NCBI GenBank assembly: GCA_000310025.1
Contig: FN649734.1
Coordinates: 2,799,739-2,863,738, forward strand
Origin: Ectocarpus siliculosus
Taxonomy: Eukaryota; Sar; Phaeophyceae; Ectocarpales; Ectocarpaceae
Reading direction: 5' to 3'
Length of the DNA stretch: 64,000 nucleotides
The notes under the pieces were generated by a model. It saw nothing but the letters and a program-made list of their open reading frames with translations. It was not told the DNA's origin and ran no database searches. This document shows, in pieces, positions 1 through 64,000 of this stretch (positions are counted from its first letter, which is position 1; every line of letters starts with the position of its first letter). Made by a program: the position numbers and the translations under genes.

Positions 1-433
1 GGGGGGGGGTTTTTCCGGGGTTTTTTTTCCGGGGGCCCCCCCCAAAAACAGGGCCAAAAAGGGGTGCCCCCCTTTTTTTTTGTTGCCAAAGGGGGGGGGG
101 ACCCGCCCCCTTTCCCAAGTTTCCCCGGATTTAGGGGGAAAGGAGGGCCCTTAAAAGCCCCCCTTTGGGGGAAAAAAAAAAAAAAATTCCGGCAAATTTT
201 CGGGTGTTACAAAAAAAAATTCCTTTGGGGGGGGTTCCCCCATTGGGGAAGGGGGGGGGGGGGGTCCCCCCCCCCCGGGCCTTTTTAAAACTGAAAGGGT
301 TCCCCCCCGGGGGGCTTCATAATCCCTGGAAAAGGTTTTGGGTTGGGCGGGCCGGGGGTTAAAAAAGGGGGTTCGGGGGGGGGGGGAAATCCTTTTTTTT
401 CCCTTTTTCCCCCCCCCCCCCCCCCCCCCCCCC
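1..433. other. Low-quality contig end made of homopolymer runs
   Basis: The stretch consists almost entirely of runs of 4-25 identical bases (G, C, A, T) with no normal sequence texture, ending in a long C run just before position 434, after which ordinary sequence starts abruptly. This looks like an unreliable consensus at a contig end. Apparent reading frames inside it are proline/glycine/lysine homopolymers and should be ignored. Gene B's next exon should lie in or beyond this stretch. Confidence 0.85.
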
Positions 434-598
434 AGATGCTGAAAGAACGTCCCAACCCGGACCTATATAGTCCAAAGTGGTCGAAGTGTGTGCAAGATGC
501 AAGATTGAAAAGGAATGTTGTGGGAGTTAAACACAGAGAGGAAAACACAAGGCCCCTGGACGTGGATCTTCCTAAACCTCTGGTCTCTTATCGCGTAC

Positions 599-3500
599 CG
601 GCGTCATCGTGCCAGTGGTCGCAGTCCTTAACGCCGGCCCCGTCAAGGTGCATCTGCACGAAAAAGTTGATGCCCTGCGGTGTAGGTTTGGAAACCACAA
701 AAGAGGGAAGAGAGAGCGGAGCGGGGGTGATAATGTATCCTCGTTTGCCTGACATCCTCGGCCATCGCACAAAGAATCAGCTCCCCTCCCTGTAGACAGC
801 AAATCTGCAGAGTTTTTCAATGCAAGAAAAGCACGAAGGAAATATACGATATCAAACACTACACGAATATTGGCAATATTCCCTCGTGTATTGACAGCAC
901 GTCGGGTTCGAAGGTTCGGCCAGTGGGTGAAATAGCAGCAACCGCCAGAAAGAGAACAAGATATCTCCTCGGGAGCATCGGCGGGAACATGCGCTCCGGG
1001 ATTTTGAGAGCACGAGTGGACGGCGGCTCGGACATGGGTGACCGGCGACGAAAGTCCAAGGCAACGAAAGTTCCACCGTGAAAACCAAAACGATGGAGCT
1101 CGCGTTTTCGGTGTGTTTTAGTGTTGGTTCGTTGCTGAACTTGACAACACGAAAACACACAGCGAGTATGCATGTAAAACCGTGACACCATATCATACCA
1201 CGGCCATTACCGCAACTGCTATGAAAGACGTCATTCGGTGAGAGGTGTGTTTGCACGAGGGGGAGTACGAGGAAGTATAATACTGCCGTAGGGGCAAAAT
1301 TGATCGGAACGACAACGATCAACCTTTCCAGCTCTCCCGGTGACATGGCTTTTCCACCGGGGGGAGGGGGTGCGTAGCATCGTGACGGTTTCGACCCACG
1401 GTTGCATCCCAACGCGACCTCTCCCACGGTAGTGGGGGTAACGACGCGGCTTGGGGGCTTGTCGCCGTTCTTCAGCGCGCCGCACTCGGCGGTCGGTTTA
1501 CTTCACGGAACGCAACTATACGGAACGGAATACGCTTGTGCTCCGTCGGCGATATATCGATTTAGATACAACAAGTTCTCCCACACTAATGTCAGTATAA
1601 TAAGCCAAACCGACAGCCAGAACCTCAGGCAATCACAAACGGAAAAGAAGCCTAGAAAGGAAGGATATGAAAACGAGGCAGGAGAGTGCGACCCGCGATG
1701 ACGGTAAAATTTGTCGCGGTCCAGGGAGCGAAGGAGGAGGGGGGGCGCACCTTGTACTCGTCGCCGTAGACCGCGTTCCCCTCGTAGGTGGGGAGGCGGT
1801 AGAGCGTCTCCAGGGCGTCGAAAAACGCCTCCCTGTCCTCATCCTTCAGCTGACGGATCTCCCTTCGCACGTACTGCGCAAAAAAAAGAAAACGCGCAAA
1901 AACATATAAGACGCAATCGGCTTGGCTCCTCGTTGGTTTTGGTGGAGCATGCTTATGCTCCATAGCACTGGGTCAAGAAGCGTCGTCGACTTAATTCATG
2001 TATTCGTCCGTCTTCTATTCCACGTGCATGAAATAATTTGTCCCTCACGCTGATCCACCAACATTTAATACCTTCTGTACTTAAGAGCAAGGTGCACGGA
2101 TGGTGCGTCTCCTGCGGCAGAATGGCTCTCGGTTCGATCGAGAAACGGGAGACTTCTTCCGTCTCCTGACATATTCAACATTGAAAGCACAGAGTTCCAA
2201 ACCAGTGGCCACAAGTGACTCCAAGACACATGCTTCCTTGCAACCCGTTTCTTCGGTGAAGAGATATCGTTGTTGGGCTTTCAAAAGCTGTCAGGTTTGA
2301 TTGGTGCAGCTATTTAGCTGTGCTAATAGTCATAGACACCAGGACTGCTTTCTTTCTCCTCCGAGAAACTCGCCGCTGCTTGTCCATCGGCGGCCCACGG
2401 CACAGCCTTTCCCTCTCCGTCTTTAACACAAGACGAGCATCGTGCCGTTTTCGATGCGTCTCTTTGGCACAGACGGGTGTCGTGTCGGTATTTTTCGCGT
2501 CGTATCTTTTCTTTTTTTTTTTTTTCGTCTCGAATCCCCCTGGGTTCTAGACTCTCTTGGCTTCACCTTGTACTGCCGGATCAGAATATCACGACTCCCC
2601 TCGCCGTGATCGACGTGTCAGAGAAGGGCCTGGCATTCTCAGCCGTCAAATCACGCTTTTTTTGTGTTTCAACGCGCGTGTCATGTGCCTGGAAGTGCAT
2701 ACTGCCGGGGTGGTGGTCGCCCCTTGCTCACACATACATCTGAAACCTCTAGGACCTCCTGCTCGATGGTTTCACGGTTTGTTGCAATGTACCGAGGCAG
2801 CAAGGCGGCTGATGATTGGTTCATCCATCATCGCACCTTGACCATGACGTGGGAACTCATGCGGTACACGTTTCCGGTAGCGACGTCGATCTGCATCAAG
2901 GACACATCGTGCAGTCCGACCGACGTGAAGGTACGCTCCACCGTCCTGAAAACACAAACAAACACATCATACATACATGACCAAAAACCGGAAGCACAAG
3001 GGAGAGAGCTTCAGAGTGTTAGCTATCTATTTGCATGCACAGATAACCTACAAATGGAACAACTTTTTTTTGACGATTTCGAACAAGTGTCTGGGAAATC
3101 GTAGACATACAGGTACTTTCTGACGCTATGAATTCATTGCTAATCTGTCTCAGACTCTTTTCTATGATAGAGATGGATTCGTTGTGTCATATTAAGAAAA
3201 ATAAAAAAAAACACACACAGAAAGACTACTACCCATTCGAGATATACCCACAGCAGTCGAACGGGATGTGGTGGAGTCTACTCAATCTTACACTCTTTTC
3301 TTAGATAGAGATGGATTCGTTGGGTCATACTAAGAAAGAGAAAAAAACGTAGTACCTCCCCTCCAGCACAATTCCGTCCCCGAACGACCACTGGAACACG
3401 TCCTCGTCGGCATCCCCCACGGTGGAGCTGGCCGTCAAGGTGGTGCTCCGGTGGGGCTCCGCGATGTGGTCCCACTTGGTGCTGCTAGTCACGCGCGGGT

Positions 3501-4741
3501 AACCGTTCGTGCTCTGGAAGGTTATCGCATGGGAGGAGGTGGCTTGCTGCTCCTCCTGCTGCTGCTGGTGCTGCTGCTGCTGCTCCTTCTTCTGTGTCCT
3601 CGCTGCTTTCCGCCCGTCAAGGGCGAAGGGGTGGCCGCGGGTGCACTCATGGATAAACGCATATATATGCCGTGTAGTCGTTTAGATCTGGTACGGAGGG
3701 AGAGGGGGTTCAAACCCGTCGCCGGTCTACTACTTAACTTTTTTCCATCCGTGGCTTCCACTACAGGATCACCTGCCTATCCTACAACACACAGACGCGC
3801 AAGGAAGGCTACTTTTTCCCTCCGATGCCTTGTAGTACTGCATGTAACTTTTTTTCACTCGGCGTCTGCTTTGCATGCCGCCTATTGATTTGACTCGGCA
3901 GAAGAACTCTTGCGATTACTTTTGCACCCCTCGCGCCGTACTTGCTGTTGAAAGTAGACTGCTGCTGTAGATATTAGGAGAGAGTCATGCCCGGAAACAG
4001 TGATGACACGGCGGTGCGGATCCTCGGTCGCAGAGCCCACCAATTGCGCGGTTCGGTAGCGATAAGCACGCGTCATCGGACGGTACATAGACTACAACAG
4101 CATGACGCTTCTGTAGACTATGTGGACAATCAAGAACCTCCGTCTTCACAAGGAAGGTCTGATGCTGTGAGATTACCAAAGCTGCGTTGTTTCCACAGGG
4201 CGTCACTCTTTATATCAAATATATAGTACTCTTATGTGTCTATAGTATAGCTATTATGTTGTACAGCCACGTTTGGGTGGTGGCCTCTTGGTGAGAAACT
4301 GCCTCTGTGGTTCTTTGCCGCCGCTTCTTCCCTACTGTGGCAACAATTATCTCCGAGCCACGGCGGATTGACAGGATTATCGTCGCCAGGCACAGACCTT
4401 TCCTTTCTCCACACTCAGCAACGACAGCACTTTTTCCTTCCTGCCGGCGGACAAATGGATTGTGTTGTTGGAACTCGGCCGACAAAATGCTGGAAGACCA
4501 ATTGGGAATACCTATGGCAAGTCCCACCTGACGCATCAACACGAACCGAAGGTGATTCAGCAGCAGCGAGCGCCGTTGCCGCTTTTCCCGCAGGATCTGC
4601 CGGGAAAACGTTGCTGGCGGTGAGGTCGCCGCCGGCTAGCAACGACGTCAAAACGGCTGCTCCGGCACACGAGCATCGGAGAGCAACAGTCGCGAGGGCT
4701 GCGCCCAACAAAGCAGGCGCCGTGCCACTTGCAGCCTTCAT
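599..4741 (-). CDS. Tyrosinase-like secreted copper oxidase, gene B (5' part; 3' part outside the window)
   Basis: Five exons on the minus strand: 4528-4741, 3356-3602, 2837-2945, 1751-1873 and 599-674. Phases agree at every junction and borders are GT-AG. The start at 4741 opens a signal peptide (MKAASGTAPALLGAALATVA...). Exon 2 encodes a Gln-rich linker from a CAG/CTG tract, then a conserved block (WDHIAEPHR ... DVFQWSFGDG). Exon 3 completes a beta-sandwich, PKD-like module (RTFTSVGLHDVSLMQIDV). Exon 4 carries YVRREIRQL...FFDALETLYRLPT, the entry to the tyrosinase fold. Exon 5 carries the first CuA histidines (HLDGAGVKDCDHWHDDAG). The family oxidises phenols to quinones with a binuclear copper centre; secretion is inferred from the signal peptide. 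Exons 3, 4 and 5 have the same lengths and phases as gene A exons 2, 3 and 4. The remaining CuA histidine and all of CuB are missing because the contig end follows, so intactness cannot be judged. Confidence 0.82.
3124..3332 (+). repeat. Short dispersed repeat in gene B intron, with copy at 5736-5811
   Basis: Bases 3124-3191 closely match 5736-5811 (shared core GATAGAGATGGATTCGTTG). A shorter version of the core recurs at 3300-3332. Between them, 3212-3280 is a copy of a second small repeat described separately. The motif ACAGAGTCCAATGATG that precedes the 5.7-kb copy also occurs near 36889. These look like fragments of one non-coding mobile family. Confidence 0.6.
3549..3590 (-). repeat. CAG/CTG triplet tract inside gene B exon 2
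   Basis: On the plus strand this reads as interrupted CTG triplets; on the coding strand it gives two short glutamine runs flanking a histidine within the linker between signal peptide and PKD-like module. The reading frame passes straight through it, so the tract is coding. Gene A has a shorter Gln/Glu-rich linker at the same place. Confidence 0.75.
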
Positions 4742-6980
4742 GTTACTGGCCTATACCCTTCTCCAAACCACGGCTGCCGCCTGTGCGTTACCTCCGCTTT
4801 GCAGAGGCAAGGCGTGATGGTGTGCTCTGCGATCTTCGTCTGCGTTGGCGCGCAAATGTTTTGTGCTTCTACGTGGTGGTGACCGACAGGGAGACCGGGC
4901 GAAAACGATCTGGTTGCACGCCACGCATAGCACTCTTTTTCGATCCCCTACGTCGGGGGGTTGCGTGAACCGTGATCCCAAGGGTGGATTGCATAATTCG
5001 TTCGGATCAAGGTCATTTGTCATTTGCACCGGAAATCACGTGATGTTTGCATTATTCACGGCTTTTTTTGAAGGCGTGGTACGCTGTTTTTTTATTTTTT
5101 TTCTTAATTAATATGACACAACGAAAAGGAAGGGCGGTTCGCTTTGTTGAAAGTCTTAGTCCCTTCTTTTTTTCGAAGTTCGAAAGACTGCTGTCATTCC
5201 TGTAGCCAATCACATCGTCGGCAAAGCGTCTGTTGTCTGTTGCTGCGTCGCTGCTGTTGTTCTCGCCGTGTCTGGTGTGCGCGTGCGTTCATCTCCGTGC
5301 TCTCCTGCTCTCCTCCTCCTCCTCCTCCTCATCTGTCGCTAACCCTGACCCTCTGTTCTCTGTTCTACCTGGCTGTCCAGACCACTCCAGACACAGAGCA
5401 ACAACAGCAGAATAGCTAGGGCAGAGAGGAGAGAAGCCGGGCTTAGAGTCACAGCCGGCGAGGTATGCCAAGTTCGATGATCACGGTCTCTTTGTACACT
5501 GCTATGTACTGCTGCTGCTGCTGCTGTAAAGCAGTCAGTCTTGATGAGTCTATGTCTGCCCCTTACTGGTACACATACTGTTCTTGGCAATCTTGGTACC
5601 CTTGGCGATCTTTGCCACACAGGTACTGAGCGGGCTAACAATGGTACAGGATACATACAGAGATACAGAGTCAGTAGATCCCGGTATCTACAAGCTAGAG
5701 GGGCAGAAGACAGAGTCCAATGATGGGAGAAAAAAACGCTATGAATTCATTGCTAATCTGTCTCAGACCTCAGACTCTTTTCTATGATAGAGATGGATTC
5801 GTTGTGTCATACAGTACTCAGAATAAAAAAAATAAAAGAAAAAAAGCTGTGAAAAAATTTCAGGTACATCACCAAAATACATATTGTTTTTTCAAGCAGT
5901 TGGCTATACCTGACACCAGGTTTCGGAGGCCTATTTTCGCGTAATTTTGATGGGAAATAAAGCGAAATTCCTCCATTCATTCCATTTTTTTCGCCTCCGG
6001 CGGCGCCTTCACCACCCAGGGGGGGGCATTTGGGCTCGCCCAGCGAGCTTCCACGCCTTCGCGCGTCAGCTTACTGTGATCGCCCATAGAGCCACATACC
6101 ACACCACCAGTGTCCTGATGATCTTACGCAATACCGGCCATCCACTGTGCAGTGTCGCTGTTGGCTGAGCCCGCGTGTCTGTCTCGACGTTGCCCGTTGG
6201 CCCGTGGTGCATATTCATACGATATGCATACATACCACGTTCTGCGGATTTTTCAGACTGACCTCCTCCGTATGTGCGTGTGCACACGTGCACACACACA
6301 TGTATGCCTCCCAACGTCCCGACCCCAACCCCCACCGTGTCTGCACGGTCTACATTGCTCTGCACCTCTGCTGACGCCACTACTACGTAATGCCTCGGCT
6401 GCTGGAAAGCGCATGTGGGGCAGTTGGTTAGAAGCAGCAGATAGATGTACACCTCTCCAGGAATCAAATGCTTGTTTATTTGTGTTCCGAATACGAAATA
6501 TATGTCACTCCATCGCAACCAACCTTCACTCTCCATTTCGCCATTTCGCCAATAGTCTATGTTGTACCCGTTCGAGATACAACTAGTCTGAGCCAAACGG
6601 GATGTATGTATGTTGTGTTGGAGTCTGTCTTGGAGAGCGTATCTGCACAATCTCCACACAGCAGCAACCAGACACACAGCAGTTTCAGTCATTATCATGT
6701 ACGTGTACAGTAACTCCTTGCCGGGCATGATGGCGTCGGCTTCTCTTCTGTGAAGTGGTCGGGTGTGCGTTAGTTATATATACAAGTATACTGCTGCTGT
6801 GTCTGTTTTGGGGATGTACACAGCAGTAGACTAGAGTTCAGTCTACATAGACTATATTGTAGGATCTGGTAGATACACCGCACGCACCTTTTCCTCTTTT
6901 TTTTTTTTTTCCTGCTTTTCTATTTTCGGTGGAAATTCGAGCCTCTGTCTAGTACTACAATGCTTAAATTTGCTGAATTC
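4742..6980. other. Upstream region of gene B; no gene recognised
   Basis: Region 5' of gene B. It contains a CTC/CTG-rich patch (5230-5340 and 5508-5530), the dispersed repeat copy at 5736-5811, and a fragment near 6555-6630 resembling the small repeat found in gene B's intron. The longer open frames (for example 6066-6728 minus) show no recognisable domain and low-complexity composition. No promoter element could be assigned. Confidence 0.5.
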
Positions 6981-7034
6981 CAAGGTCGGTCGTGTTTCTA
7001 CAGTACATACAGTACATACGGACGTACTCGAGTA

Positions 7035-7905
7035 TCTTACTCGAGTATTTTACTATACTCTGCCAATAGTAGGTTTAGTACAGCTTTCGAGACTGTACTA
7101 AACCAATAGTACGCTTGAGTACACCTCTCCGTATTGTACTATATATACTGCAGGTTTAGTACAACTCCCGGTACTATACTAAAACCAACAGTCAGTACGT
7201 TTAGTAGTACTATCAGTACTGTACTCTACTCGTTCGGATAGTGTAATCCGAGTATCTACGTATCTACCCGGATCTGCACGGATTCCGGCCAAAGAGCGTG
7301 TTGATGACGTCATTCTTGTGCAGAATGCGGCGTGTTTTTGTTCTGTGTGTGTGTGTGTGTCTTTATTATTAGCATCGACCGCGCTAATCGGCTGACCAAT
7401 GAAAAGACGTCAGTCTTAGTGCAGTTGAAAACACGTGTGTGTGTGTGTGTGGATTTTATTATTCCTTAAGTCCACACAGAGTACGCAGCTGCAACAACAA
7501 CAGCACTCTCGGTCCTCTACTCAGGGTACTGCTTTCGGTCTATTTGCTTCACTTGAACGCTTCTCTAATAATGTGTGCGTCCTGGTACGCAAAAATATGG
7601 GTCTCCACACTGCTGTACTGTCCCCAAAGTCAATGGTAATGGTACGCTTTAGCACAGCTCTCGATACTGTACTATCCCAATAATACGCTTTAGTACAGCC
7701 CTCGATACTGTACTATCCCAATAGTACTATCCCAATAGTACGCTTCAGTCAGCTCTCGATACTGTACTATCCCAATGTAGTACACTTTAGTACAGCCCTC
7801 GACACTGTCTGTACTATATAACCAATAAATAGTAGGCTTTGTACACAGCTCTGCGTACTGTACTAAAATCAACAAAAAGGTTTATTAGTACAGCTCTTCG
7901 TACTG
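7035..7905. repeat. Two blocks of a degenerate minisatellite whose units fold as hairpins
   Basis: Blocks at about 7035-7235 and 7640-7905 contain roughly four and six imperfect units of about 42-50 bp built on AGTACAG...CTGTACT separated by CTCTCGA-like loops and joined by TATCCCAATAGTA. AGTACAG and CTGTACT are reverse complements, so each unit is a short stem-loop. The blocks are separated by about 400 bp holding GT-dinucleotide runs (7347-7362 and 7434-7452). No protein is supported. Confidence 0.75.
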
Positions 7906-8096
7906 TTGTTATGGTATTTGGACCCTTGGACTAAGATACCATCTGGGCGGGTGTATCTTTCAGGAATTACCCCGACCACCTGCCCAGGTTCCTAGTATTC
8001 CGACTTTATGTGGAGGTCAAGATATGGAGATTCAGGGAGCACAGATACACGTACGTACATAAAGAGTAGGATCTGAGAGGATATATATATATGTGA

Positions 8097-8105
8097 TAAT
8101 AGATT
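8097..8105. repeat. Left target-site duplication of the MULE
   Basis: TAATAGATT immediately precedes the left terminus; an identical copy is at 14540-14548. Confidence 0.92.
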
Positions 8106-9130
8106 CGGCACGGCTAAACACCCCACCGGTGGGGAAATTTCTTAACCACCCCACCGGTGGGGTGGTTAAGGCATAAACACCCCACCGGCTGTATCTCGCT
8201 CTACAAGACTCCAATCAGCTCAGGACTTCCACGGGTGTGCTGCTGCGTTGCAGGGCTATCATTGGACCCATCGTGAGGCCGAAACGGTACAGTTTTCGTG
8301 GTGCCACGGTTGGTGGGGCATACCGTATATGACACAAGATAACACACCCCCTGGGCCGATTTTCAAAGCTCGATTTCTCAACAGCAGGAAGAGTCACAGC
8401 GCCGAAAACGGCGGCGTTGGAACCGTCTCGTCGAGAGGTTTTCGAAAATGTATTGTTTCGTTTATGCATCCTCTTCGTCGTGGAGTAATCGAGCTTTGAA
8501 AATCGGTCCGGGGGGTGTGTTATCTTGTGTCATATACGGTATACCGCCGCTACCCCACTGGTGGGGTCGATAACGTTATTGACCCCACCAGCTGGATCTC
8601 CCTCTACAAGGCTCCAATCGATACACAACCACCTGTAGGAGTGTGTGGTCGATGCACGCACAGCGCACAGCAGCGGGCAGCACCTGGGGCGCCGAACAGG
8701 TCAAGAAATCCCGCCGCATGACGCCAAACACCCGAAGTGGGTAGCGAACACTGCCTTCTATTCTCTTGCAGGCAGACTTCCCCACTGCCGTATGTAGCCC
8801 TACAAGACTCCAATTAACACAAGACATGTTCGAATGTATTGCTGCTTTGCAGGGCTATCGTGGGATCCATGGTGAGGTCGAACGCTAAAGGTTTGGTGGT
8901 GCCACGGCCGGTGGGGCAAACAACGCAATGCATAGTGTATGCCCCACCGGTGGGGTGGATAAGGTTAAACACCCCACCAGCGGCATCTCGCCGTACAAGA
9001 CTCTAATCGAAGAACAAGCGCCATAGTTAGAGGGTGCTGTTCATGCACACACCGCGTACATCACACAGTACACAGCACACAGCACACAGCACACCGCACA
9101 CAGCAGCTCTGCACCACTGCACCACTGCAG
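8106..9130. repeat. Left terminal inverted repeat of the MULE
   Basis: Reverse complement of 13738-14539 with scattered mismatches, interrupted by the MITE at 8323-8539. It contains a perfect 30-bp palindrome at 8141-8170 centred on ACCGGT, a further CCCCACCGGTGGGG at 8121-8134 and another near 8941-8954, and a CA-rich microsatellite near 9060-9100. Small open frames at 8576-8827 recur in the right TIR only because the DNA is duplicated; they are not genes. Confidence 0.9.
8323..8539. mobile_element. 217-bp MITE with TA target duplication, nested in the left MULE TIR
   Basis: The insertion starts CCGTATATGACAC and ends GTGTCATATACGG, with about 50-bp terminal inverted repeats that differ at only about two positions. 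It is flanked by TA at 8321-8322 and 8540-8541. The right TIR shows the uninterrupted sequence with a single TA at this point. Size, long TIRs, no coding capacity and TA duplication fit a Tc1/mariner-type non-autonomous element. Confidence 0.88.
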
Positions 9131-9740
9131 CAGACGCGGGGGGGAACAAGTCAACAAATCCCTCCGCACAGGGAAATCTTGCCTTCCTCACTAATGTACA
9201 GTAGAATATCCACTGCTGTTGTTTGAGGTTCACACATGGATGCATTTCGTATCCGTTCCGTATATTGTTGCTGTTCCTTGCACGCACCATGCATTGGAAA
9301 CACCATGCCCGTTAGTCGGCGCTCTCTTTCATGTGTGACGACGTGATATACTCTTAGTGTACTGGAGCCGCGATGCATACTAGACTACATCAAGTACGTA
9401 AATACGTCCATCATCGCCGCGCTGCAAGTAGCGATGCAAAAGTAGACGGAGCGCAAGCAGGAAGGTTGTTGCCCACAGGTTAAACCCGTTGGAACCTCCA
9501 GTTGCGGTCATGAGCGTTCGGTTGTGTCTCGCCACACGAAAACAAGTAGTTCATGACGGATTGTAAGCCAGCCGCAGCCAAGGCATGGCTCCCTGCTGTC
9601 CCCGATTTTTGGTGTCTCGTATATTCCAGGAACCCTCTTTCGTTACGCCGATTTCGTTACCCCCCGGAACACGGACATTCTAATATGCCCCCCAACTCTC
9701 TGAAAAGGACACGCGGGGAATACCGTGGAAATCGTGTGGA

Positions 9741-12700
9741 TCAAATTCCAGTGCCGTTCTGCTCCGCGTATTTACTCCTCTTCGTCAACCGGCGCCCGTT
9801 GTTGAAATCCCTTATCCTCTTGGTTTGACGAGACTTTCCTTGCTGCCCCTCCGAGTTTCCGGGTTCCTCTTTGGCCCCCGAGCGATGCTGAAGAGGTTGC
9901 CTTCTACCGTCCTTTTTCGGCCTCCCCTTCTTGGGCGCCTCTCCAGGATTTTGAACGCCTGTGCCTCCCGCGGACGAGTTGAGAAGATACCGGAGAAAGT
10001 CCCCAACCTTGTCCTGGACGGACAGCGCTTGATGCAGGGGCACGGACCTCATTATATCTCCTACAAGCTACTTGCTCTTCGCCATCAGATGGGCGTAGAC
10101 TCGACGCTTGTCGGAAGCGCTTCTATCCTGCGCGGCGCGCCCCGGTTCAGCAGGATGTATGCCATCCACCGCTTCATCGCATGTCGGTCCCCAGTAGTTC
10201 TCGTCGCTGCCTTCGTCATGGCCGTCCCGCCCTACGCCGTGGCCTGACGACGACAGCGCCGATGAGATGCTCCACGGCGAATCTTTGCCATCTTCTCTTC
10301 GACGCCAACGGTTGTGGATACATGCGCCGTTGAAGGTATGGGTGAAGGACATCTCGTCGCTTTCGCCAGTTCTCCCGATAAGGTTGACAAGCACCGCAAA
10401 GTAGTGCCTACAAGGCAGTCCGCGCCGCAATAGCTGTAAACAGGAACATAAGTGGAAGTTGTCAGGTCCGAACACCACGAGGGGGCCAGGTCTGTTCGCC
10501 GTCCACTTGTATCGAACGGCCACGACCAGTTCGATAGGTATATCCGCAATTAAATCCAAGAAGGCTGACAGCGACGTACGCGCCCACATAGTGTTGTCCA
10601 CCGCAGCTTCGCCGGCTAACTGGTCTCCCTCGAGATCGGTATCAGGTGGTGCGACCTGAAGAATGTTGAGCTTGAGGCGCAATGAGCGAATCTTGGCGAG
10701 GTCGTGCTCATGGAGAGGCAGCGGGTCCCCATTCTCGTCCTCACGACCTGAATTCACCAACTCGGTGTCATACGACTGCGCTTCGTCGACCTGCGCTCTG
10801 ACCTCCTGCGACAGAATGAGGTTCGACAGTACGAAGATGTGTTGGATGGGGTTTCAGTTCGACTGGATGGTGTCTGCTTGTGCTTAAGCTTGGTAGACCA
10901 CGGACACACCATCGCACGAATTCAACAGCGGCAACGATCCATATTCCAAAACACGACTCACGTGCTGGCAGTACTGACTAGCACCACAGGCTAAGAGCTC
11001 CTGCTTCACGGGTCTGAAGAAATTCTCCACGTGGGTATCCCGGAAGGCCACGCCAGCGGGAAGGGGGGGTGTCGCTAACCTGTATGCATGGCATCAAACG
11101 CAGTGTTACATAATGCTTAACGGCGGGAGAAATCCGCACACAATGTCGATCCGCCACCAGTGCGTGTAGCTACAGGTAGAGACAAACTCGCGTGTTGTGG
11201 AGCACATCGGAATACCCCATAAGTCGAAGCGCGCGGATACCACCTGCTGCCATGGGTGACGAAAACAGACAAACTCACCTCACAGTCTATGGCAATCATC
11301 TTGCTGAGACGGTGCAGGCGATCCCAAAGAGCGCACAGAGATAGCTTCTTGTCGACGCCCGAGCGTTTCGCCACCCCGAATAAACCTTCCGTGCGCTGAG
11401 TAGCAACCATGCCTAGCGTGAGGACAGTGGGCCGGCAGCAGAACGCCCACTTGGTCTTGTTCCTACGACGGTTTACGACGCGGGTACCAGAGTGAATTAG
11501 TGAATATCGAGTGTAAAGACGCGGCATCGATCGCTCAAGCCAGGGCATAATGACAGCATTACGGCGCTTCCTCGAAATGTACGGAGGGAAGTTACTCACT
11601 TGATCAAGTCCGCTATGTATCCTTCACACTTCTTGCCGGCCACAAGTTGCTCCAACCGAGCCACTTGGGTCGCAAACACCTGCCACCGAAGACAGTGGTA
11701 GACACAAGACACGCCAAAGGTTATGTTTACCGCTCGTTGTGGCGGGGCGAACGGGTGGGATAGACCAATGCATTCTCGCGGGGCCGTCATGTGGCGGCAA
11801 CCCACGAGTGAATGCCATCGTACCTCCGGGGTAGCTGCATAAGCTGCGTTTCTGAAGCAACGCATCATGTCGGTCTTGTCGTCATTGTTAGCAGATGATG
11901 ACGAGAAGTTCTTGAGGACGTTCTTGAAGACGTGCCACAACAGTGCAAATGCAGCGTCCCTGGCCAGCTAGAGGCTATTGCAGCCGTCATTGCAAGATCA
12001 GCGTCGGTCAAGATCACCTGTGGAAAAGGGTACATGTACTTTGTCAACGGATGGGATAGGCCATGGACGGCGCGGTTATGTCGACAGCCACTAGACAAGC
12101 TCTTCTGCGTCTGCAGTACATGCCTCAACAAATATAGACGTCTATTTGTTCCTATCGCGAAGCGACTTTTTATTGTACATCATCCTGACCTCGTTTCTAC
12201 ATGTACGCCATGAATGAGTGTTGTGAACATCGTAAGAGGGTCACCTTCGGCTTCGGCCCACCGGCAGCGGCCTCATATCTGTTCAGGATCCATTCGAACG
12301 TCTCCGTACACTCAAGACCGCAGAAGGCCCTGCCCCCAAAATGCAGCAGCGATTCTCGTCGTCGACGCCCACGACGAACAGAAGAGGGCACCCGTACCTA
12401 CAGACAAACATCAGCCCGAGTTACATGACGCATTGATACTTCTCCTTGCAGCACCAAATACCCCGACCATAAACGACGAGCGTGGATTTTAAAGGGGCAA
12501 CCATGAGCAGCGTAGCGTAACGAGCGGTCCCACATTTGCTGTGGAGACATGCAACCTGTCGAAGGGGGTATTGTGTGCACCTGTTCGTGAACACCGTTGT
12601 ATCCAGCTGTATGTAGCCCCCAAATCTTGCAATCTGTTCTTGCTGTTGGACGGTAGCCCAAAACACATCCACCAATCGTCCCTGGGCATCCAGCGTGTGA

Positions 12701-12930
12701 TCGCAGTACATGCCAGGTTCGCTTTTCGACCTCCCTCCTTGGCAAAGAAGGTCGCCACCGAATTCAACAAGCAGTCGCCGTTGCCCTCGCTCTCGAACGG
12801 AGTGCCCACGCCCCCACAATCTTCGGGTTCAATCCCGTTAAGGAGAGCCGCGGTGAACTTGACCTTAAACAGGCCCTTCGCCAGAAGCTCCTTTGCGGTC
12901 TGGACGGCAATCGAGGAGGATACATTACGG
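9741..12930 (-). pseudogene. MULE transposase (DDE nuclease with SWIM zinc finger), interrupted
   Basis: Read right to left, the blocks are: N-terminal part (12.93-12.75 kb); catalytic start DAQGRLVDVFWATVQQQEQI then QLDTTVFTNR, with the first Asp of the DDE triad (12.72-12.5 kb); FCGLECTETFEWILNRYEAA (about 12.33-12.27 kb); VILTDADLAMTAAIASSWPG, holding the second Asp, and LWHVFKNVLKNF-like sequence (12.05-11.9 kb); KWAFCCRPTVLTLGMVATQR (11.47-11.4 kb); a SWIM finger CSCLQLLRRGLPCRH (about 10.45-10.38 kb); and an AT-hook-like KKGRPKKDGR (about 9.94-9.9 kb). Frames change several times. A GTGAGT donor-like site near 11.6 kb suggests some changes are introns, but a TAG at 10068-10070 sits in frame between the SWIM part and the AT-hook tail. 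The transposase would bind the TIRs and cut and move the element. Confidence 0.85.
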
Positions 12931-13737
12931 CCATAAATTATCGAGTTTATCGTCAATGTTGAGAAGATTACGATAATGAAGCTGATCATGAATTAATTAT
13001 GAAACGGAGACCGTACATTTAAGTTCACCATTCTTACATTTACCCTGTCTACTCCCCGCATGAAACCAGCGACACATATATATGTATGGAGCACGAATGG
13101 CACAACAGAGCAAAGCAACATCTACCTACCAGATGGAATTAACCATGCTGCTACGAGCAGATCATAGTTCAATCTTTCCGATACGAGGCTGCTACCCCAT
13201 CTCGATACAACAACGTCGTGCACATGTTTTGCAGTGCGGTTTTGCAGTCCGTTTGCGGTCCGTTTGCAGTCTGGTGAAAAAAACAAAAACCTTCGTCGAT
13301 CATTGCGCCTGGAGCATCAATCATGGACCCGACCTTAAGCACACACCTGAGATGCATCTGGCAGCAGTTCGCCGTCAATGGGATCTTCCTGCTTGGACAC
13401 CCACTCCGTCACCTTCTGCAGCCTCTCATCTTCGACAGGTATGCCGCTCGTGTCAGGAGAAGACGGGTGGAGGACAAAGTCTAGCATCCCACGGACCTTT
13501 GCCAGCGCCTAAAGCTGAGAGTTCGCCATGGATGTTGCCGGTGATATGCGCTTATAGATACGCTGGCGTATTGAATGGGCCCGGGTTCGGTGCTGATACG
13601 CTGGAGTGATCGCCCCACAGAAAACGATCCCAGCGACCGCAGGTTCGCAGGTTTTCTAGGTTTTCACCCATGCGGCCAAGCGGCGGGATTTTTGTACAGT
13701 CCCCCCCCTCCCCCTTGTGACGTGTGTCTAGCCTGCT

Positions 13738-14539
13738 GTGCTGCAGTGGTGCAGTGGTGCAGAGCTGCTGTGTGCGGTGTGCTGTGTGCTGTGTACTGTG
13801 TGATGTACGCGGTGTGTGCATGAACAGCACCCTCTAATCATGGCGCTTGTTCTTCGATTAGAGTCTTGTACGGCGAGATGCCGCTGGTGGGGTGTTTAGC
13901 CTTATCCACCCCACCGGTGGGGCATACACTATGCATTGCGTTGTTTGCCCCACCGGCCGTGGCACCACCAAACCTTTAGCGTTCGACCTCACCATGGATC
14001 CCACGATAGCCCTGCAAAGCAGCAATACATTCGAACATGTCTTGTGTTAATTGGAGTCTTGTAGGGCTACATACGGCAGTGGGGAAGTCTACCTGCAAGA
14101 GAATAGAAGGCAGTGTTCGCTACCCACTTCGGGTGTTTGGCGTCATGCGGCGGGATTTCTTGACCTGTTCAGCGCCCCAGGTGCTGCCCGCTGCTGTGCG
14201 CTGTGCGTGCATCGACCACACACTCCTACAGGTGGTTGTGTATCGATTGGAGCCTTGTAGAGGGAGATCCAGCTGGTGGGGTCAATAACGTTATCGACCC
14301 CACCAGTGGGGTAGCGGCGGTATATGCCCCACCAACCGTGGCACCACAAAAACTGTGCCGTTTCGGCCTCACGATGGGTCCAATGATAGCCCTGCAACGC
14401 AGCAGCACACCCGTGGAAGTCCTGAGCTGATTGGAGTCTTGTAGAGCGAGATACAGCCGGTGGGGTGTTTATGCCTTAACCACCCCACCGGTGGGGTGGT
14501 TAAGAAATTTCCCCACCGGTGGGGTGTTTAGCCGTGCCG
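13738..14539. repeat. Right terminal inverted repeat of the MULE
   Basis: Mirror of the left TIR without the MITE, so it preserves the empty site of that insertion (GGGGCATATACCGCCG on the minus strand, near 14316-14331). The 30-bp palindrome is present at 14475-14504. Confidence 0.9.
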
Positions 14540-14548
14540 TAATAGATT
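14540..14548. repeat. Right target-site duplication of the MULE
   Basis: TAATAGATT immediately follows the right terminus GCCGTGCCG and matches 8097-8105 base for base. Confidence 0.92.
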
Positions 14549-15046
14549 ACCGTTCTTCGAGGGTCTATGACTCTTACGATTCCCATCGGCTGCGAAGAGT
14601 TGATGAATCTATAGGAGAATGGGAAAAGGGTCCACGAAGGCTCGCCCACTCTCCTCGCCACCCTAGCTGGACTGAGTTCGCTCGGTCACGCTTGGCATTC
14701 CTCGCCACATTGCACCAAAGGAAATAGCCAACCTCCGGTGGCAGGACATAGCCACCACACTCCCGGACTCTCTGCTCAGCCAGAGTAGAGGGCTTCCATA
14801 TTGGCGTCGACGAAGAGATACGAACTCTCGCGGGCATAGCCCAACGGCTTAGCAAGCCGTTGTTACCTTATTAATAACCACTGGCCACGTCGACACTTTA
14901 GGCAGGTAGTACAATGCATGGTTGCTAGCAGTAGCAAGCGAGTGCAAGCGTTCCTCCTTGCTCAGTGTCTTGCCTGGGAGTGAGCGATAGCGAGCGACTG
15001 AGAGAGAAAGGAAGGATAAGGAAGGAAACAGACTGAAGAAGCGAAG

Positions 15047-15745
15047 CGTTCTGCACAAACTCCTCCTGTTGTTTTGGCAGTTCAGTCTCAGGGTGGCGGT
15101 GATGATCCGTTTTCCCGTGATTACAATGCATGGCCCGCCACACAGGGCGATTGGTCGAATGTGTACCAAGTCAGTTCCTCTTTCCGTAACACCGGTGATC
15201 CTTTTTTGTGGACTCCTCTCTTGACTCAGGACGCTCGCTCGCAAGCGTTTCGAGAGAACCGTAACCGTTGTTTGAACTGTTCTGGTGATGACCATTCCAT
15301 GAAACACTGCCCAGCTCCTTTCACAAGTTCTAGCGGTCTGTTAAACCCAGAACTAGGCGAGCTGCAAGACAACTCTGACGTTTTCCGACGTTGGCAAGGC
15401 CGTATGAGGTCTTATCGTCGCAAGCCACACACCGGTTCAGGTGCTGGTGGCGGGCGTAACAAGCGTCACTCTTCGTCCTCGCGTAGAAATCACGCAGGCG
15501 ACTACCGTAACAACGGTAACTCCCAGAATGATGGTCGCAATAATGGAAATTTTGCTCATAACTCGCGACAGCCGTCCACAGACAACACCCACCACACTGG
15601 TGGTCTGTCTACATACCGACCGCAATCGTCGGTCCAAACAGGCTCTCCTCCTGACGCTTCCGTCCCGTCCAACTACAATGCTAGACAGCCGGGAAATGTC
15701 CAATCTGGCGGTCAGAATGGCCACAATACTCGTGGTTCCAACTGA
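15047..15745 (+). pseudogene. Gypsy-1 Gag, C-terminal part with zinc knuckle
   Basis: An open frame from a stop at 15032 to the stop at 15743 encodes a Gag nucleocapsid. Bases 15269-15310 give CLNCSGDDHSMKHC, a CX2CX4HX4C knuckle that binds element RNA. It is followed by an Arg-rich stretch (RRWQGRMRSYRRK) and an Asn/Ser/Gly-rich tail. No ATG exists between the upstream stop and the conserved part, so the N-terminal capsid portion is lost or in another frame. Packaging the RNA into virus-like particles is the known family role. Confidence 0.8.
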
Positions 15746-15838
15746 CTCGTCGGTGGCGGTTCGTGTACCTCCCCCGATCCACCTTCGGCACCATCGGGAC
15801 ATATTGCACGTTCTTCACAGGATGTACGTGTATCAGGG

Positions 15839-16680
15839 ATGGTGGAGCGAGGTGCTCCTGCCCTGCGAAACGCTGGTGCCCTTGCACCCGCTGTTTCTTC
15901 TTCATATTCGGTCAAGAGGGTTGGGAATGCACAAGACGATTCCGTTCCTCTTTCACGCTCCGACATTTCGCTTGCGACCTCTGCTACTTCGCCTCTTTCG
16001 ATGGGTACTTCTTCGGGAAATGACTCTCCCGAGGCGAGTGCCGTCTTGAGGTGCGGGGACAGAGCGACCAGACGCGCGGGGCCACCGAGTGTAGTTCGGC
16101 AGCTCCCCCCGGTGTCTGCAGGTAAGACCGGCAAGAGCAACGCGCTTTATATGATTGAGGAGGATTCGTCAGAAGTGGTCAATTCTGATTCGTCTTCTGC
16201 TACGTGTGATTCGTCTGCGCTCGCTGCCGCCGTTGGTCCGCCAGCCGCCGCAGCACCGGTAGCGGTTTCGTCAGGTTCCGACCGACGATTCTCGCCCGGT
16301 GGGGCTAAGCAGACCCCACCAATTGCCAACGCGAACGATCGTGGTGCAAACCAGGAACATCCCGCGATCGACCTTGAGAGTGTTGACAGCACCGTCTCCA
16401 GAGGACGCTTCAGAGACGCCCGCCGTAAATACGGTATGCTCGCGATCCTTGTCACGGAGGACCGGTCAGGAGCACCTTGCACCGTCCAAAGTTGTATTGG
16501 CAGACAAAGCACTGGTGGCCGCTCCTAGCGAAAGCGATCTATATGCCCCCTGGTCCGGATCGGATGCGGGTACGGTAGAAGATCTAGAAACGGACTATAC
16601 GAAGCGTGGCGCCCCCGTTTATCTCGGCGAATTCGGCAGTGTATTTGAATTCTCCGATGGACCCACCCCCTGATTTAGGC
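15839..16680 (+). pseudogene. Low-complexity spacer of the Gypsy-1 polyprotein
   Basis: Open frames at 15839-16528 and 16299-16673 are rich in Ala, Ser, Pro and Asp with no recognisable domain. They lie between Gag and NADAR in the same orientation and in shifting frames, so I read them as a decayed linker of the polyprotein rather than as separate genes. Confidence 0.45.
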
Positions 16681-16881
16681 AGTTTAGCAATGGATGTCAA
16701 TCCCTTTGCCCGTACCCCTGGCACCGGTCCATCTGCAGAAGATGTTGACCATAATGCTGCCCAGGCGTCTCCCACTTCAGGTCATTTAGCAGTTGACACA
16801 CATCCTGCTCGTACTTCTAGTCATCGTCCGTCCTCGGAAGACGCTGGTTTCGATGCTACTCAGGAGTACTCCAATTCAGAC

Positions 16882-17345
16882 GTGGTCCTATTTTGGAAAT
16901 CCCCTTCTCCCTTCTGTCAATGGACCCCATCTACTTTTTTTGTCGTTGATGGTACTTCGTATGTGTGTGCAGAGCAATTTTTTGCTGCAGAGAAAGCTCG
17001 TCTTTTCGGCGCCGCGAATGTTTACAGAACATCATGAGAGTTTCCGACCCCGATCTACACAAGAAGTATGGTCGTGCGGTCCAGGGTTTCGACCAAACTC
17101 TCTGGGAGAAGGAGCACGAAAATATCGTGCTGACCGCCTCTTACACTAATCTTTCCCAAAACCCAGAGATGAGACTACACCTCCTTGGATCCGGAGACAA
17201 ACTTTCAACAGAAGCCAGTCCTTATGACTGCATTTGGGGAATCGGTCTTTGTGCAGATCATCCGGACGCTTGCCGTCCGTCTCATTGGCGTGGTCTTAAT
17301 CTGTTGGGTGTTGCTTTACAGAAAGTTCGCCAACTTTTACGATCA
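16882..17345 (+). pseudogene. NADAR (YbiA-like) domain inside Gypsy-1, one frameshift
   Basis: The first half is in one frame (FWKSPSPFCQWTPSTFFVVD, then CAEQFFAAEKARLFG) and the second in another (IMRVSDPDLHKKYGRAV, LSQNPEMRLHLLGSGDKL, EASPYDCIWGIGL, WRGLNLLGVALQKVRQLL). A one-base slip near 17022-17030 separates them. The order and content match the NADAR superfamily: the aromatic entry strand, the AEQ..AEKA helix, W...I...SQN, EASP.D.IWGIG and the GLNLLG..L..VR end, about 150 residues in all. Known members act on NAD-derived or ADP-ribose substrates; the E. coli relative YbiA is an N-glycosidase and some members remove ADP-ribose from guanine. A role here in countering host ADP-ribosylation is pure inference. 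It sits between Gag and protease, where LTR elements sometimes carry captured modules. Confidence 0.87.
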
Positions 17346-17599
17346 AACGCCCCACAGCCAGAACGTAGTTCTCGCTTAGCGGCTTCGGGTGAAACGCCCA
17401 GGCCAGATCGCCCTACCGTGTTCGAACTTAATCCTTCCACGCATCAGCGGCTGTCGACGGCGTCTGTGCCGTCGTCTTCGGAGCGTTTTGCGTCATTTTC
17501 GCAATACGCCACTAGTGTCCCGTCCGATCAGGGCAACAGCGTTTGGGCTGTGTCTCGGAACACTGACCATTCTGGTCCTCAGTCGCCTCTGCTTCCTGA

Positions 17600-18110
17600 G
17601 AAAGGTCCTAGTTTAGTCGGCGGTGTCATTACCGTTGACGATGACTCTTTCACTGCACGAACCCTCACCCATTGTGGCTCGGCTTCTACGCAATTTGGAT
17701 GCGTGGCATTGCTGTACACCGGTGGTTCACCGCAGACTTTCGTCAGTTCTCGAACTTGGGAGTCCATGAAAGCCGCGGGTGAAGCTTCGTCGTTGTTTGA
17801 AACACGCACCCAACCTGGTTGTTGGGGAGGGGTTTGGTGAGTCCGCCCCCCTTCAAACGTCGACCATGGTCCGTTTAAGCGTGCAGTTTCTTCGACGAAA
17901 ATTCCCGACCGATTCTCTCACCGTTTGGGCGTATGTTGTGCCTGACGGTGTTATGCAACATGATGTGTTGCTCGGCAGAGATAGTTGGATGCGGTTTAGC
18001 GACCGTTCCTACCGTGCCTTGCCCACACGACGCCCCAGTGATCGCGTTTTCGGGGAACAGACTTTAGCCCATAAGCAGGGTGGTGCTGAAGCTTTTGTGC
18101 ATGATGTCAC
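17600..18110 (+). pseudogene. Gypsy-1 retropepsin, active site altered and frameshifted
   Basis: The protease start reads GCVALLYTGGSPQTFVSSRT, where family members have Asp-Thr/Ser-Gly; here Asp is Tyr. After a frameshift near 17800 the second half continues (VWAYVVPDGVMQHDVLLGRD, then SWMRFSDRSYRALP), ending with the typical LLGRD-SW segment. It would normally cleave the polyprotein. Loss of the catalytic Asp plus the frameshift make it inactive. Confidence 0.75.
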
Positions 18111-18343
18111 TGCTCGTGAGGGTAGTTTCCAGCTTAGATATGCTGGCCGACATCCAATTCAATTGCTGCCTGAACACCAACTTGTTCGTGTTGATGTAGT
18201 TCGCAGTGATGGGTCTCCTGCCCTTGTAAGCAATTATCTGGTAGATATGTTTGCTCAAACGTCCATGTTTTCTTCAGAAGAACATTTTGTTACTCATGGC
18301 CGCCAACGTGTGCCATTAGCGGGAGTTTCGAGTTTGGAACCGG

Positions 18344-20130
18344 GTGATGTCTTGGGTACCGCTTCAGCGCCCCTTTCTCAAGGTTCCTCTTAGTGCGTTT
18401 CCGTGTGATAACGACGGAGCTGGTCTTCCGGCCAGCGCCGTTCCACCCACTCCCGCTTCGGACACCTCGCAATCTGCCCAAACGGATCCTGGCCCCGTTT
18501 TTAGCTACGATGGCTCCGGTTCGATAGCGTCACCGACGGCTCATTCGTTTGTGTATGATTTGCATGAACGGACCGCCAAACCGCCGCACCCAGCGCCTGG
18601 TTCGGATCCTTCTGATTCGACTCCTCTTTCGCCTCCTTCGGCTCTTTTGGCGCGTTTAGCACCAGATCAACGTGCCAGTTTCTCACGTGTGTGGGATAAG
18701 CTCCCCCTTCACTTGCGAGAAATCACGTTTAATTTACATGGTCCTGGTTGGACATCGGACGTTATTACCGAATTGGGTACTGTGCTATGTGAATACCACG
18801 ACGTGTTTTCCAGTTCGCCTACGGATTTCGGTTCTTGTTCATTGTTCCCGTTCAAGTTGACCGTTCCCCCCGGCAGTGAGCCCGTTACATCTCGTCCGTA
18901 CCGAGTTAGTCCTCCGGTTTCGAAGCAAGTGGACGCTATTCTCGACCAATATCTTGCTGCGGGTCTTATACAACACTCGACGTCACCGTTCTCGAGTCCT
19001 TTGGTTGTTATACGCAAGAAATCCGGTGGTGTTCGCATCACCGTAAACTATCGTAAGTTGAATAAACTATGTGCTCTTAGTCATCTTCCGATTCCTAGAG
19101 CTGATGATACTCTGGACAAATTGTTGAAGGGAAGTATTTATTCTCTCTTTGACATGAAATCTTCGTTCTATCAAATCAAGTTTAATCGTGATACCACCCC
19201 TCTCACGGCGTTTGTTACGTCTTCTGGGCTGTTTGAGTGGTTGAAAATGCCTCAGGGCAGTGCCGCTGCTCCCAGATGGTTCTGTAAGGTCGTCAACGAA
19301 GTCATCAAAAATCTTCGGGGTGTTTCGTCGTATCTGGACGACCTCATTGTCTTTGATGAGACCCCGGGCGCTCATGTAGCGACCATTCGCTCTCTTTTCG
19401 AAAGATTGCGGAAGCATAATTTGAAACTGACTCCTCCGAAAGCCACTATTGGCGCCACGGAAGCCGAGTTTCTTGGGCACACTATATCTCCGGACGGAGT
19501 TCGGCCCAACGGTGAAAAAGTTGTTGCTCTCACCAAGATGCCGATGCCCAAAGACACCAAGCAGCTTCGAGCTTTGCTGGGTGGTTTGGGCTACTACCGG
19601 AAGTTTCTTCCACAGATGGCTAAGCGTATTCGCCCTCTTACGACTCTTCTTAAGAAGAATGTGAAGTTTGAGTTCACGGGTGCAATGGAATCCGTCGTTC
19701 GCCAACTTCTCGAGGAACGGGCGAACCCTCCAGTTCTGGTGTATCCAGATTGGGATGCTGTATCCGACGGTTCGTGCCCTTTTCGCCTCTACTGTGACGC
19801 GAGTAAAGATGGGTTTGGTGGAACTTTGGAACAAGAGCAACCTGATGGCTCTGTTCGGCCTATCGTTTTCGTTAGCCGAGCTACTTTGGAGTCTGAGCGT
19901 CATTGGACTCCTCTGGATCTTGAAGCTGGCAGTATCATTTGGTGCATCAAGCGCCTTCGCGGTTACCTATGGGGCACTCAGTTCAAGATTTTCACGATCA
20001 CAAGTCCCTTGAACACCTTGCAAAGGTGGGGGAAAACAACGCTCGCGTTCAACGTTGGTTGGAGTTCCTCATGAGTATCGCAAGGGTTCGTCTAACGGCA
20101 ATGCTGACTTCCTTTCTCGACTACCGATAG
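18344..20130 (+). pseudogene. Gypsy-1 reverse transcriptase and RNase H
   Basis: An open frame at 18344-20074 contains the Ty3-type RT: a SRPYRVSPPVSKQVD entry, LVVIRKKSGGVRITVNYRKL, LFDMKSSFYQIKF with the first catalytic Asp, MPQGSAAAPRWF, and the intact SSYLDDLIVF active site, then FLGHTISPDGVRPN and the thumb. RNase H follows (LYCDASKDGFGGTL, RHWTPLDLEAGSIIW). Near 19990 and 20070 the frame shifts; the continuation VGENNARVQRWLEFL and YRKGSSNGNADFLSRLP is in other frames. RT residues look preserved but RNase H is broken. The enzyme copies element RNA into DNA inside particles. Confidence 0.88.
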
Positions 20131-20218
20131 AAGCTACCGAGCGTGACCGTTCTGGCCGCAGTCGTTTGACTCCGTCGGCTGAAGATGAAGCGGTTATTTT
20201 ATCCGCTCTTGTGGATTT

Positions 20219-21005
20219 GTGCCTTCTGGCCATCAAGCCGGTGTTGGCTTGGGTGGGCTCGTCCCGTCCGCCCCGAGTTCAGTCTTGGGTGGCCTACCGC
20301 CTTCTTCAGCTGATTTTGCTGATTTTCGCAAGCACGGACCACGCGCTAGTGTCGCTCATTCCGGAGTTCCCTCGGGCGTCTGGTCTGTTAGAGGATTAAC
20401 CCCGACTGTTATCGGTTCTTCGGGCTCTACAACCGCTCGCAACCGCCCTCCCTTGGTCGCCTCGGATCGTTCTGCAGTTTCGACTGCTGCTGATGTTTTT
20501 TCCTTACAGGATGCGACAGAGACGCCCGCTACACGCCCTGGTGCTTCATCCAGGCGTTCCCTGGATCCTACCGATCTAATTTCGACACGGACCAGTCGGC
20601 GAGCTGCTGCTGCCGCCGGTACTCCGCGCCCGGCTGTGGACTATGGCTTTTCCCAGCCGGAGGACTCGCTTCTAGAGCCGGCTGTCCCTCAGCCTGTAGC
20701 TCGTACGCCTCGCGCTCATCAATCTTCGGCTTCCCGGCCGGTAGATTCCGCCGCTTCGGCGCCACTGAGTCCAATTCCGGAGATGGCCGTTCGCTCAGAC
20801 CCGACACCGCCGACGTCCGAGTCTGGACCATTGCTTGGTTCGGTGCATATTTATTCCGCCGGCTATTGATACCCCAGTGCTTTCGGGAGTGGAGCTCGAT
20901 TTCCGCGAATCGGTTGAGCGTTTTTCCCATTCTGATTGGGCGAGAGAACAACACGGTGAACCCGTGTGCGATGCCGCCATACGCTACATCCTTCTAGGTC
21001 AACCT
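20219..21005 (+). pseudogene. Gypsy-1 RNase H to integrase linker
   Basis: A Pro/Ser/Ala/Thr-rich segment containing LDPTDLISTRTSRRAAA and ending WAREQHGEPVCDAAIRYILL. Both motifs recur in Gypsy-2 on the other strand (ELSGLISTRTRRKSG and WAREQREEPVCEATIRYILL), proving common ancestry. Immediately after it the sequence jumps to the integrase C-terminus, so the H2C2 and DDE core are missing. Confidence 0.7.
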
Positions 21006-21880
21006 TCCGAATGATGGCAGTCCTCTCGAGGCCAAGTTGTTATACTTGGATCTTCCGTCGGACTTGCCGGGCAAAGACTCGAAACGTCGTGTTTCGGTCG
21101 CACGCTGCAAGCCATGCGCCAATCCGCATGACGCTGAGGACCTACCACGGTTTCTGTCGGCTGGTACGCAGTATCTTTTAAACAACTAAATATACGACCA
21201 AATATCCTCCGTATCATGTTACGGAAAATGACGTCTCGACTTCGGTCGAACGTCTCGAGGTGGAACAAATTACTGGTCACCAGTCTGTTCACGGTCGTGG
21301 TGGTGTTATCGCTGTTCTGTGTCAGACACATTGGAAGGGTCTTCTCCGCCCTTCTTGGGAGCGTGAGATGGACCTTCAGCACTCTCGATCGCAGATTCTC
21401 CGGTATTGGACGGGTACGCTCGATCAACACCGTCAGACGAATCGCCGTTACCGTGCAATGCGTATTGGCGCAGCCGCACGCGAATTGGCACGTGCTAAGG
21501 GTGAGAGATATTTGCCTCCGGGTTACTCCTTTGTCTCCCGCTCAACCTGGGGCCGTCGTTTCGCCGATACTCCTCTACCTGTGGGTGCGTTCTTCTGGTA
21601 CAAGGCTCAAGATGGACTCTGGTGGCTGGGCAAGATTTTTGGACCGACAGCGCGGGCCGACGACTACATCGTCCGCTTCCTCGACGACCCCGGACCGGTC
21701 AAGATCGCCCTCTCCGTTGTTCGTTACTCTACCCTCGGATCTGCCGTCTGCGGTTCGTGGTGCACTCAAGTTCACGGCGGTAGCGCTCTCATGAAAGGAC
21801 TTCTACTTCGCAATGTCGACATGTCGCGAAACGTGGAGGCGGAGCATTCGTCGCCAAATGATTCGGCACGCGCCGATTAG
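21006..21880 (+). pseudogene. Gypsy-1 integrase C-terminus: chromodomain plus Tudor-like module
   Basis: The frame starting before 21260 gives VEQITGHQSVHGRGGVIAVL then THWKGLLRPSWEREMDLQHS, a chromodomain of the kind that targets chromovirus integrase to histone marks. After a basic helix (RRYRAMRIGAAARELARAKG) comes VGAFFWYKAQDGLWWLGKIF ... DDYIVRFLDDPGPVKIALSV, which resembles a Tudor/PWWP-type SH3-like barrel. The same two modules occur in Gypsy-2. The preceding segment (LPSDLPGKDSKRRVSVARCK, PHDAEDLPRFLSAG) is also shared and lies in other frames. Confidence 0.72.
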
Positions 21881-22239
21881 CAATCGTGTGTGTCTTGGGA
21901 TCTGTCTGTGTGATGTGTGTGTGTTCTATCCCAGATGGGATGCGGACTTGAGGTCGCCCCTGATCTCGTCCGGTCCTTTCATTTGCAAGTACGTGTAGGC
22001 TGTTGTTGCCTCTGGATAGCGCAGTGTTAGGCCTCGTTTTGGTATTTCGACCGCTTGGTACGTCGTCTTGTCCTTCGAGTCCTTTTGCGTTTCTGCTTCT
22101 TTCGCCGTTCGTGTGGTTGAGCTTTATTTTCGGCTCCCTGCGGCGGTATGATTTCGTCGGACCTTATGTTGGGTCATGACCCCCTGGTTTTCGCTGTCGA
22201 AACGATTGGTTTCTTACCTTTTTGGGTACGTCGTGCTAT

Positions 22240-22916
22240 GGCGTCATTAGGTATTATTTGTGGTTAGTTAGCTTAAACGGACTAGCCGTGAGTATTTTCG
22301 TCGCTTTTAGTCGTTTGGACGACACCGACTGCTTCGTGTTTTGTATCGCTTTGTCGATACGGTTGGTTATCGCCGTTCCGACGGTGTTTTTCCAGCGTTT
22401 TCGTCCTTTCTTTGGGTTCCGACCTGTTATGGTATTTGTAGCGTCGACGTTTTCGTTTGTCGTGTTTATTGTCCCCCTGTTTCATTCCTACTGTAGCCCC
22501 CGTCTTTTCCTTCTCTATCGTTCTTTTTGGGTGGGTCAAACGATGGTCTTGCGACTCATCGTGTGAGAGGTGTGGGAGGGTGATTCTTGGTATTTTGGAG
22601 CTCCACATCCTCGATCCTTTCATTTTTTGGCATTCGACAATTATCGGTCAAGTTCCTAGGTTTCAAGTATCTGCGTATGAGAACCTCCAGGGTGGGCTAG
22701 TGTTGTGGGATTTGAATGTAGCCAGTGCCAACGGTATTGCGGAGTAATGCCCAGAGGAAAGTGCGGGAGATGTAACTCCCAATGGAAGGATAAAACAGGG
22801 GACAGGACCTTTGTGGCCCCTTTAGAGGGAGCATGTCCTCCCCCTCTGTGCTCAGTCTACCTTTGAGAGCAAAGCAACAACAAGCACTGCTGTTCCAAGC
22901 GATTGATAAACAAGTG
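22240..22916 (+). repeat. Putative 3' LTR region of Gypsy-1
   Basis: Bases 22390-22620 match 57790-57985 (shared GGAGCTCCACATCCTCGAT and CTTGCGACTCATCG). Bases 22760-22900 match 45020-45170 and 58510-58620 (shared GTGCGGGAGATG and AAGGATAAAACAGGGGACAG). Finding both blocks downstream of pol and again elsewhere without coding sequence is how LTR material behaves. The hydrophobic open frame at 22222-22566 is therefore not a gene. Exact LTR borders are not determined. Confidence 0.6.
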
Positions 22917-24290
22917 AGTCTTCATCAGGGTCTTCAGGGATCGCTACGCGTGTAATCCCACAACAAACCCCTGACCTGACCTCTAGAAGGTTTCGAGGAT
23001 ACGAACTAGACCACCGGGGCGACCGGATGCATTACAATGTACGAAACTTTCATCGCAAATTAACCGTCCGTCAGCTGACCCCCCCCGTCGTGTACAATGT
23101 TAGCATCTGAGATTGCAGCCCTCGTGATGCACAACATAATACAGAGTAGGGGTGGCGATTTTCCAAACGATCCTTCTATCATCATCGAGATCGTTGAGCT
23201 GCAAGCAGGAATTTTGACGCCGCTGCGGTGCGGTCCGATTTTGAAAGGACATTGACCGCGATTCAGCGCCTATCTATGTGAGTGAGTGTGTGGGGCCGCG
23301 AACTTGAGTGCAGCTCTTCCCTCACATATCCTACTCGTCGCCATAGTCGATTTGAATGCCTGAGGTCATGTGTATGCAGGTCTAGCCATATGCAAAAGGT
23401 GCTTGAAGCGTTTCAAAATCGGAACGCAGCTTCGAAAACCCTGCTTGTCGCTCACCACCCATCCATCTCGATGATGGGAGGGTTGTTCGGAAAATCACGG
23501 ACCGCTAATCTAATCTGTCTGTAGTGTACACAAGAGGGGCTACGATCTCAGAGACTAACTTAACGTTGTACACGATAGGTAGGGGGGTCAGCGAAGAAGG
23601 TTAATTTGCGATGGAAGTTTCGTACCGGAGTTAGACTTGGAAAACTAAGATATACTGAATGAATGGTGTTTCCCGAAGTATTGAAAGGGAGGTAGGTCTG
23701 TCTGCGAACTCCAGTGCGCCCTTAACCCTCATAGTAGTATTGGACGCCCCAGTAGGGACACTTCGGGGACACAACGAACGTTCAAATGTCTGTTTGCCGC
23801 ACCGTTGTCGCGCCAGGCTCCGCTGTGTGAAACGCACGTGAGAGCGATTGGTCTATCATGCTTGGGTCGTACGCGGTGTGATACGCTGTGTGATGCCTGT
23901 CCTCGGCGTCCGACTATAGTTTTTTCTGGTTCAAAATTAAGTATGAGGCAACGAATCCATCTCTTATCTTTTCTCTGTGTATCATCGGGTTCATCGATCA
24001 GTACATAATACTCTCTCGGTGAGCCGGCACACGGGCGGACACATTCTTCTTCGCGTGGAACTGGGCCTATCCTCCATAACTTTCAACTGAAATTCCCAAG
24101 GGTTTACTCGGTAATCTCGGATTTAGACGCATCTAGATTTCGGAACGAAATCGGGAAGAGTCAGATATTCCAGAAAGGATGTTGGAAAATGACCCCACCT
24201 AGTTTAGTCCCCCTTTTCTCTCCCGAAATACATACGCCGGAACAGAGAAGAAGGGGTATATTTGAGACCATCCCACCCGCCCTACACAAT
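22917..24290. other. Intergenic sequence, no gene recognised
   Basis: Mixed sequence with short open frames only (60-80 codons), none with a recognisable domain. GAAACTTTCATCGCAAATTA (near 23043) recurs in inverted form near 23601-23620, suggesting the ends of an old insertion. Confidence 0.4.
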
Positions 24291-24301
24291 GCTTACCAGT
24301 A

Positions 24302-24480
24302 GTTTACTAACAACGAGCTTTGCAGCGCGTCGCTTCCAACTTAGACCATCTGTTCCTCTTTGGTTCTGAACTTTGGTTCGGGTTCGGTTTCGGAAGAACC
24401 CATTGATTATATTGAGTGGACAGGGAACGAAACGCACGCACACACAGCACACCGCCCACACCACACAAACACCTGGTCCA
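24302..24480 (-). repeat. Dispersed element fragment sharing its 3' tail with the SINE at 36.6 kb
   Basis: On the minus strand, 24348-24302 reads GGTCTAAGTTGGAAGCGACG and continues CTGCAAAGCTCGTTGTTAGT, the same tail that ends the tRNA-derived element at 36573-36725. Upstream on the minus strand is an inverted repeat (CACCTGGGCGTGGACCAGGTG-like, near 24470) but no clear Pol III B box. Confidence 0.6.
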
Positions 24481-24834
24481 CGCCCAGGTGGTCCAGCAGA
24501 ACAATAAGCACTACAGAGGAGAATACCGGATCTAACCTTTAGCCGATGAGGTACCACGAATGGTCGTGTGGGTCGTGTCGCGCAGGCAATGTAACTTTCG
24601 TTTTTACGCTTCAACGTGTTTCCGTTTTTTATGTTTTTATGTTTTTTCGTCGTGCTGACTCTGAAATAAATGTGGTGAGAACGACAAAAAAATCTATGAT
24701 GATAGTATATGATCAATCTTGGGAAGGAGGTTTGCCGTCTGTTCGGGCGCCGTAACTCAGCACCACACTTGCGGCCTTGTTTGGTGTCGCTTTAAATTAT
24801 GGCCATATAGATGTGGCAATGGCACTCATGACCG

Positions 24835-25115
24835 CCGTCAAATTACCGCCGTGGTGGGCGGTCCCGGTAATCCGCCGTTTTACCGCCGTTTTTTGGTTTT
24901 ACCGCCTCCGCCAAAGTCGTAACCGCCGAAAAACGCATTACCGCCGTCGGCCAAAAAATCTACCGCCGTATGGCTTTACCGCCGAAAAATTACCGCCTGT
25001 TTTTGGTTTTACCGCCTCGGCCAAAGTCGTAACCGCCGAAAAACTCATTACCGTCGTCCGCCAAACAATTACCGCCAATTGGCATTACCGCCGAAAACGT
25101 GTCCGCCTAAAATAC
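24835..25115 (+). repeat. Clustered TACCGCC motif array with about 109-bp higher-order repeat
   Basis: The heptamer TACCGCC occurs about ten times in 280 bp, with further variants (AACCGCC, TCCGCC). Two longer blocks, about 24892-24967 and 25001-25076, are near copies of each other 109 bp apart. An open frame runs through (24777-25247), translating to FTAEKLPP-type repeats, but the repeat explains the frame and no domain is seen. Confidence 0.75.
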
Positions 25116-25429
25116 CGTTACCGAGTAACCCCTTGGAAATTCCGCGTTTGCAACGCCCGGTGGAAACGACAGACCACCTACAAAAAAAACGAACATCTCT
25201 TAGGACCAGCACGGTTGCCCGAGGCAAGCTGCGATAGATACCAATGAAAACCTTAACACTCTCATTGTTTTTAGCGGGATTCAAACAACCCCTCGTGCTG
25301 TGAATCACGAGGAACCATAAAGGCCCAGAGGAAAACCATGGGTCTTGCACCTAGGGCCCACGGACCCTTCCGGGTAACCGGAGTCATTATCATTCCTAAA
25401 CGCATGCACAACACGAAAACTTCTCGTGC

Positions 25430-25910
25430 TGCTACATGTACGAGGATCATGGCACAACATCCCGCCCCCCCCATTATTCTTGGTAGCAGCACGGCAAGAA
25501 TGCTGCTCGAACGCCGCACGTGAGAAAACAAATCGAAAACAGCAACACAAAGAAAGCGCGCACCCCGCCGAAAACGCAACAAGTGTTTCTTTACCACCGA
25601 AAACACAACAAAATTATATATCGGCCCTCAAGCCAAAGCCAACAGCACGAACTTTTTTTTTCGACCACCGACAACACATCAAGCAGCCCTCAGGCCGAAA
25701 ACAGCAAGATCGGCGTGGGCTGACAAACAACAAAAACAATGGAGCGCCCCCCCCCCCCCGGCGGAAGACAAGCGGTACCACCATGACTACGAAAATCAAC
25801 AACAATAACTGCACGGCGGCTAGGGTGGCAGGGGATCACAGCCAAAAAACACACACCCAAACGCACCGCGGGAACACGAAAAGAACGACGAATGCTCCAT
25901 GATGAAAACG
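25430..25910. other. A/C-rich strand-asymmetric stretch without recognisable gene
   Basis: The plus strand is dominated by A and C (AAAACA, CAACA and CCGAAAAC words). The open frame at 25426-25902 is Thr/Asn/Lys/Pro/Gln-rich and reflects that composition. A similar purine-skewed stretch is at 45550-46520. No gene is supported. Confidence 0.45.
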
Positions 25911-26189
25911 TGGCGGAAGAAAAACGCCTTCGACTACATACCATCGTCCAAAGTCACTACATGGTTATGGAAACTACAAAGGATCGTGGCGGGAAAGCCA
26001 CAATGTAACGCATAGAGTAAGAACGCGCCCTTTTTCGACATGGTAGGGCGGCCTAGAAACCTTGGACGTCAGAGCCCCATGAAAACCAACAGGTAGGTGG
26101 GAGAGTTGGCTTCAAGGTTGGCATCAACGACAAGAGGACGCGTTACACTTTTGGACGTGTACATCTGCAAGGGCGACCCAACCGCGAAC

Positions 26190-26690
26190 ACCTAACAACA
26201 AGGTGATGGTATTTGCAATAGGATGCAAAATTGAATCTCTCTGTACGCTCACGGAGGCCGGACATATGACGCATCGAAAATAAGTTACGCGAGACTCAGC
26301 AGATTGTAAAAACAGTGGGCGCTTCTATCAACCCGCTGGCTACGTGCAGGAACGTTGAAGGTCCCGCTCCCTCGTCACCACAAGCACCCCGACTGGAAAA
26401 TACGACACTCTGATGCAAGAGGTACTGAACACTTTTCTTCCCAAGTGGAAGAAACAACTACATGACCGACCAAACCGCACAAAATAATTTTGATACACTA
26501 CACGCACCTGATACCCATCACGCATAAAATAAGTGTATGCAAATACCGGAACAATAAAACCTCTGTGCTTACAGAGGCGGGGACATGAGACCCCCCGATG
26601 GAGATACTTCTATATAAGACTCTGTTTTTCAACAGAGAACGCCTCGATCAACCCGCTGATCACTTTAGGAGCTGAGAATTGCTCTCATTC
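26190..26690. repeat. Two diverged copies of a roughly 345-bp tandem unit
   Basis: CTCTGTACGCTCACGGAGGC followed by CGGACAT (26236-26268) and CTCTGTGCTTACAGAGGC followed by GGGGACAT (26561-26590) are matching stem-loops. Both are followed by similar segments ending in ATCAACCCGCTG (26328 and 26648). Spacing is constant at roughly 320-345 bp, so this is an old tandem duplication. Confidence 0.5.
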
Positions 26691-27116
26691 CCCACGACCG
26701 GCCTTCCACCACAACCACCACAATGCGGGGAATACAACAACGCGTTCCTTCCCTCGCCCCCCCCCGCCCCCCTTGGCATGCAAAACAAGCATCTTTGGTA
26801 GGTCGTCTGAGCCACAGCCTCCCCCTTGTATGTCGTCTTCTACACCTCCCAAGAATGGCACTACCGGACTTGAGTTGCAGGCTGCCTTATCACGAGCGGT
26901 TTGTAGACATGTCTGTCGGAAATTCACGCTGCTTGCGCGCCAATCAGCCAGCCGAGTCTTTCTGGTCTTTTTGCTCCGACGCCCCTCCTCGCTGGCACGT
27001 GTTTCCTTAGCCCACTGCTTTTCTTGCGTTTGCTTTTCGAGTCGTCGGCAAACTCCAGGTGCGGAAAGAAGCGCCACAAGTCTTCCCGGGCCGACCGTGC
27101 GCTCGTGTCGTGCCCA

Positions 27117-30100
27117 TCAAGTCCCGAAGGAACACCCATCCTCGCTGCCAGAGAAATAGTAAGCATCGACGAAAGGGGCTCAGCAGGGGGATCAGACCTG
27201 CAACGTGTTGAGTGGCGCTGGGCTGTAGCTTGACCTTCGCACGTGAAGTTTCGAGTGGGTACTTTTCGTCTCGCTACATGCACCGCAGGGGCGACGCTTG
27301 GTCGTTTTAGTTCGCTGAAACGACGGTTGCTGCTGCTCTTGGTGAGGGTTGGTTCAGAATCGGAGGGAAAAAATGACCTTGCGGGGTCCTCGCAAGGAGT
27401 AGTGGCGACGACCCAAGGAATGAGTGTTGCTCACCTGCAGTGGTCCCACTTGAATTCGTCATACACGTAGGGCAGGTCCTCGTTGGTGGGGTACATGAGG
27501 TCCATCCACTCCGCGTTCGTCAGCTGCACATTCTCCCCTTTGACCTGTTGGGCAGATGCGAAGGAAATCCGTATTGCATGGGACGAGTTGCAAGGAGACG
27601 ACAGAAGGGGTTCTTTTTTGAGATATCGAGTGGAGCTGCCAATAGCGCCACGAAACCGGGGGGGGGGAGTACAAAGANNNNNNNNNNNNNNNNNNNNNNN
27701 NNNNNNNNNNNNNNNNNNNNNNNNNNNNNNNNNNNNNNNNNNNNNNNNNNNNNNNNNNNNNNNNNNNNNNNNNNNNNAGAATGCAAAGAGAGTGCCCACC
27801 CCCCCGATGCTGTGTGCTAGTCGCTGTTGTACCCAATCACAAAGAAGACCATATCAGGATGATTTTGGGTTACAAAGAACAAGGTGTACCCCCTTTGGGG
27901 GCAGTTGGCTATTGATCCCGGAAGCTCGGTTGGACCAGTAGTTTACTATAGTATACGGACATTAGACTAGAAGGTACTGAGCGGAGATCGGAACGGTTTT
28001 TAACGTCAAGACAACAACCACAACAATGGTATGCATACGGGTTGGCAGACATGCCACCCCCCATTGTTGCTGTCTACCTACCTTGACCGTGAAGGGAAGA
28101 AGGTCATCCTCGTTGTGCCCTCCGCAGATGCCCGTGATGCATGTGGGCATGTCGCCCGAGCCGGGAACGACGTCGTCCCAGTTGCAAACGGTGCCCGTTT
28201 CCCCCACGACGGAAGTGTGGGTGTAGCCCCAGGTCTCGTCGAAGTCCCACCTGGGCCAAAATTTGAAAGCGTGCGAACGCGAAATAATCGACGAGCCGTG
28301 AGAGCGGCTGCACAAACAGACCCCGCGGGGTGGTAAAGGGTGATAATAGATACTTCGAAGTATGATACGAACTGCATTGCGTACCATGTAGGGAGTGGAC
28401 TAAAAAGCTATGCCTGTGTGTTCCCACACACCATCACAGAAAAGGTTTAACGTTCTCGTCCCGACGAAACCCCGACTGCGCCAAACGGGACCGGGTAAGA
28501 GGAACGCTCAATCCTTCGCTAATCAAGCCGCTGGCAAAGAGAAGGAAAGTAGATATTGGACGGAAGAGGTGAAAGTCCGAAGCGGCTTAAAATACTTGAG
28601 TGAGAGAGTCAATGTCGAAGAAAGTCAACCATGGGTGTTAGCCTGTGGAGAGTTTTCTTGTAACCGCAAGCGGGCCCCCGTGAAAGCCTAGGCCTCCATA
28701 AGCGCCACCTCGCCATGATGGAAACGACAACGGAGTGCGATTGGTACGGCAGTACTCGGTGCTCCAAGAGCGGCTGAATCCCTGAGGCACTCCCAAAAAA
28801 TCTAACATCACGCCGCTGGAATACGGGTGGTGGGTGTACGACACAGAGCACGTTTTCAAACCAGGGAGTCGTGTGAGTGCTTCCTACCCTTCCACTCCTT
28901 GACGGCCCAGCATCCGTCTCCAGGCGAGCAGTCGGTCGGCCGTCGGGTGCACCACCCAGAACACGGGGTCGTACGGTGCCGCAGATGTGAACATCTCCCC
29001 GACGGCTCTGGCGGGAAAAGGAGCAACAACGGGCAAATTTTTCGGAGCGTACTTCAACGAACAGAAAAAAATCCAGATTATTTTCAGATTGCAGCATGAT
29101 CTATACTCTGGAGTACATAGCAATGACTCGCCCACAGTTCATTACATAGCGATGCACCGGAGTATTGACGGGGTGAAATATGTAGGAGAAACTGCTCTAC
29201 AAGCACTGTTCGTTTCCTCCGATCATCCACTCGTTCCAAGCAATGTTCCTGCTGCCCCCTCGGGCCTACCGTACCTCCTGCATCACGGAACAAGTCACAG
29301 CGGGTTTCTTTCTCCACACACTGCAAAACGTCCAACAAATGCGTTCGACTGGGGTACAGTAACGTGTCCAACGGGTAAAATAGTGCTTACGCATGGGGGC
29401 AATTTTCTTTGCGGCATTTCTTGGAAGAATTTCCCTCTCTCCCAACGAAAGGAACACAGCATTATCGCCTTTGTTTTTGGAGGCCGCGGAGGTTCCGTTG
29501 AACGCCCCGCGGAGTTTTTGGAGTCTTGTCAGACCGGGAGACGCAGTACACACGACAAGCGTACCCTGGGTTACAGAAGGAGTTGAGCATTTTCTTGAAA
29601 TACGCCCGCTGGAAGGGCTCGTCATCCTCGTGCCCCTTCACCTCGAACTTGTCTTTCCTCGAGCTGTACACCTGTGTTTGTACCACGAAGAAAAAGCCAA
29701 TGTTAATGTTGCCGCGCAGTCAGTCTACATAGTTTTGTATAGGGTTTGCAGTCGCTGTTAACCGGCGGGAATCACGATTAGTAGTGCGGTGCCAACGAGA
29801 CGACACATCTGTCATCCAAGAGGGCCGAAAAACGTGCGTGTGATACAGGTGCACGGGTCGGCAAATTCATATACGTAGGCCTAGAATATGCTCGTGAAAG
29901 CACTCTGCTATTCTTGAAAAATGGGACCGTGTTTGACTGACTCACGCCGTACGTTTGATCTGCGGAAGTGAACTTGGGATCTCACCAGCGAAGATGACGT
30001 ATGTGACGTCCACATGAGGGCGTGCACGTCCATCAGGACGTCGTAAGGCGTCATCCCTCTCGACTCGTACAGCTCGGAGGGGCAGGAGGTCTGGCAAGAC

Positions 30101-33100
30101 TCTCCAATCTCGCACTTGTCAGGGATCGACAGGTAGCCCTTGCGCCAGAGGAACTTGGTGACAAGCGGCACCGACTCGTAGTACCCTGGGCAACGGCAAC
30201 GAAATGAAAGTGCGCGGAGGGTGGCTCGTTAGGATGATCGCCTGGATACTTACAATCGACCCGTTTCAAGGCAAAACTCGTCCCTGTACTACTCCTGATA
30301 GGAGTCCTCTAAAACGATCGGTCGTTCCATGTCATGCCTCGCCGCCGTATTAACTCTGCGACGATGAAGTTGATTGATCACCCGCCGACATATTAGGAAA
30401 CATTAATACAAACACAGAAATACTTCGAGATAAGACCACAGTCGAACGGGATGTGTTGAAGTTTTCACAGCGAATGGACATATAATGAGGACGGCGGGTC
30501 GGAGCGCGCGGGCGGCGGAAGTGTCGCGGGACGGGTCACAGGCTTCCCTTGCGAAATTGAGGACAGATAAAACCATCGCAGCGGACTAAGCGGGAGCGAC
30601 AACCTGGGTATGGGGGGGGGGGGGAGAGAAGCTGCCAAGCAAGACCGTCGACATCAGAAAACAAGTAATCAATGATTGAATGAAACCCGGACGCATATTC
30701 ATATTGGTAGCCTTTGGACGTGTTCTTGAGTGGGCGAAGCGAGAACGCGCGAAGTGAGCACCAACAAACAACCCGTCCCTTCGTCCGAAAGCAGGTTCGG
30801 TTCAATAGTTGAGCCAACTCGAGTAACACGTGTAGGCGATCTTGCTCTAGACGAATATTAAAAACCTCAACATGTGCATGCTCAACATGTGCGGAGTTCC
30901 CAAGTGCGCCGTATCGCGGGGCTGTCGCGTTTGGTGATGGCATTCGTTGTCCTATCGCGTGCAACATGGGAGCTGAATTCGGTGGGGCGACTTGTGTCTC
31001 CTAAGATTTTCAACCTCGTCTCTACCGAAGTTTGCTCTTGCGGGCGTAAGCCAATGGGCATGCAGGCTCTTGGGGCCCTTCGTTTCAGGTGAACAGCTGC
31101 ACGCATAAAAACAAGTTTCGCGTAATGTGTGGGGGTGGTATCCTCACCGACTTTCTGGATGAAATCTTCTTCCGCCGCGTGCCACTCGCCCCCGGTCAGG
31201 ATGTGCACGGGCCCGTGGGTTTCTCCGTTGAGACAGGCATTCATGACCGAGAGGCTAGAGGAGGCGAAGCAGCTCGAGTATACGCTGCAGCTCACCATGT
31301 CGGTGGCCGTCTGGTGACGAACAGAAAGTGGGCGAAAAAAAAAAGATGAGCAGGAGTCCACCAACGCGGGTGAATGCTTCTCACGTGTGACGGGTCGTTG
31401 TAACAAAAGATAACAATGTCGTTGGAAGGAAGGCGTGCGCGCTGCCTGCAGACTGTCTTGATCCGGGTGGTAGCTCGAAAATGCCTAAGTTGTTCCAAGC
31501 TTGAGCGCGGCCAAGTCCCCGTCCTTCCACGACTACTACTGACGGCTATCGCTCAACAAAGCGATGTCGTGACAGCTCGACGTTGACGGTGAAGACGGAG
31601 GGCTTATTTGTAGGCGGAAGTGGCCGACTACTCTGAAAGTATCCACGGCTGTCTCGACAGGTTGCTAACGTCAGAGCACAAGCAGCAACAAAAACGTACG
31701 AAGTTGCCGTCCTTCGGCTCGCAACAGAAAAGGAACACTGCCACGCACGTCGAGAGTATCGTCTAGGCATGTCATACACACGTACTTGCACAGGGACAGG
31801 GGATGCGAGTACAATACAGCAGGCAAACACACGTCGAGAGTATCGTCTAGGCATGCATGTCAACACACGCAGTTAGTTAGTTGCACTGGGACAGGGGATG
31901 CGAGTACAATACATACAGCATCAGGCAAAGCTGATGCCCTGTTTTGTTAACCAGCTCAATGAGGCAACTACGTCACCACCACTCGCTCATTTCCCGAGCA
32001 CAAAGGCCGTACTATTGGAACGCCTAGACCCCCAATAACCGTTTGGCCGAAGCTATGTTTGGCACCTCCGGGTTGAGAAAAAGCACCCCGGCCGAAATTC
32101 GCGAACTAGTGCACCACATGCTACTGCTGTAGGTCGTTTCCGCTGGCCGCCATCATAGCCCGCGCACTCTGGCATCGGAGCACTTCTTCGGCACTCCTGC
32201 CAACACCTTCCCAACAATACTTTCAAGGTTCGTGCGCCCCAAGTCGAAAAAACACGCCTCATTCATGACAAAAGATGAGGAACGAGGCACCTTGCTTCTC
32301 CCTTGACTTGCTTTGAGTATAAACAATAAAAAATGGGCACTCTCTTACCATGGAGCTCGTCGTGTTGTGACGAGTGATGAACGGCGTGTCATCGACGTTC
32401 CAGGGAGAGCGAAGAAGCCCGTAAGGGTTGTGAACGGAGTCCCACGCATCCTGAAGAAAAAACGCCGAGAGCCGGGGAAGGTGGTATCGGATAAACACGA
32501 GAAGAGTAGCTGCCGTAGCAACGGTGCTCGTTCACACAACTGCTCAGCCGTGGGTGGCCTCTCATCTCAGAAACCGACATCGTCGTTGGCTGGTGTGGAC
32601 GAAAGCGCATCCTACTTTAGCTAAGAACAGGATATACGGCAAACGTGGGAGGGTCTTGGCTTGCCCGAAGAGTCCAAAAAAGGCGTGAAAACCCCGCCAC
32701 CCATTCAGTAGTCGCACAATCAAAATCAAACGCCATCTTCACGACGACCTTCTGAACGGACCGAGCGTCTTCGCCCAGAGAACAACACCCACCCCCCACA
32801 CTCCCACAGGCGTTACTGGTTTGGCTCATCGAAACTCCACAATAACCACGAGTCAGTGCCGAACGACCGAGTCCACTGGGAAAGCTCTCTACTTTAACTG
32901 CTGTGGCGAGTGAGGCTCCAACCCCCTTTCGCGGCTTGAGCCTAACCCGCCGAACGACCGAGTCCACTGGGAAAGCTCTCTACTTTAACTGCTGTGGCGA
33001 GTGAGGCTCCAACCCCCTTTCGCGGCTTGAGCCTAACCCTTCCTGTCGTGGGTGGCAGCCCAAGTTGTGTGTCGGTGCGATACTTGACACACCCCATGTC

Positions 33101-36100
33101 ACAGGCAGTTCGTTCTTGCCTACAGGGCGGGGACCCCCAGTTCTGTAAAGAAAGGCTTACCCATCAGACAAAACTTAAGTCAGTAGCCTTTTCTCAACAC
33201 GTTGTCACAGTCGAGCGAGCGTGACGGGCGCGCTCGGAACAAAAAAAAAATCCTTCGGAAGTACTTACTGCAGGTTTTTCGCAGACACTCGAGAGACAAC
33301 CAGAGGTGGGATCTACACATTGGAAGACATGAAAAAGGAAAATACCCACTATATGCCCCCCTCCCCCACAGAAAGAAACGAAGCGTGGTACGACCGCGTT
33401 CTGGAAGGGCACCATGTTGGAATACTCAATGTCACTCATTAGTATATACTGCTGTAAACAACAGTAAGTAGGTGTTCACCGAAGGAGTATTACCGGAATA
33501 TTCTTCGGTATGTTGATTCAGTAATCGGATCATTGTACACACCTACGGGTTATACATTGAACCATAGCCATAGAAGTATGGTACATCAGACCATTGTCCT
33601 AAAGGATATTCTAGTAACGTTGCCATAGGTCGGAGTGACCCGTCTATTACCGTGATCGGTACGTTGCAATAGCCCGTGTGTGTTTCCTTTCCGTGATGAC
33701 GGTGGATGGCTCGCCCCCGTGGTGCTCGCCCCCACTAGCTCATTTCTTCTTCTTCTATTTCTTCTCTCTTCTCACCTTTCGGCCAACGAAGCGCCAATCA
33801 ATACAACCATATCATCTGGTCTACAACACAAGTGTACTTTACAGTCACTCTGTGAGCCTCTGCACACTGTTGCTACACAGTGGCCATTGCCAGGGATACA
33901 CCTATCACAAAGGTTACATCCCAACACACCAAAACGAACCGACGGCGCGACATACAAAAAACCGGAAATAATCGTTTTAGAGAGAGACGCAGGATCGCAC
34001 CCGTTGAACCCGGAGGAACGCCCAGCGCCCCTTCGTCATCGTGTGGAAGTCGTTACTCGGGGAGAACTCCCCGAACCAATCGTCGTCGAAGACCATGGAG
34101 TCTCCGTAAGAGTCGAGGTCTTCCGTGGCTGCCAATAAGCGAGCAAGGCGACAACGATACGATAGTGATGCTTCACGGTGACTGCGGGAAGGGGACAGGG
34201 GAGACAACGCCGCGTACTTGGCCGATCGCACGGTAAAGCTCTCTGGTGACGTGTGTCGATAGCAGTTGCGAGGAATAATCGCCTAGCTAAAATCAAAGAA
34301 GGGAGAGACGACGCACCAATACGAGGCAGCCCGGTGAGACCACGAACATGAGCCTTTGACAAGAGCTACTGTAAAATCTGGAGAAAACATACCATCACTC
34401 CTTAGAGCTGTCTACACCCAAAAAAAGGCCGAAAATGCCGGAATTTGATGGATTTTGATTTCCAAGTTTCAGAGGTTATGTATGCGGAACACGGCCGGCC
34501 CGATCATCCACGAGATCGAAAGTCGCCCAACAGAGGCCAACCAACGTCCATGTTTGGTTCTACATCAATGAAACGGGCTAAACTTAAACGTGCGCATAAC
34601 GCGCGCCGAAAGAAACCGGATCAGACCCCACAACCTCCAGGTCTACGCTTCATTTCTGACGTCAACAGCACGTCCATGGACGAGGACTAAAGAGTTTTCA
34701 ATAGGGTAACCAGCGTCGCGCCCTTTTGACACCTTCAATGGAGTATTCCCAGTAGGGGATGGTCACCGAGGGGTCCACCAGCTGCATGGCCTGCTCGAAC
34801 TGCAGGGTGAATCCCACGTGGTGAGTCATGATGCCTGCCGAAAGTGCGTCGTACACAGGGATGGGCGCAGGGGATCGGTTTTGGCGATGGCGTGCCCATG
34901 CTTCTGCAAGGTGGTACAATAGGCGTTGGGATTTTCCTCCCAATTCGCGACTGCATGCGACACTCATGGCAAAATCAGCGGAAAGCAGAATGCCAACCGA
35001 TGTAGTCGTTTTGGCCGACAATGCTTGTCGCACGTCATGGATCGTGGTCCCTTCACGCAAGCACGACAGAGAGGAGACATCACAGTGCGAGCGCGGGAGA
35101 CAGTACAGTGTACGAGCAGTGGCATTGCTCGGCAGCATCAGAGCTTGCTGCATGCTGGGTCCAAACACATGGTAAGGCAATTCGGAGTTAGGGAGCTTGT
35201 CGGACACAGCGAACGCGTGCCACGAATTTCAAATGCACGTGCAGATGGACGCATTGTAGTCAAGGCTTGAAGCTGTTGAGAGTTTCTACGCTCCGCTCAC
35301 CGGCGTCGTCGTGCCAGTGGTCACAGTCCTTCACACCAGCACCGTCCAGGTGCAGCTGCACGAAATAATCGATGCCCTGTGTTTTTGAGCGCCATAGCAG
35401 AACGGCAATGCGGGAACGATACTCAACAGGTGGAGCATTAAATATTAAGACGTTGTAGACACGCGGGCGGCAGAGAACACAGAGCGCTGCGCTTACCGCT
35501 CCCAAGTCTCAAGCCTCACGCTTGGACCTTAACACGGACGTCAGTTTCCTACGAAACCAGGTGAGAACTTCTATATACATGCTGGGGCACGAAAGACGCA
35601 AAATTGCGGTTGAGGTGCACACAACCCTTATACAGCTGAATATTGAGAGATAACTTTTGAGTGTTCGTCGCGGACGGACGTCAAGAACAAACCGGACATC
35701 GTTACCAGGTAAGCAAAGAACAGACACTTGTAGGACCCGCCCTACCCGTGAAAAACTGTTTATGGTATGCATTACACCGGCCACGAGGAGCCCGGGCTCC
35801 ATGCAACACTGGTGTTCTGACATAAAACATTGGCACGCCTCGCTCGCTTCTTTGCCGTGTGCGCACAGCGCTCTGCTCGCGATTTCCCGAGCGTCGTGAA
35901 ACCACAGTTGGCGTGATAGGAGATGAACGTAAATAAATGCATGCTGAGCTGCAACGCGAGGTCTTCTCTCCACGACCGAGCACAAAAAGGCAGGGCGGCG
36001 CTACTGAGCAGATGGCTAACCTTGTAGTCGGCCCCGAACTGCTGGACCCCTTCCGATGTCGGCAGTCGGTAGAGAGTCTCCAAGGCATCGAAAAAGGCAA

Positions 36101-39029
36101 CTCGATCGGAGCTGTGCAGGGTGCGGATCTCCCGCCGCACGTACTGCCCACGGCAGCAGTAGTCGCGCGGACGGGGTGCGACAAAACGGGCAACAAATTA
36201 ATTGCGAACAATCATCTACGTGGGCTCGAAAGGTCCCGACATACACATACAGACAGTTAGCGCCCGCGATCAAGAAACACAATTTTTGGGTCTAGGCTCA
36301 ACTTCGTACTTCGTCACCACCGTCGAGCATAGATAGGTCGTAAGACATGGTTTATTGGGGTGATTCTCAGTCGATTTTCTTTCGTAAGCAAGCATGTATG
36401 TATTTATCGCCCAAATCTGAGCACTTGTTTCTCGAAGGTTTGTTTCTTACAGTAGTCGCGGGCGCTACACTCTGTATGCGACAAGGCACTTTACGCACTT
36501 CATCTTACAGGCTACAACGTGGTTGTGATTTGGGAGTCTGTCCGATGCGATTCGAGCAACCTACAGTACCCGGTCGCCCCGGTGGTCTAGTGGGTAGTAC
36601 CCTCACACCCTACTAAGGGCCAGGTCACGGGTTCGAGTCCAGGCAAAGTGAGTTATTTTTCTCACTAAATAAATCCTGGTCTAAGTTGGAAGCGACGCAC
36701 TGCAAAGCTCGTTGTTAGTATAACTAGATCGACTTCATAAGTCGCGAGGGAAGGGATTGCGGTACCCTTCTCGCGATAAGAGTATCTCAGGCAGGAACCG
36801 CAGGAGGGGGTCCAACCCCCCCCTCCTATGTGACCCTTGTTGGGTCATCGAGCTAGTAGAAGTGGAGGATGGGGGCCAAAGGGACACGACAGAGTCCAAT
36901 GATGTGAGAAAAAAAAAAAAGTAGGCTTAGCGACGGGGGTAGACAGCGCTGCGGCACGGATTAATATATAGATATTGTGCAAACTCTAGCAACTATATAA
37001 GTCTCCTAAAAACCGAAAAATGCTTAATTACTTGAGATTGTATGGATTAAATAAATTTGCCAGAGCGGTGGCAAATGTGATAGGATTCGTAGAAGAACTG
37101 TTCCTCCGTACACGATTTCACTCATACAGAAGCCGGGCTGCACTGACTGACACCGGCACCAAAGCTATTCGTTGTTTTTTTGCTGTTGAGAAAGGAGTTT
37201 TTCACAAAAAATTGTATCGAAGAGTGGGCCGCGTGTGTGCTAGGGGACAGAATCATGTCCGTGAGCTAACCCGCCTTGAGGTCGATTCCCCCAACATTTG
37301 GCGATTTTTGCAAATGGCCATAGAGCGTCGACCGCAAGGCGCTTGCGCCCGAAATATTGATCTTGCCTCCATATCGTCTCCCCAAAACCAAAAGCATTCC
37401 CCAAACCAAAAACAAATAATTAATTAAATAAACACACCCCATATATATATTGTGATAGTTTTTGTTTCGGTTTGATGCCGTTTTTGTCGGGGCATGCGTT
37501 CTTCGCTGACGTCGTGAAATCCAACCACGTACGTACACGCCACGACCAATATACCGTAAGATTCCGGTTGAACACTCTGTAGGCTCAAAACAAAACAACT
37601 TTCCGCACATAACCAAGAACCGATGCTCCTGTAAGGAGTCCAATGCCAAAACCTGTGTATGAGGTCCACCGGAAAAAAAGTAAGTAGATGTTCATATTCA
37701 TACATCTACATAATACCCTTCGAAGGAGTATTTAGCTCGATGCGTCCATAGTCTAGAGCTGATCCCACATGTAGTCCAACTTTGCACTCAAGGATAAATG
37801 TTACGTGAAGAGCCTTGGCAAAGGGCGGTAGAGAACGCAACACGACTGTTGTGTACCTGTGATTACCTGTGAAATAAACTTTCAATTAAACTTTCACGAT
37901 ATATCGTGGGTTGGTACCGGCAGCTACATAAATAGCGGGACATACATGTACTCCTCGCATGTATGCACATGTACTGCTGTGTTAGCACCTTCGAACGCGC
38001 ACGAATGGTGTGCTCTCTCTCACCTTGACCATGATGTATGTGTGGAGGGTGTGACGCTCGCCCGTAGAAGTCACGGTCTGGGTGAGCATGATGTCCTTTC
38101 GACCCGGCTCGGTGAAGGTGAACTCGATTTCCCTGTTTGTGGCACACAAAAGTATTCCCGTGTTTCGCACAGTCTACAGCAGTCGCAACGACCGCCCCAC
38201 CACATATTGTGCACATTGAACATCGATGTATCGACCAGCCGAGCATCCTCTTCGATGTGATAACTACTGCATGCATGTATGTACAGCAGTACTGCTGTAG
38301 TCTGCCACAGAGCTCTTGAGTTGAAAAAGGCCGCAAGGTGGTGTGTTGCTATTAGTAGAGGCTAAAGAGTGTATACGACTACAACTTCCCCCAGCTTGTG
38401 AACGCGGTGCTACTTGTCGGGAACCATGGGTACTTTTCAGGATATATCCTTTTTTTGTGGACTTGTATTCTCTCGCCGTTGGCCGCGTATACCCCTGAAC
38501 AAGTACTGCTGCTGTATGTCGAGACGATAGTTTGCGCCTCGTCAAACCATGTAGTCTTCTATAGTCTACATACATACCTGCCCTGCACCGATGCCCCATT
38601 CTCGTTCGGTAGCGTCCACAAGAAGACGTCGTTATCGGGATTCCCAACTTCTGAATCCGCGCGCAGGACGGTGGCTCGGTGCGGCTCGGCCAAGTGTGCC
38701 CAGGGCGACCATGCGATATCCGGATAGTCGTTTGTAGCCGTAAGGGATAGGACGGAAGTCTCTTCGTCGCGGACCTGTGCGTGCGGTGACGTGTTATCCT
38801 CCTCACCGCCCGATGGTGAGGCACCTGTTGATGGCGCGCTCGCCGTCCCTCCGCCGGAAGCTCGTCCTCGCTGCTCCTCCTCCTGCCGCTGTTGAGGGAC
38901 GTCACGGTGATCACGGTGGTCGTTGCCGAGACCGAATGTTGGAAGGGCGACTACCGATGATGGGAATGGCTTCGGAGTTGCGCCACAGATGAGTAGCAGA
39001 CCCACGACACTCCGCATGGTCATCACCAT
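27117..39029 (-). CDS. Tyrosinase-like secreted copper oxidase, gene A (complete, 14 exons, 662 aa)
   Basis: Exons on the minus strand: 38578-39029, 38024-38132, 36021-36143, 35301-35376, 34733-34834, 34001-34128, 32349-32450, 31148-31310, 29986-30185, 29565-29671, 28888-29007, 28082-28250, 27435-27544 and 27117-27144. All borders are GT-AG, phases agree and the sum is 1989 bp, 663 codons with TGA. The start at 39029 opens a signal peptide (MVMTMRSVVGLLLICGATPK). Residues 40-90 are a Gln/Ser/Gly-rich linker and 100-187 a PKD-like beta-sandwich. The oxidase follows: CuA candidates H237, H250 and H259; LVDPSVTIPYWEYS; DDDWFGEFSP; NPYGLLRSPWN; CuB HxxxH at H396/H400 (GETHGPVHILTGGEW) and H541 in YDPVFWVVHPTADRLLAWRR. 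Between H400 and H541 is a long Cys-containing insertion (CX5CX3C at 443-453). The family oxidises phenols to quinones; an extracellular role such as phenolic cross-linking is inference. The exon 6 donor is the least certain. Confidence 0.88.
27678..27777. other. Assembly gap of 100 N in gene A intron 12
   Basis: Exactly 100 N, the usual placeholder length. It lies in the intron between 27544 and 28082. The flanks align with gene C's intron near 61300, where almost no extra sequence intervenes, so the true gap may be a short G/C-rich or simple repeat. Confidence 0.95.
28888..31310 (-). other. CuB site of gene A (exons 8 to 11) with long insertion
   Basis: Exon 8 (31148-31310) has the HxxxH pair and the GG that follows it in the family. 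Exon 11 (28888-29007) has the third ligand in DPVFWVVH. Exons 9 (29986-30185) and 10 (29565-29671) put about 105 residues between them; family members usually have a few tens of residues there. Exon 9 includes FLWRKGYLSIPDKCEIGESC and the helix GMTPYDVLMDVHALMW; exon 10 has KDKFEVKGHEDDEPFQRAYF. Confidence 0.75.
30409..30466 (+). repeat. Copy of a 55-70-bp dispersed motif, also at 3212, 39238, 39388 and 44912
   Basis: The consensus is CACAGAAAGACTACCCATTC then GA-ATATA-CCACAG-AGTCGAACGGGATGTG. Copies are at 3212-3280, 30409-30466, 39238-39290, 39388-39441 and 44912-44972, all on the plus strand, with a weaker one near 6555-6630. Several are preceded by A-rich runs, like the ends of retroelements. 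Confidence 0.65.
31746..31930. repeat. Imperfect tandem duplication in gene A intron 7
   Basis: ACGTCGAGAGTATCGTCTAG with following GGCATG occurs at about 31748 and 31831, and GGGACAGGGGATGCGAGTAC occurs at about 31793 and 31890. The two units are about 85-100 bp with small differences. Intronic, no coding effect. Confidence 0.75.
32858..33039. repeat. Perfect 91-bp tandem duplication in gene A intron 6
   Basis: Bases 32858-32948 and 32949-33039 are identical over all 91 positions and directly adjacent. Perfect identity means a recent duplication or an assembly stutter. It lies in the intron between exons 6 and 7. Confidence 0.93.
33470..33520 (+). repeat. Short repeat shared with 37680-37735
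   Basis: AAGTAGGTGTTCACCGAAGGAG followed by TATTA at 33474 resembles AAGTAGATGTTCA ... CGAAGGAGTATTT at 37680-37732. Both are intronic in gene A; probably remnants of the same element end. Confidence 0.4.
34733..35376 (-). other. CuA site of gene A (exons 4 and 5)
   Basis: Exon 4 (35301-35376) encodes GIDYFVQLHLDGAGVKDCDH then WHDDAG; exon 5 (34733-34834) encodes IMTHHVGFTLQFEQAMQLVD then PSVTIPYWEYSIE. H250 and H259 are nine residues apart, as the second and third CuA histidines are in known tyrosinases; H237 is the best first ligand. Gene B exon 5 is nearly identical to exon 4. Confidence 0.8.
36573..36725 (+). repeat. tRNA-derived SINE in gene A intron 2
   Basis: An internal Pol III promoter is visible: A box TGGTCTAGTGG at 36583-36593 and B box GGTTCGAGTCC at 36630-36640, at tRNA-like spacing. 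The stems of a real tRNA do not pair well (the T stem has mismatches), so this is a tRNA-derived element rather than a tRNA gene. Its tail GGTCTAAGTTGGAAGCGACG recurs inverted at 24302-24348. Confidence 0.65.
36990..37430 (+). repeat. Dispersed repeat, about 430 bp, with inverted copy at 58066-58470
   Basis: The sequence from GTCTCCTAAAAACCGAAAAA to the TTAATTAA end aligns along its length with the reverse complement of 58066-58470. Both copies have a CGTCTCC..AAAACCGAAAA-like word near each end. The open frame at 37020-37427 has stops in the other copy and no domain. A non-autonomous mobile element is the likeliest reading. Confidence 0.75.
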
Positions 39030-41090
39030 GTATGAATCTCTGCTGAGAGCAGTCCTGGTGCAACACGCCAGCAACGAAGGATGGATCCGCGTGCAGTAAG
39101 TAACGAAGGTGTTTTGGAATTGTGCGATGGATGGGTTCTCTTTTGCGTGACAGGACGGCAGTGCGGGGTTGCGGGGTTTTCGAGTTTGGGGCGGGACAGC
39201 CGAGTAAATTTGTCCGATGCATTACGGAATTAAAAAAAAAAAACACAAACACAGAAAGACTACCCATTCGACATACATAACAGCACAGCAGACAGCAGAC
39301 AACCAAATCGAAGACACACTTTGCCACATCTTTTCGGAAGAAGAGACTTCTCGTAAGCTTTCTCCTACAACTCAAGGAAAAATAAATACACGCACAGAAA
39401 GACTATACCATTCGATAACCCACAGCAGTCGAACACAACTTGCCACGATACTCAGAAGCAGAAGCTCATCAGAAGCTTTGATCGGGCCGCATCCCCAACT
39501 GCCAGAAACCAGAAGAAACACAAAAATTCACAAAATCACAGCGGGGCGGGGGACGGAGACAACCGTCTACAGCTGACATCACCAACCGCCAACACCCCCA
39601 AAACCCTCAAGCTTCATGTACTGCTCCTACACTGCAGCATGATGACGCAGGTTTGGGAGCTGGGTACAGAGTAGATCAATTCGGAGAGATAGCTACCATG
39701 CTGCAAGTGTGGTGTTGCACAACCACTCAAACGAAACAGGTAGGTGTACATGTAGTAGTGCGGTCTGTGGGGTACCGAGAGTTTCAACCCCGTATCACAA
39801 GAGTCTCGCCTGCAGTCCTCGGCCGGGACAGCGCCTCTCTACCTTTCTTCCTTTACCACGATAGCTCGACGCTATGCCATGCATGTATGTCCTCGGCCGG
39901 GAAAGCGCCTCTCTCTCTGCCTCTCTCTGTCTCCCTCTGTCTCGCCGGGCTGCCCTCTCCGGTCGGCCGCCTGATTCGTTTGTGGTTCGCACACGCATTT
40001 TCGAAGAAATAGTTCACGCACGAAAAGTTCCGCTGGCCCCATCATGTCCATGTGTCCATGAGAACTGCGTGCAACGGATATATCTACAAGTGCTAGATAG
40101 GACCATGGTGGAGAGCTACTGTATCCCCTAGCCAATACAGCAGCCAGCGGCGCTGACTTTGGTCACACAACTGTGTAGTCTGGAGAACATCTTGTATACG
40201 TCTTGCAAGGCTACAACAGCGGCACGGTTGTTCTTCCGAGAGAAAATTCCTGGAAATTTCTTCCAGGTCACCGAAGAGTGGTGGTACGCATATGCACCTC
40301 TTGATCACAGGTGCACGCTAACCTAAGCATACTGAGTAGCTTTGAAATCATACACCATCTGTTTGCGGCCTTGCCACACATGTATTGACTGATATTTGTG
40401 TCGGCGATGTATCATCTCGTTACAAATGAAGAACAATTCAAAATCAATATCCGTGGTTCTTCACGCAAGCAAGTGACTAATAGGACGCCTCGGATGTTGT
40501 GGACCGCCTAAGCAGGATTCTAAGATCTAGATGTTGTTGTTTTCACACCGTTCCGTCCGAGTGACGACGACGCGGTTTAATGAAAAAATTGCAATAATAC
40601 GGTAGATGTTGTTGTTGTTGTTGTTGTTGTTGTTGTCTTCACATTAAAACCGTTGCGTTCTCTCTACCCATTACCTTCTGCTGTCCGTACTACATAGGCT
40701 AACACTTGACGCGGTCGATTTCTCTGTGGTCACAGACTAACATACCCAAGAGACGTATACTAAGAAAATAAAATGGACCCGAAGGGTACGCAAGTCAATA
40801 GAAATCAACGACAGATAGTCTATGTAGACACTCCGTTCGCCTCTACACGCTATGCGAGGTGGCAAAAGACTGGAAAATAGAAAGAGAAAGAAAAAGAAAA
40901 AGAAAAAGAGCAGCTGGGGAAAAGGGGAAGAGAAAGAGTAAGACACAGAGAAAGACACACGCCAGAGTCACTACCGAAGCGACAAACAAACAAAAGAACA
41001 GAGCAACACCAGACAGCACAAAGCAACACAAGGCGGGCCACATGAGACAGCAAATGCACGTCATCGTCCGTTGGGGGTTGGTTTGTGCAA
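39030..41090. other. Upstream region of gene A; repeats, no gene recognised
   Basis: It holds two copies of the 55-70-bp dispersed motif (39238-39290 and 39388-39441), a short duplication around TCCTCGGCCGGGA (39816 and 39892), a TTG triplet microsatellite at about 40607-40636, and an AG-rich stretch at 40860-40960. No promoter could be assigned for gene A and no domain-bearing frame was found. Confidence 0.45.
40607..40636. repeat. TTG/GTT microsatellite
   Basis: About ten uninterrupted TTG triplets. A shorter run of the same triplet is at 53087-53107. Confidence 0.9.
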
Positions 41091-41597
41091 TGGTGCAGTG
41101 CCGCGGGGGGGGGATAAGTCAATCAAGGGGTTCAATCCAGCACCACAGCATTTCGCGCCCCTCGGTCCGCCTCTTCGCGTTTCCTGTTTTTCCTCGCCGT
41201 CTCGTCCGTCTGCTGCACCCCTCTCGCCCCAGTGGTTGTTGCCGTGTCCGTGCTGTTGCCGGGCTTCTTGTTTCGTTTGAGCGCTCGTTGTCGATATATG
41301 GAAGGGAAACCCGACGTCCGGGCAAAACCTGAAGAAACCCTACCACCACAAAAACCGCTGCAAACACGGCGGATGTACAACGGCCAAGGGGAAGACAAGA
41401 ACACCAGAGATCGCGAAGAACAATGTTCCCCCGGACGAAAGTCTCCCAACGCCCCCTACTCCTGCCATAGGTACACAGACCGCGACAGTAAAGCGAGATG
41501 GCATTGTCTTTCCCCGTATGGTATACATGACCCCTGCCAAGTGCTAAAATTGCTACAGCTACTCCGGCAAATTCATCAACTCTCGCCGGTGGTACTG

Positions 41598-41740
41598 CAG
41601 ACTGGCCCCTGCTGAGGGTCTTGGTCAGGAGGTCTACGTGTTGCTCCGTTGTCGTAAAGAACTTGACCGAAATATCTGCCGATCTAAACAACGAGAACGT
41701 CGACACCCACATCATGCTGTCGATGGCCTCCCTAACCGGC
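41598..41740 (-). pseudogene. Copia RNase H, C-terminal end only
   Basis: ADISVKFFTTTEQHVDLLTK then TLS matches the conserved end of copia RNase H (I-V-[KR]-[YF]-..T..Q.AD.LTK.L). It follows the pre-RT linker within about 100 bp, which demonstrates the RT deletion. The longer open frame to 41119 continues past the RNase H end into sequence with no domain. Confidence 0.75.
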
Positions 41741-41774
41741 CTCTCCCCTCTCTCTTCGCCATCTCGCTTCGGTC

Positions 41775-42247
41775 CTATGGGGGATTGGGTACACTCAGCT
41801 CCAGTGACGCCAGGGCTGTCGCGAAGGCGTCTGTCGAGTTGAGCATCAGGTCCTCCGCGCCCAGCAGGAAGTCCTCCGCCTCTTGGCGCGCGGAGTAGGC
41901 CTCCTCCGCGCGCTCGTACAGCAGCTCTCGCACCACCTTCGCCTCCAGCCCTTCCGCCACGTGAAGTACCGCCGAGAGCATCCAACGGGTGAGCTTCTCC
42001 GTGCTGTTGATGGGCAGGCTCGCCACCGAGGCGAACAGGGCTTCGACACTTGTCGGCGACGGCGGCGACGGTGACTCATACCTCGGGTTTCGGTGACGGT
42101 TCTACCTGGTGCGACGGCTGGTGAGTTCGACCGGCTTGTCGAAGCGGGCGAGCATCCGGGCCTCTGGCCCACGGAGCGCCGGGAGATCCGTCTCGCTGTC
42201 GCTGTCGCTGTTGCTGCTGCTGCCGCTGCCGCTGTCGCTGCCGCTGC

Positions 42248-42278
<31 letters not shown>

Positions 42279-42851
42279 GCTGCTGCTGCGGCGGTCGTCC
42301 TCGCCGTCGCCCACATCGGCCATGCCGGCCGACGTGGTAGACGGGGCGATGCTCGCACCCTCCCTGGTCAAGGGGGCGCCATCGCCTGCGTCGCCCGTTC
42401 CCGACTCCTGGGGCGCGGCCGGCGCCGGCGCCGGCGCATTGCGCGCGGGCGGCCCCGCGGCCTCCGGGGCTGCCGTCGTGCCAAGGTTGAAACTTGGTCC
42501 TCCATCCACAAGTTCTCCCTCCGCCCTCCCTCCACCTTGGCCCGACGCGCCCTCCCCGACCTCGTCAACTCCAGTCACGAGCTCCTCTTCCTCCTCTGCG
42601 ATGGGTGGCAGCGACTGGAGCAGTGTGGTGGGGGCGGCGGGTACGGGTTGCCAGGTGAGGTTGCGAGTGGTGATCGCTTGGCGTTTTTCGTTCAGGGTGC
42701 ACACGCAATCACGGTTGTGGTTAATTTCCGGGCCGAGGTAGCAACACTTTTGGGTTTTCGGCTCGGACTTGTGTGTGCGCTTGACCGTGCGTACGGCGGG
42801 TTTGAGGAACGGGTACGTCACCCCCGGCGCGGGCGGGTGCCCGTGACACAT
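41775..42851 (-). pseudogene. Copia integrase C-terminal extension and low-complexity linker
   Basis: It starts VTYPFLKPAVRTVKRTHKSE, PKTQKCCYLGPEINHNRD and RNLTWQP, typical of the copia integrase tail, then a long Ala/Pro/Gly/Glu linker with a Ser-Asp/Ser-Gly run coded by a GCTGTC-type hexanucleotide repeat (plus strand 42190-42292). In a second frame (42026-41775) the segment LLGAEDLMLNSTDAFATALA precedes where RT should begin. The long plus-strand frame at 42093-42992 is a shadow of this. Confidence 0.65.
42190..42292. repeat. Hexanucleotide GCTGTC/GCTGCC-type repeat encoding Ser-Asp/Ser-Gly
   Basis: Imperfect CGCTGTCGCTGT units on the plus strand; on the coding strand of the copia element they give alternating Ser-Asp and Ser-Gly. 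It is a replication-slippage substrate within the retroelement. Confidence 0.8.
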
Positions 42852-42879
42852 CTCGTACGGCGATTTCTTCTCTTGGTTG

Positions 42880-43552
42880 GATGTGGTAGAGGTGCAGTTC
42901 AGGGCTGGCCTCGGCCCAAAGGGAGGGGCAGTTCGGTGCTCCGGGGAAAAGAGTTGGCGCTTGGATACGGGCGGCTAGTGCTGCACCCTTGATCAGACCC
43001 AGTGCTCTCTCAGCTACACCGTTGTATTCTGGGCTGTGTGCAGGGGTGAACTCCTATTTGATGCAGTACTTCCGGCACACCCTTCCGAGCTCTCCCTGAA
43101 AAACCTCTCCTCCGTTGTCAGATCTCATGACCATGACCTCGGACGGGGCGCCGTCTGCCCGGTTTTGTGCTAGGTACCTCTCGAATGCCTCAGCGGCGTC
43201 TGACTTGTGTTTCAAGAAATAGACGCGGTTCCACCTTGTGTAGTCGTCTTTGACAATGACAATGAGAGTGTACCACTTCCACCCAAGCTCTGCACCTTGC
43301 TTTCTCATTCAAATCCACAAAAAATCGCTGCAGTTTCTTATCTGCCTGGGTCGACGTCTTGTTGGGGATGGGCTTGGAAAGCCCCTTCGCCGTCGAGCAC
43401 CCCAGGCACTCCCGGAGCTCGCCCACCCGCGTCGTCCCTTGCTGCCTCGCCGTGTTCTTCAGCAGCACCTCGCTCGTTGGAGTGACCGTGGGCGCAGTGA
43501 AAGCCGTTGATGTCAACGGGGGTGCTGGGCGCTTTCGCGTTGCCAGGAGCAA
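42880..43552 (-). pseudogene. Copia GAG-pre-integrase and integrase core
   Basis: 43552-43310 encodes the pre-integrase zinc part (ARQQGTTRVGELRECLGCST). 43308-43054 encodes KWYTLIVIVKDDYTRWNRVY with the first Asp and RSDNGGEVF with the second. After an in-frame TAG at about 43051-43053 the frame continues HSPEYNGVAERALGLI with the catalytic Glu. All three DDE residues are therefore present but separated by a nonsense codon and a frameshift between the pre-integrase and core parts. Confidence 0.8.
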
Positions 43553-43812
43553 TTATGGCACAGGCTTGTTCGGAGTGTGTACAGAAACCGTTCTGGACGT
43601 ACAGGTAAACTCACCGAGGGAAGTACACCGACTTCCCTTCCTCTCTCTCCAACTCTAACTGTTTGTTGACGGTTTTGGTTTCGAATCAGTCGTCGAAGAG
43701 GGACGTGAGAAACACTAGATAGTAGTGCAATCGAGAACGTGTGCTACCCGTTTCAACAACAGGTCGGTGGTCCCTTCGCTCGAGCTGACGGTTACCACTA
43801 CGTCGCCGTACC

Positions 43813-44112
43813 CTACGATAGGGAAGTTTTCTCCGGCGGCGAGCGCACACGTCGATCACACTCCTCGTAACGAACGAAAACATCAGAGTTCGCGAACACC
43901 TGGGTGGTAGCTCTGGTATCGGCAACATACCTCCCCCGCCTGGCCTGCTCTACACCCCCTCGACCAACGACTCTGTTACACTCGCCTGCGAATTCACCGA
44001 CCACCAGCGCCTCTTCTGCCACGTTCAGTGGCGTTGTGTCCGCAGACGCCCCCTTCGCCGGCAAGTTCACCACGAGCACTGCCTCCTCTTGTCGTGTCCG
44101 TAGCCCTGGCAC
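43813..44112 (-). pseudogene. Copia aspartic protease remnant
   Basis: EEALVVGEFAGECNRVVGRG, then RGRYVADTRATTQVFANSDV. The catalytic motif of copia proteases is D-S/T-G-A-T; here it reads DTRAT, so the active-site Gly is Arg. It overlaps the Gag frame end in another frame. Confidence 0.65.
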
Positions 44113-44582
44113 TTCTCACGTCGCACGGGCTCGCTCTCGAAGCTGGCTGCTATCTGGTGACCCTTCTTCCCGCACCGGACGCAGCGACCGCGCAAGCTAC
44201 CGACACCCCCGTCGCCGCCTCCGGCGCCTCCTTTCCCCTTCTGGTTGCCACCGCCAGCGCCGCCGCTCCCCTTGCGGCGGCCGCTGTTGCCGTGGCCTGG
44301 CGCTCCTCCCCCGCTGCTACCGTCACTCGCGAGGAGGGCAAGCTCCGCCTTGCGCTGGCCCCTCGAGGCCTTCCTCCCCTCCGGGAGGCTCGCGTGCACC
44401 GTGTTCACGATCCTGACGATCTCGCCGCTGTCCAGCATCGTTGCCATCTCCAACACAAACTTCGCTTGTTGGTACTCGGGTGGGAGGGCGTCGACGAAGT
44501 GTGCGAGAACAAAGGGTGCGTCAGTGTTGAGCCCTTTGTCGCGCAGGCGTGAGTACAGCAGCGCGAGCGTGAGCACCATCAT
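44067..44582 (-). pseudogene. Copia Gag
   Basis: The frame shows the copia Gag helical region (LTLALLYSRLRDKGL, FVDALPPEYQQAKFVLEMAT) followed by a Gly/Lys-rich segment and knuckle-like CVRCGKKGHQIAAS (last Cys replaced by Ser) and KCQGYGHDKRRQC. The N-terminus upstream of 44582 is not recognised. The knuckle substitution suggests decay. Confidence 0.75.
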
Positions 44583-44600
44583 CCTCGGCAGTTCGCTGGC

Positions 44601-45180
44601 CTATCATGCGCGGTGCAATGTCGTCATATCAACCGGTGTGTTAGTTGTCACCCGAAAGATCCTTGTATTGTGTTGAAGGTGGTGTAGAGAGCACAGACAA
44701 GATGAAGGGTAGCACACAACCACTCAATACCGGTGCGAAAAAATGTGCATGCATAATCTTTCATTAATTCTTGTTGCGTCCTTTCGACGCCAGTTGGGTT
44801 TGTAAGAAGAAACGGCAAGCAAAGACGGACAACCATCGGCTACAATACTCAATGTGATGTAGAGAGTAGTGTAATAGGATTAAAAAACGACGTTACTAGG
44901 GAAATCATGCCAACACAGAAGAAATACTACCCGTTCGATATATAACCACAGTCGAAGGGATGTGTTGAAGTCTTTGTAGTGATATGTGTAGGCGGAACAA
45001 AGATAATTATTCCTTCTACAATGTGCGGGGAGATGTAACTCCCCGTGGAAGGATAAAACAGGGGACAGGATCTAGTAGCTGCTTGAGCAGCGGAATCCGC
45101 CCCCCTGCTGTTGTCAGTCCTCTACCAAGGCAACAGCAACAGCTGCTGTTCCGCACGGGTTAATAACAAGTGAATTTGTA
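44601..45180 (+). repeat. Dispersed motif copy and LTR 3' fragment
   Basis: 44912-44972 is a copy of the 55-70-bp dispersed motif. 44990-45172 matches the Gypsy-1 3' LTR end (GTGCGGGGAGATGTAACTCC, AAGGATAAAACAGGGGACAG, TTAATAACAAGTGA) and the copy at 58465-58620. It is an isolated LTR end with no adjoining coding region. Confidence 0.6.
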
Positions 45181-45549
45181 ACGGATTTGACCCCTTCCTT
45201 CAGAATCAACCACCGAAGGCTTTGTGGAACTCTCTTGTCCGACCACAGGTGCAGTTGTTGTTGCTTCCGTTGTTCTCTTTCATTAACGCTTTCCCACGCC
45301 AACTCACACAGATCCCGAACACACAACGATCATCCGATCGTACGCACACTGAACAGAAGGAAGGGCATACATGCCTCGGCCTAAATGCCCAAATCTTGCA
45401 TGACATCACGTAATAGCATCTGACGACGCCAATTAACCGTGGTCAAGAACGCTCACATGTCCACTTCCAAATACCATAACACTAGCCCACCCTCGGTGGG
45501 GTCGTAGATGTAGATACAGAAGCAAACCTCGGCTCCAGTCAGTCAAGAG

Positions 45550-46560
45550 GTTTGGGAAATGGATCGAAGTTACGACAACTCAAAACCCTCACCTGCACCT
45601 CTCCGTTAACCAAACAAAAGGAGCGGAACCGAGAGGGAGGAAAACATGTAGGAAATGGGGGCGGCAAAGTCGGCGGGTTATATCGGGGAAAAGGTACGCG
45701 GGGTGCGAAAAATAACCAAAACATCCGAACCGAAAGACCATAAACACGAAGTAAGGAAATCGCGAAGGGAAAAAGACAAACGATCTCGCACGAACGAACA
45801 GTCGACTATGCAATCAAGTAAGCAAAACCTTACGGGAAGGGGGGCTACTATGCGATCGAGTACTGTACATGAACGAAAAAAGACACCAAACGAAAACCTA
45901 GCCGGTCGCGGCATGTCGTCGACATGGAAAACCAAGTGTTGACCAAACCAAGTGTTGACTAAAATCGAGAAAATTCATCGAAAGAGGGGATTTTCGGGGG
46001 GAAACAGGCTTTTCGGCCAAAGAAACTGACAGGATATAGATGCCATAAAAAAGAACATTCGCAGGTCACGAGAAGGGGGCGTTCGACAACAATCCTAATT
46101 TCAATTCAAGACCAAATGCACAGAAAAAAGTGCTGTAGAATGTAGCAGTATGGGACACAATTCGGCCATGGCACGCAATAGAAGCTCTAGCGGAACGTCG
46201 GACCACCAAAACGCAAAACAAACCACAGGCGGGATGATAATGGCACACAGGGGGGTGGCACCACCATTAAGAACAAATCTAGGTCGCGTTGAAAAAAACA
46301 TTAAGGAGAGCGAAAATTGCGGTGGCCGCCCGACGTATGACAAACGACGGCGGAAAAGTTCGCAACACCAAGGCGAAAGCCAGTCTCAAAGGGGTTGAGA
46401 GGGCGAGTGGAAAACAGAAAGGAGCAATAGCCAGTCTCAAAACCAATCAAGAGGGTGAGCGAGAAACGCAAACACAAACAAACGCACATACACATACACG
46501 TACACAAATAACGGCAACATTCCTGTTAGCCAGGGGCGACAGTATCCGTACCACTTGATT
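45550..46560. other. Purine-rich plus strand, no gene recognised
   Basis: Long A/G-rich stretch on the plus strand (GGAAAAC and AAACCA words), lacking conserved reading frames. Open frames on both strands are basic or Phe/Leu-rich because of composition. Confidence 0.4.
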
Positions 46561-46629
46561 CGTCTACATTCGCAAAGTACCTCGGATGGAGGGACTACTT
46601 CGGTGCAGCTGAAGGCACCAAGATCCTCA

Positions 46630-47327
46630 AACAGCTCTCAAAGCTGTGGCGTAGCGTAAAGGAGAAAGGGTGATCTTGACAGGTCCGGGATCGTCCACGA
46701 AGCGAATGAAGAAGACATTTGGAATTGGAGTATGCCCGGAGATTTCCCTAGCCACCACAAGCTCAAGTACGAGAAGTGTGCGCCAACAGGCACGGTGTTG
46801 CGAAAACGGCGGGCCCAAACATTGCGGGGAGCATATTCGTACCCACGCGACGAGGATCGCTCGCCTTTGATGCGGGACAGTTCACGTTCCGCTGCGCCAA
46901 TGCGCATGCAACGATACTGACGGTTAGCCTGTCGGTGTTGGTCGGGCTTTCCAGCCCAATCAGAAGAATACAGAAGAATCTGCTTGCGGGAGTGCTGGAG
47001 GCCCATTTCACGTTCCCACGAGGGGCGCATATGGCATTTCCATTGGATCTCGTACACAACGGCGATGGCGCCGCGAAGTCCGCGAACCGACTGGTGTCCC
47101 GTGATTTTCTCAACCTCTACCCTGCGGACAGGCGAGGAAACATCGCCCGCGGTAACATGGTACGGCGGAGTCTTCCACGTGTAGTGGTTGAGAACGTACT
47201 GCGTCAGGCCGGCAGGCAAAAACGGAAGCATGTCGTCACTGTCGTGCGGGTTCGCGTACGGTTTGCAACGAGCGACTGAAACTCGGCGCTTGGCATCCGC
47301 GACGGACATGTCGGAGGGAAGATTCAA
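46630..47327 (-). pseudogene. Gypsy-2 integrase C-terminus: chromodomain and Tudor-like module
   Basis: VEKITGHQSVRGLRGAIAVV then CHMRPSWEREMGLQHSRKQI is the chromodomain; RRYR-like basic helix and VGAHF ... LWWLGK then FIRFVDDPGPVKITLSPLRY is the Tudor-like module, split by one frameshift near 46740. Strong motif agreement with Gypsy-1 (WWLGK, RF.DDPGPVKI.LS..RY) indicates selection on both modules while the family was active. Confidence 0.75.
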
Positions 47328-47541
47328 CTACAGGAGCTTGTCAGCTATCGGGCGGCCATCCGGAGCCTTGTCGCAAGGACCGACAGCAAGGATTTTAGGA
47401 GGACCTGACCAATATCACGATAGCTCCTTCTTATCTGCGCGGGACTTCAAATCTAGTTTGGAACCTTGGCGGATGGTAGCCGCAGAGTTGTACGCCCATA
47501 CCCAACCACCGGTATCGTAAGCGGGTAGTTTGAGTAAGGCA

Positions 47542-48436
47542 TCAGACAATTTCGAGTTCCGTCGTTCCATATACCGTGAGTGTGTGTTGTTCACGTACTA
47601 GCTCGTAGGAGCGCCGTTGCCGATTGGCGGCAAGGTTGCAATACTCGAGCTGATCACGTGCAAGCGACTGGTGACCACGAGCGTAAATGTTGTCAAAAAC
47701 GGTTTGTGAACACCGGGGAAGGCGCATCATATGCACCTCGTTAGGCGCCATTCCTGTGGCAGCGCTAACAGAATTGTTGTAAGCGAATTCAACGTGAGGG
47801 AGATGGATGTCCCAATCATGTTGACGTTCATCCACGACCATAGCCAGCATCTGGGCCATGGTGTGGTTCACGCGCTTAATCCCGCCGTTGCCGCTTGGGT
47901 AGTACGCGCAGTCGCTATTTTGCGGACGCGTAATAGTTTCAGGATGGCAACCGAAAGTTTGGAGCAAAACTGCAATCCGTTATCCGAAATAATGCTGAGC
48001 GAGCATCCACAAACAAGCACGTACTTGTCGACGAGAACATCGACTGTACCTTCAGCGGTAAACTCGGATCAGTCACTGCGTACTTATTGGCTCGCCGACT
48101 GAAACTCTCAGTGAAAATCAAGATATACGAGAAACATCGCGGAGTTGAGGAAAGCGGACCCAATAAATCGACGCTAATCGCCACCCCTGGCGCAGAAGGT
48201 AGAGGGATAGTCAGAATCGGCCAGTGAATAGTCTGACTCGCCGTTTTGCGGTCCTGACATTTCAAACGTCGCCGAATCCACCAACGAGCACTAACACTCA
48301 TCGCAATCCACCAGAAGAATCTCTGAAGCAAGATAAGTGTGCGAGCGGTACCACGGTGGCAGAGGGCGTTGGCATAATTGGACTGCATGACCCAAGGTTG
48401 CATTGACACCTGGGCACGTACGAGTGGGTTCGTCAT
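47542..48436 (-). pseudogene. Gypsy-2 integrase core, inactive
   Basis: The zinc-binding part reads HRGTARTLILLQRFFWW ... RLKCQDRK, where the first Cys of the CxxC pair is Arg. The core has AISVDLLGPL (first Asp) and YYPSGNGGIKRVNHTMAQML, where family members have Glu and this copy has Lys. A frame change separates 48436-47939 from 47967-47542, and the second-Asp motif is garbled (TDCS in place of SDNG). Integrase would insert the DNA copy into the genome; these changes make this one inactive. Confidence 0.8.
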
Positions 48437-49469
48437 TCAAATGTCATGCAGCTCGTCCTCCTGGACGGTCACAAGAGACCGGGGACTTGGTAGGCCGTCT
48501 GATCAAGAGGCCGTGGCCATCGTCAGTGACGAGGTGTCCAAAATCTGCAAGCTCTCGAATTTCCGCCAACGATGGTCGATGAGGGATACGACACTCCGTC
48601 AAAGAAACCATCTGGTAGACTCGGACAGCGCTTGAGTAGAATGTAGCGGATGGTGGCTTCACACACCGGCTCTTCTCGCTGTTCCCGCGCCCAATAGGCA
48701 CGCGTGCAGCGTTTGACGAACTCGCGGAATCTAACTCTGCAGGATTGAGGACCATGGCATCCACTGCGGGTGTTGTCGTAGCAGCTGAAGCAGCCCGTCG
48801 AGACAAGCCCAACAGAGGACCCGTAGGGGCGTTGGTAACCGCCTCCGGCGGCGCTATAGGCATCGTTGGGACAGGTTCGACGATAGGCTCAGGCGTGGTG
48901 ATGGCGGGAGGCACTCGTGTTTGACGACGAGAAGCACTTGGAGGGGCAGCTGCACGCGGAGCGTGAGTGGGGATACAAATCGGGACCGAAACCATCATTC
49001 ACATCAGGCTGCGGCTGACCCGCAGCAGCCGCTTTTGCGACGCGTACGAGTAGAGATCAGTCCCGACAGCTCAAGACGACGCGGTTGCAACCGAGAGGTC
49101 GAAAGCGGTGGCAATAAATCGGCGGCATCCAAAAGATCAGATTGGGTGCCGGCGCCGACGGTTGCGGACGCAGGAGGCACGACAGGGCGCAACCGAGAGC
49201 TGTCATCGGCGGCGTGTGTGTCATGGATAGGGAGCGCTATTGCAGCTGTATCATCGGGTGCTGCCTGGTTCGTGTTGCGGCTTGTGCGTGCTGCTGCTGC
49301 CAGCTTTTGCTCTTTCGTCCCCAACACAGCTTAGGTTTGCCTCGTTTATCAGTATGTCGCAACGTCGCAACCTAACATTTGTTCCTCGGACTCTGCTTCG
49401 GCAAGTCCAGAGCGTTCAGACCGCTCGCGCTCGTCGGTATCTTTGCACAGTGTAGCAGCCTTCGGGGCG

Positions 49470-49590
49470 CCAAACGATACCCCGGGGATGGCCGTGTTTT
49501 GTCTCCGGGGTCTCGTATATTAAACGAAACCCCGGGGAGGTAGTGTTTTATCCCCGGGGTCACGTTTTTAGAACGAGTCTCCCTGGTCTC
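49470..49590. repeat. Tandem hairpin-forming repeat built on CCCCGGGG
   Basis: Two units of about 49 bp plus a partial third, each running AACGA-ACCCCGGGGA ... TCCGGGGTC-CGT. Each unit contains inverted ACCCCGGGG/CCGGGGT arms. It lies just upstream (in element orientation) of the truncated end of Gypsy-2 and might be part of it. Confidence 0.55.
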
Positions 49591-49599
49591 GTTTACCGC

Positions 49600-52500
49600 T
49601 TCCCAAAATAACATGGGAATGAAGTAAAGGTTACCAGTCAAAATGACAATCTTCAAGAGGCAATAGACATGGATCTACTAATATTATTTGATGGTATTTT
49701 GTGTGGTAAATGCGCACGGCAACGAACGGGGAAAAAAAGGCACAGACAGACAAAAGAGGCGATGATACACATTATAAGCAACCCAGTTACGACGACACGT
49801 CTCCATAAAAATATAACAGTCGTCGAATATATCTGGAAATAATTGCGCGCTTAGAATTTTGTGTTGTTGCTGCTGTGCTGCTGTGGAACAAAAAAAGTTA
49901 CTGACCAAAAACTTGCCATTAAACGATTGACAATGGAAGGCGAGCAATATCCAGAGTTGCTGCTTTGGGGTCCGGTGGAGTGTGCTCTTATCGGCCGCGT
50001 CGTCGGCGGTGTTGCCACCATTTTTTCAGCCCCCACTATACATACTCTACAGATAGGGCCCGCAGTTAAGAAAACAATTGTTAAGAAAAAAAGGTTCAAG
50101 TTTTTACGAGGGCTAAGAAACACAGCTCAGTCTCGGCCACAACATATGAAACGTCCTAATAAGAAACATGATGGTGTGATACCCCCAAGACATAAGAAAC
50201 AAGGGGTAGCTGGGGGAACGTGTTCCAGTAAGAATGTTCCACTGCTTGCTGCTCCTTCCGTGCTCCCACCCCACCACCTACATAGCTGAACAGTGCATTT
50301 TTTCGTAGGGGGGAGAGTGGTTATTTTCGCGGCGACCCCCGCGCCCCAGGGCCGCCGCGGGCTGCGCTACCCACTGCTGCTGTACTGCCACAACCCCCAA
50401 TTTGAAGGCTTGGTGTGTTTTTTATTGTCGCCTCAGCCGGAAATAGGAAAATAAGAAAATGGTGAGAATCAGCAGCAGAAGGATGCGACAGCCCAAAGAT
50501 GTAAGAAATCCATTATAAGAAATGGACCGACTTCGGCTGGTCCTTCTGGGCCCGAAATAAGAAATTGAGGCTCGACCCGATTTTGACGTTTCTTATCTCC
50601 GGGACCCATCTGTATACATTCATGAAATTTGCGAAGTACTCGGGTAGGCCATGTCACACATATAGCGTGTACACTGTACGTCATGCAAGTTCCCGGTTCG
50701 AATCCCGCCGTTCTCATTTCTTTTACCACCTTGCAGAAAGGGCTAATTCTCGCGTATGTATGTGTCTCGATCCCAGCCAGGGTGGAAGGTGAACCCTCAC
50801 ACATGCTATTCTCTTCTTTGCTTGCGACACCCTGTCACACACCCTTCCATGATGACCACCTACACAACCCGGGCACGTTACGCCGGCTCGGCCTGTAACC
50901 CCCATACGTTATCGCGCGTAATAACCCCTCGTTGGCCGGAGGTTTCTCAACACCCCCGTACAACGGTGCCCACTGGCCACCTGTGGTCCCAGCAGTTCGA
51001 ATGACCTTGTACAGCTCATGGTTTGGGTGTTCTCCTGAGTTGGTTGTAGGCAAGAAAACCTTGTTTTCTTTCTTGGGCGGACAAGGGAAGAAGCGGCGTG
51101 GGAACGGCGGGCGCGAGTCTTTGGGCCAATCAGCCGGGGGCAGTTGCCGCGTCACGCCCCCAAAAAAATCTGGGCCTCTTTCCGGATCAATCTATCTTCT
51201 GACGTGCCAACTTTTTTCTGGGCAGTTTGTCTGGGCAATTTATCTGAGCAAAACGAACCATTTTTCCGAAACTCCCCAATTATCTTGTACTCCCATGTCT
51301 TTCCACCCTAGGGGTACTTCTTTGTCTACCTGCGCATGTAACTGCTGCAAAGACACACGCATGGCCTTGTCAAGAAGACTCCCTGGTCAGGGTCGGCGTA
51401 CTGTGTGGGCGGGCAGACTCACTTCAGCACGCGTAAAAATGGGTGTGTTTCGTATTATGTGTCCTACATGCGCTCGCGCTTCTCGCCATCGCCAAGGTGT
51501 GCAACACAAAAAATACCACCTCCTACCTTGCCGCATGTCGGTTTCCAGAACTTGGCGCACGAGACAAAGAGCGAGCGCCCGTCACGCCACATTCTATCAT
51601 TTGGGCTATTTCCTGGTTTAGCGGTTCATGGCTACTAATGAGGCCCTCGGTTTAGCGATCCTCAACTGGATTGAGCAACACGCCCACATAGCGGTCACCT
51701 TTCGTCGTGACACTAGGGTTCGCTAAACCGGGCTTCCGTACAAGTAAGACATTCAGAATTAGCGCAGCGTTCCTGGGACCATCGTGGGTGTCTCAGATTT
51801 TCCGGAAGTTAAAAGGAATGCTGGTTGTTCGGAACCTATGCCGACGTCGCCCATGGTATCTCGACGAGGCAGACGCTACGAGCCTAACTTTCAAAACGAA
51901 CCTGCACCTTTCAACGCTGTGCACACCACAGGCAGCCCAAACGAGCAAGAGTTTCGCCCCTCTTTCTGCTTTCGTGGCTAATTGAAGCCTTTGCGACAAC
52001 CACGGGATGATGACCCAGCTTGAGCTACAAGGGTCCAAGTGTTTTAAGGGTTGGGAAGCAAGCACGGTTCGACCTTTGGAAGGGTTTATCGACACGAAGT
52101 TCAGGCGAAAGCGCCTGTTTTAGTCCTCATGTGGTTCATTCCTTTTAGAGGGAGCAGGTAGAGTATTTGTACCTCATACTTGTTCTTACTCACGTCGTCG
52201 CTCCTGCAGGCAGGTACCCAGTATTGTGTCGTGTGTAATGGGAATGAGCCCGTCTTGGCCTAGTTTCGAAACGGTACTAACGAGGCTTATCCGAGGACGA
52301 ACTTCTTTGTCTTGAATCAAGGAGTAAAGAAAGAGATCCATAGTACAGATTTGACACCCCCAGCAAGATAGGCGGGCTGACGCACGTGCTGTGGACAGCG
52401 GTAAGTGTGAAGAACTACCTGAGATATCTCGCCGTAATATGCTTGCATTCGTTGGACTCTTCCGTGTTTTCGTGGACGAAAGCCTCGAGATGCACGTCTC

Positions 52501-53780
52501 GGTTCCAATCTTGGACAACCCGCAACTTTTTATGTTTCTTGGTTTGTATGGTTTTCGCTTTGGAGCAGCTTAAGGTCGGTGCGGTACCCAGTTCCGCCCA
52601 TCGGATGATGCGCGGCACCTTTACGTTCGTCTTTCAAAACGCCTACGGTGTACAAAAGGTCTTGCCGACCTGCGACACCGACATCGCCGGTTCGATGACG
52701 TGCGCTACGGTAGGCGCGCGCCCTACCTTGCCAAAGAAGCGCAGTAACCTCAGCATTATTGCCCCTCAATTCATCGTATCTCTTCATCCGTGGCCTTGCG
52801 CTCTCAAATGTTAGATACCCTGTATAAGAGCCTCGCACTACTTCCTACACACACGTTGAACGAACATGGACGAACAAAGTCGCTAGGGCAGTATCCTCTT
52901 GCACACTCTGGCCCCCCTGCCCACTGGGGCGGGGGGGGCGCTATTTAACTCTTGTAGAAAATTAAGTAGATTAAGTAGATAGTCACCCTATAAAACATTA
53001 AACTGGCGATCTACATGGTGGTGACTCCCCTGGAGTCGCTCCCTGGCGCGAGGAGAGAAGAAGTCGTTCCCGTTGCGCGTGTTGTATTGTTGTTGTTGTT
53101 GTTGTTGACGCTGTTGCGGTTCCTGCGGGTGCGGTTCCTGTTGCGATTATGGCGCGCCATGCTGTAGTCCCTTCCGTTGATGGTCTAGGGTAGAGGGTGG
53201 CTGTGTAGTATGGCGCGGTGTTGTCCGTCCCTATTGTAGTTCCGCTTAGTCGACCCGAAACAAATCTACTGAACTCGGAAATCAGATCTTCAGGGAATGG
53301 ACAGCTTGCACCATTTCCCGGAGACGGATAAGTTTCGGCTTCGCAAGATTCTTCGTCATTTGATCCGACAATCGAAGCTTGGTCGGCACATGATTAACAC
53401 CCAGCCGTCCAGAGTCCACTGACTCCCGCAAGAGGTCATCTACTTGGTCGCGATGTGTTTCGTGCGCGAACTGAACATTCCTGACGGGACAAGCTCAGAG
53501 CGAACATCGCATCGCGAAACAACCGAAACTCTCCTGTGAGCTTTTCTGTACCCTGGTACAAATAGATTTACCGAGGGCATAACAAATAGGGTTGTGAATC
53601 GGCTGGGTTTTCCGATCTTTTAAACATGGGACATCGGCGCAGCCAATGTACCGATTTAATCAGCCGATGTACCGTTTTAATCCCGCAGCGAGCCCGCGAG
53701 CACAGTGAGCTTCGCCGAGAAGGCGCTCGAAGCTCGCTGTGCGAGCAAAATCGCCCCCCCTCCATAAAACCGGCACCTCG
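49600..53780. other. Gene-poor spacer; one tRNA-like B box
   Basis: No protein domain recognised. 49861-50289 (plus) is an open frame of 142 codons, basic and without known motif. Near 50641-50715 GGTTCGAATCC (50695-50705) is a perfect Pol III B box, but the remaining tRNA structure is poor. 52990-53170 is GTT/TGCGGTTCC-rich. Many short shadow frames occur on both strands. Confidence 0.4.
53692..53742. repeat. Imperfect hairpin next to the LINE fragment
   Basis: CGAGCACAGTGAGCTTCG and CGAAGCTCGCTGTGCGAG are near-complementary arms around a short loop. It lies immediately 5' of the LINE remnant. Confidence 0.5.
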
Positions 53781-53784
53781 ATAC

Positions 53785-54699
53785 ACGCATCAAATTGGCG
53801 GTTTTGAAGAGCGTAATCGTACCGCCGCTAGAGTACGCCGGAGAAGTATGGGAAGGAAATAAGAAGGTAGTGAAAGAACTCGAGGCGGCGCAGATGAAAG
53901 CAGCGAAAATCATCCTAAGATGCTCCAAGCGCACAAGTAATGCAGCCGTAAGGGCAGAATTGGGGATCCAATCCTACGGTCGGGAAGAGACGCGAGGAAG
54001 CTGACATGGCAGTATCGCATGTGGGGGATGGGAGAGGAGAGGTTGCCGAGAATAGTATGGGAGGCGAAGTGGGCAAACAAAAAGAGGGGTAGACAACCCA
54101 CGGAATGGGTCAAGGTTGTAGAGGACGTATGGAAGGGGTTAGACATCGACGAAGATGAAACGCTGGAAACGGAGGGTCTACAGGGGTTCAAGGAGAAGAT
54201 ATCTGTTGCTTGTGCCGAGAGCGAAGAACAGAATCTAAGGAAAGAAACCAAGGATAAGGAGGGTCTAGAAGTGTACGGAATGTTGAAAGAAAGAATAGGG
54301 TTCAAGGATTACCTACATAGGCCAATGGATGCAGGGACAAAGCTTAAGGTCAAATTCAGGACCGGGGACATAGGCCTTCGAGAACGTCGACGAAGACATA
54401 GGGCGGCAGACGACGAAGACGACAAGTTCAAATGTGATTGCGGCTTCGAATGCGAAGACCGTGTTCATCTAGTCGCGGAATGTCCGTGGTACGAAGAGGA
54501 GAGGGAAGTGTACATGACTGAGCTGGGAAAAATACAAGGGACGTACAGGGAGATGTTTGAGGCATGGAATAGAGAGGAGAGGACGGTAGCTGTACTGGGG
54601 AGTAGGAAGTGGTTTGAAAAGGCGGGAAGGGATATCGTTAGGATAGACAGACTAGGGAAGACATTTTTGAGCCACCTTTGGCAAAGTAGGAAGGAATGA
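53785..54699 (+). pseudogene. LINE (non-LTR retrotransposon) ORF2 C-terminal end
   Basis: First part 53795-54004: VIVPPLEYAGEVWEGNKKVV then KELEAAQMKAAKIILRC, AAVRAELGI, matching the connection region after RT in LINE ORF2. After a frameshift at about 53985 the reading continues KLTWQYRMWGMGEERLPRIV (to 54699). Near the end CDCGFECEDRVHLVAECPWY is the CCHC-type finger of these proteins, followed by a terminal helix (LGKTFLSHLWQSRKE). Truncation at the 5' end is the normal outcome of LINE insertion. The tail after 54699 runs into the N gap. Confidence 0.8.
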
Positions 54700-54774
54700 T
54701 TGGCCATCGGCGATCGGTCCTGTGGGAACAACGCTCCGTCCTCTCGAGGACGCATGGTCAATGGTCCAACCGCT

Positions 54775-54874
54775 NNNNNNNNNNNNNNNNNNNNNNNNNN
54801 NNNNNNNNNNNNNNNNNNNNNNNNNNNNNNNNNNNNNNNNNNNNNNNNNNNNNNNNNNNNNNNNNNNNNNNNNN
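54775..54874. other. Assembly gap of 100 N
   Basis: Exactly 100 N directly downstream of the LINE 3' end; probably missing repeat sequence. Confidence 0.95.
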
Positions 54875-56900
54875 GCCCTACGTCATTGTTTCTCTGCTTC
54901 GTGCTAAATGTGTTTATCTCCCCTTTGCTGTTCGTTCCGATGTTTTTTTTTCCTTTCTTGTGCATGGGAAGGATGCGGAAAGCTGGAAGCGAAGGGAAAG
55001 GACTGCATACCGAGCAGCCGAGCATACGCATGGACTATGTTCGGGAAATGGGGTGTGTAGACACGGCCGACCAACAGAAAGGATTGCACACACGACCCTA
55101 AGTCAAACAACAATCACTGGCGACGCGCGTGATGGAGGCTAAGATAGAACAGGCCTTGACCAGTGCTTATCAGATTTAGACGACGTGGGTTCGTATGTTG
55201 GACAAGGAGGCGCAGGACAGCCTGGCGAAAGAACGGGTGAATGCCTCACTTGACAAGGTACAAGCATTTTTGATGGTGCTGTGTCGGAGTTGATCAGGCT
55301 GCGAAAGTAGAGCGGGCTGTGTGGGACGAGGTGATGGCGACGTTTCTGATGGCCAAGTGTAACGAGGGTAGCGTTGGCAAGGGCGGGAATAAACGGAGAC
55401 GTGGGGTAGCGTCAAGCTGAAGAATGTCTAGCACTGCATGAACCCTAAATACGATCAGAAATCGAGAAGCGGCTCCACTTGCACAGAGCATTGTACGAAG
55501 GGGAGTGAGTCAGGGGTGTTGACGTGCAACGGGGTGCTGCTCGTACGACCACGCTCACAGCGAGGCTGCCCGTGCCCACTGGAAATGCATAGACAGTAGT
55601 AAGCGTACTAGAAAGCCAATGGCGTGGGTTAGGTAAGCTTCCTTGAGTCTACGCACTTTCTTGTGCGCCCCCTAATTTTACTGATTAATGTTGGCATTCT
55701 TGATTTTTGCTGGTGTCGGACACCTCCAGTAGAGCAAAAAAAGGACCCCTCCAGTAGAGCAAAAATATATATTTTTTGCCCTGTGCTGTCGTCGATAACA
55801 CGAAGAGCATTCACTGCGAGGTCAGGGATTGCGCTCTCCGTTCCGTGAATGCATACAAAAAATGTCCCAGGTATGCAACGTCCGAGATTGTTCCTCTTGC
55901 TTTCCAGGCTGATGTTCGGATGTCTCCGAGGACAGCGGTCATGACAATCAGGGTCGCCTCTCGACAGCACAAAAACACATGGCTGGTACCCCCTGCATGT
56001 ATGTGACGTTTTCCCCGAGGTGTGACGTGTTGCAGAGACTAACAAAGGTCGGCACGACGAAGGGTTTAGTTGTTGATTGACATCACCACGGTTTTCTTCA
56101 TCTCGCTCCACGGTCACCAACAAGATAACAACTCCGTCTACTTGTCGACCTCCGCATTCGCCCCAGATACGCATTCTCTCCTAGGGTTTGCAGCCCTTCA
56201 CTGGGAAACCAAAAGATTCACGCGTGCGTCCCCATCTTTCACCCATATCCGCCACAACAACCGAAACCATTCGAGATTCTTAGACTACGGCGAAGCATGC
56301 AGCGTGTTGACGATGGGCTGACGATGGGCTGAGATAGGGGGATGTCGCCGGGCCAAATTGCACGACACGTCTGCGTCAAGCACTCCTTCAAGTATACGTC
56401 TGCGTGAAGCACTCCAACACGAAAAACAGCGATATACCGGCAGCGCACCGAACACAGGCGTCAAGAGGCTACAGATGGATATTTTCGAATTGATTGATGT
56501 ATAGTACGCGGCTGTACAGTGTATGCCCGGCGCTTGGTCACTCGGGCGAGAATTGGCGACCGACACAACAACGTGGAGAGGGCGCTTTCCGACAACCTTA
56601 CCGCATGTCCCTCGTAAGGCCGACAAAACTAATCATCCCCGAGGGGGCGCTATATTGTGACTTTCTACTTTCTACACACAACAGAGAGGGCGGGGACGAG
56701 GGGGGGGGGTGACGAGAGCAGCAGCGGCAGGTGAATCTCATACCGTGACATTGGAGAGCAGACGACGATATTCGGCATGCGTGAAAGGTGGAAGCCATGG
56801 GTCGACACGTTTCTTCGACGAACGCAGGGGACACACACAGGAGCAGCGCGTAACTTTCGTTGCTGCAAGGGCGATCGACGGCGACGATCGACGGAGCGAC
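54875..56900. other. Spacer sequence, no gene recognised
   Basis: Only short frames without domains. A small direct repeat (CTCCAGTAGAGCAAAAA at 55724 and 55749) is visible, and GACGATGGGCTGA is duplicated at 56308-56331. Confidence 0.4.
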
Positions 56901-56934
56901 GGCGGCGCGATCGACGAAGGCGGCCTAAAGCCGC

Positions 56935-57230
56935 CCGATCGACCGACCGACCGACCGACCGACCCAACCCTACCCTTCCCTACCCAACCCTACCCTACCC
57001 AAAACCCAACCCAACTCAACCCAACCCAACCCAACGGCGACGAACGACGAAGCGACGGCAGCGCGATCGACGGCGGCGACCCAACCCCAACCCAACCAAA
57101 CCAAACCCAACCAAACCAAACCCAACCCAGCCCAACCAAACCAAACCCAACGCCCCCGAGAACGAACCCAGCCCGCCAACCCGACCCAATCCAACCTGAC
57201 CCAACCCAATTTAGTCAACCCAACCGGATA
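56935..57230. repeat. CGAC and CCCAAC/CCCTAC simple-repeat block
   Basis: A run of CGAC tetramers (56938-56963) is followed by degenerate CCCAAC, CCCTAC and CCAAACCA words up to about 57220. The segment CGACGA-CGACG-AGCGACGGC occurs at 56881 and again at 57037, and another CGAC run is near 57500-57530. It is not a canonical telomere repeat. Confidence 0.8.
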
Positions 57231-57779
57231 CGGTCGGTCGGGTAAAGACGAACCCATCAACACCTAGAGCAAAAAAACAACCCCAAAATCCGCCCGATCC
57301 CAAGTGAACCGACTGCAACATGCAGGGCGGCACTTTCAACCAACACGACGCCCCAATGAAGACCTCTTCAAAGAACCACAAAATTTGCAACGCGCGAAAA
57401 CACTCCGCCACAAACATGTAGATAGAAAAGTGACGCACAGGAGCCGAGCGACCACGAAGAAGTCCGTTCGAATCAGACCGCCCGATCGACGGACAAACCG
57501 ACCGACGACCGACCGACCGACCGACCGCCCCACGGCAGCAACGGGATGAAGAATATTTGCACAGAATGCCAAATGGATGGATGGGTCTTTATTCCCGATG
57601 AAAGCTTCTTCTTCCGTTTTCACGGCAAGAACACCGCATCCATATCCATCCTCGACTCTTCTTCTTTTTGTGAAGTTGAAGCTACAAAGTAGCCTCACCA
57701 GGTCTGTCTGCCGTTCGTTCTTGTTACACTGCTGCATGACTTCGATCTACCTATCTATCTATTATATATCCCTTATTTC

Positions 57780-58640
57780 TTTGCTTTGTGTTATCTTTTC
57801 CCCTTTCTTAGGGCTCCGACCTGTCCTGTTATTTGTATGCATAGCCTTCTCTTAGCCCCCCAGTCTATTCCTTCCTGTGTGCCTTCTTTTATTTTAGAGG
57901 CCAAACAATGGTCTTGCGACTCATCGAGTGAGAGGTGTGGGGTGGTGAATTGTGTTGTTTTGGAGCTCCACATCCTCGATGTAGGCCATTATGATAGTGT
58001 TATTCTTATTTAGATGTAAATGTAACATAAATTATATGGAGTTTGTATATTTAATTAATTAATTAATTGTTTCTGGGTTGGGGAATGTTTTCGGTTTTGG
58101 GGAGACGACATGGGGAGACGATGTGGAGGCAAGATAAATTAATTCGGGCGCAAGCGCTGAGCGGTCGATGCCCATTCGCCATGTGCAAAATATCGCCAAA
58201 GGTTGGGGGAATGGACTCAAGGCGGGTAAGCTCACGGACAGAAGTCTGTCCCCTAGCCCACACGCGGCCCACTCTTTATTACAGCCTGTGGTGAAAACTC
58301 CTTTCTCAACAGCAAAAAAACAACGAATCGCCCTGGTGCCAGGTGTCAGTCAGTGCAGCCCGGCTTCTGTACGAGCGAAATCGTGTACGGAGTAACAGTT
58401 CTTCAGCTCTGGCAAATTTAATTAATCCATACAATCTCAAGCAATTAAGCAATTTTCGGTTTGTAGGAGACGATATGTAGGCGGAACACAGAAGAGAATG
58501 ATTCCTTCTAGAAGGTGCGGGAGATGTGGAAAGATAAAACACGGGACAGCATCTAGTCGCTGCCTGAAGCAGCGGACCCGTCCCGCTGTTGTCAGTCCTC
58601 TAACTTTGCCATCAGGCAACAGAACACCGCCTAAGGCAAA
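57780..58640 (+). repeat. Solo-LTR-like copy of the Gypsy family interrupted by the 430-bp repeat
   Basis: 57790-57985 matches 22390-22620 and 58465-58620 matches 22740-22900, in the same orientation and order. Between them 58020-58460 is the inverted copy of the 36990-37430 element. No Gypsy coding sequence flanks it, so this looks like a solo LTR with a nested insertion. Confidence 0.6.
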
Positions 58641-59869
58641 CGTATGATAGAAACGCCCTCTCAGGCAGTTAAGATATACGTGAGGGTTGATTGAACATCG
58701 GGGCTCTCAGGGAAATACCCAAGCATGCCTGATTGGCCAGGGCTTTCCCAGGAACCACCCTTAACCACGCCCCAATAAATAACAACGCGAAATATACGTG
58801 CTGCCTAGCTTCGCCGGGGGGATTCCTGAGGACAAAAGAAATCCGCCCGAGAGGTGCATCGCAATGATGTCTCACGGAGGTCAAGGTCATCACCGTTGCC
58901 GAGCTGCAACAATGAATGCCCCCATTAACACACCCGCTACGTGCAGAGTTTGAACGTTACGTATACGCAAAGTCGAGCTCCCCTCGGTTCTTCGGATCTC
59001 ACTATGAATGATCTCACCCCCACGGAGACCAGCCGCCCCCATGGATTGCAACAAAATTGTGTCCTCCCCTCGTACCGTCTACACCACGCCTTCACTTCCC
59101 ATTCCACTTTGTGTTCGCCTGACCCATGCGCTCAGTCAAACTCGTTAGGTAACTCTCCCGAAGGAACACTACTACTTCTGTGTATCACCCGGCACCTTCC
59201 TTCCCATCGCCCAACGTCCACAGCGCTTGCGGCCCTACAGGAGGGACCCCCCCTCCCCTTCCGTGTCCAAATCCCTGCGTTCCCTACCCGTACACTGCTT
59301 GTCCTGTGAACCGCAGCGCGTGTTTTCGAGAGATACGCTGAAAAGCACAGTCATCTTGGTGACTGTCGTCGAGATCAACCCTCTCTCCTACGTGTAGCAA
59401 AAAATGGTTTCTCGTGTGTGTTCTAGCCTCAAACCACTCCTGCATATTTCTGCCTATCTCGAATGCTGGCAAACCCGGACTCGAGTAAGTGCTCCCGGCC
59501 GACAAAAAGTTGCCGGCCGTCTGTCGGGAAAAAGTGCGCACGTATGGCACGGTAGGAGGAAAGACCACGAGCACTGATCAAGATAGATGAGTCGACCTAG
59601 TAAGCAGGTTTTCGGCTAGACTATACCCGCATGTGTACATTGGCCCCCCGCGCCTCCCCCCGGAGTGGTTTGGTAGATGTGCCCGTCTCGCACCTCTTGA
59701 GTATTGTACGTGCTTTCGCTTTGCCCCTTGGGGGCTATTCCTTTCTCTCTCGAGTCCCCCAGACAAGATCCAGATGTTGAAAGCGACACACTCGTGTTTC
59801 TTAGTCGAAAATCGGCCCGTCCTGGCGGTCCCGGCTTGACCGTGTGCCCATGCTGTGATGACAGACGAC
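58640..59869. other. Region downstream of gene C; no gene recognised
   Basis: This lies just 3' of the gene C stop codon, so it may hold the 3' UTR and poly(A) site, but I could not identify them. Open frames on both strands lack recognisable domains. Confidence 0.4.
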
Positions 59870-62800
59870 TCATGCCGATGTACTCCCGAACGAATACCCG
59901 TCATCGCTGCCAGGGAGAAAAAGATGTACACCGACGAAAAATGGATCAATGCGAGGGTGACACCCGCAGAGTGTTTGTTCAAATGCGGTGGGCTTCTGTG
60001 AGTTGTTAGCCTTGCCATGTGACGGTCATCGTGGCTCGTGGGTATCGTCGTCTTGCGACGGGCGCTACAGGGATGCTTGGTTGCTTCGGTCGCAGAAAGT
60101 CGTCGATTCTAGACCAACCCGCACCAGGAGCAAGAATTGGAGGGAATTTGACCTTAAGGCCCCCTCGAAAGCAGAAATAGTTGTACCGAAGAGAACACCC
60201 CCGAGAGGGAGTCCACGGCACGAGTATATGCAATGGCACCAGTTCACTAGACTTGCTCCCGAGGACTCATGGTAAAAAAAAGCGACGCGCTTGGATCCCA
60301 TCGCGACAGTCGGCTGGGCACTTCTATTAGCAGGCAGATGCAGTCGACCCGGCTACCACATGACAATAGATGCGTCCTCGAAAAACTAACCATGATGCTG
60401 ATCGCCTGTTTCGTTATTGGCCTGCATACGTCGAAAGAAAAGAAAGAAAAAGTTGTTGTTTTGTCGTTGATTTTGCTGTTGCTGCTGCCTTTGATGATTT
60501 CTACGAAGAAGGCTCAGCGCCAAACACTGAGACCGTGGTCACCAGCCAGGCTCAAAAAGCGTACCGCTGTGGAAAAAGTGAACCCAAGATGACACATTCG
60601 TTTCTAGGCGTCCCGTATGGTCCCTTGAGTCAGTGTTATGATAGCTGCAGAGTCAATGTTGAGCTTGAAGTGTTTTCGACGACGGCCTCGCCCCAGGCAG
60701 CGTTCAGGGTTTGGGCCTCGACGCACTACCGCCCGCACCACCTCCCGTACCCAGTGGTCTCTGTATTCCCGCTTCTTTAAATGGACTCTGGCAGTTCGCA
60801 CCCCCATTCAAGAACAGATGCACAGTTACGAATCCAATATTGGAGCCTACCTTGTCGCTGTTGGGTTACCCCAAAGACATAACACTAAAAAGCCTCGGGC
60901 AAAATCAGATGCTCTTACGTGGCGGTGTCTTCTTCTGTATTCAGCCTTTGCGAATTACCAGGACAAGCATGTCAATCGACTTTGACCTTTTTCGTGTGAT
61001 GACTGTACAGCAACCCTGCTTGCTTATGACGCAGACGAAAAAGAGGAGATCCAAGGAGTGAGCTTCGCTTACCTGCAGTGCGTCCACTTGAATTCGTCAT
61101 ACATGTAGGGCAGGTCCTCATTGGTGGGGTATATGAGGTCCATCCAACCCGCGTTCGTCAGTTTCATCACCTCCCCGTTGATCTGTTGAGCAGGTGTGCA
61201 GGGCATCCGTAGTGCATGGGACGAGTTGCAAGGAGAGGACAAAGGGGTTTTTCCCAAAGGTATCGAGTGGAGCCGCCAATAGCGCCGCAAAAACACGGGG
61301 GAGTGCCAAGAGAGTGCCCACCCCCAGGTGCTGTGTGCCAGTCGCTGTACCCGCTGAAACATTTGTGGACAGGCAATCCTCGGGTACGTGCATGTCGTTC
61401 AATCTACCAAGAAGGATAGACCAGATGAGGATGGTATCGGGTTGATGTTGCGTTGCACTCATACGGCGGTTGGCTGGCAGGTATCCCCCCCCACCCCTTG
61501 CTGCTGGTATCTGCGAAGGAAGTAATAGCGCGTAACCCACCTTGACCGAAAAAGGGAGGAGGTCATCCTCGTTGTGCCCTCCGCAGATGCCCTTGACGCA
61601 TGTAGGCATGTCGCCCGATCCGGGAACGACGTCGTCCCAGTTGCAAACGGTGCCCGTTTCCCCAACGACAGAGGAGTGGGCGTAGCCCCAGGTCTCGTCG
61701 AAGTCCCACCTGGTCCAGAGTTTCAAGGCGTGCAAAGGTGAAAAATCACCGACAAATCGCTGTCCGGGATGAGAGAAAAATTCCACGTACAGACCCGTGG
61801 AAGGAAGCATCGTACGAACTGCATTCTGTACGATGTAGGGGGTGAACTAAAGAGCGGTGCCAGTGACTTCTCCCACTCCACCGCAGACGGAGCTTAACTC
61901 CATGTTCCCGACGAAACCCCGACTGCACCAAACGGATCGGACAAGAGAAAAGCTCAATCCTTTCTCAAAACATTTTGTTGGTAGCCGAAAAACGAAGGAG
62001 ACAGGCATCTGGACGGAAGAGGTGAAAGTGCACGTCGAAAGTGGAACCGGTGTTAGCCTGCGGAGAATAGTGTCTGAAATGACTCCCGAAGCCCTGGATA
62101 AGTCTAGTCATCGTCAAGAGCTCCATCTCGTCCCAATGAAGACGTCAAGAAAAGACGATTGGTACGGCAGTACTCGCTCCAAGAGTGGCTGAATCCCTGA
62201 GGCAGTTCCAACAGCTATCACCACGTTGCTGTAGTCTGGGTGTACGACACAGGGCAATTTTCACCCAACGAGTCTTGGGAGCATCTTACCCTTCCGCTCC
62301 TTGACGACCTAGCATCCGTCTCCAGGCGAGCAGTCGGTCGGCCGTCGGGTGAATCACCCAGAACAGCGGGTCGTACGGTGCTGCAGACGTATACATCTCC
62401 CCGACGTTTCTGAGGGGGAAACGAACAACGGACGGACGTATTGTTCAAAGCGTACTTAACGAACTAGCATACTTCCAGACGTCGGGACAGCATGATCTTG
62501 ATTGCAATGACACGTCCAGAATTCATGCATGGCGAATGTACTGGAGCACGGATTGATGTGGTGGTAGGAGAAACTGCTCTAACGCACTGTCCGTTTCCTC
62601 TGTTGATCCACACATTCAAAGCACAGTGTTTCCGCTGCCGTCTCGCCTCCGATCCACTGTATCTATCTCACACCCCTGAATGACGGAGCAAGCTATCCAA
62701 CAGTTTAATTCTCCACCCACAGGAAAAACTTGTACACATCCCTTCGACTGCGGTGTTCTCTCGAACGGGTAGGGTCTTCAGTGACTATCCGCATTTCTTC

Positions 62801-63756
62801 CAACCTCCCTACGAGAAGAGCAAAACATCGCTCTTGCGTTTTGTGGACCCGGGAGGTTCCTGTGTTACTTCGTTGGACCACGCCCATTGGGAAAAGGGGA
62901 CGCTCGTCTCGCCGCATTACGTGGCACAACGATAAACGCACCCTGGATTGCAGAAGGAGTTGAGCATTTTCTTGAAGAACGCCTGCTGGAAGGACTCGTC
63001 ATCTTCGTGCCCCTTCACCTCGAACTTGTCTTTCTTGCTGTTGTACACCTGAGCCCATGCACCACAAGTAAAAGACAGGGTTGCCGCGCAGTCCAATTGT
63101 GTGCAAGTTAAAGGTTTGCAGTCGCCGGTATATTGGCGAGGATCACGATTGGCGGCGCCGGCGCCGAAGACGTGACGTGTCCGCGATCCAACAAGAGGGC
63201 GGGACGTCGCGTCTATTGGATACATGTGGGTCCGCCAAAATTCACACGGTGCATTCTGGAGCGGAGATATAAGCGGGTGATCCACAACAGAGTCTTCCCT
63301 GCACGAGGATGTCGTGCACGATCACCCACCGTGTGCTGGCGTGCGTGCGTTTTTTGCTCTGCTCCGAACGAACAGCCGGGGATCCCTCCATAATATACAT
63401 TGGTGTATGTACGTGGCTCCAAGAAAAAGGCTTTGATGCGTACAGTGGTGTATGAGACCTACAATACATTCGTGAAAGCGCGGCTATTCTTACAAAACGG
63501 GAACGTGTTTGGTGCACGCTGTACTTTGGCCCGCGGAAATGAACGTAGTTACATACCAGTGAAGCAGACGTATGCGCCGTCCACATCAGAGCGTGCACGT
63601 CGAGGAGGACATCGTAAGGCGTCATTCCTTTCGACTCGTACAGCTTGGCGGGGCAGGAAGTCTGGCACGGCGTTCCTTGATCGCACGTGTCAGGGATCGA
63701 CAGGTAGCCCTTGCGCCAGAGGAACTTGGTGACGAGCGGCACAGATTCGTAGTACC
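59870..63756 (-). CDS. Tyrosinase-like secreted copper oxidase, gene C (3' part; 5' part outside the window)
   Basis: Six exons on the minus strand: 63557-63756, 62942-63048, 62290-62409, 61541-61709, 61073-61182 and 59870-59906, equivalent to gene A exons 9-14. The first five have exactly the gene A lengths and phases. They encode YYESVPLVTKFLWRKGYLSI with the CX5CX3C cluster, KDKFEVKGHEDDESFQQAFF, the third CuB histidine in YDPLFWVIHPTADRLLAWRR, WDFDETWGYAHSSVVGETGT, CNWDDVVPGSGDMPTC and LTNAGWMDLIYPTNEDLPYM. The last exon ends SDDGYSFGSTSA and a TGA, four residues longer than gene A. No internal stop or frameshift appears. Earlier exons (signal peptide, PKD-like module, CuA) should lie beyond 64000. 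Confidence 0.85.
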
Positions 63757-64000
63757 CTGGACAACGAAATTTAGAAGTGCGCGATGGTTGGGGTGGGGTC
63801 ATGATTTGATTGCCTAGGCTAATTATTCGTGAAACGCGCCCCTGTTTCACGGCAGAGATCATCTCCTACCTGATAGAGAAACTTCCAATCCTTAACGCTC
63901 GATCGCTCTGTTTGGTGGTTCTGCTACGAAGACGAAGTTAATTGATCACGAGCCGACATGACGTGAGGCCGGCATAGGCTCTTGCCGTGTGATTAGGACA

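Follow-up and report, generated by a model that had tools for sequence, protein, structure and literature searches.

A Ty3/Gypsy retrotransposon lineage in the brown alga Ectocarpus siliculosus carries a NADAR (YbiA-family) domain in its Pol polyprotein, between Gag and protease, and the conservation of that domain across the genome suggests an enzyme retained for the use of the element itself. The combination is already in print: Dinatale et al. (2025, Genome Biol 26:320; PMC12477816) describe a NADAR-Gypsy lineage in Ectocarpus, with Gypsy-12_Ec32 as the example. The copy discussed here lies in a stretch of 64,000 nucleotides (the window, C9:2799739-2863738 of the assembly), where the NADAR domain spans 16882..17345 on the plus strand and is broken by a frameshift.

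The Pfam NADAR profile, PF08719, matches two overlapping frames of the window. Frame 16588-17037 scores 22.1 bits over profile positions 2-56, which alone is under the 35.1 cut-off, and frame 16950-17840 scores 94.8 bits (E 9e-27) over positions 46-163. Jointly they cover profile positions 2-163 in order, with the change of frame falling inside the domain, and a chance match is excluded. A sequence-only reading of the window had reported a NADAR domain at these coordinates, disrupted by one frameshift in this copy and sitting between the Gag and protease of a Ty3/Gypsy element. The coordinates, domain order and frameshift are all borne out, as is the setting, with a zinc-knuckle Gag upstream and protease, reverse transcriptase (RT) and RNase H downstream. 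The catalytic glutamate and lysine (E88 and K95 of E. coli C7) can both be recognized by eye in the broken domain, and a histidine stands at the equivalent of R93, an arginine of the Phytophthora nicotianae enzyme that contacts ADP-ribose.

The window copy is dead, being 5'-truncated, frameshifted in NADAR, damaged in protease and deleted for integrase. All of its parts lie on the plus strand. What remains of Gag is a 3' portion (15020..15745, from the ORF and the sister alignment) with a CCHC zinc knuckle, CLNCSGDDHSMKHC, identified by eye. Similarity to sister loci starts only at 15045, which means that most of Gag is gone along with the 5' LTR; no 5' LTR was found, and between 12000 and 26000 the sole direct repeat of at least 40 bp is a short pair (24880-25069). 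Gag ends in a TGA followed by C (15743..15745), in frame with the Pol ORF at 15746-16528, an N-terminal linker without a Pfam match. Beyond the NADAR domain lies the damaged aspartic protease (ORF 17690..18393), in which the active site reads TGGSP near 17715 as against D[TS]GSP in 11 open sister Pols, and which had no match in the Pfam search. The RT and RNase H follow at 18320..20074 (RVT_1 90.9 bits at about 19010-19486; RT_RNaseH 76.7 bits). An internal-deletion junction at 21012 marks where about 1270 bp of the sister locus L014 are absent, the integrase among them. Identity to the sister loci is about 94-95% over 15045-21012 and then resumes past the deletion in the Pol C-terminal tail (21043..21880), which in the sisters is weakly chromodomain-like and then, by eye, SH3/Tudor-like; in the window this tail had no Pfam match, and its single-sequence fold (pLDDT 32) was useless. 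The copy ends in a 3' LTR remnant (22701..22965) that is 96% identical to LTR-like sequence of sister loci L027 and L030. Located 5' of the element is an inverted repeat (8097-9132 / 13739-14549, about 98% identical), possibly another mobile element.

A second, related Gypsy element lies on the minus strand of the window, represented by an LTR (45177..45481, 81% identical to its L019 counterpart), a Pol C-terminal tail (46638..47327) and an integrase region (47583..48467, 64-68% to NADAR-lineage copies). No NADAR was found near this element (45177-48467) among the matches listed from the genome-wide profile search.

The 189.5-Mb assembly, in 492 contigs, holds at least 150 NADAR matches (150 of 230 candidates were scored, and 150/150 exceeded the Pfam cut-off). 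At the DNA level, with 40 of 68 candidates scored, the window's own subfamily occupies at least 10 places at 94-100% identity, itself included, and at least 30 further places match it at 68-70%. When the RT of locus L019 served as the query, at least 117 matches were recovered, some being parts of one copy (116 of 584 candidates scored). Of the 117 listed matches, 98 have a same-strand NADAR no more than 3.5 kb upstream (median distance 1549 bp), and 19 have none listed. Among these 19, C11 and C43 do have a NADAR region in the DNA search and C63 has one in the interval sequence, which brings the association to at least 101 of the 117 listed RTs of the lineage; inspection of the interval sequences revealed no NADAR at the expected place for C26, C16 and one RT on C92. 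In the other direction, 53 of the 150 listed NADARs have no RT within 3.5 kb downstream among the RT matches listed (again from 116 of 584 candidates). A random insertion confined to one copy, the outcome that the sequence-only reading had set against its own proposal, is therefore ruled out, both by the number of NADAR matches and by their place 5' of the RTs, and the intact relatives on which it had wanted function tested do exist, among these matches and as open sister Pols.

Two well-preserved copies display the full structure of the lineage. The L019 copy extends from C14:320022 to 333053, about 13.0 kb, between LTRs of 315 bp that are 99.05% identical; the LTRs of the L020 copy are 299 bp and 99.67% identical, and each copy is bordered by a 4-bp target-site repeat, found by eye. 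Within the L019 Pol, NADAR occupies residues 384-533 (156.8 bits over profile positions 2-163 of 163), followed by RVT_1 (1076-1234), RT_RNaseH (1330-1432), H2C2 (1901-1958) and rve (1975-2074). The L020 Pol has the same domain order, with rve at 29 bits, below its cut-off of 32.6. The tails of the two proteins give chromodomain-like matches of 16.3 and 12.6 bits, below the Pfam cut-off of 25.1, and a conserved SH3/Tudor-like stretch can be made out by eye thereafter. The order in the lineage is thus Gag, TGA-C, linker, NADAR, protease, RT, RNase H, integrase and a weak chromodomain-like tail, and both copies have the protease-RT-RNase H-integrase arrangement, the LTRs and the target-site duplication that define Ty3/Gypsy elements. 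Two NADARs of the genome, at C3:3913787-3914242 (L069) and C489:435177-435536, sit in reading frames of 10,887 and 6,365 aa, whereas the frames of the better copies are much shorter at 2,000-2,580 aa. The EsV-1-7 cysteine motif, which has proliferated in brown algae according to PMC12477816, is matched in the genome at least 150 times (150 of 880 candidates scored), consistent with a stramenopile host and suggestive of a brown alga.

The manner in which Gag and Pol are joined bears on how much of the domain would be made. At nine loci and in the window, adjoining Gag and Pol ORFs share one frame and are split by TGA-C; seven more abutting ORF pairs in five loci have different stops or lie elsewhere than the Gag-Pol site. 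A junction motif (TGAC, eight bases, GGYRG) was sought in 20 long loci, window included, and occurs in 17, in register with NADAR in 13 and out of register in four, one of them the window; it was not found in L021, L025 or L027. Going upstream in the NADAR frame, the first stop is the TGA-C in 12 of the 19 loci other than the window. L021 and L025, which form one NADAR-Gypsy family, lack a TGA-C Gag stop. UGA-C is a leaky stop context, and the layout points to readthrough of the Gag stop. Among four families that were folded, three have a predicted stem 1-3 nt past the stop (z -0.64 to -2.95) and L015 has none 3' of its Gag stop (z +0.58), while 120-nt folds at the stop give z between -1.51 and +0.15; the predicted stem is suggestive only as a readthrough signal. 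The Candida element Tca2 also has a gag-UGA-pol arrangement, yet its flanks are reported to have given zero readthrough in yeast (PMC2194720). With Pol behind the Gag TGA-C stop, the NADAR enzyme is probably made at the low level of Pol.

The active site was compared in an alignment of 85 domain copies with the chain of PDB entry 8bau, the window copy being left out and residues numbered, by alignment, after PMC11543638. The copies were chosen mostly from the better-scoring of the 150, so that the counts favour intact ones, and seven of the 85 have an internal stop. The catalytic glutamate E43 is present in 85/85, the lysine K50 in 83/85 and E125 in 84/85. Retention is similar at W133 (84/85), R79 and W89 (82/85 each), R93 (80/85), K75 and G78 (81/85 each) and V81 (84/85); position 84 is F in 82/85 as against Y in 8bau, and position 86 is variable. 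At the position that distinguishes YbiA proteins, assigned by alignment to 8bau, 84 of the 85 copies have a glutamate and one has a stop. Glutamate, not aspartate or histidine, marks the YbiA subfamily there (PMC11125620), which makes the lineage NADAR YbiA-type and not of the DarT-linked BC4488 type; the latter assignment is rejected, there being neither the aspartate signature nor, in an exon-by-exon search of the genome, a DarT match.

Structure comparisons agree with a YbiA-type fold. A sequence search of the PDB returned 8bau at 68.2 bits and 2b3w (YbiA) at 43.3 bits. The model of P0006, a short relative within the Gypsy clade, has a mean pLDDT of 90, and its best PDB match is again 8bau (Foldseek E 1.2e-12, TM 0.71/0.79, 27% identity), with 2b3w at E 4.8e-8. 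The P. nicotianae NADAR of 8bau, which is ADP-ribose-bound (PMC11543638), would thus have its YbiA-type fold and active site in common with the lineage, as judged from this model; 8bau is by title a NADAR domain-containing protein, whereas the lineage domain sits in a retroelement polyprotein.

Selection on the domain was assessed by pairwise Nei-Gojobori comparison of 78 stop-free copies. Of 3003 pairs, 2387 were saturated or undefined, and those besides the pairs binned below had dS under 0.02. The median NADAR dN/dS is 0.19 for 339 pairs with dS 0.02-0.1, 0.23 (pooled ratio 0.53) for 69 pairs with dS 0.1-0.3, 0.61 for 18 pairs with dS 0.3-0.6, 0.17 for 36 pairs with dS 0.6-1.0, and 0.11 for 23 pairs with dS 1-2.

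A sharper comparison sets the domain against its neighbours in 12 chosen pairs of open Pols, with segment borders drawn by hand and the protease (PR) segment beginning just past the active site. The NADAR ratio is defined in eight of these pairs and saturated in four. In seven of the eight it lies at 0.06-0.15, below that of the adjoining linker; the five close pairs give 0.12, 0.14, 0.14, 0.15 and 0.15 on 3 to 13 differing codons, with the linker at 0.39 to 1.91. L014 against L015 or L023 gives 0.06 for NADAR, 0.55-0.57 for the linker and 0.04 for RT (PR in L014/L015, 0.11), and L012/L016 gives 0.12, 0.67 and 0.21, respectively. The exception is L017/L019, with 1.22 for NADAR on five differing codons and 1.01 for the linker. 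The linker ratio is 0.39-0.79 in nine of the 11 sister pairs where it is defined, and PR is high once (1.31, L015/L023). Between families, identity is 58-80% in NADAR, 66-89% in RT, 48-71% in PR and 20-43% in the linker. In L012 and L020 compared with L016, dS is 0.095-0.106 across NADAR and the following spacer against 0.024-0.028 across PR and RT, an excess of about fourfold, as if recombination had exchanged this segment between copies.

The role that we rate highest for the domain, though at somewhat less than an even chance, is that of an in-particle hydrolase that clears guanine ADP-ribose from the RNA or cDNA of the element, the window holding a decayed copy of a Gypsy element with this Pol-borne enzyme. 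The Gag stop would be read through at a low rate, placing NADAR at Pol dose; the domain would be packaged in the particle within Gag-Pol and then released by the protease; and, acting as an ADP-ribosyl (N-glycosyl) hydrolase, it would strip ADP-ribose from guanines of element RNA or new cDNA, unblocking reverse transcription and integration. An ADP-ribosyltransferase of the host or of a bystander would supply the marks. It is the retained active site, the selection and the place at the start of Pol that together make this the most likely role. The sequence-only reading had likewise proposed that the domain may remove ADP-ribose that host defence has attached to the element's RNA or cDNA, a suggestion that fits the conserved active site, the selection and the published activity on guanine ADP-ribose of DNA and RNA. 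NADARs are reported to take guanine-linked ADP-ribose off DNA (PMC11543638) and to be the only hydrolase family, among those tested, active on ADP-ribose of RNA guanosine (PMC11833690).

That said, the same work found E. coli YbiA and the T4 NADAR to be less active on RNA than the DarT-linked C7 NADAR (PMC11833690), which counts against the in-particle hydrolase, the lineage domain being YbiA-type. Also weighing against it are the NADAR ratio of 1.22 in L017/L019, the small numbers of differing codons behind several low ratios, the four saturated pairs, the median of 0.61 at dS 0.3-0.6, the three RTs with no NADAR at the expected place, the 53 listed NADARs with no listed RT downstream, the lack of TGA-C in L021 and L025, the stem not predicted in L015, and the Tca2 result. 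As to the source of the marks, an exon-by-exon search of the genome gave no match for DarT and four short, exon-size matches of the PARP family, two of them with an internal stop and none known to modify nucleic acid. Tpt1/KptA was rejected as a source, having no genome match exon by exon and leaving phosphate-end marks, on which NADARs are reported to be inactive (PMC11833690). The full defence story is unlikely to be correct at every step; its core, an active ADP-ribose-related hydrolase that belongs to the element and is under selection, is far more probable.

The most credible rival, which we consider doubtful, keeps the hydrolase and changes its substrate. The domain would act on small molecules, whether signals derived from NAD, ADP-ribose itself, its cyclic forms or RNA-repair by-products, and so blunt a soluble host alarm. 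The conserved active site is compatible with this activity and with nucleic-acid cleaning alike. PMC9503650 proposes soluble ADP-ribose derivatives as substrates of phage NADARs and, for those of RNA viruses, macromolecular substrates, leaving both proposals open. The location at the start of Pol behind the Gag stop would instead favour action inside the particle, near RNA and cDNA. A more distant alternative, decidedly unlikely in our view, is a domain that serves mainly to bind ADP-ribose, for targeting or assembly; together with the chromodomain-like tail it would anchor the pre-integration complex at broken DNA or at chromatin bearing ADP-ribose. The aligned copies do retain the ADP-ribose contact residues, and the lineage has such a tail, below the Pfam cut-off here and given as a chromodomain in PMC12477816, but the catalytic positions E43, K50 and E125, which a domain that only reads ADP-ribose could do without, are conserved like the contact residues.

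Less probable still is a step unrelated to ADP-ribose, for example N-glycosidase action on riboflavin intermediates, as in some YbiA relatives, or help with RNA processing. A riboflavin-pathway activity is cited in PMC9503650, and Dinatale et al. suggest processing of the RNA intermediate (PMC12477816); however, riboflavin chemistry brings no obvious gain to a retroelement, and all NADAR/YbiA proteins tested in PMC11125620 acted on guanosine-ADP-ribose. Finally, that the domain is a functionless passenger from one insertion of a host or bacterial gene is very improbable: the decay of the window copy, the internal stops in 7/85 domains and the single dN/dS of 1.22 speak for it, but it is contradicted by the low ratios in seven of eight defined pairs with the linker as internal control, by catalytic residues retained across families down to 58% domain identity, and by the presence of NADAR upstream of at least 101 of the 117 listed RTs.

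The in-particle hydrolase may have parallels outside this lineage. A tree was built from 36 non-redundant rows representing 100 stop-free domains, and 21 Gypsy-type rows (14 of the Ectocarpus genome, P0001-P0003 and P0006-P0009) share one side of a branch with support 91/97, not starred. The neighbours of this clade are mostly bacterial NADARs plus two from eukaryote transcriptomes, and no single sister is resolved. The best named free-standing matches (from the best 120 of 1242) come from Planctomycetes, Myxococcota and Streptomyces at 52-59% identity, and phage relatives reach about 51% among the matches listed. P0001, P0002 and P0003 are Gypsy-type Pols with NADAR, recovered in a protein search with the L019 Pol restricted to NADAR, and only P0002 has an integrase match; the search also returned P0004 and P0005.

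Other orders of retroelements are also represented. NADAR sits at 155-307 (138.3 bits) in P0132, a polyprotein of Copia type with RVT_2 (189.9 bits), rve, SH3_retrovirus and Tudor. P0005 combines NADAR (154.5 bits) with RVT_1 (57.4 bits), lacks rve, and shows by eye a methyltransferase-like stretch and a tyrosine-recombinase-like end; P0004 has NADAR at 111.7 bits and a C5 methylase match of 29 bits, with RT- and recombinase-like stretches seen by eye only. We read P0004 and P0005 as DIRS-like polyproteins, and in a BLASTP comparison of the two NADAR alone aligns well. All three of P0004, P0005 and P0132 keep the catalytic glutamate and lysine; the third acidic residue is missing from P0004 and R93 from both P0004 and P0005, and in P0132 a Y replaces W133. 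The best tree favours separate captures by Gypsy, Copia and DIRS-like elements, but a single origin stays compatible with the data (AU p 0.27 for Gypsy with Copia and 0.09 for Gypsy with P0005 and its relative P0131). The Copia and DIRS-like cases suggest capture in several retroelement orders. A search of IMG/VR found no relatives of P0132 or P0002; the P0005 NADAR is matched there at two loci, whose contigs are about 355 kb long. The domain also occurs in large proteins: P0126 and P0127, from the mollusc Haliotis, are 4719 and 4240 aa long and score 631 and 377 bits for NADAR against a 176-aa query region, perhaps as many repeats, and P0129 and P0130 join NADAR with PF00856, which we take to be a SET domain, P0130 having in addition PF02223 and PF01712, presumably nucleotide kinases.

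Taken more broadly, NADAR could be a counter-defence enzyme captured repeatedly by retroelements (Gypsy, Tx1 LINE, Copia P0132, DIRS-like P0004/P0005) that erases guanine ADP-ribosylation from their RNA or cDNA; we think this unlikely as a whole. If true, it would imply that algae and other eukaryotes defend themselves against retroelements by an undescribed ADP-ribosylation of nucleic acids. To our knowledge, reversible ADP-ribosylation of DNA or RNA is known chiefly from bacterial toxin-antitoxin systems and phage conflicts, and a selected, ADP-ribosyl-hydrolase-like domain in Pol points to a eukaryotic setting where such marks may matter. The lineage moreover offers testable proteins: intact domain copies exist, their active site is defined and the substrate prediction is clear.

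Compared by description, Gypsy-12_Ec32 (PMC12477816) and the lineage examined here are both Ty3/Gypsy elements with a YbiA-family NADAR near the Pol N-terminus. The published element has a C-terminal chromodomain; the chromodomain-like match here scores 16.3 and 12.6 bits against a cut-off of 25.1. Blastp matches beyond Ectocarpus were nearly all bacterial in that study. The passages of PMC12477816 at hand contain no Gag-TGA-C-Pol layout, active-site counts or dN/dS set against linker and RT, nor a fold match or Copia or DIRS-like NADAR cases. Among the papers listed, no second one stood out as describing NADAR in retrotransposons, and none as describing a Copia or DIRS element with NADAR. An oyster Tx1 LINE, reported in the same paper (PMC12477816), is likewise a retroelement with NADAR, but the domain is in a LINE ORF1 and the hits are divergent by that paper's account. 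RNA-virus polyproteins place NADAR beside a polymerase, as here, but an RNA-dependent RNA polymerase (PMC9503650); the main text of that paper contains none of 'retrotranspos', 'retroelement' or 'reverse transcriptase'. The DNA-methyltransferase retrotransposons of Symbiodinium and Klebsormidium carry a cytosine methyltransferase instead of NADAR, and neither NADAR nor YbiA appears in the main text that describes them (PMC5890265). Like the elements discussed here, they exemplify recurrent enzyme capture, by LINE, DIRS and Gypsy elements, and in one case the reported Ka/Ks is below 0.2 (PMC5890265).
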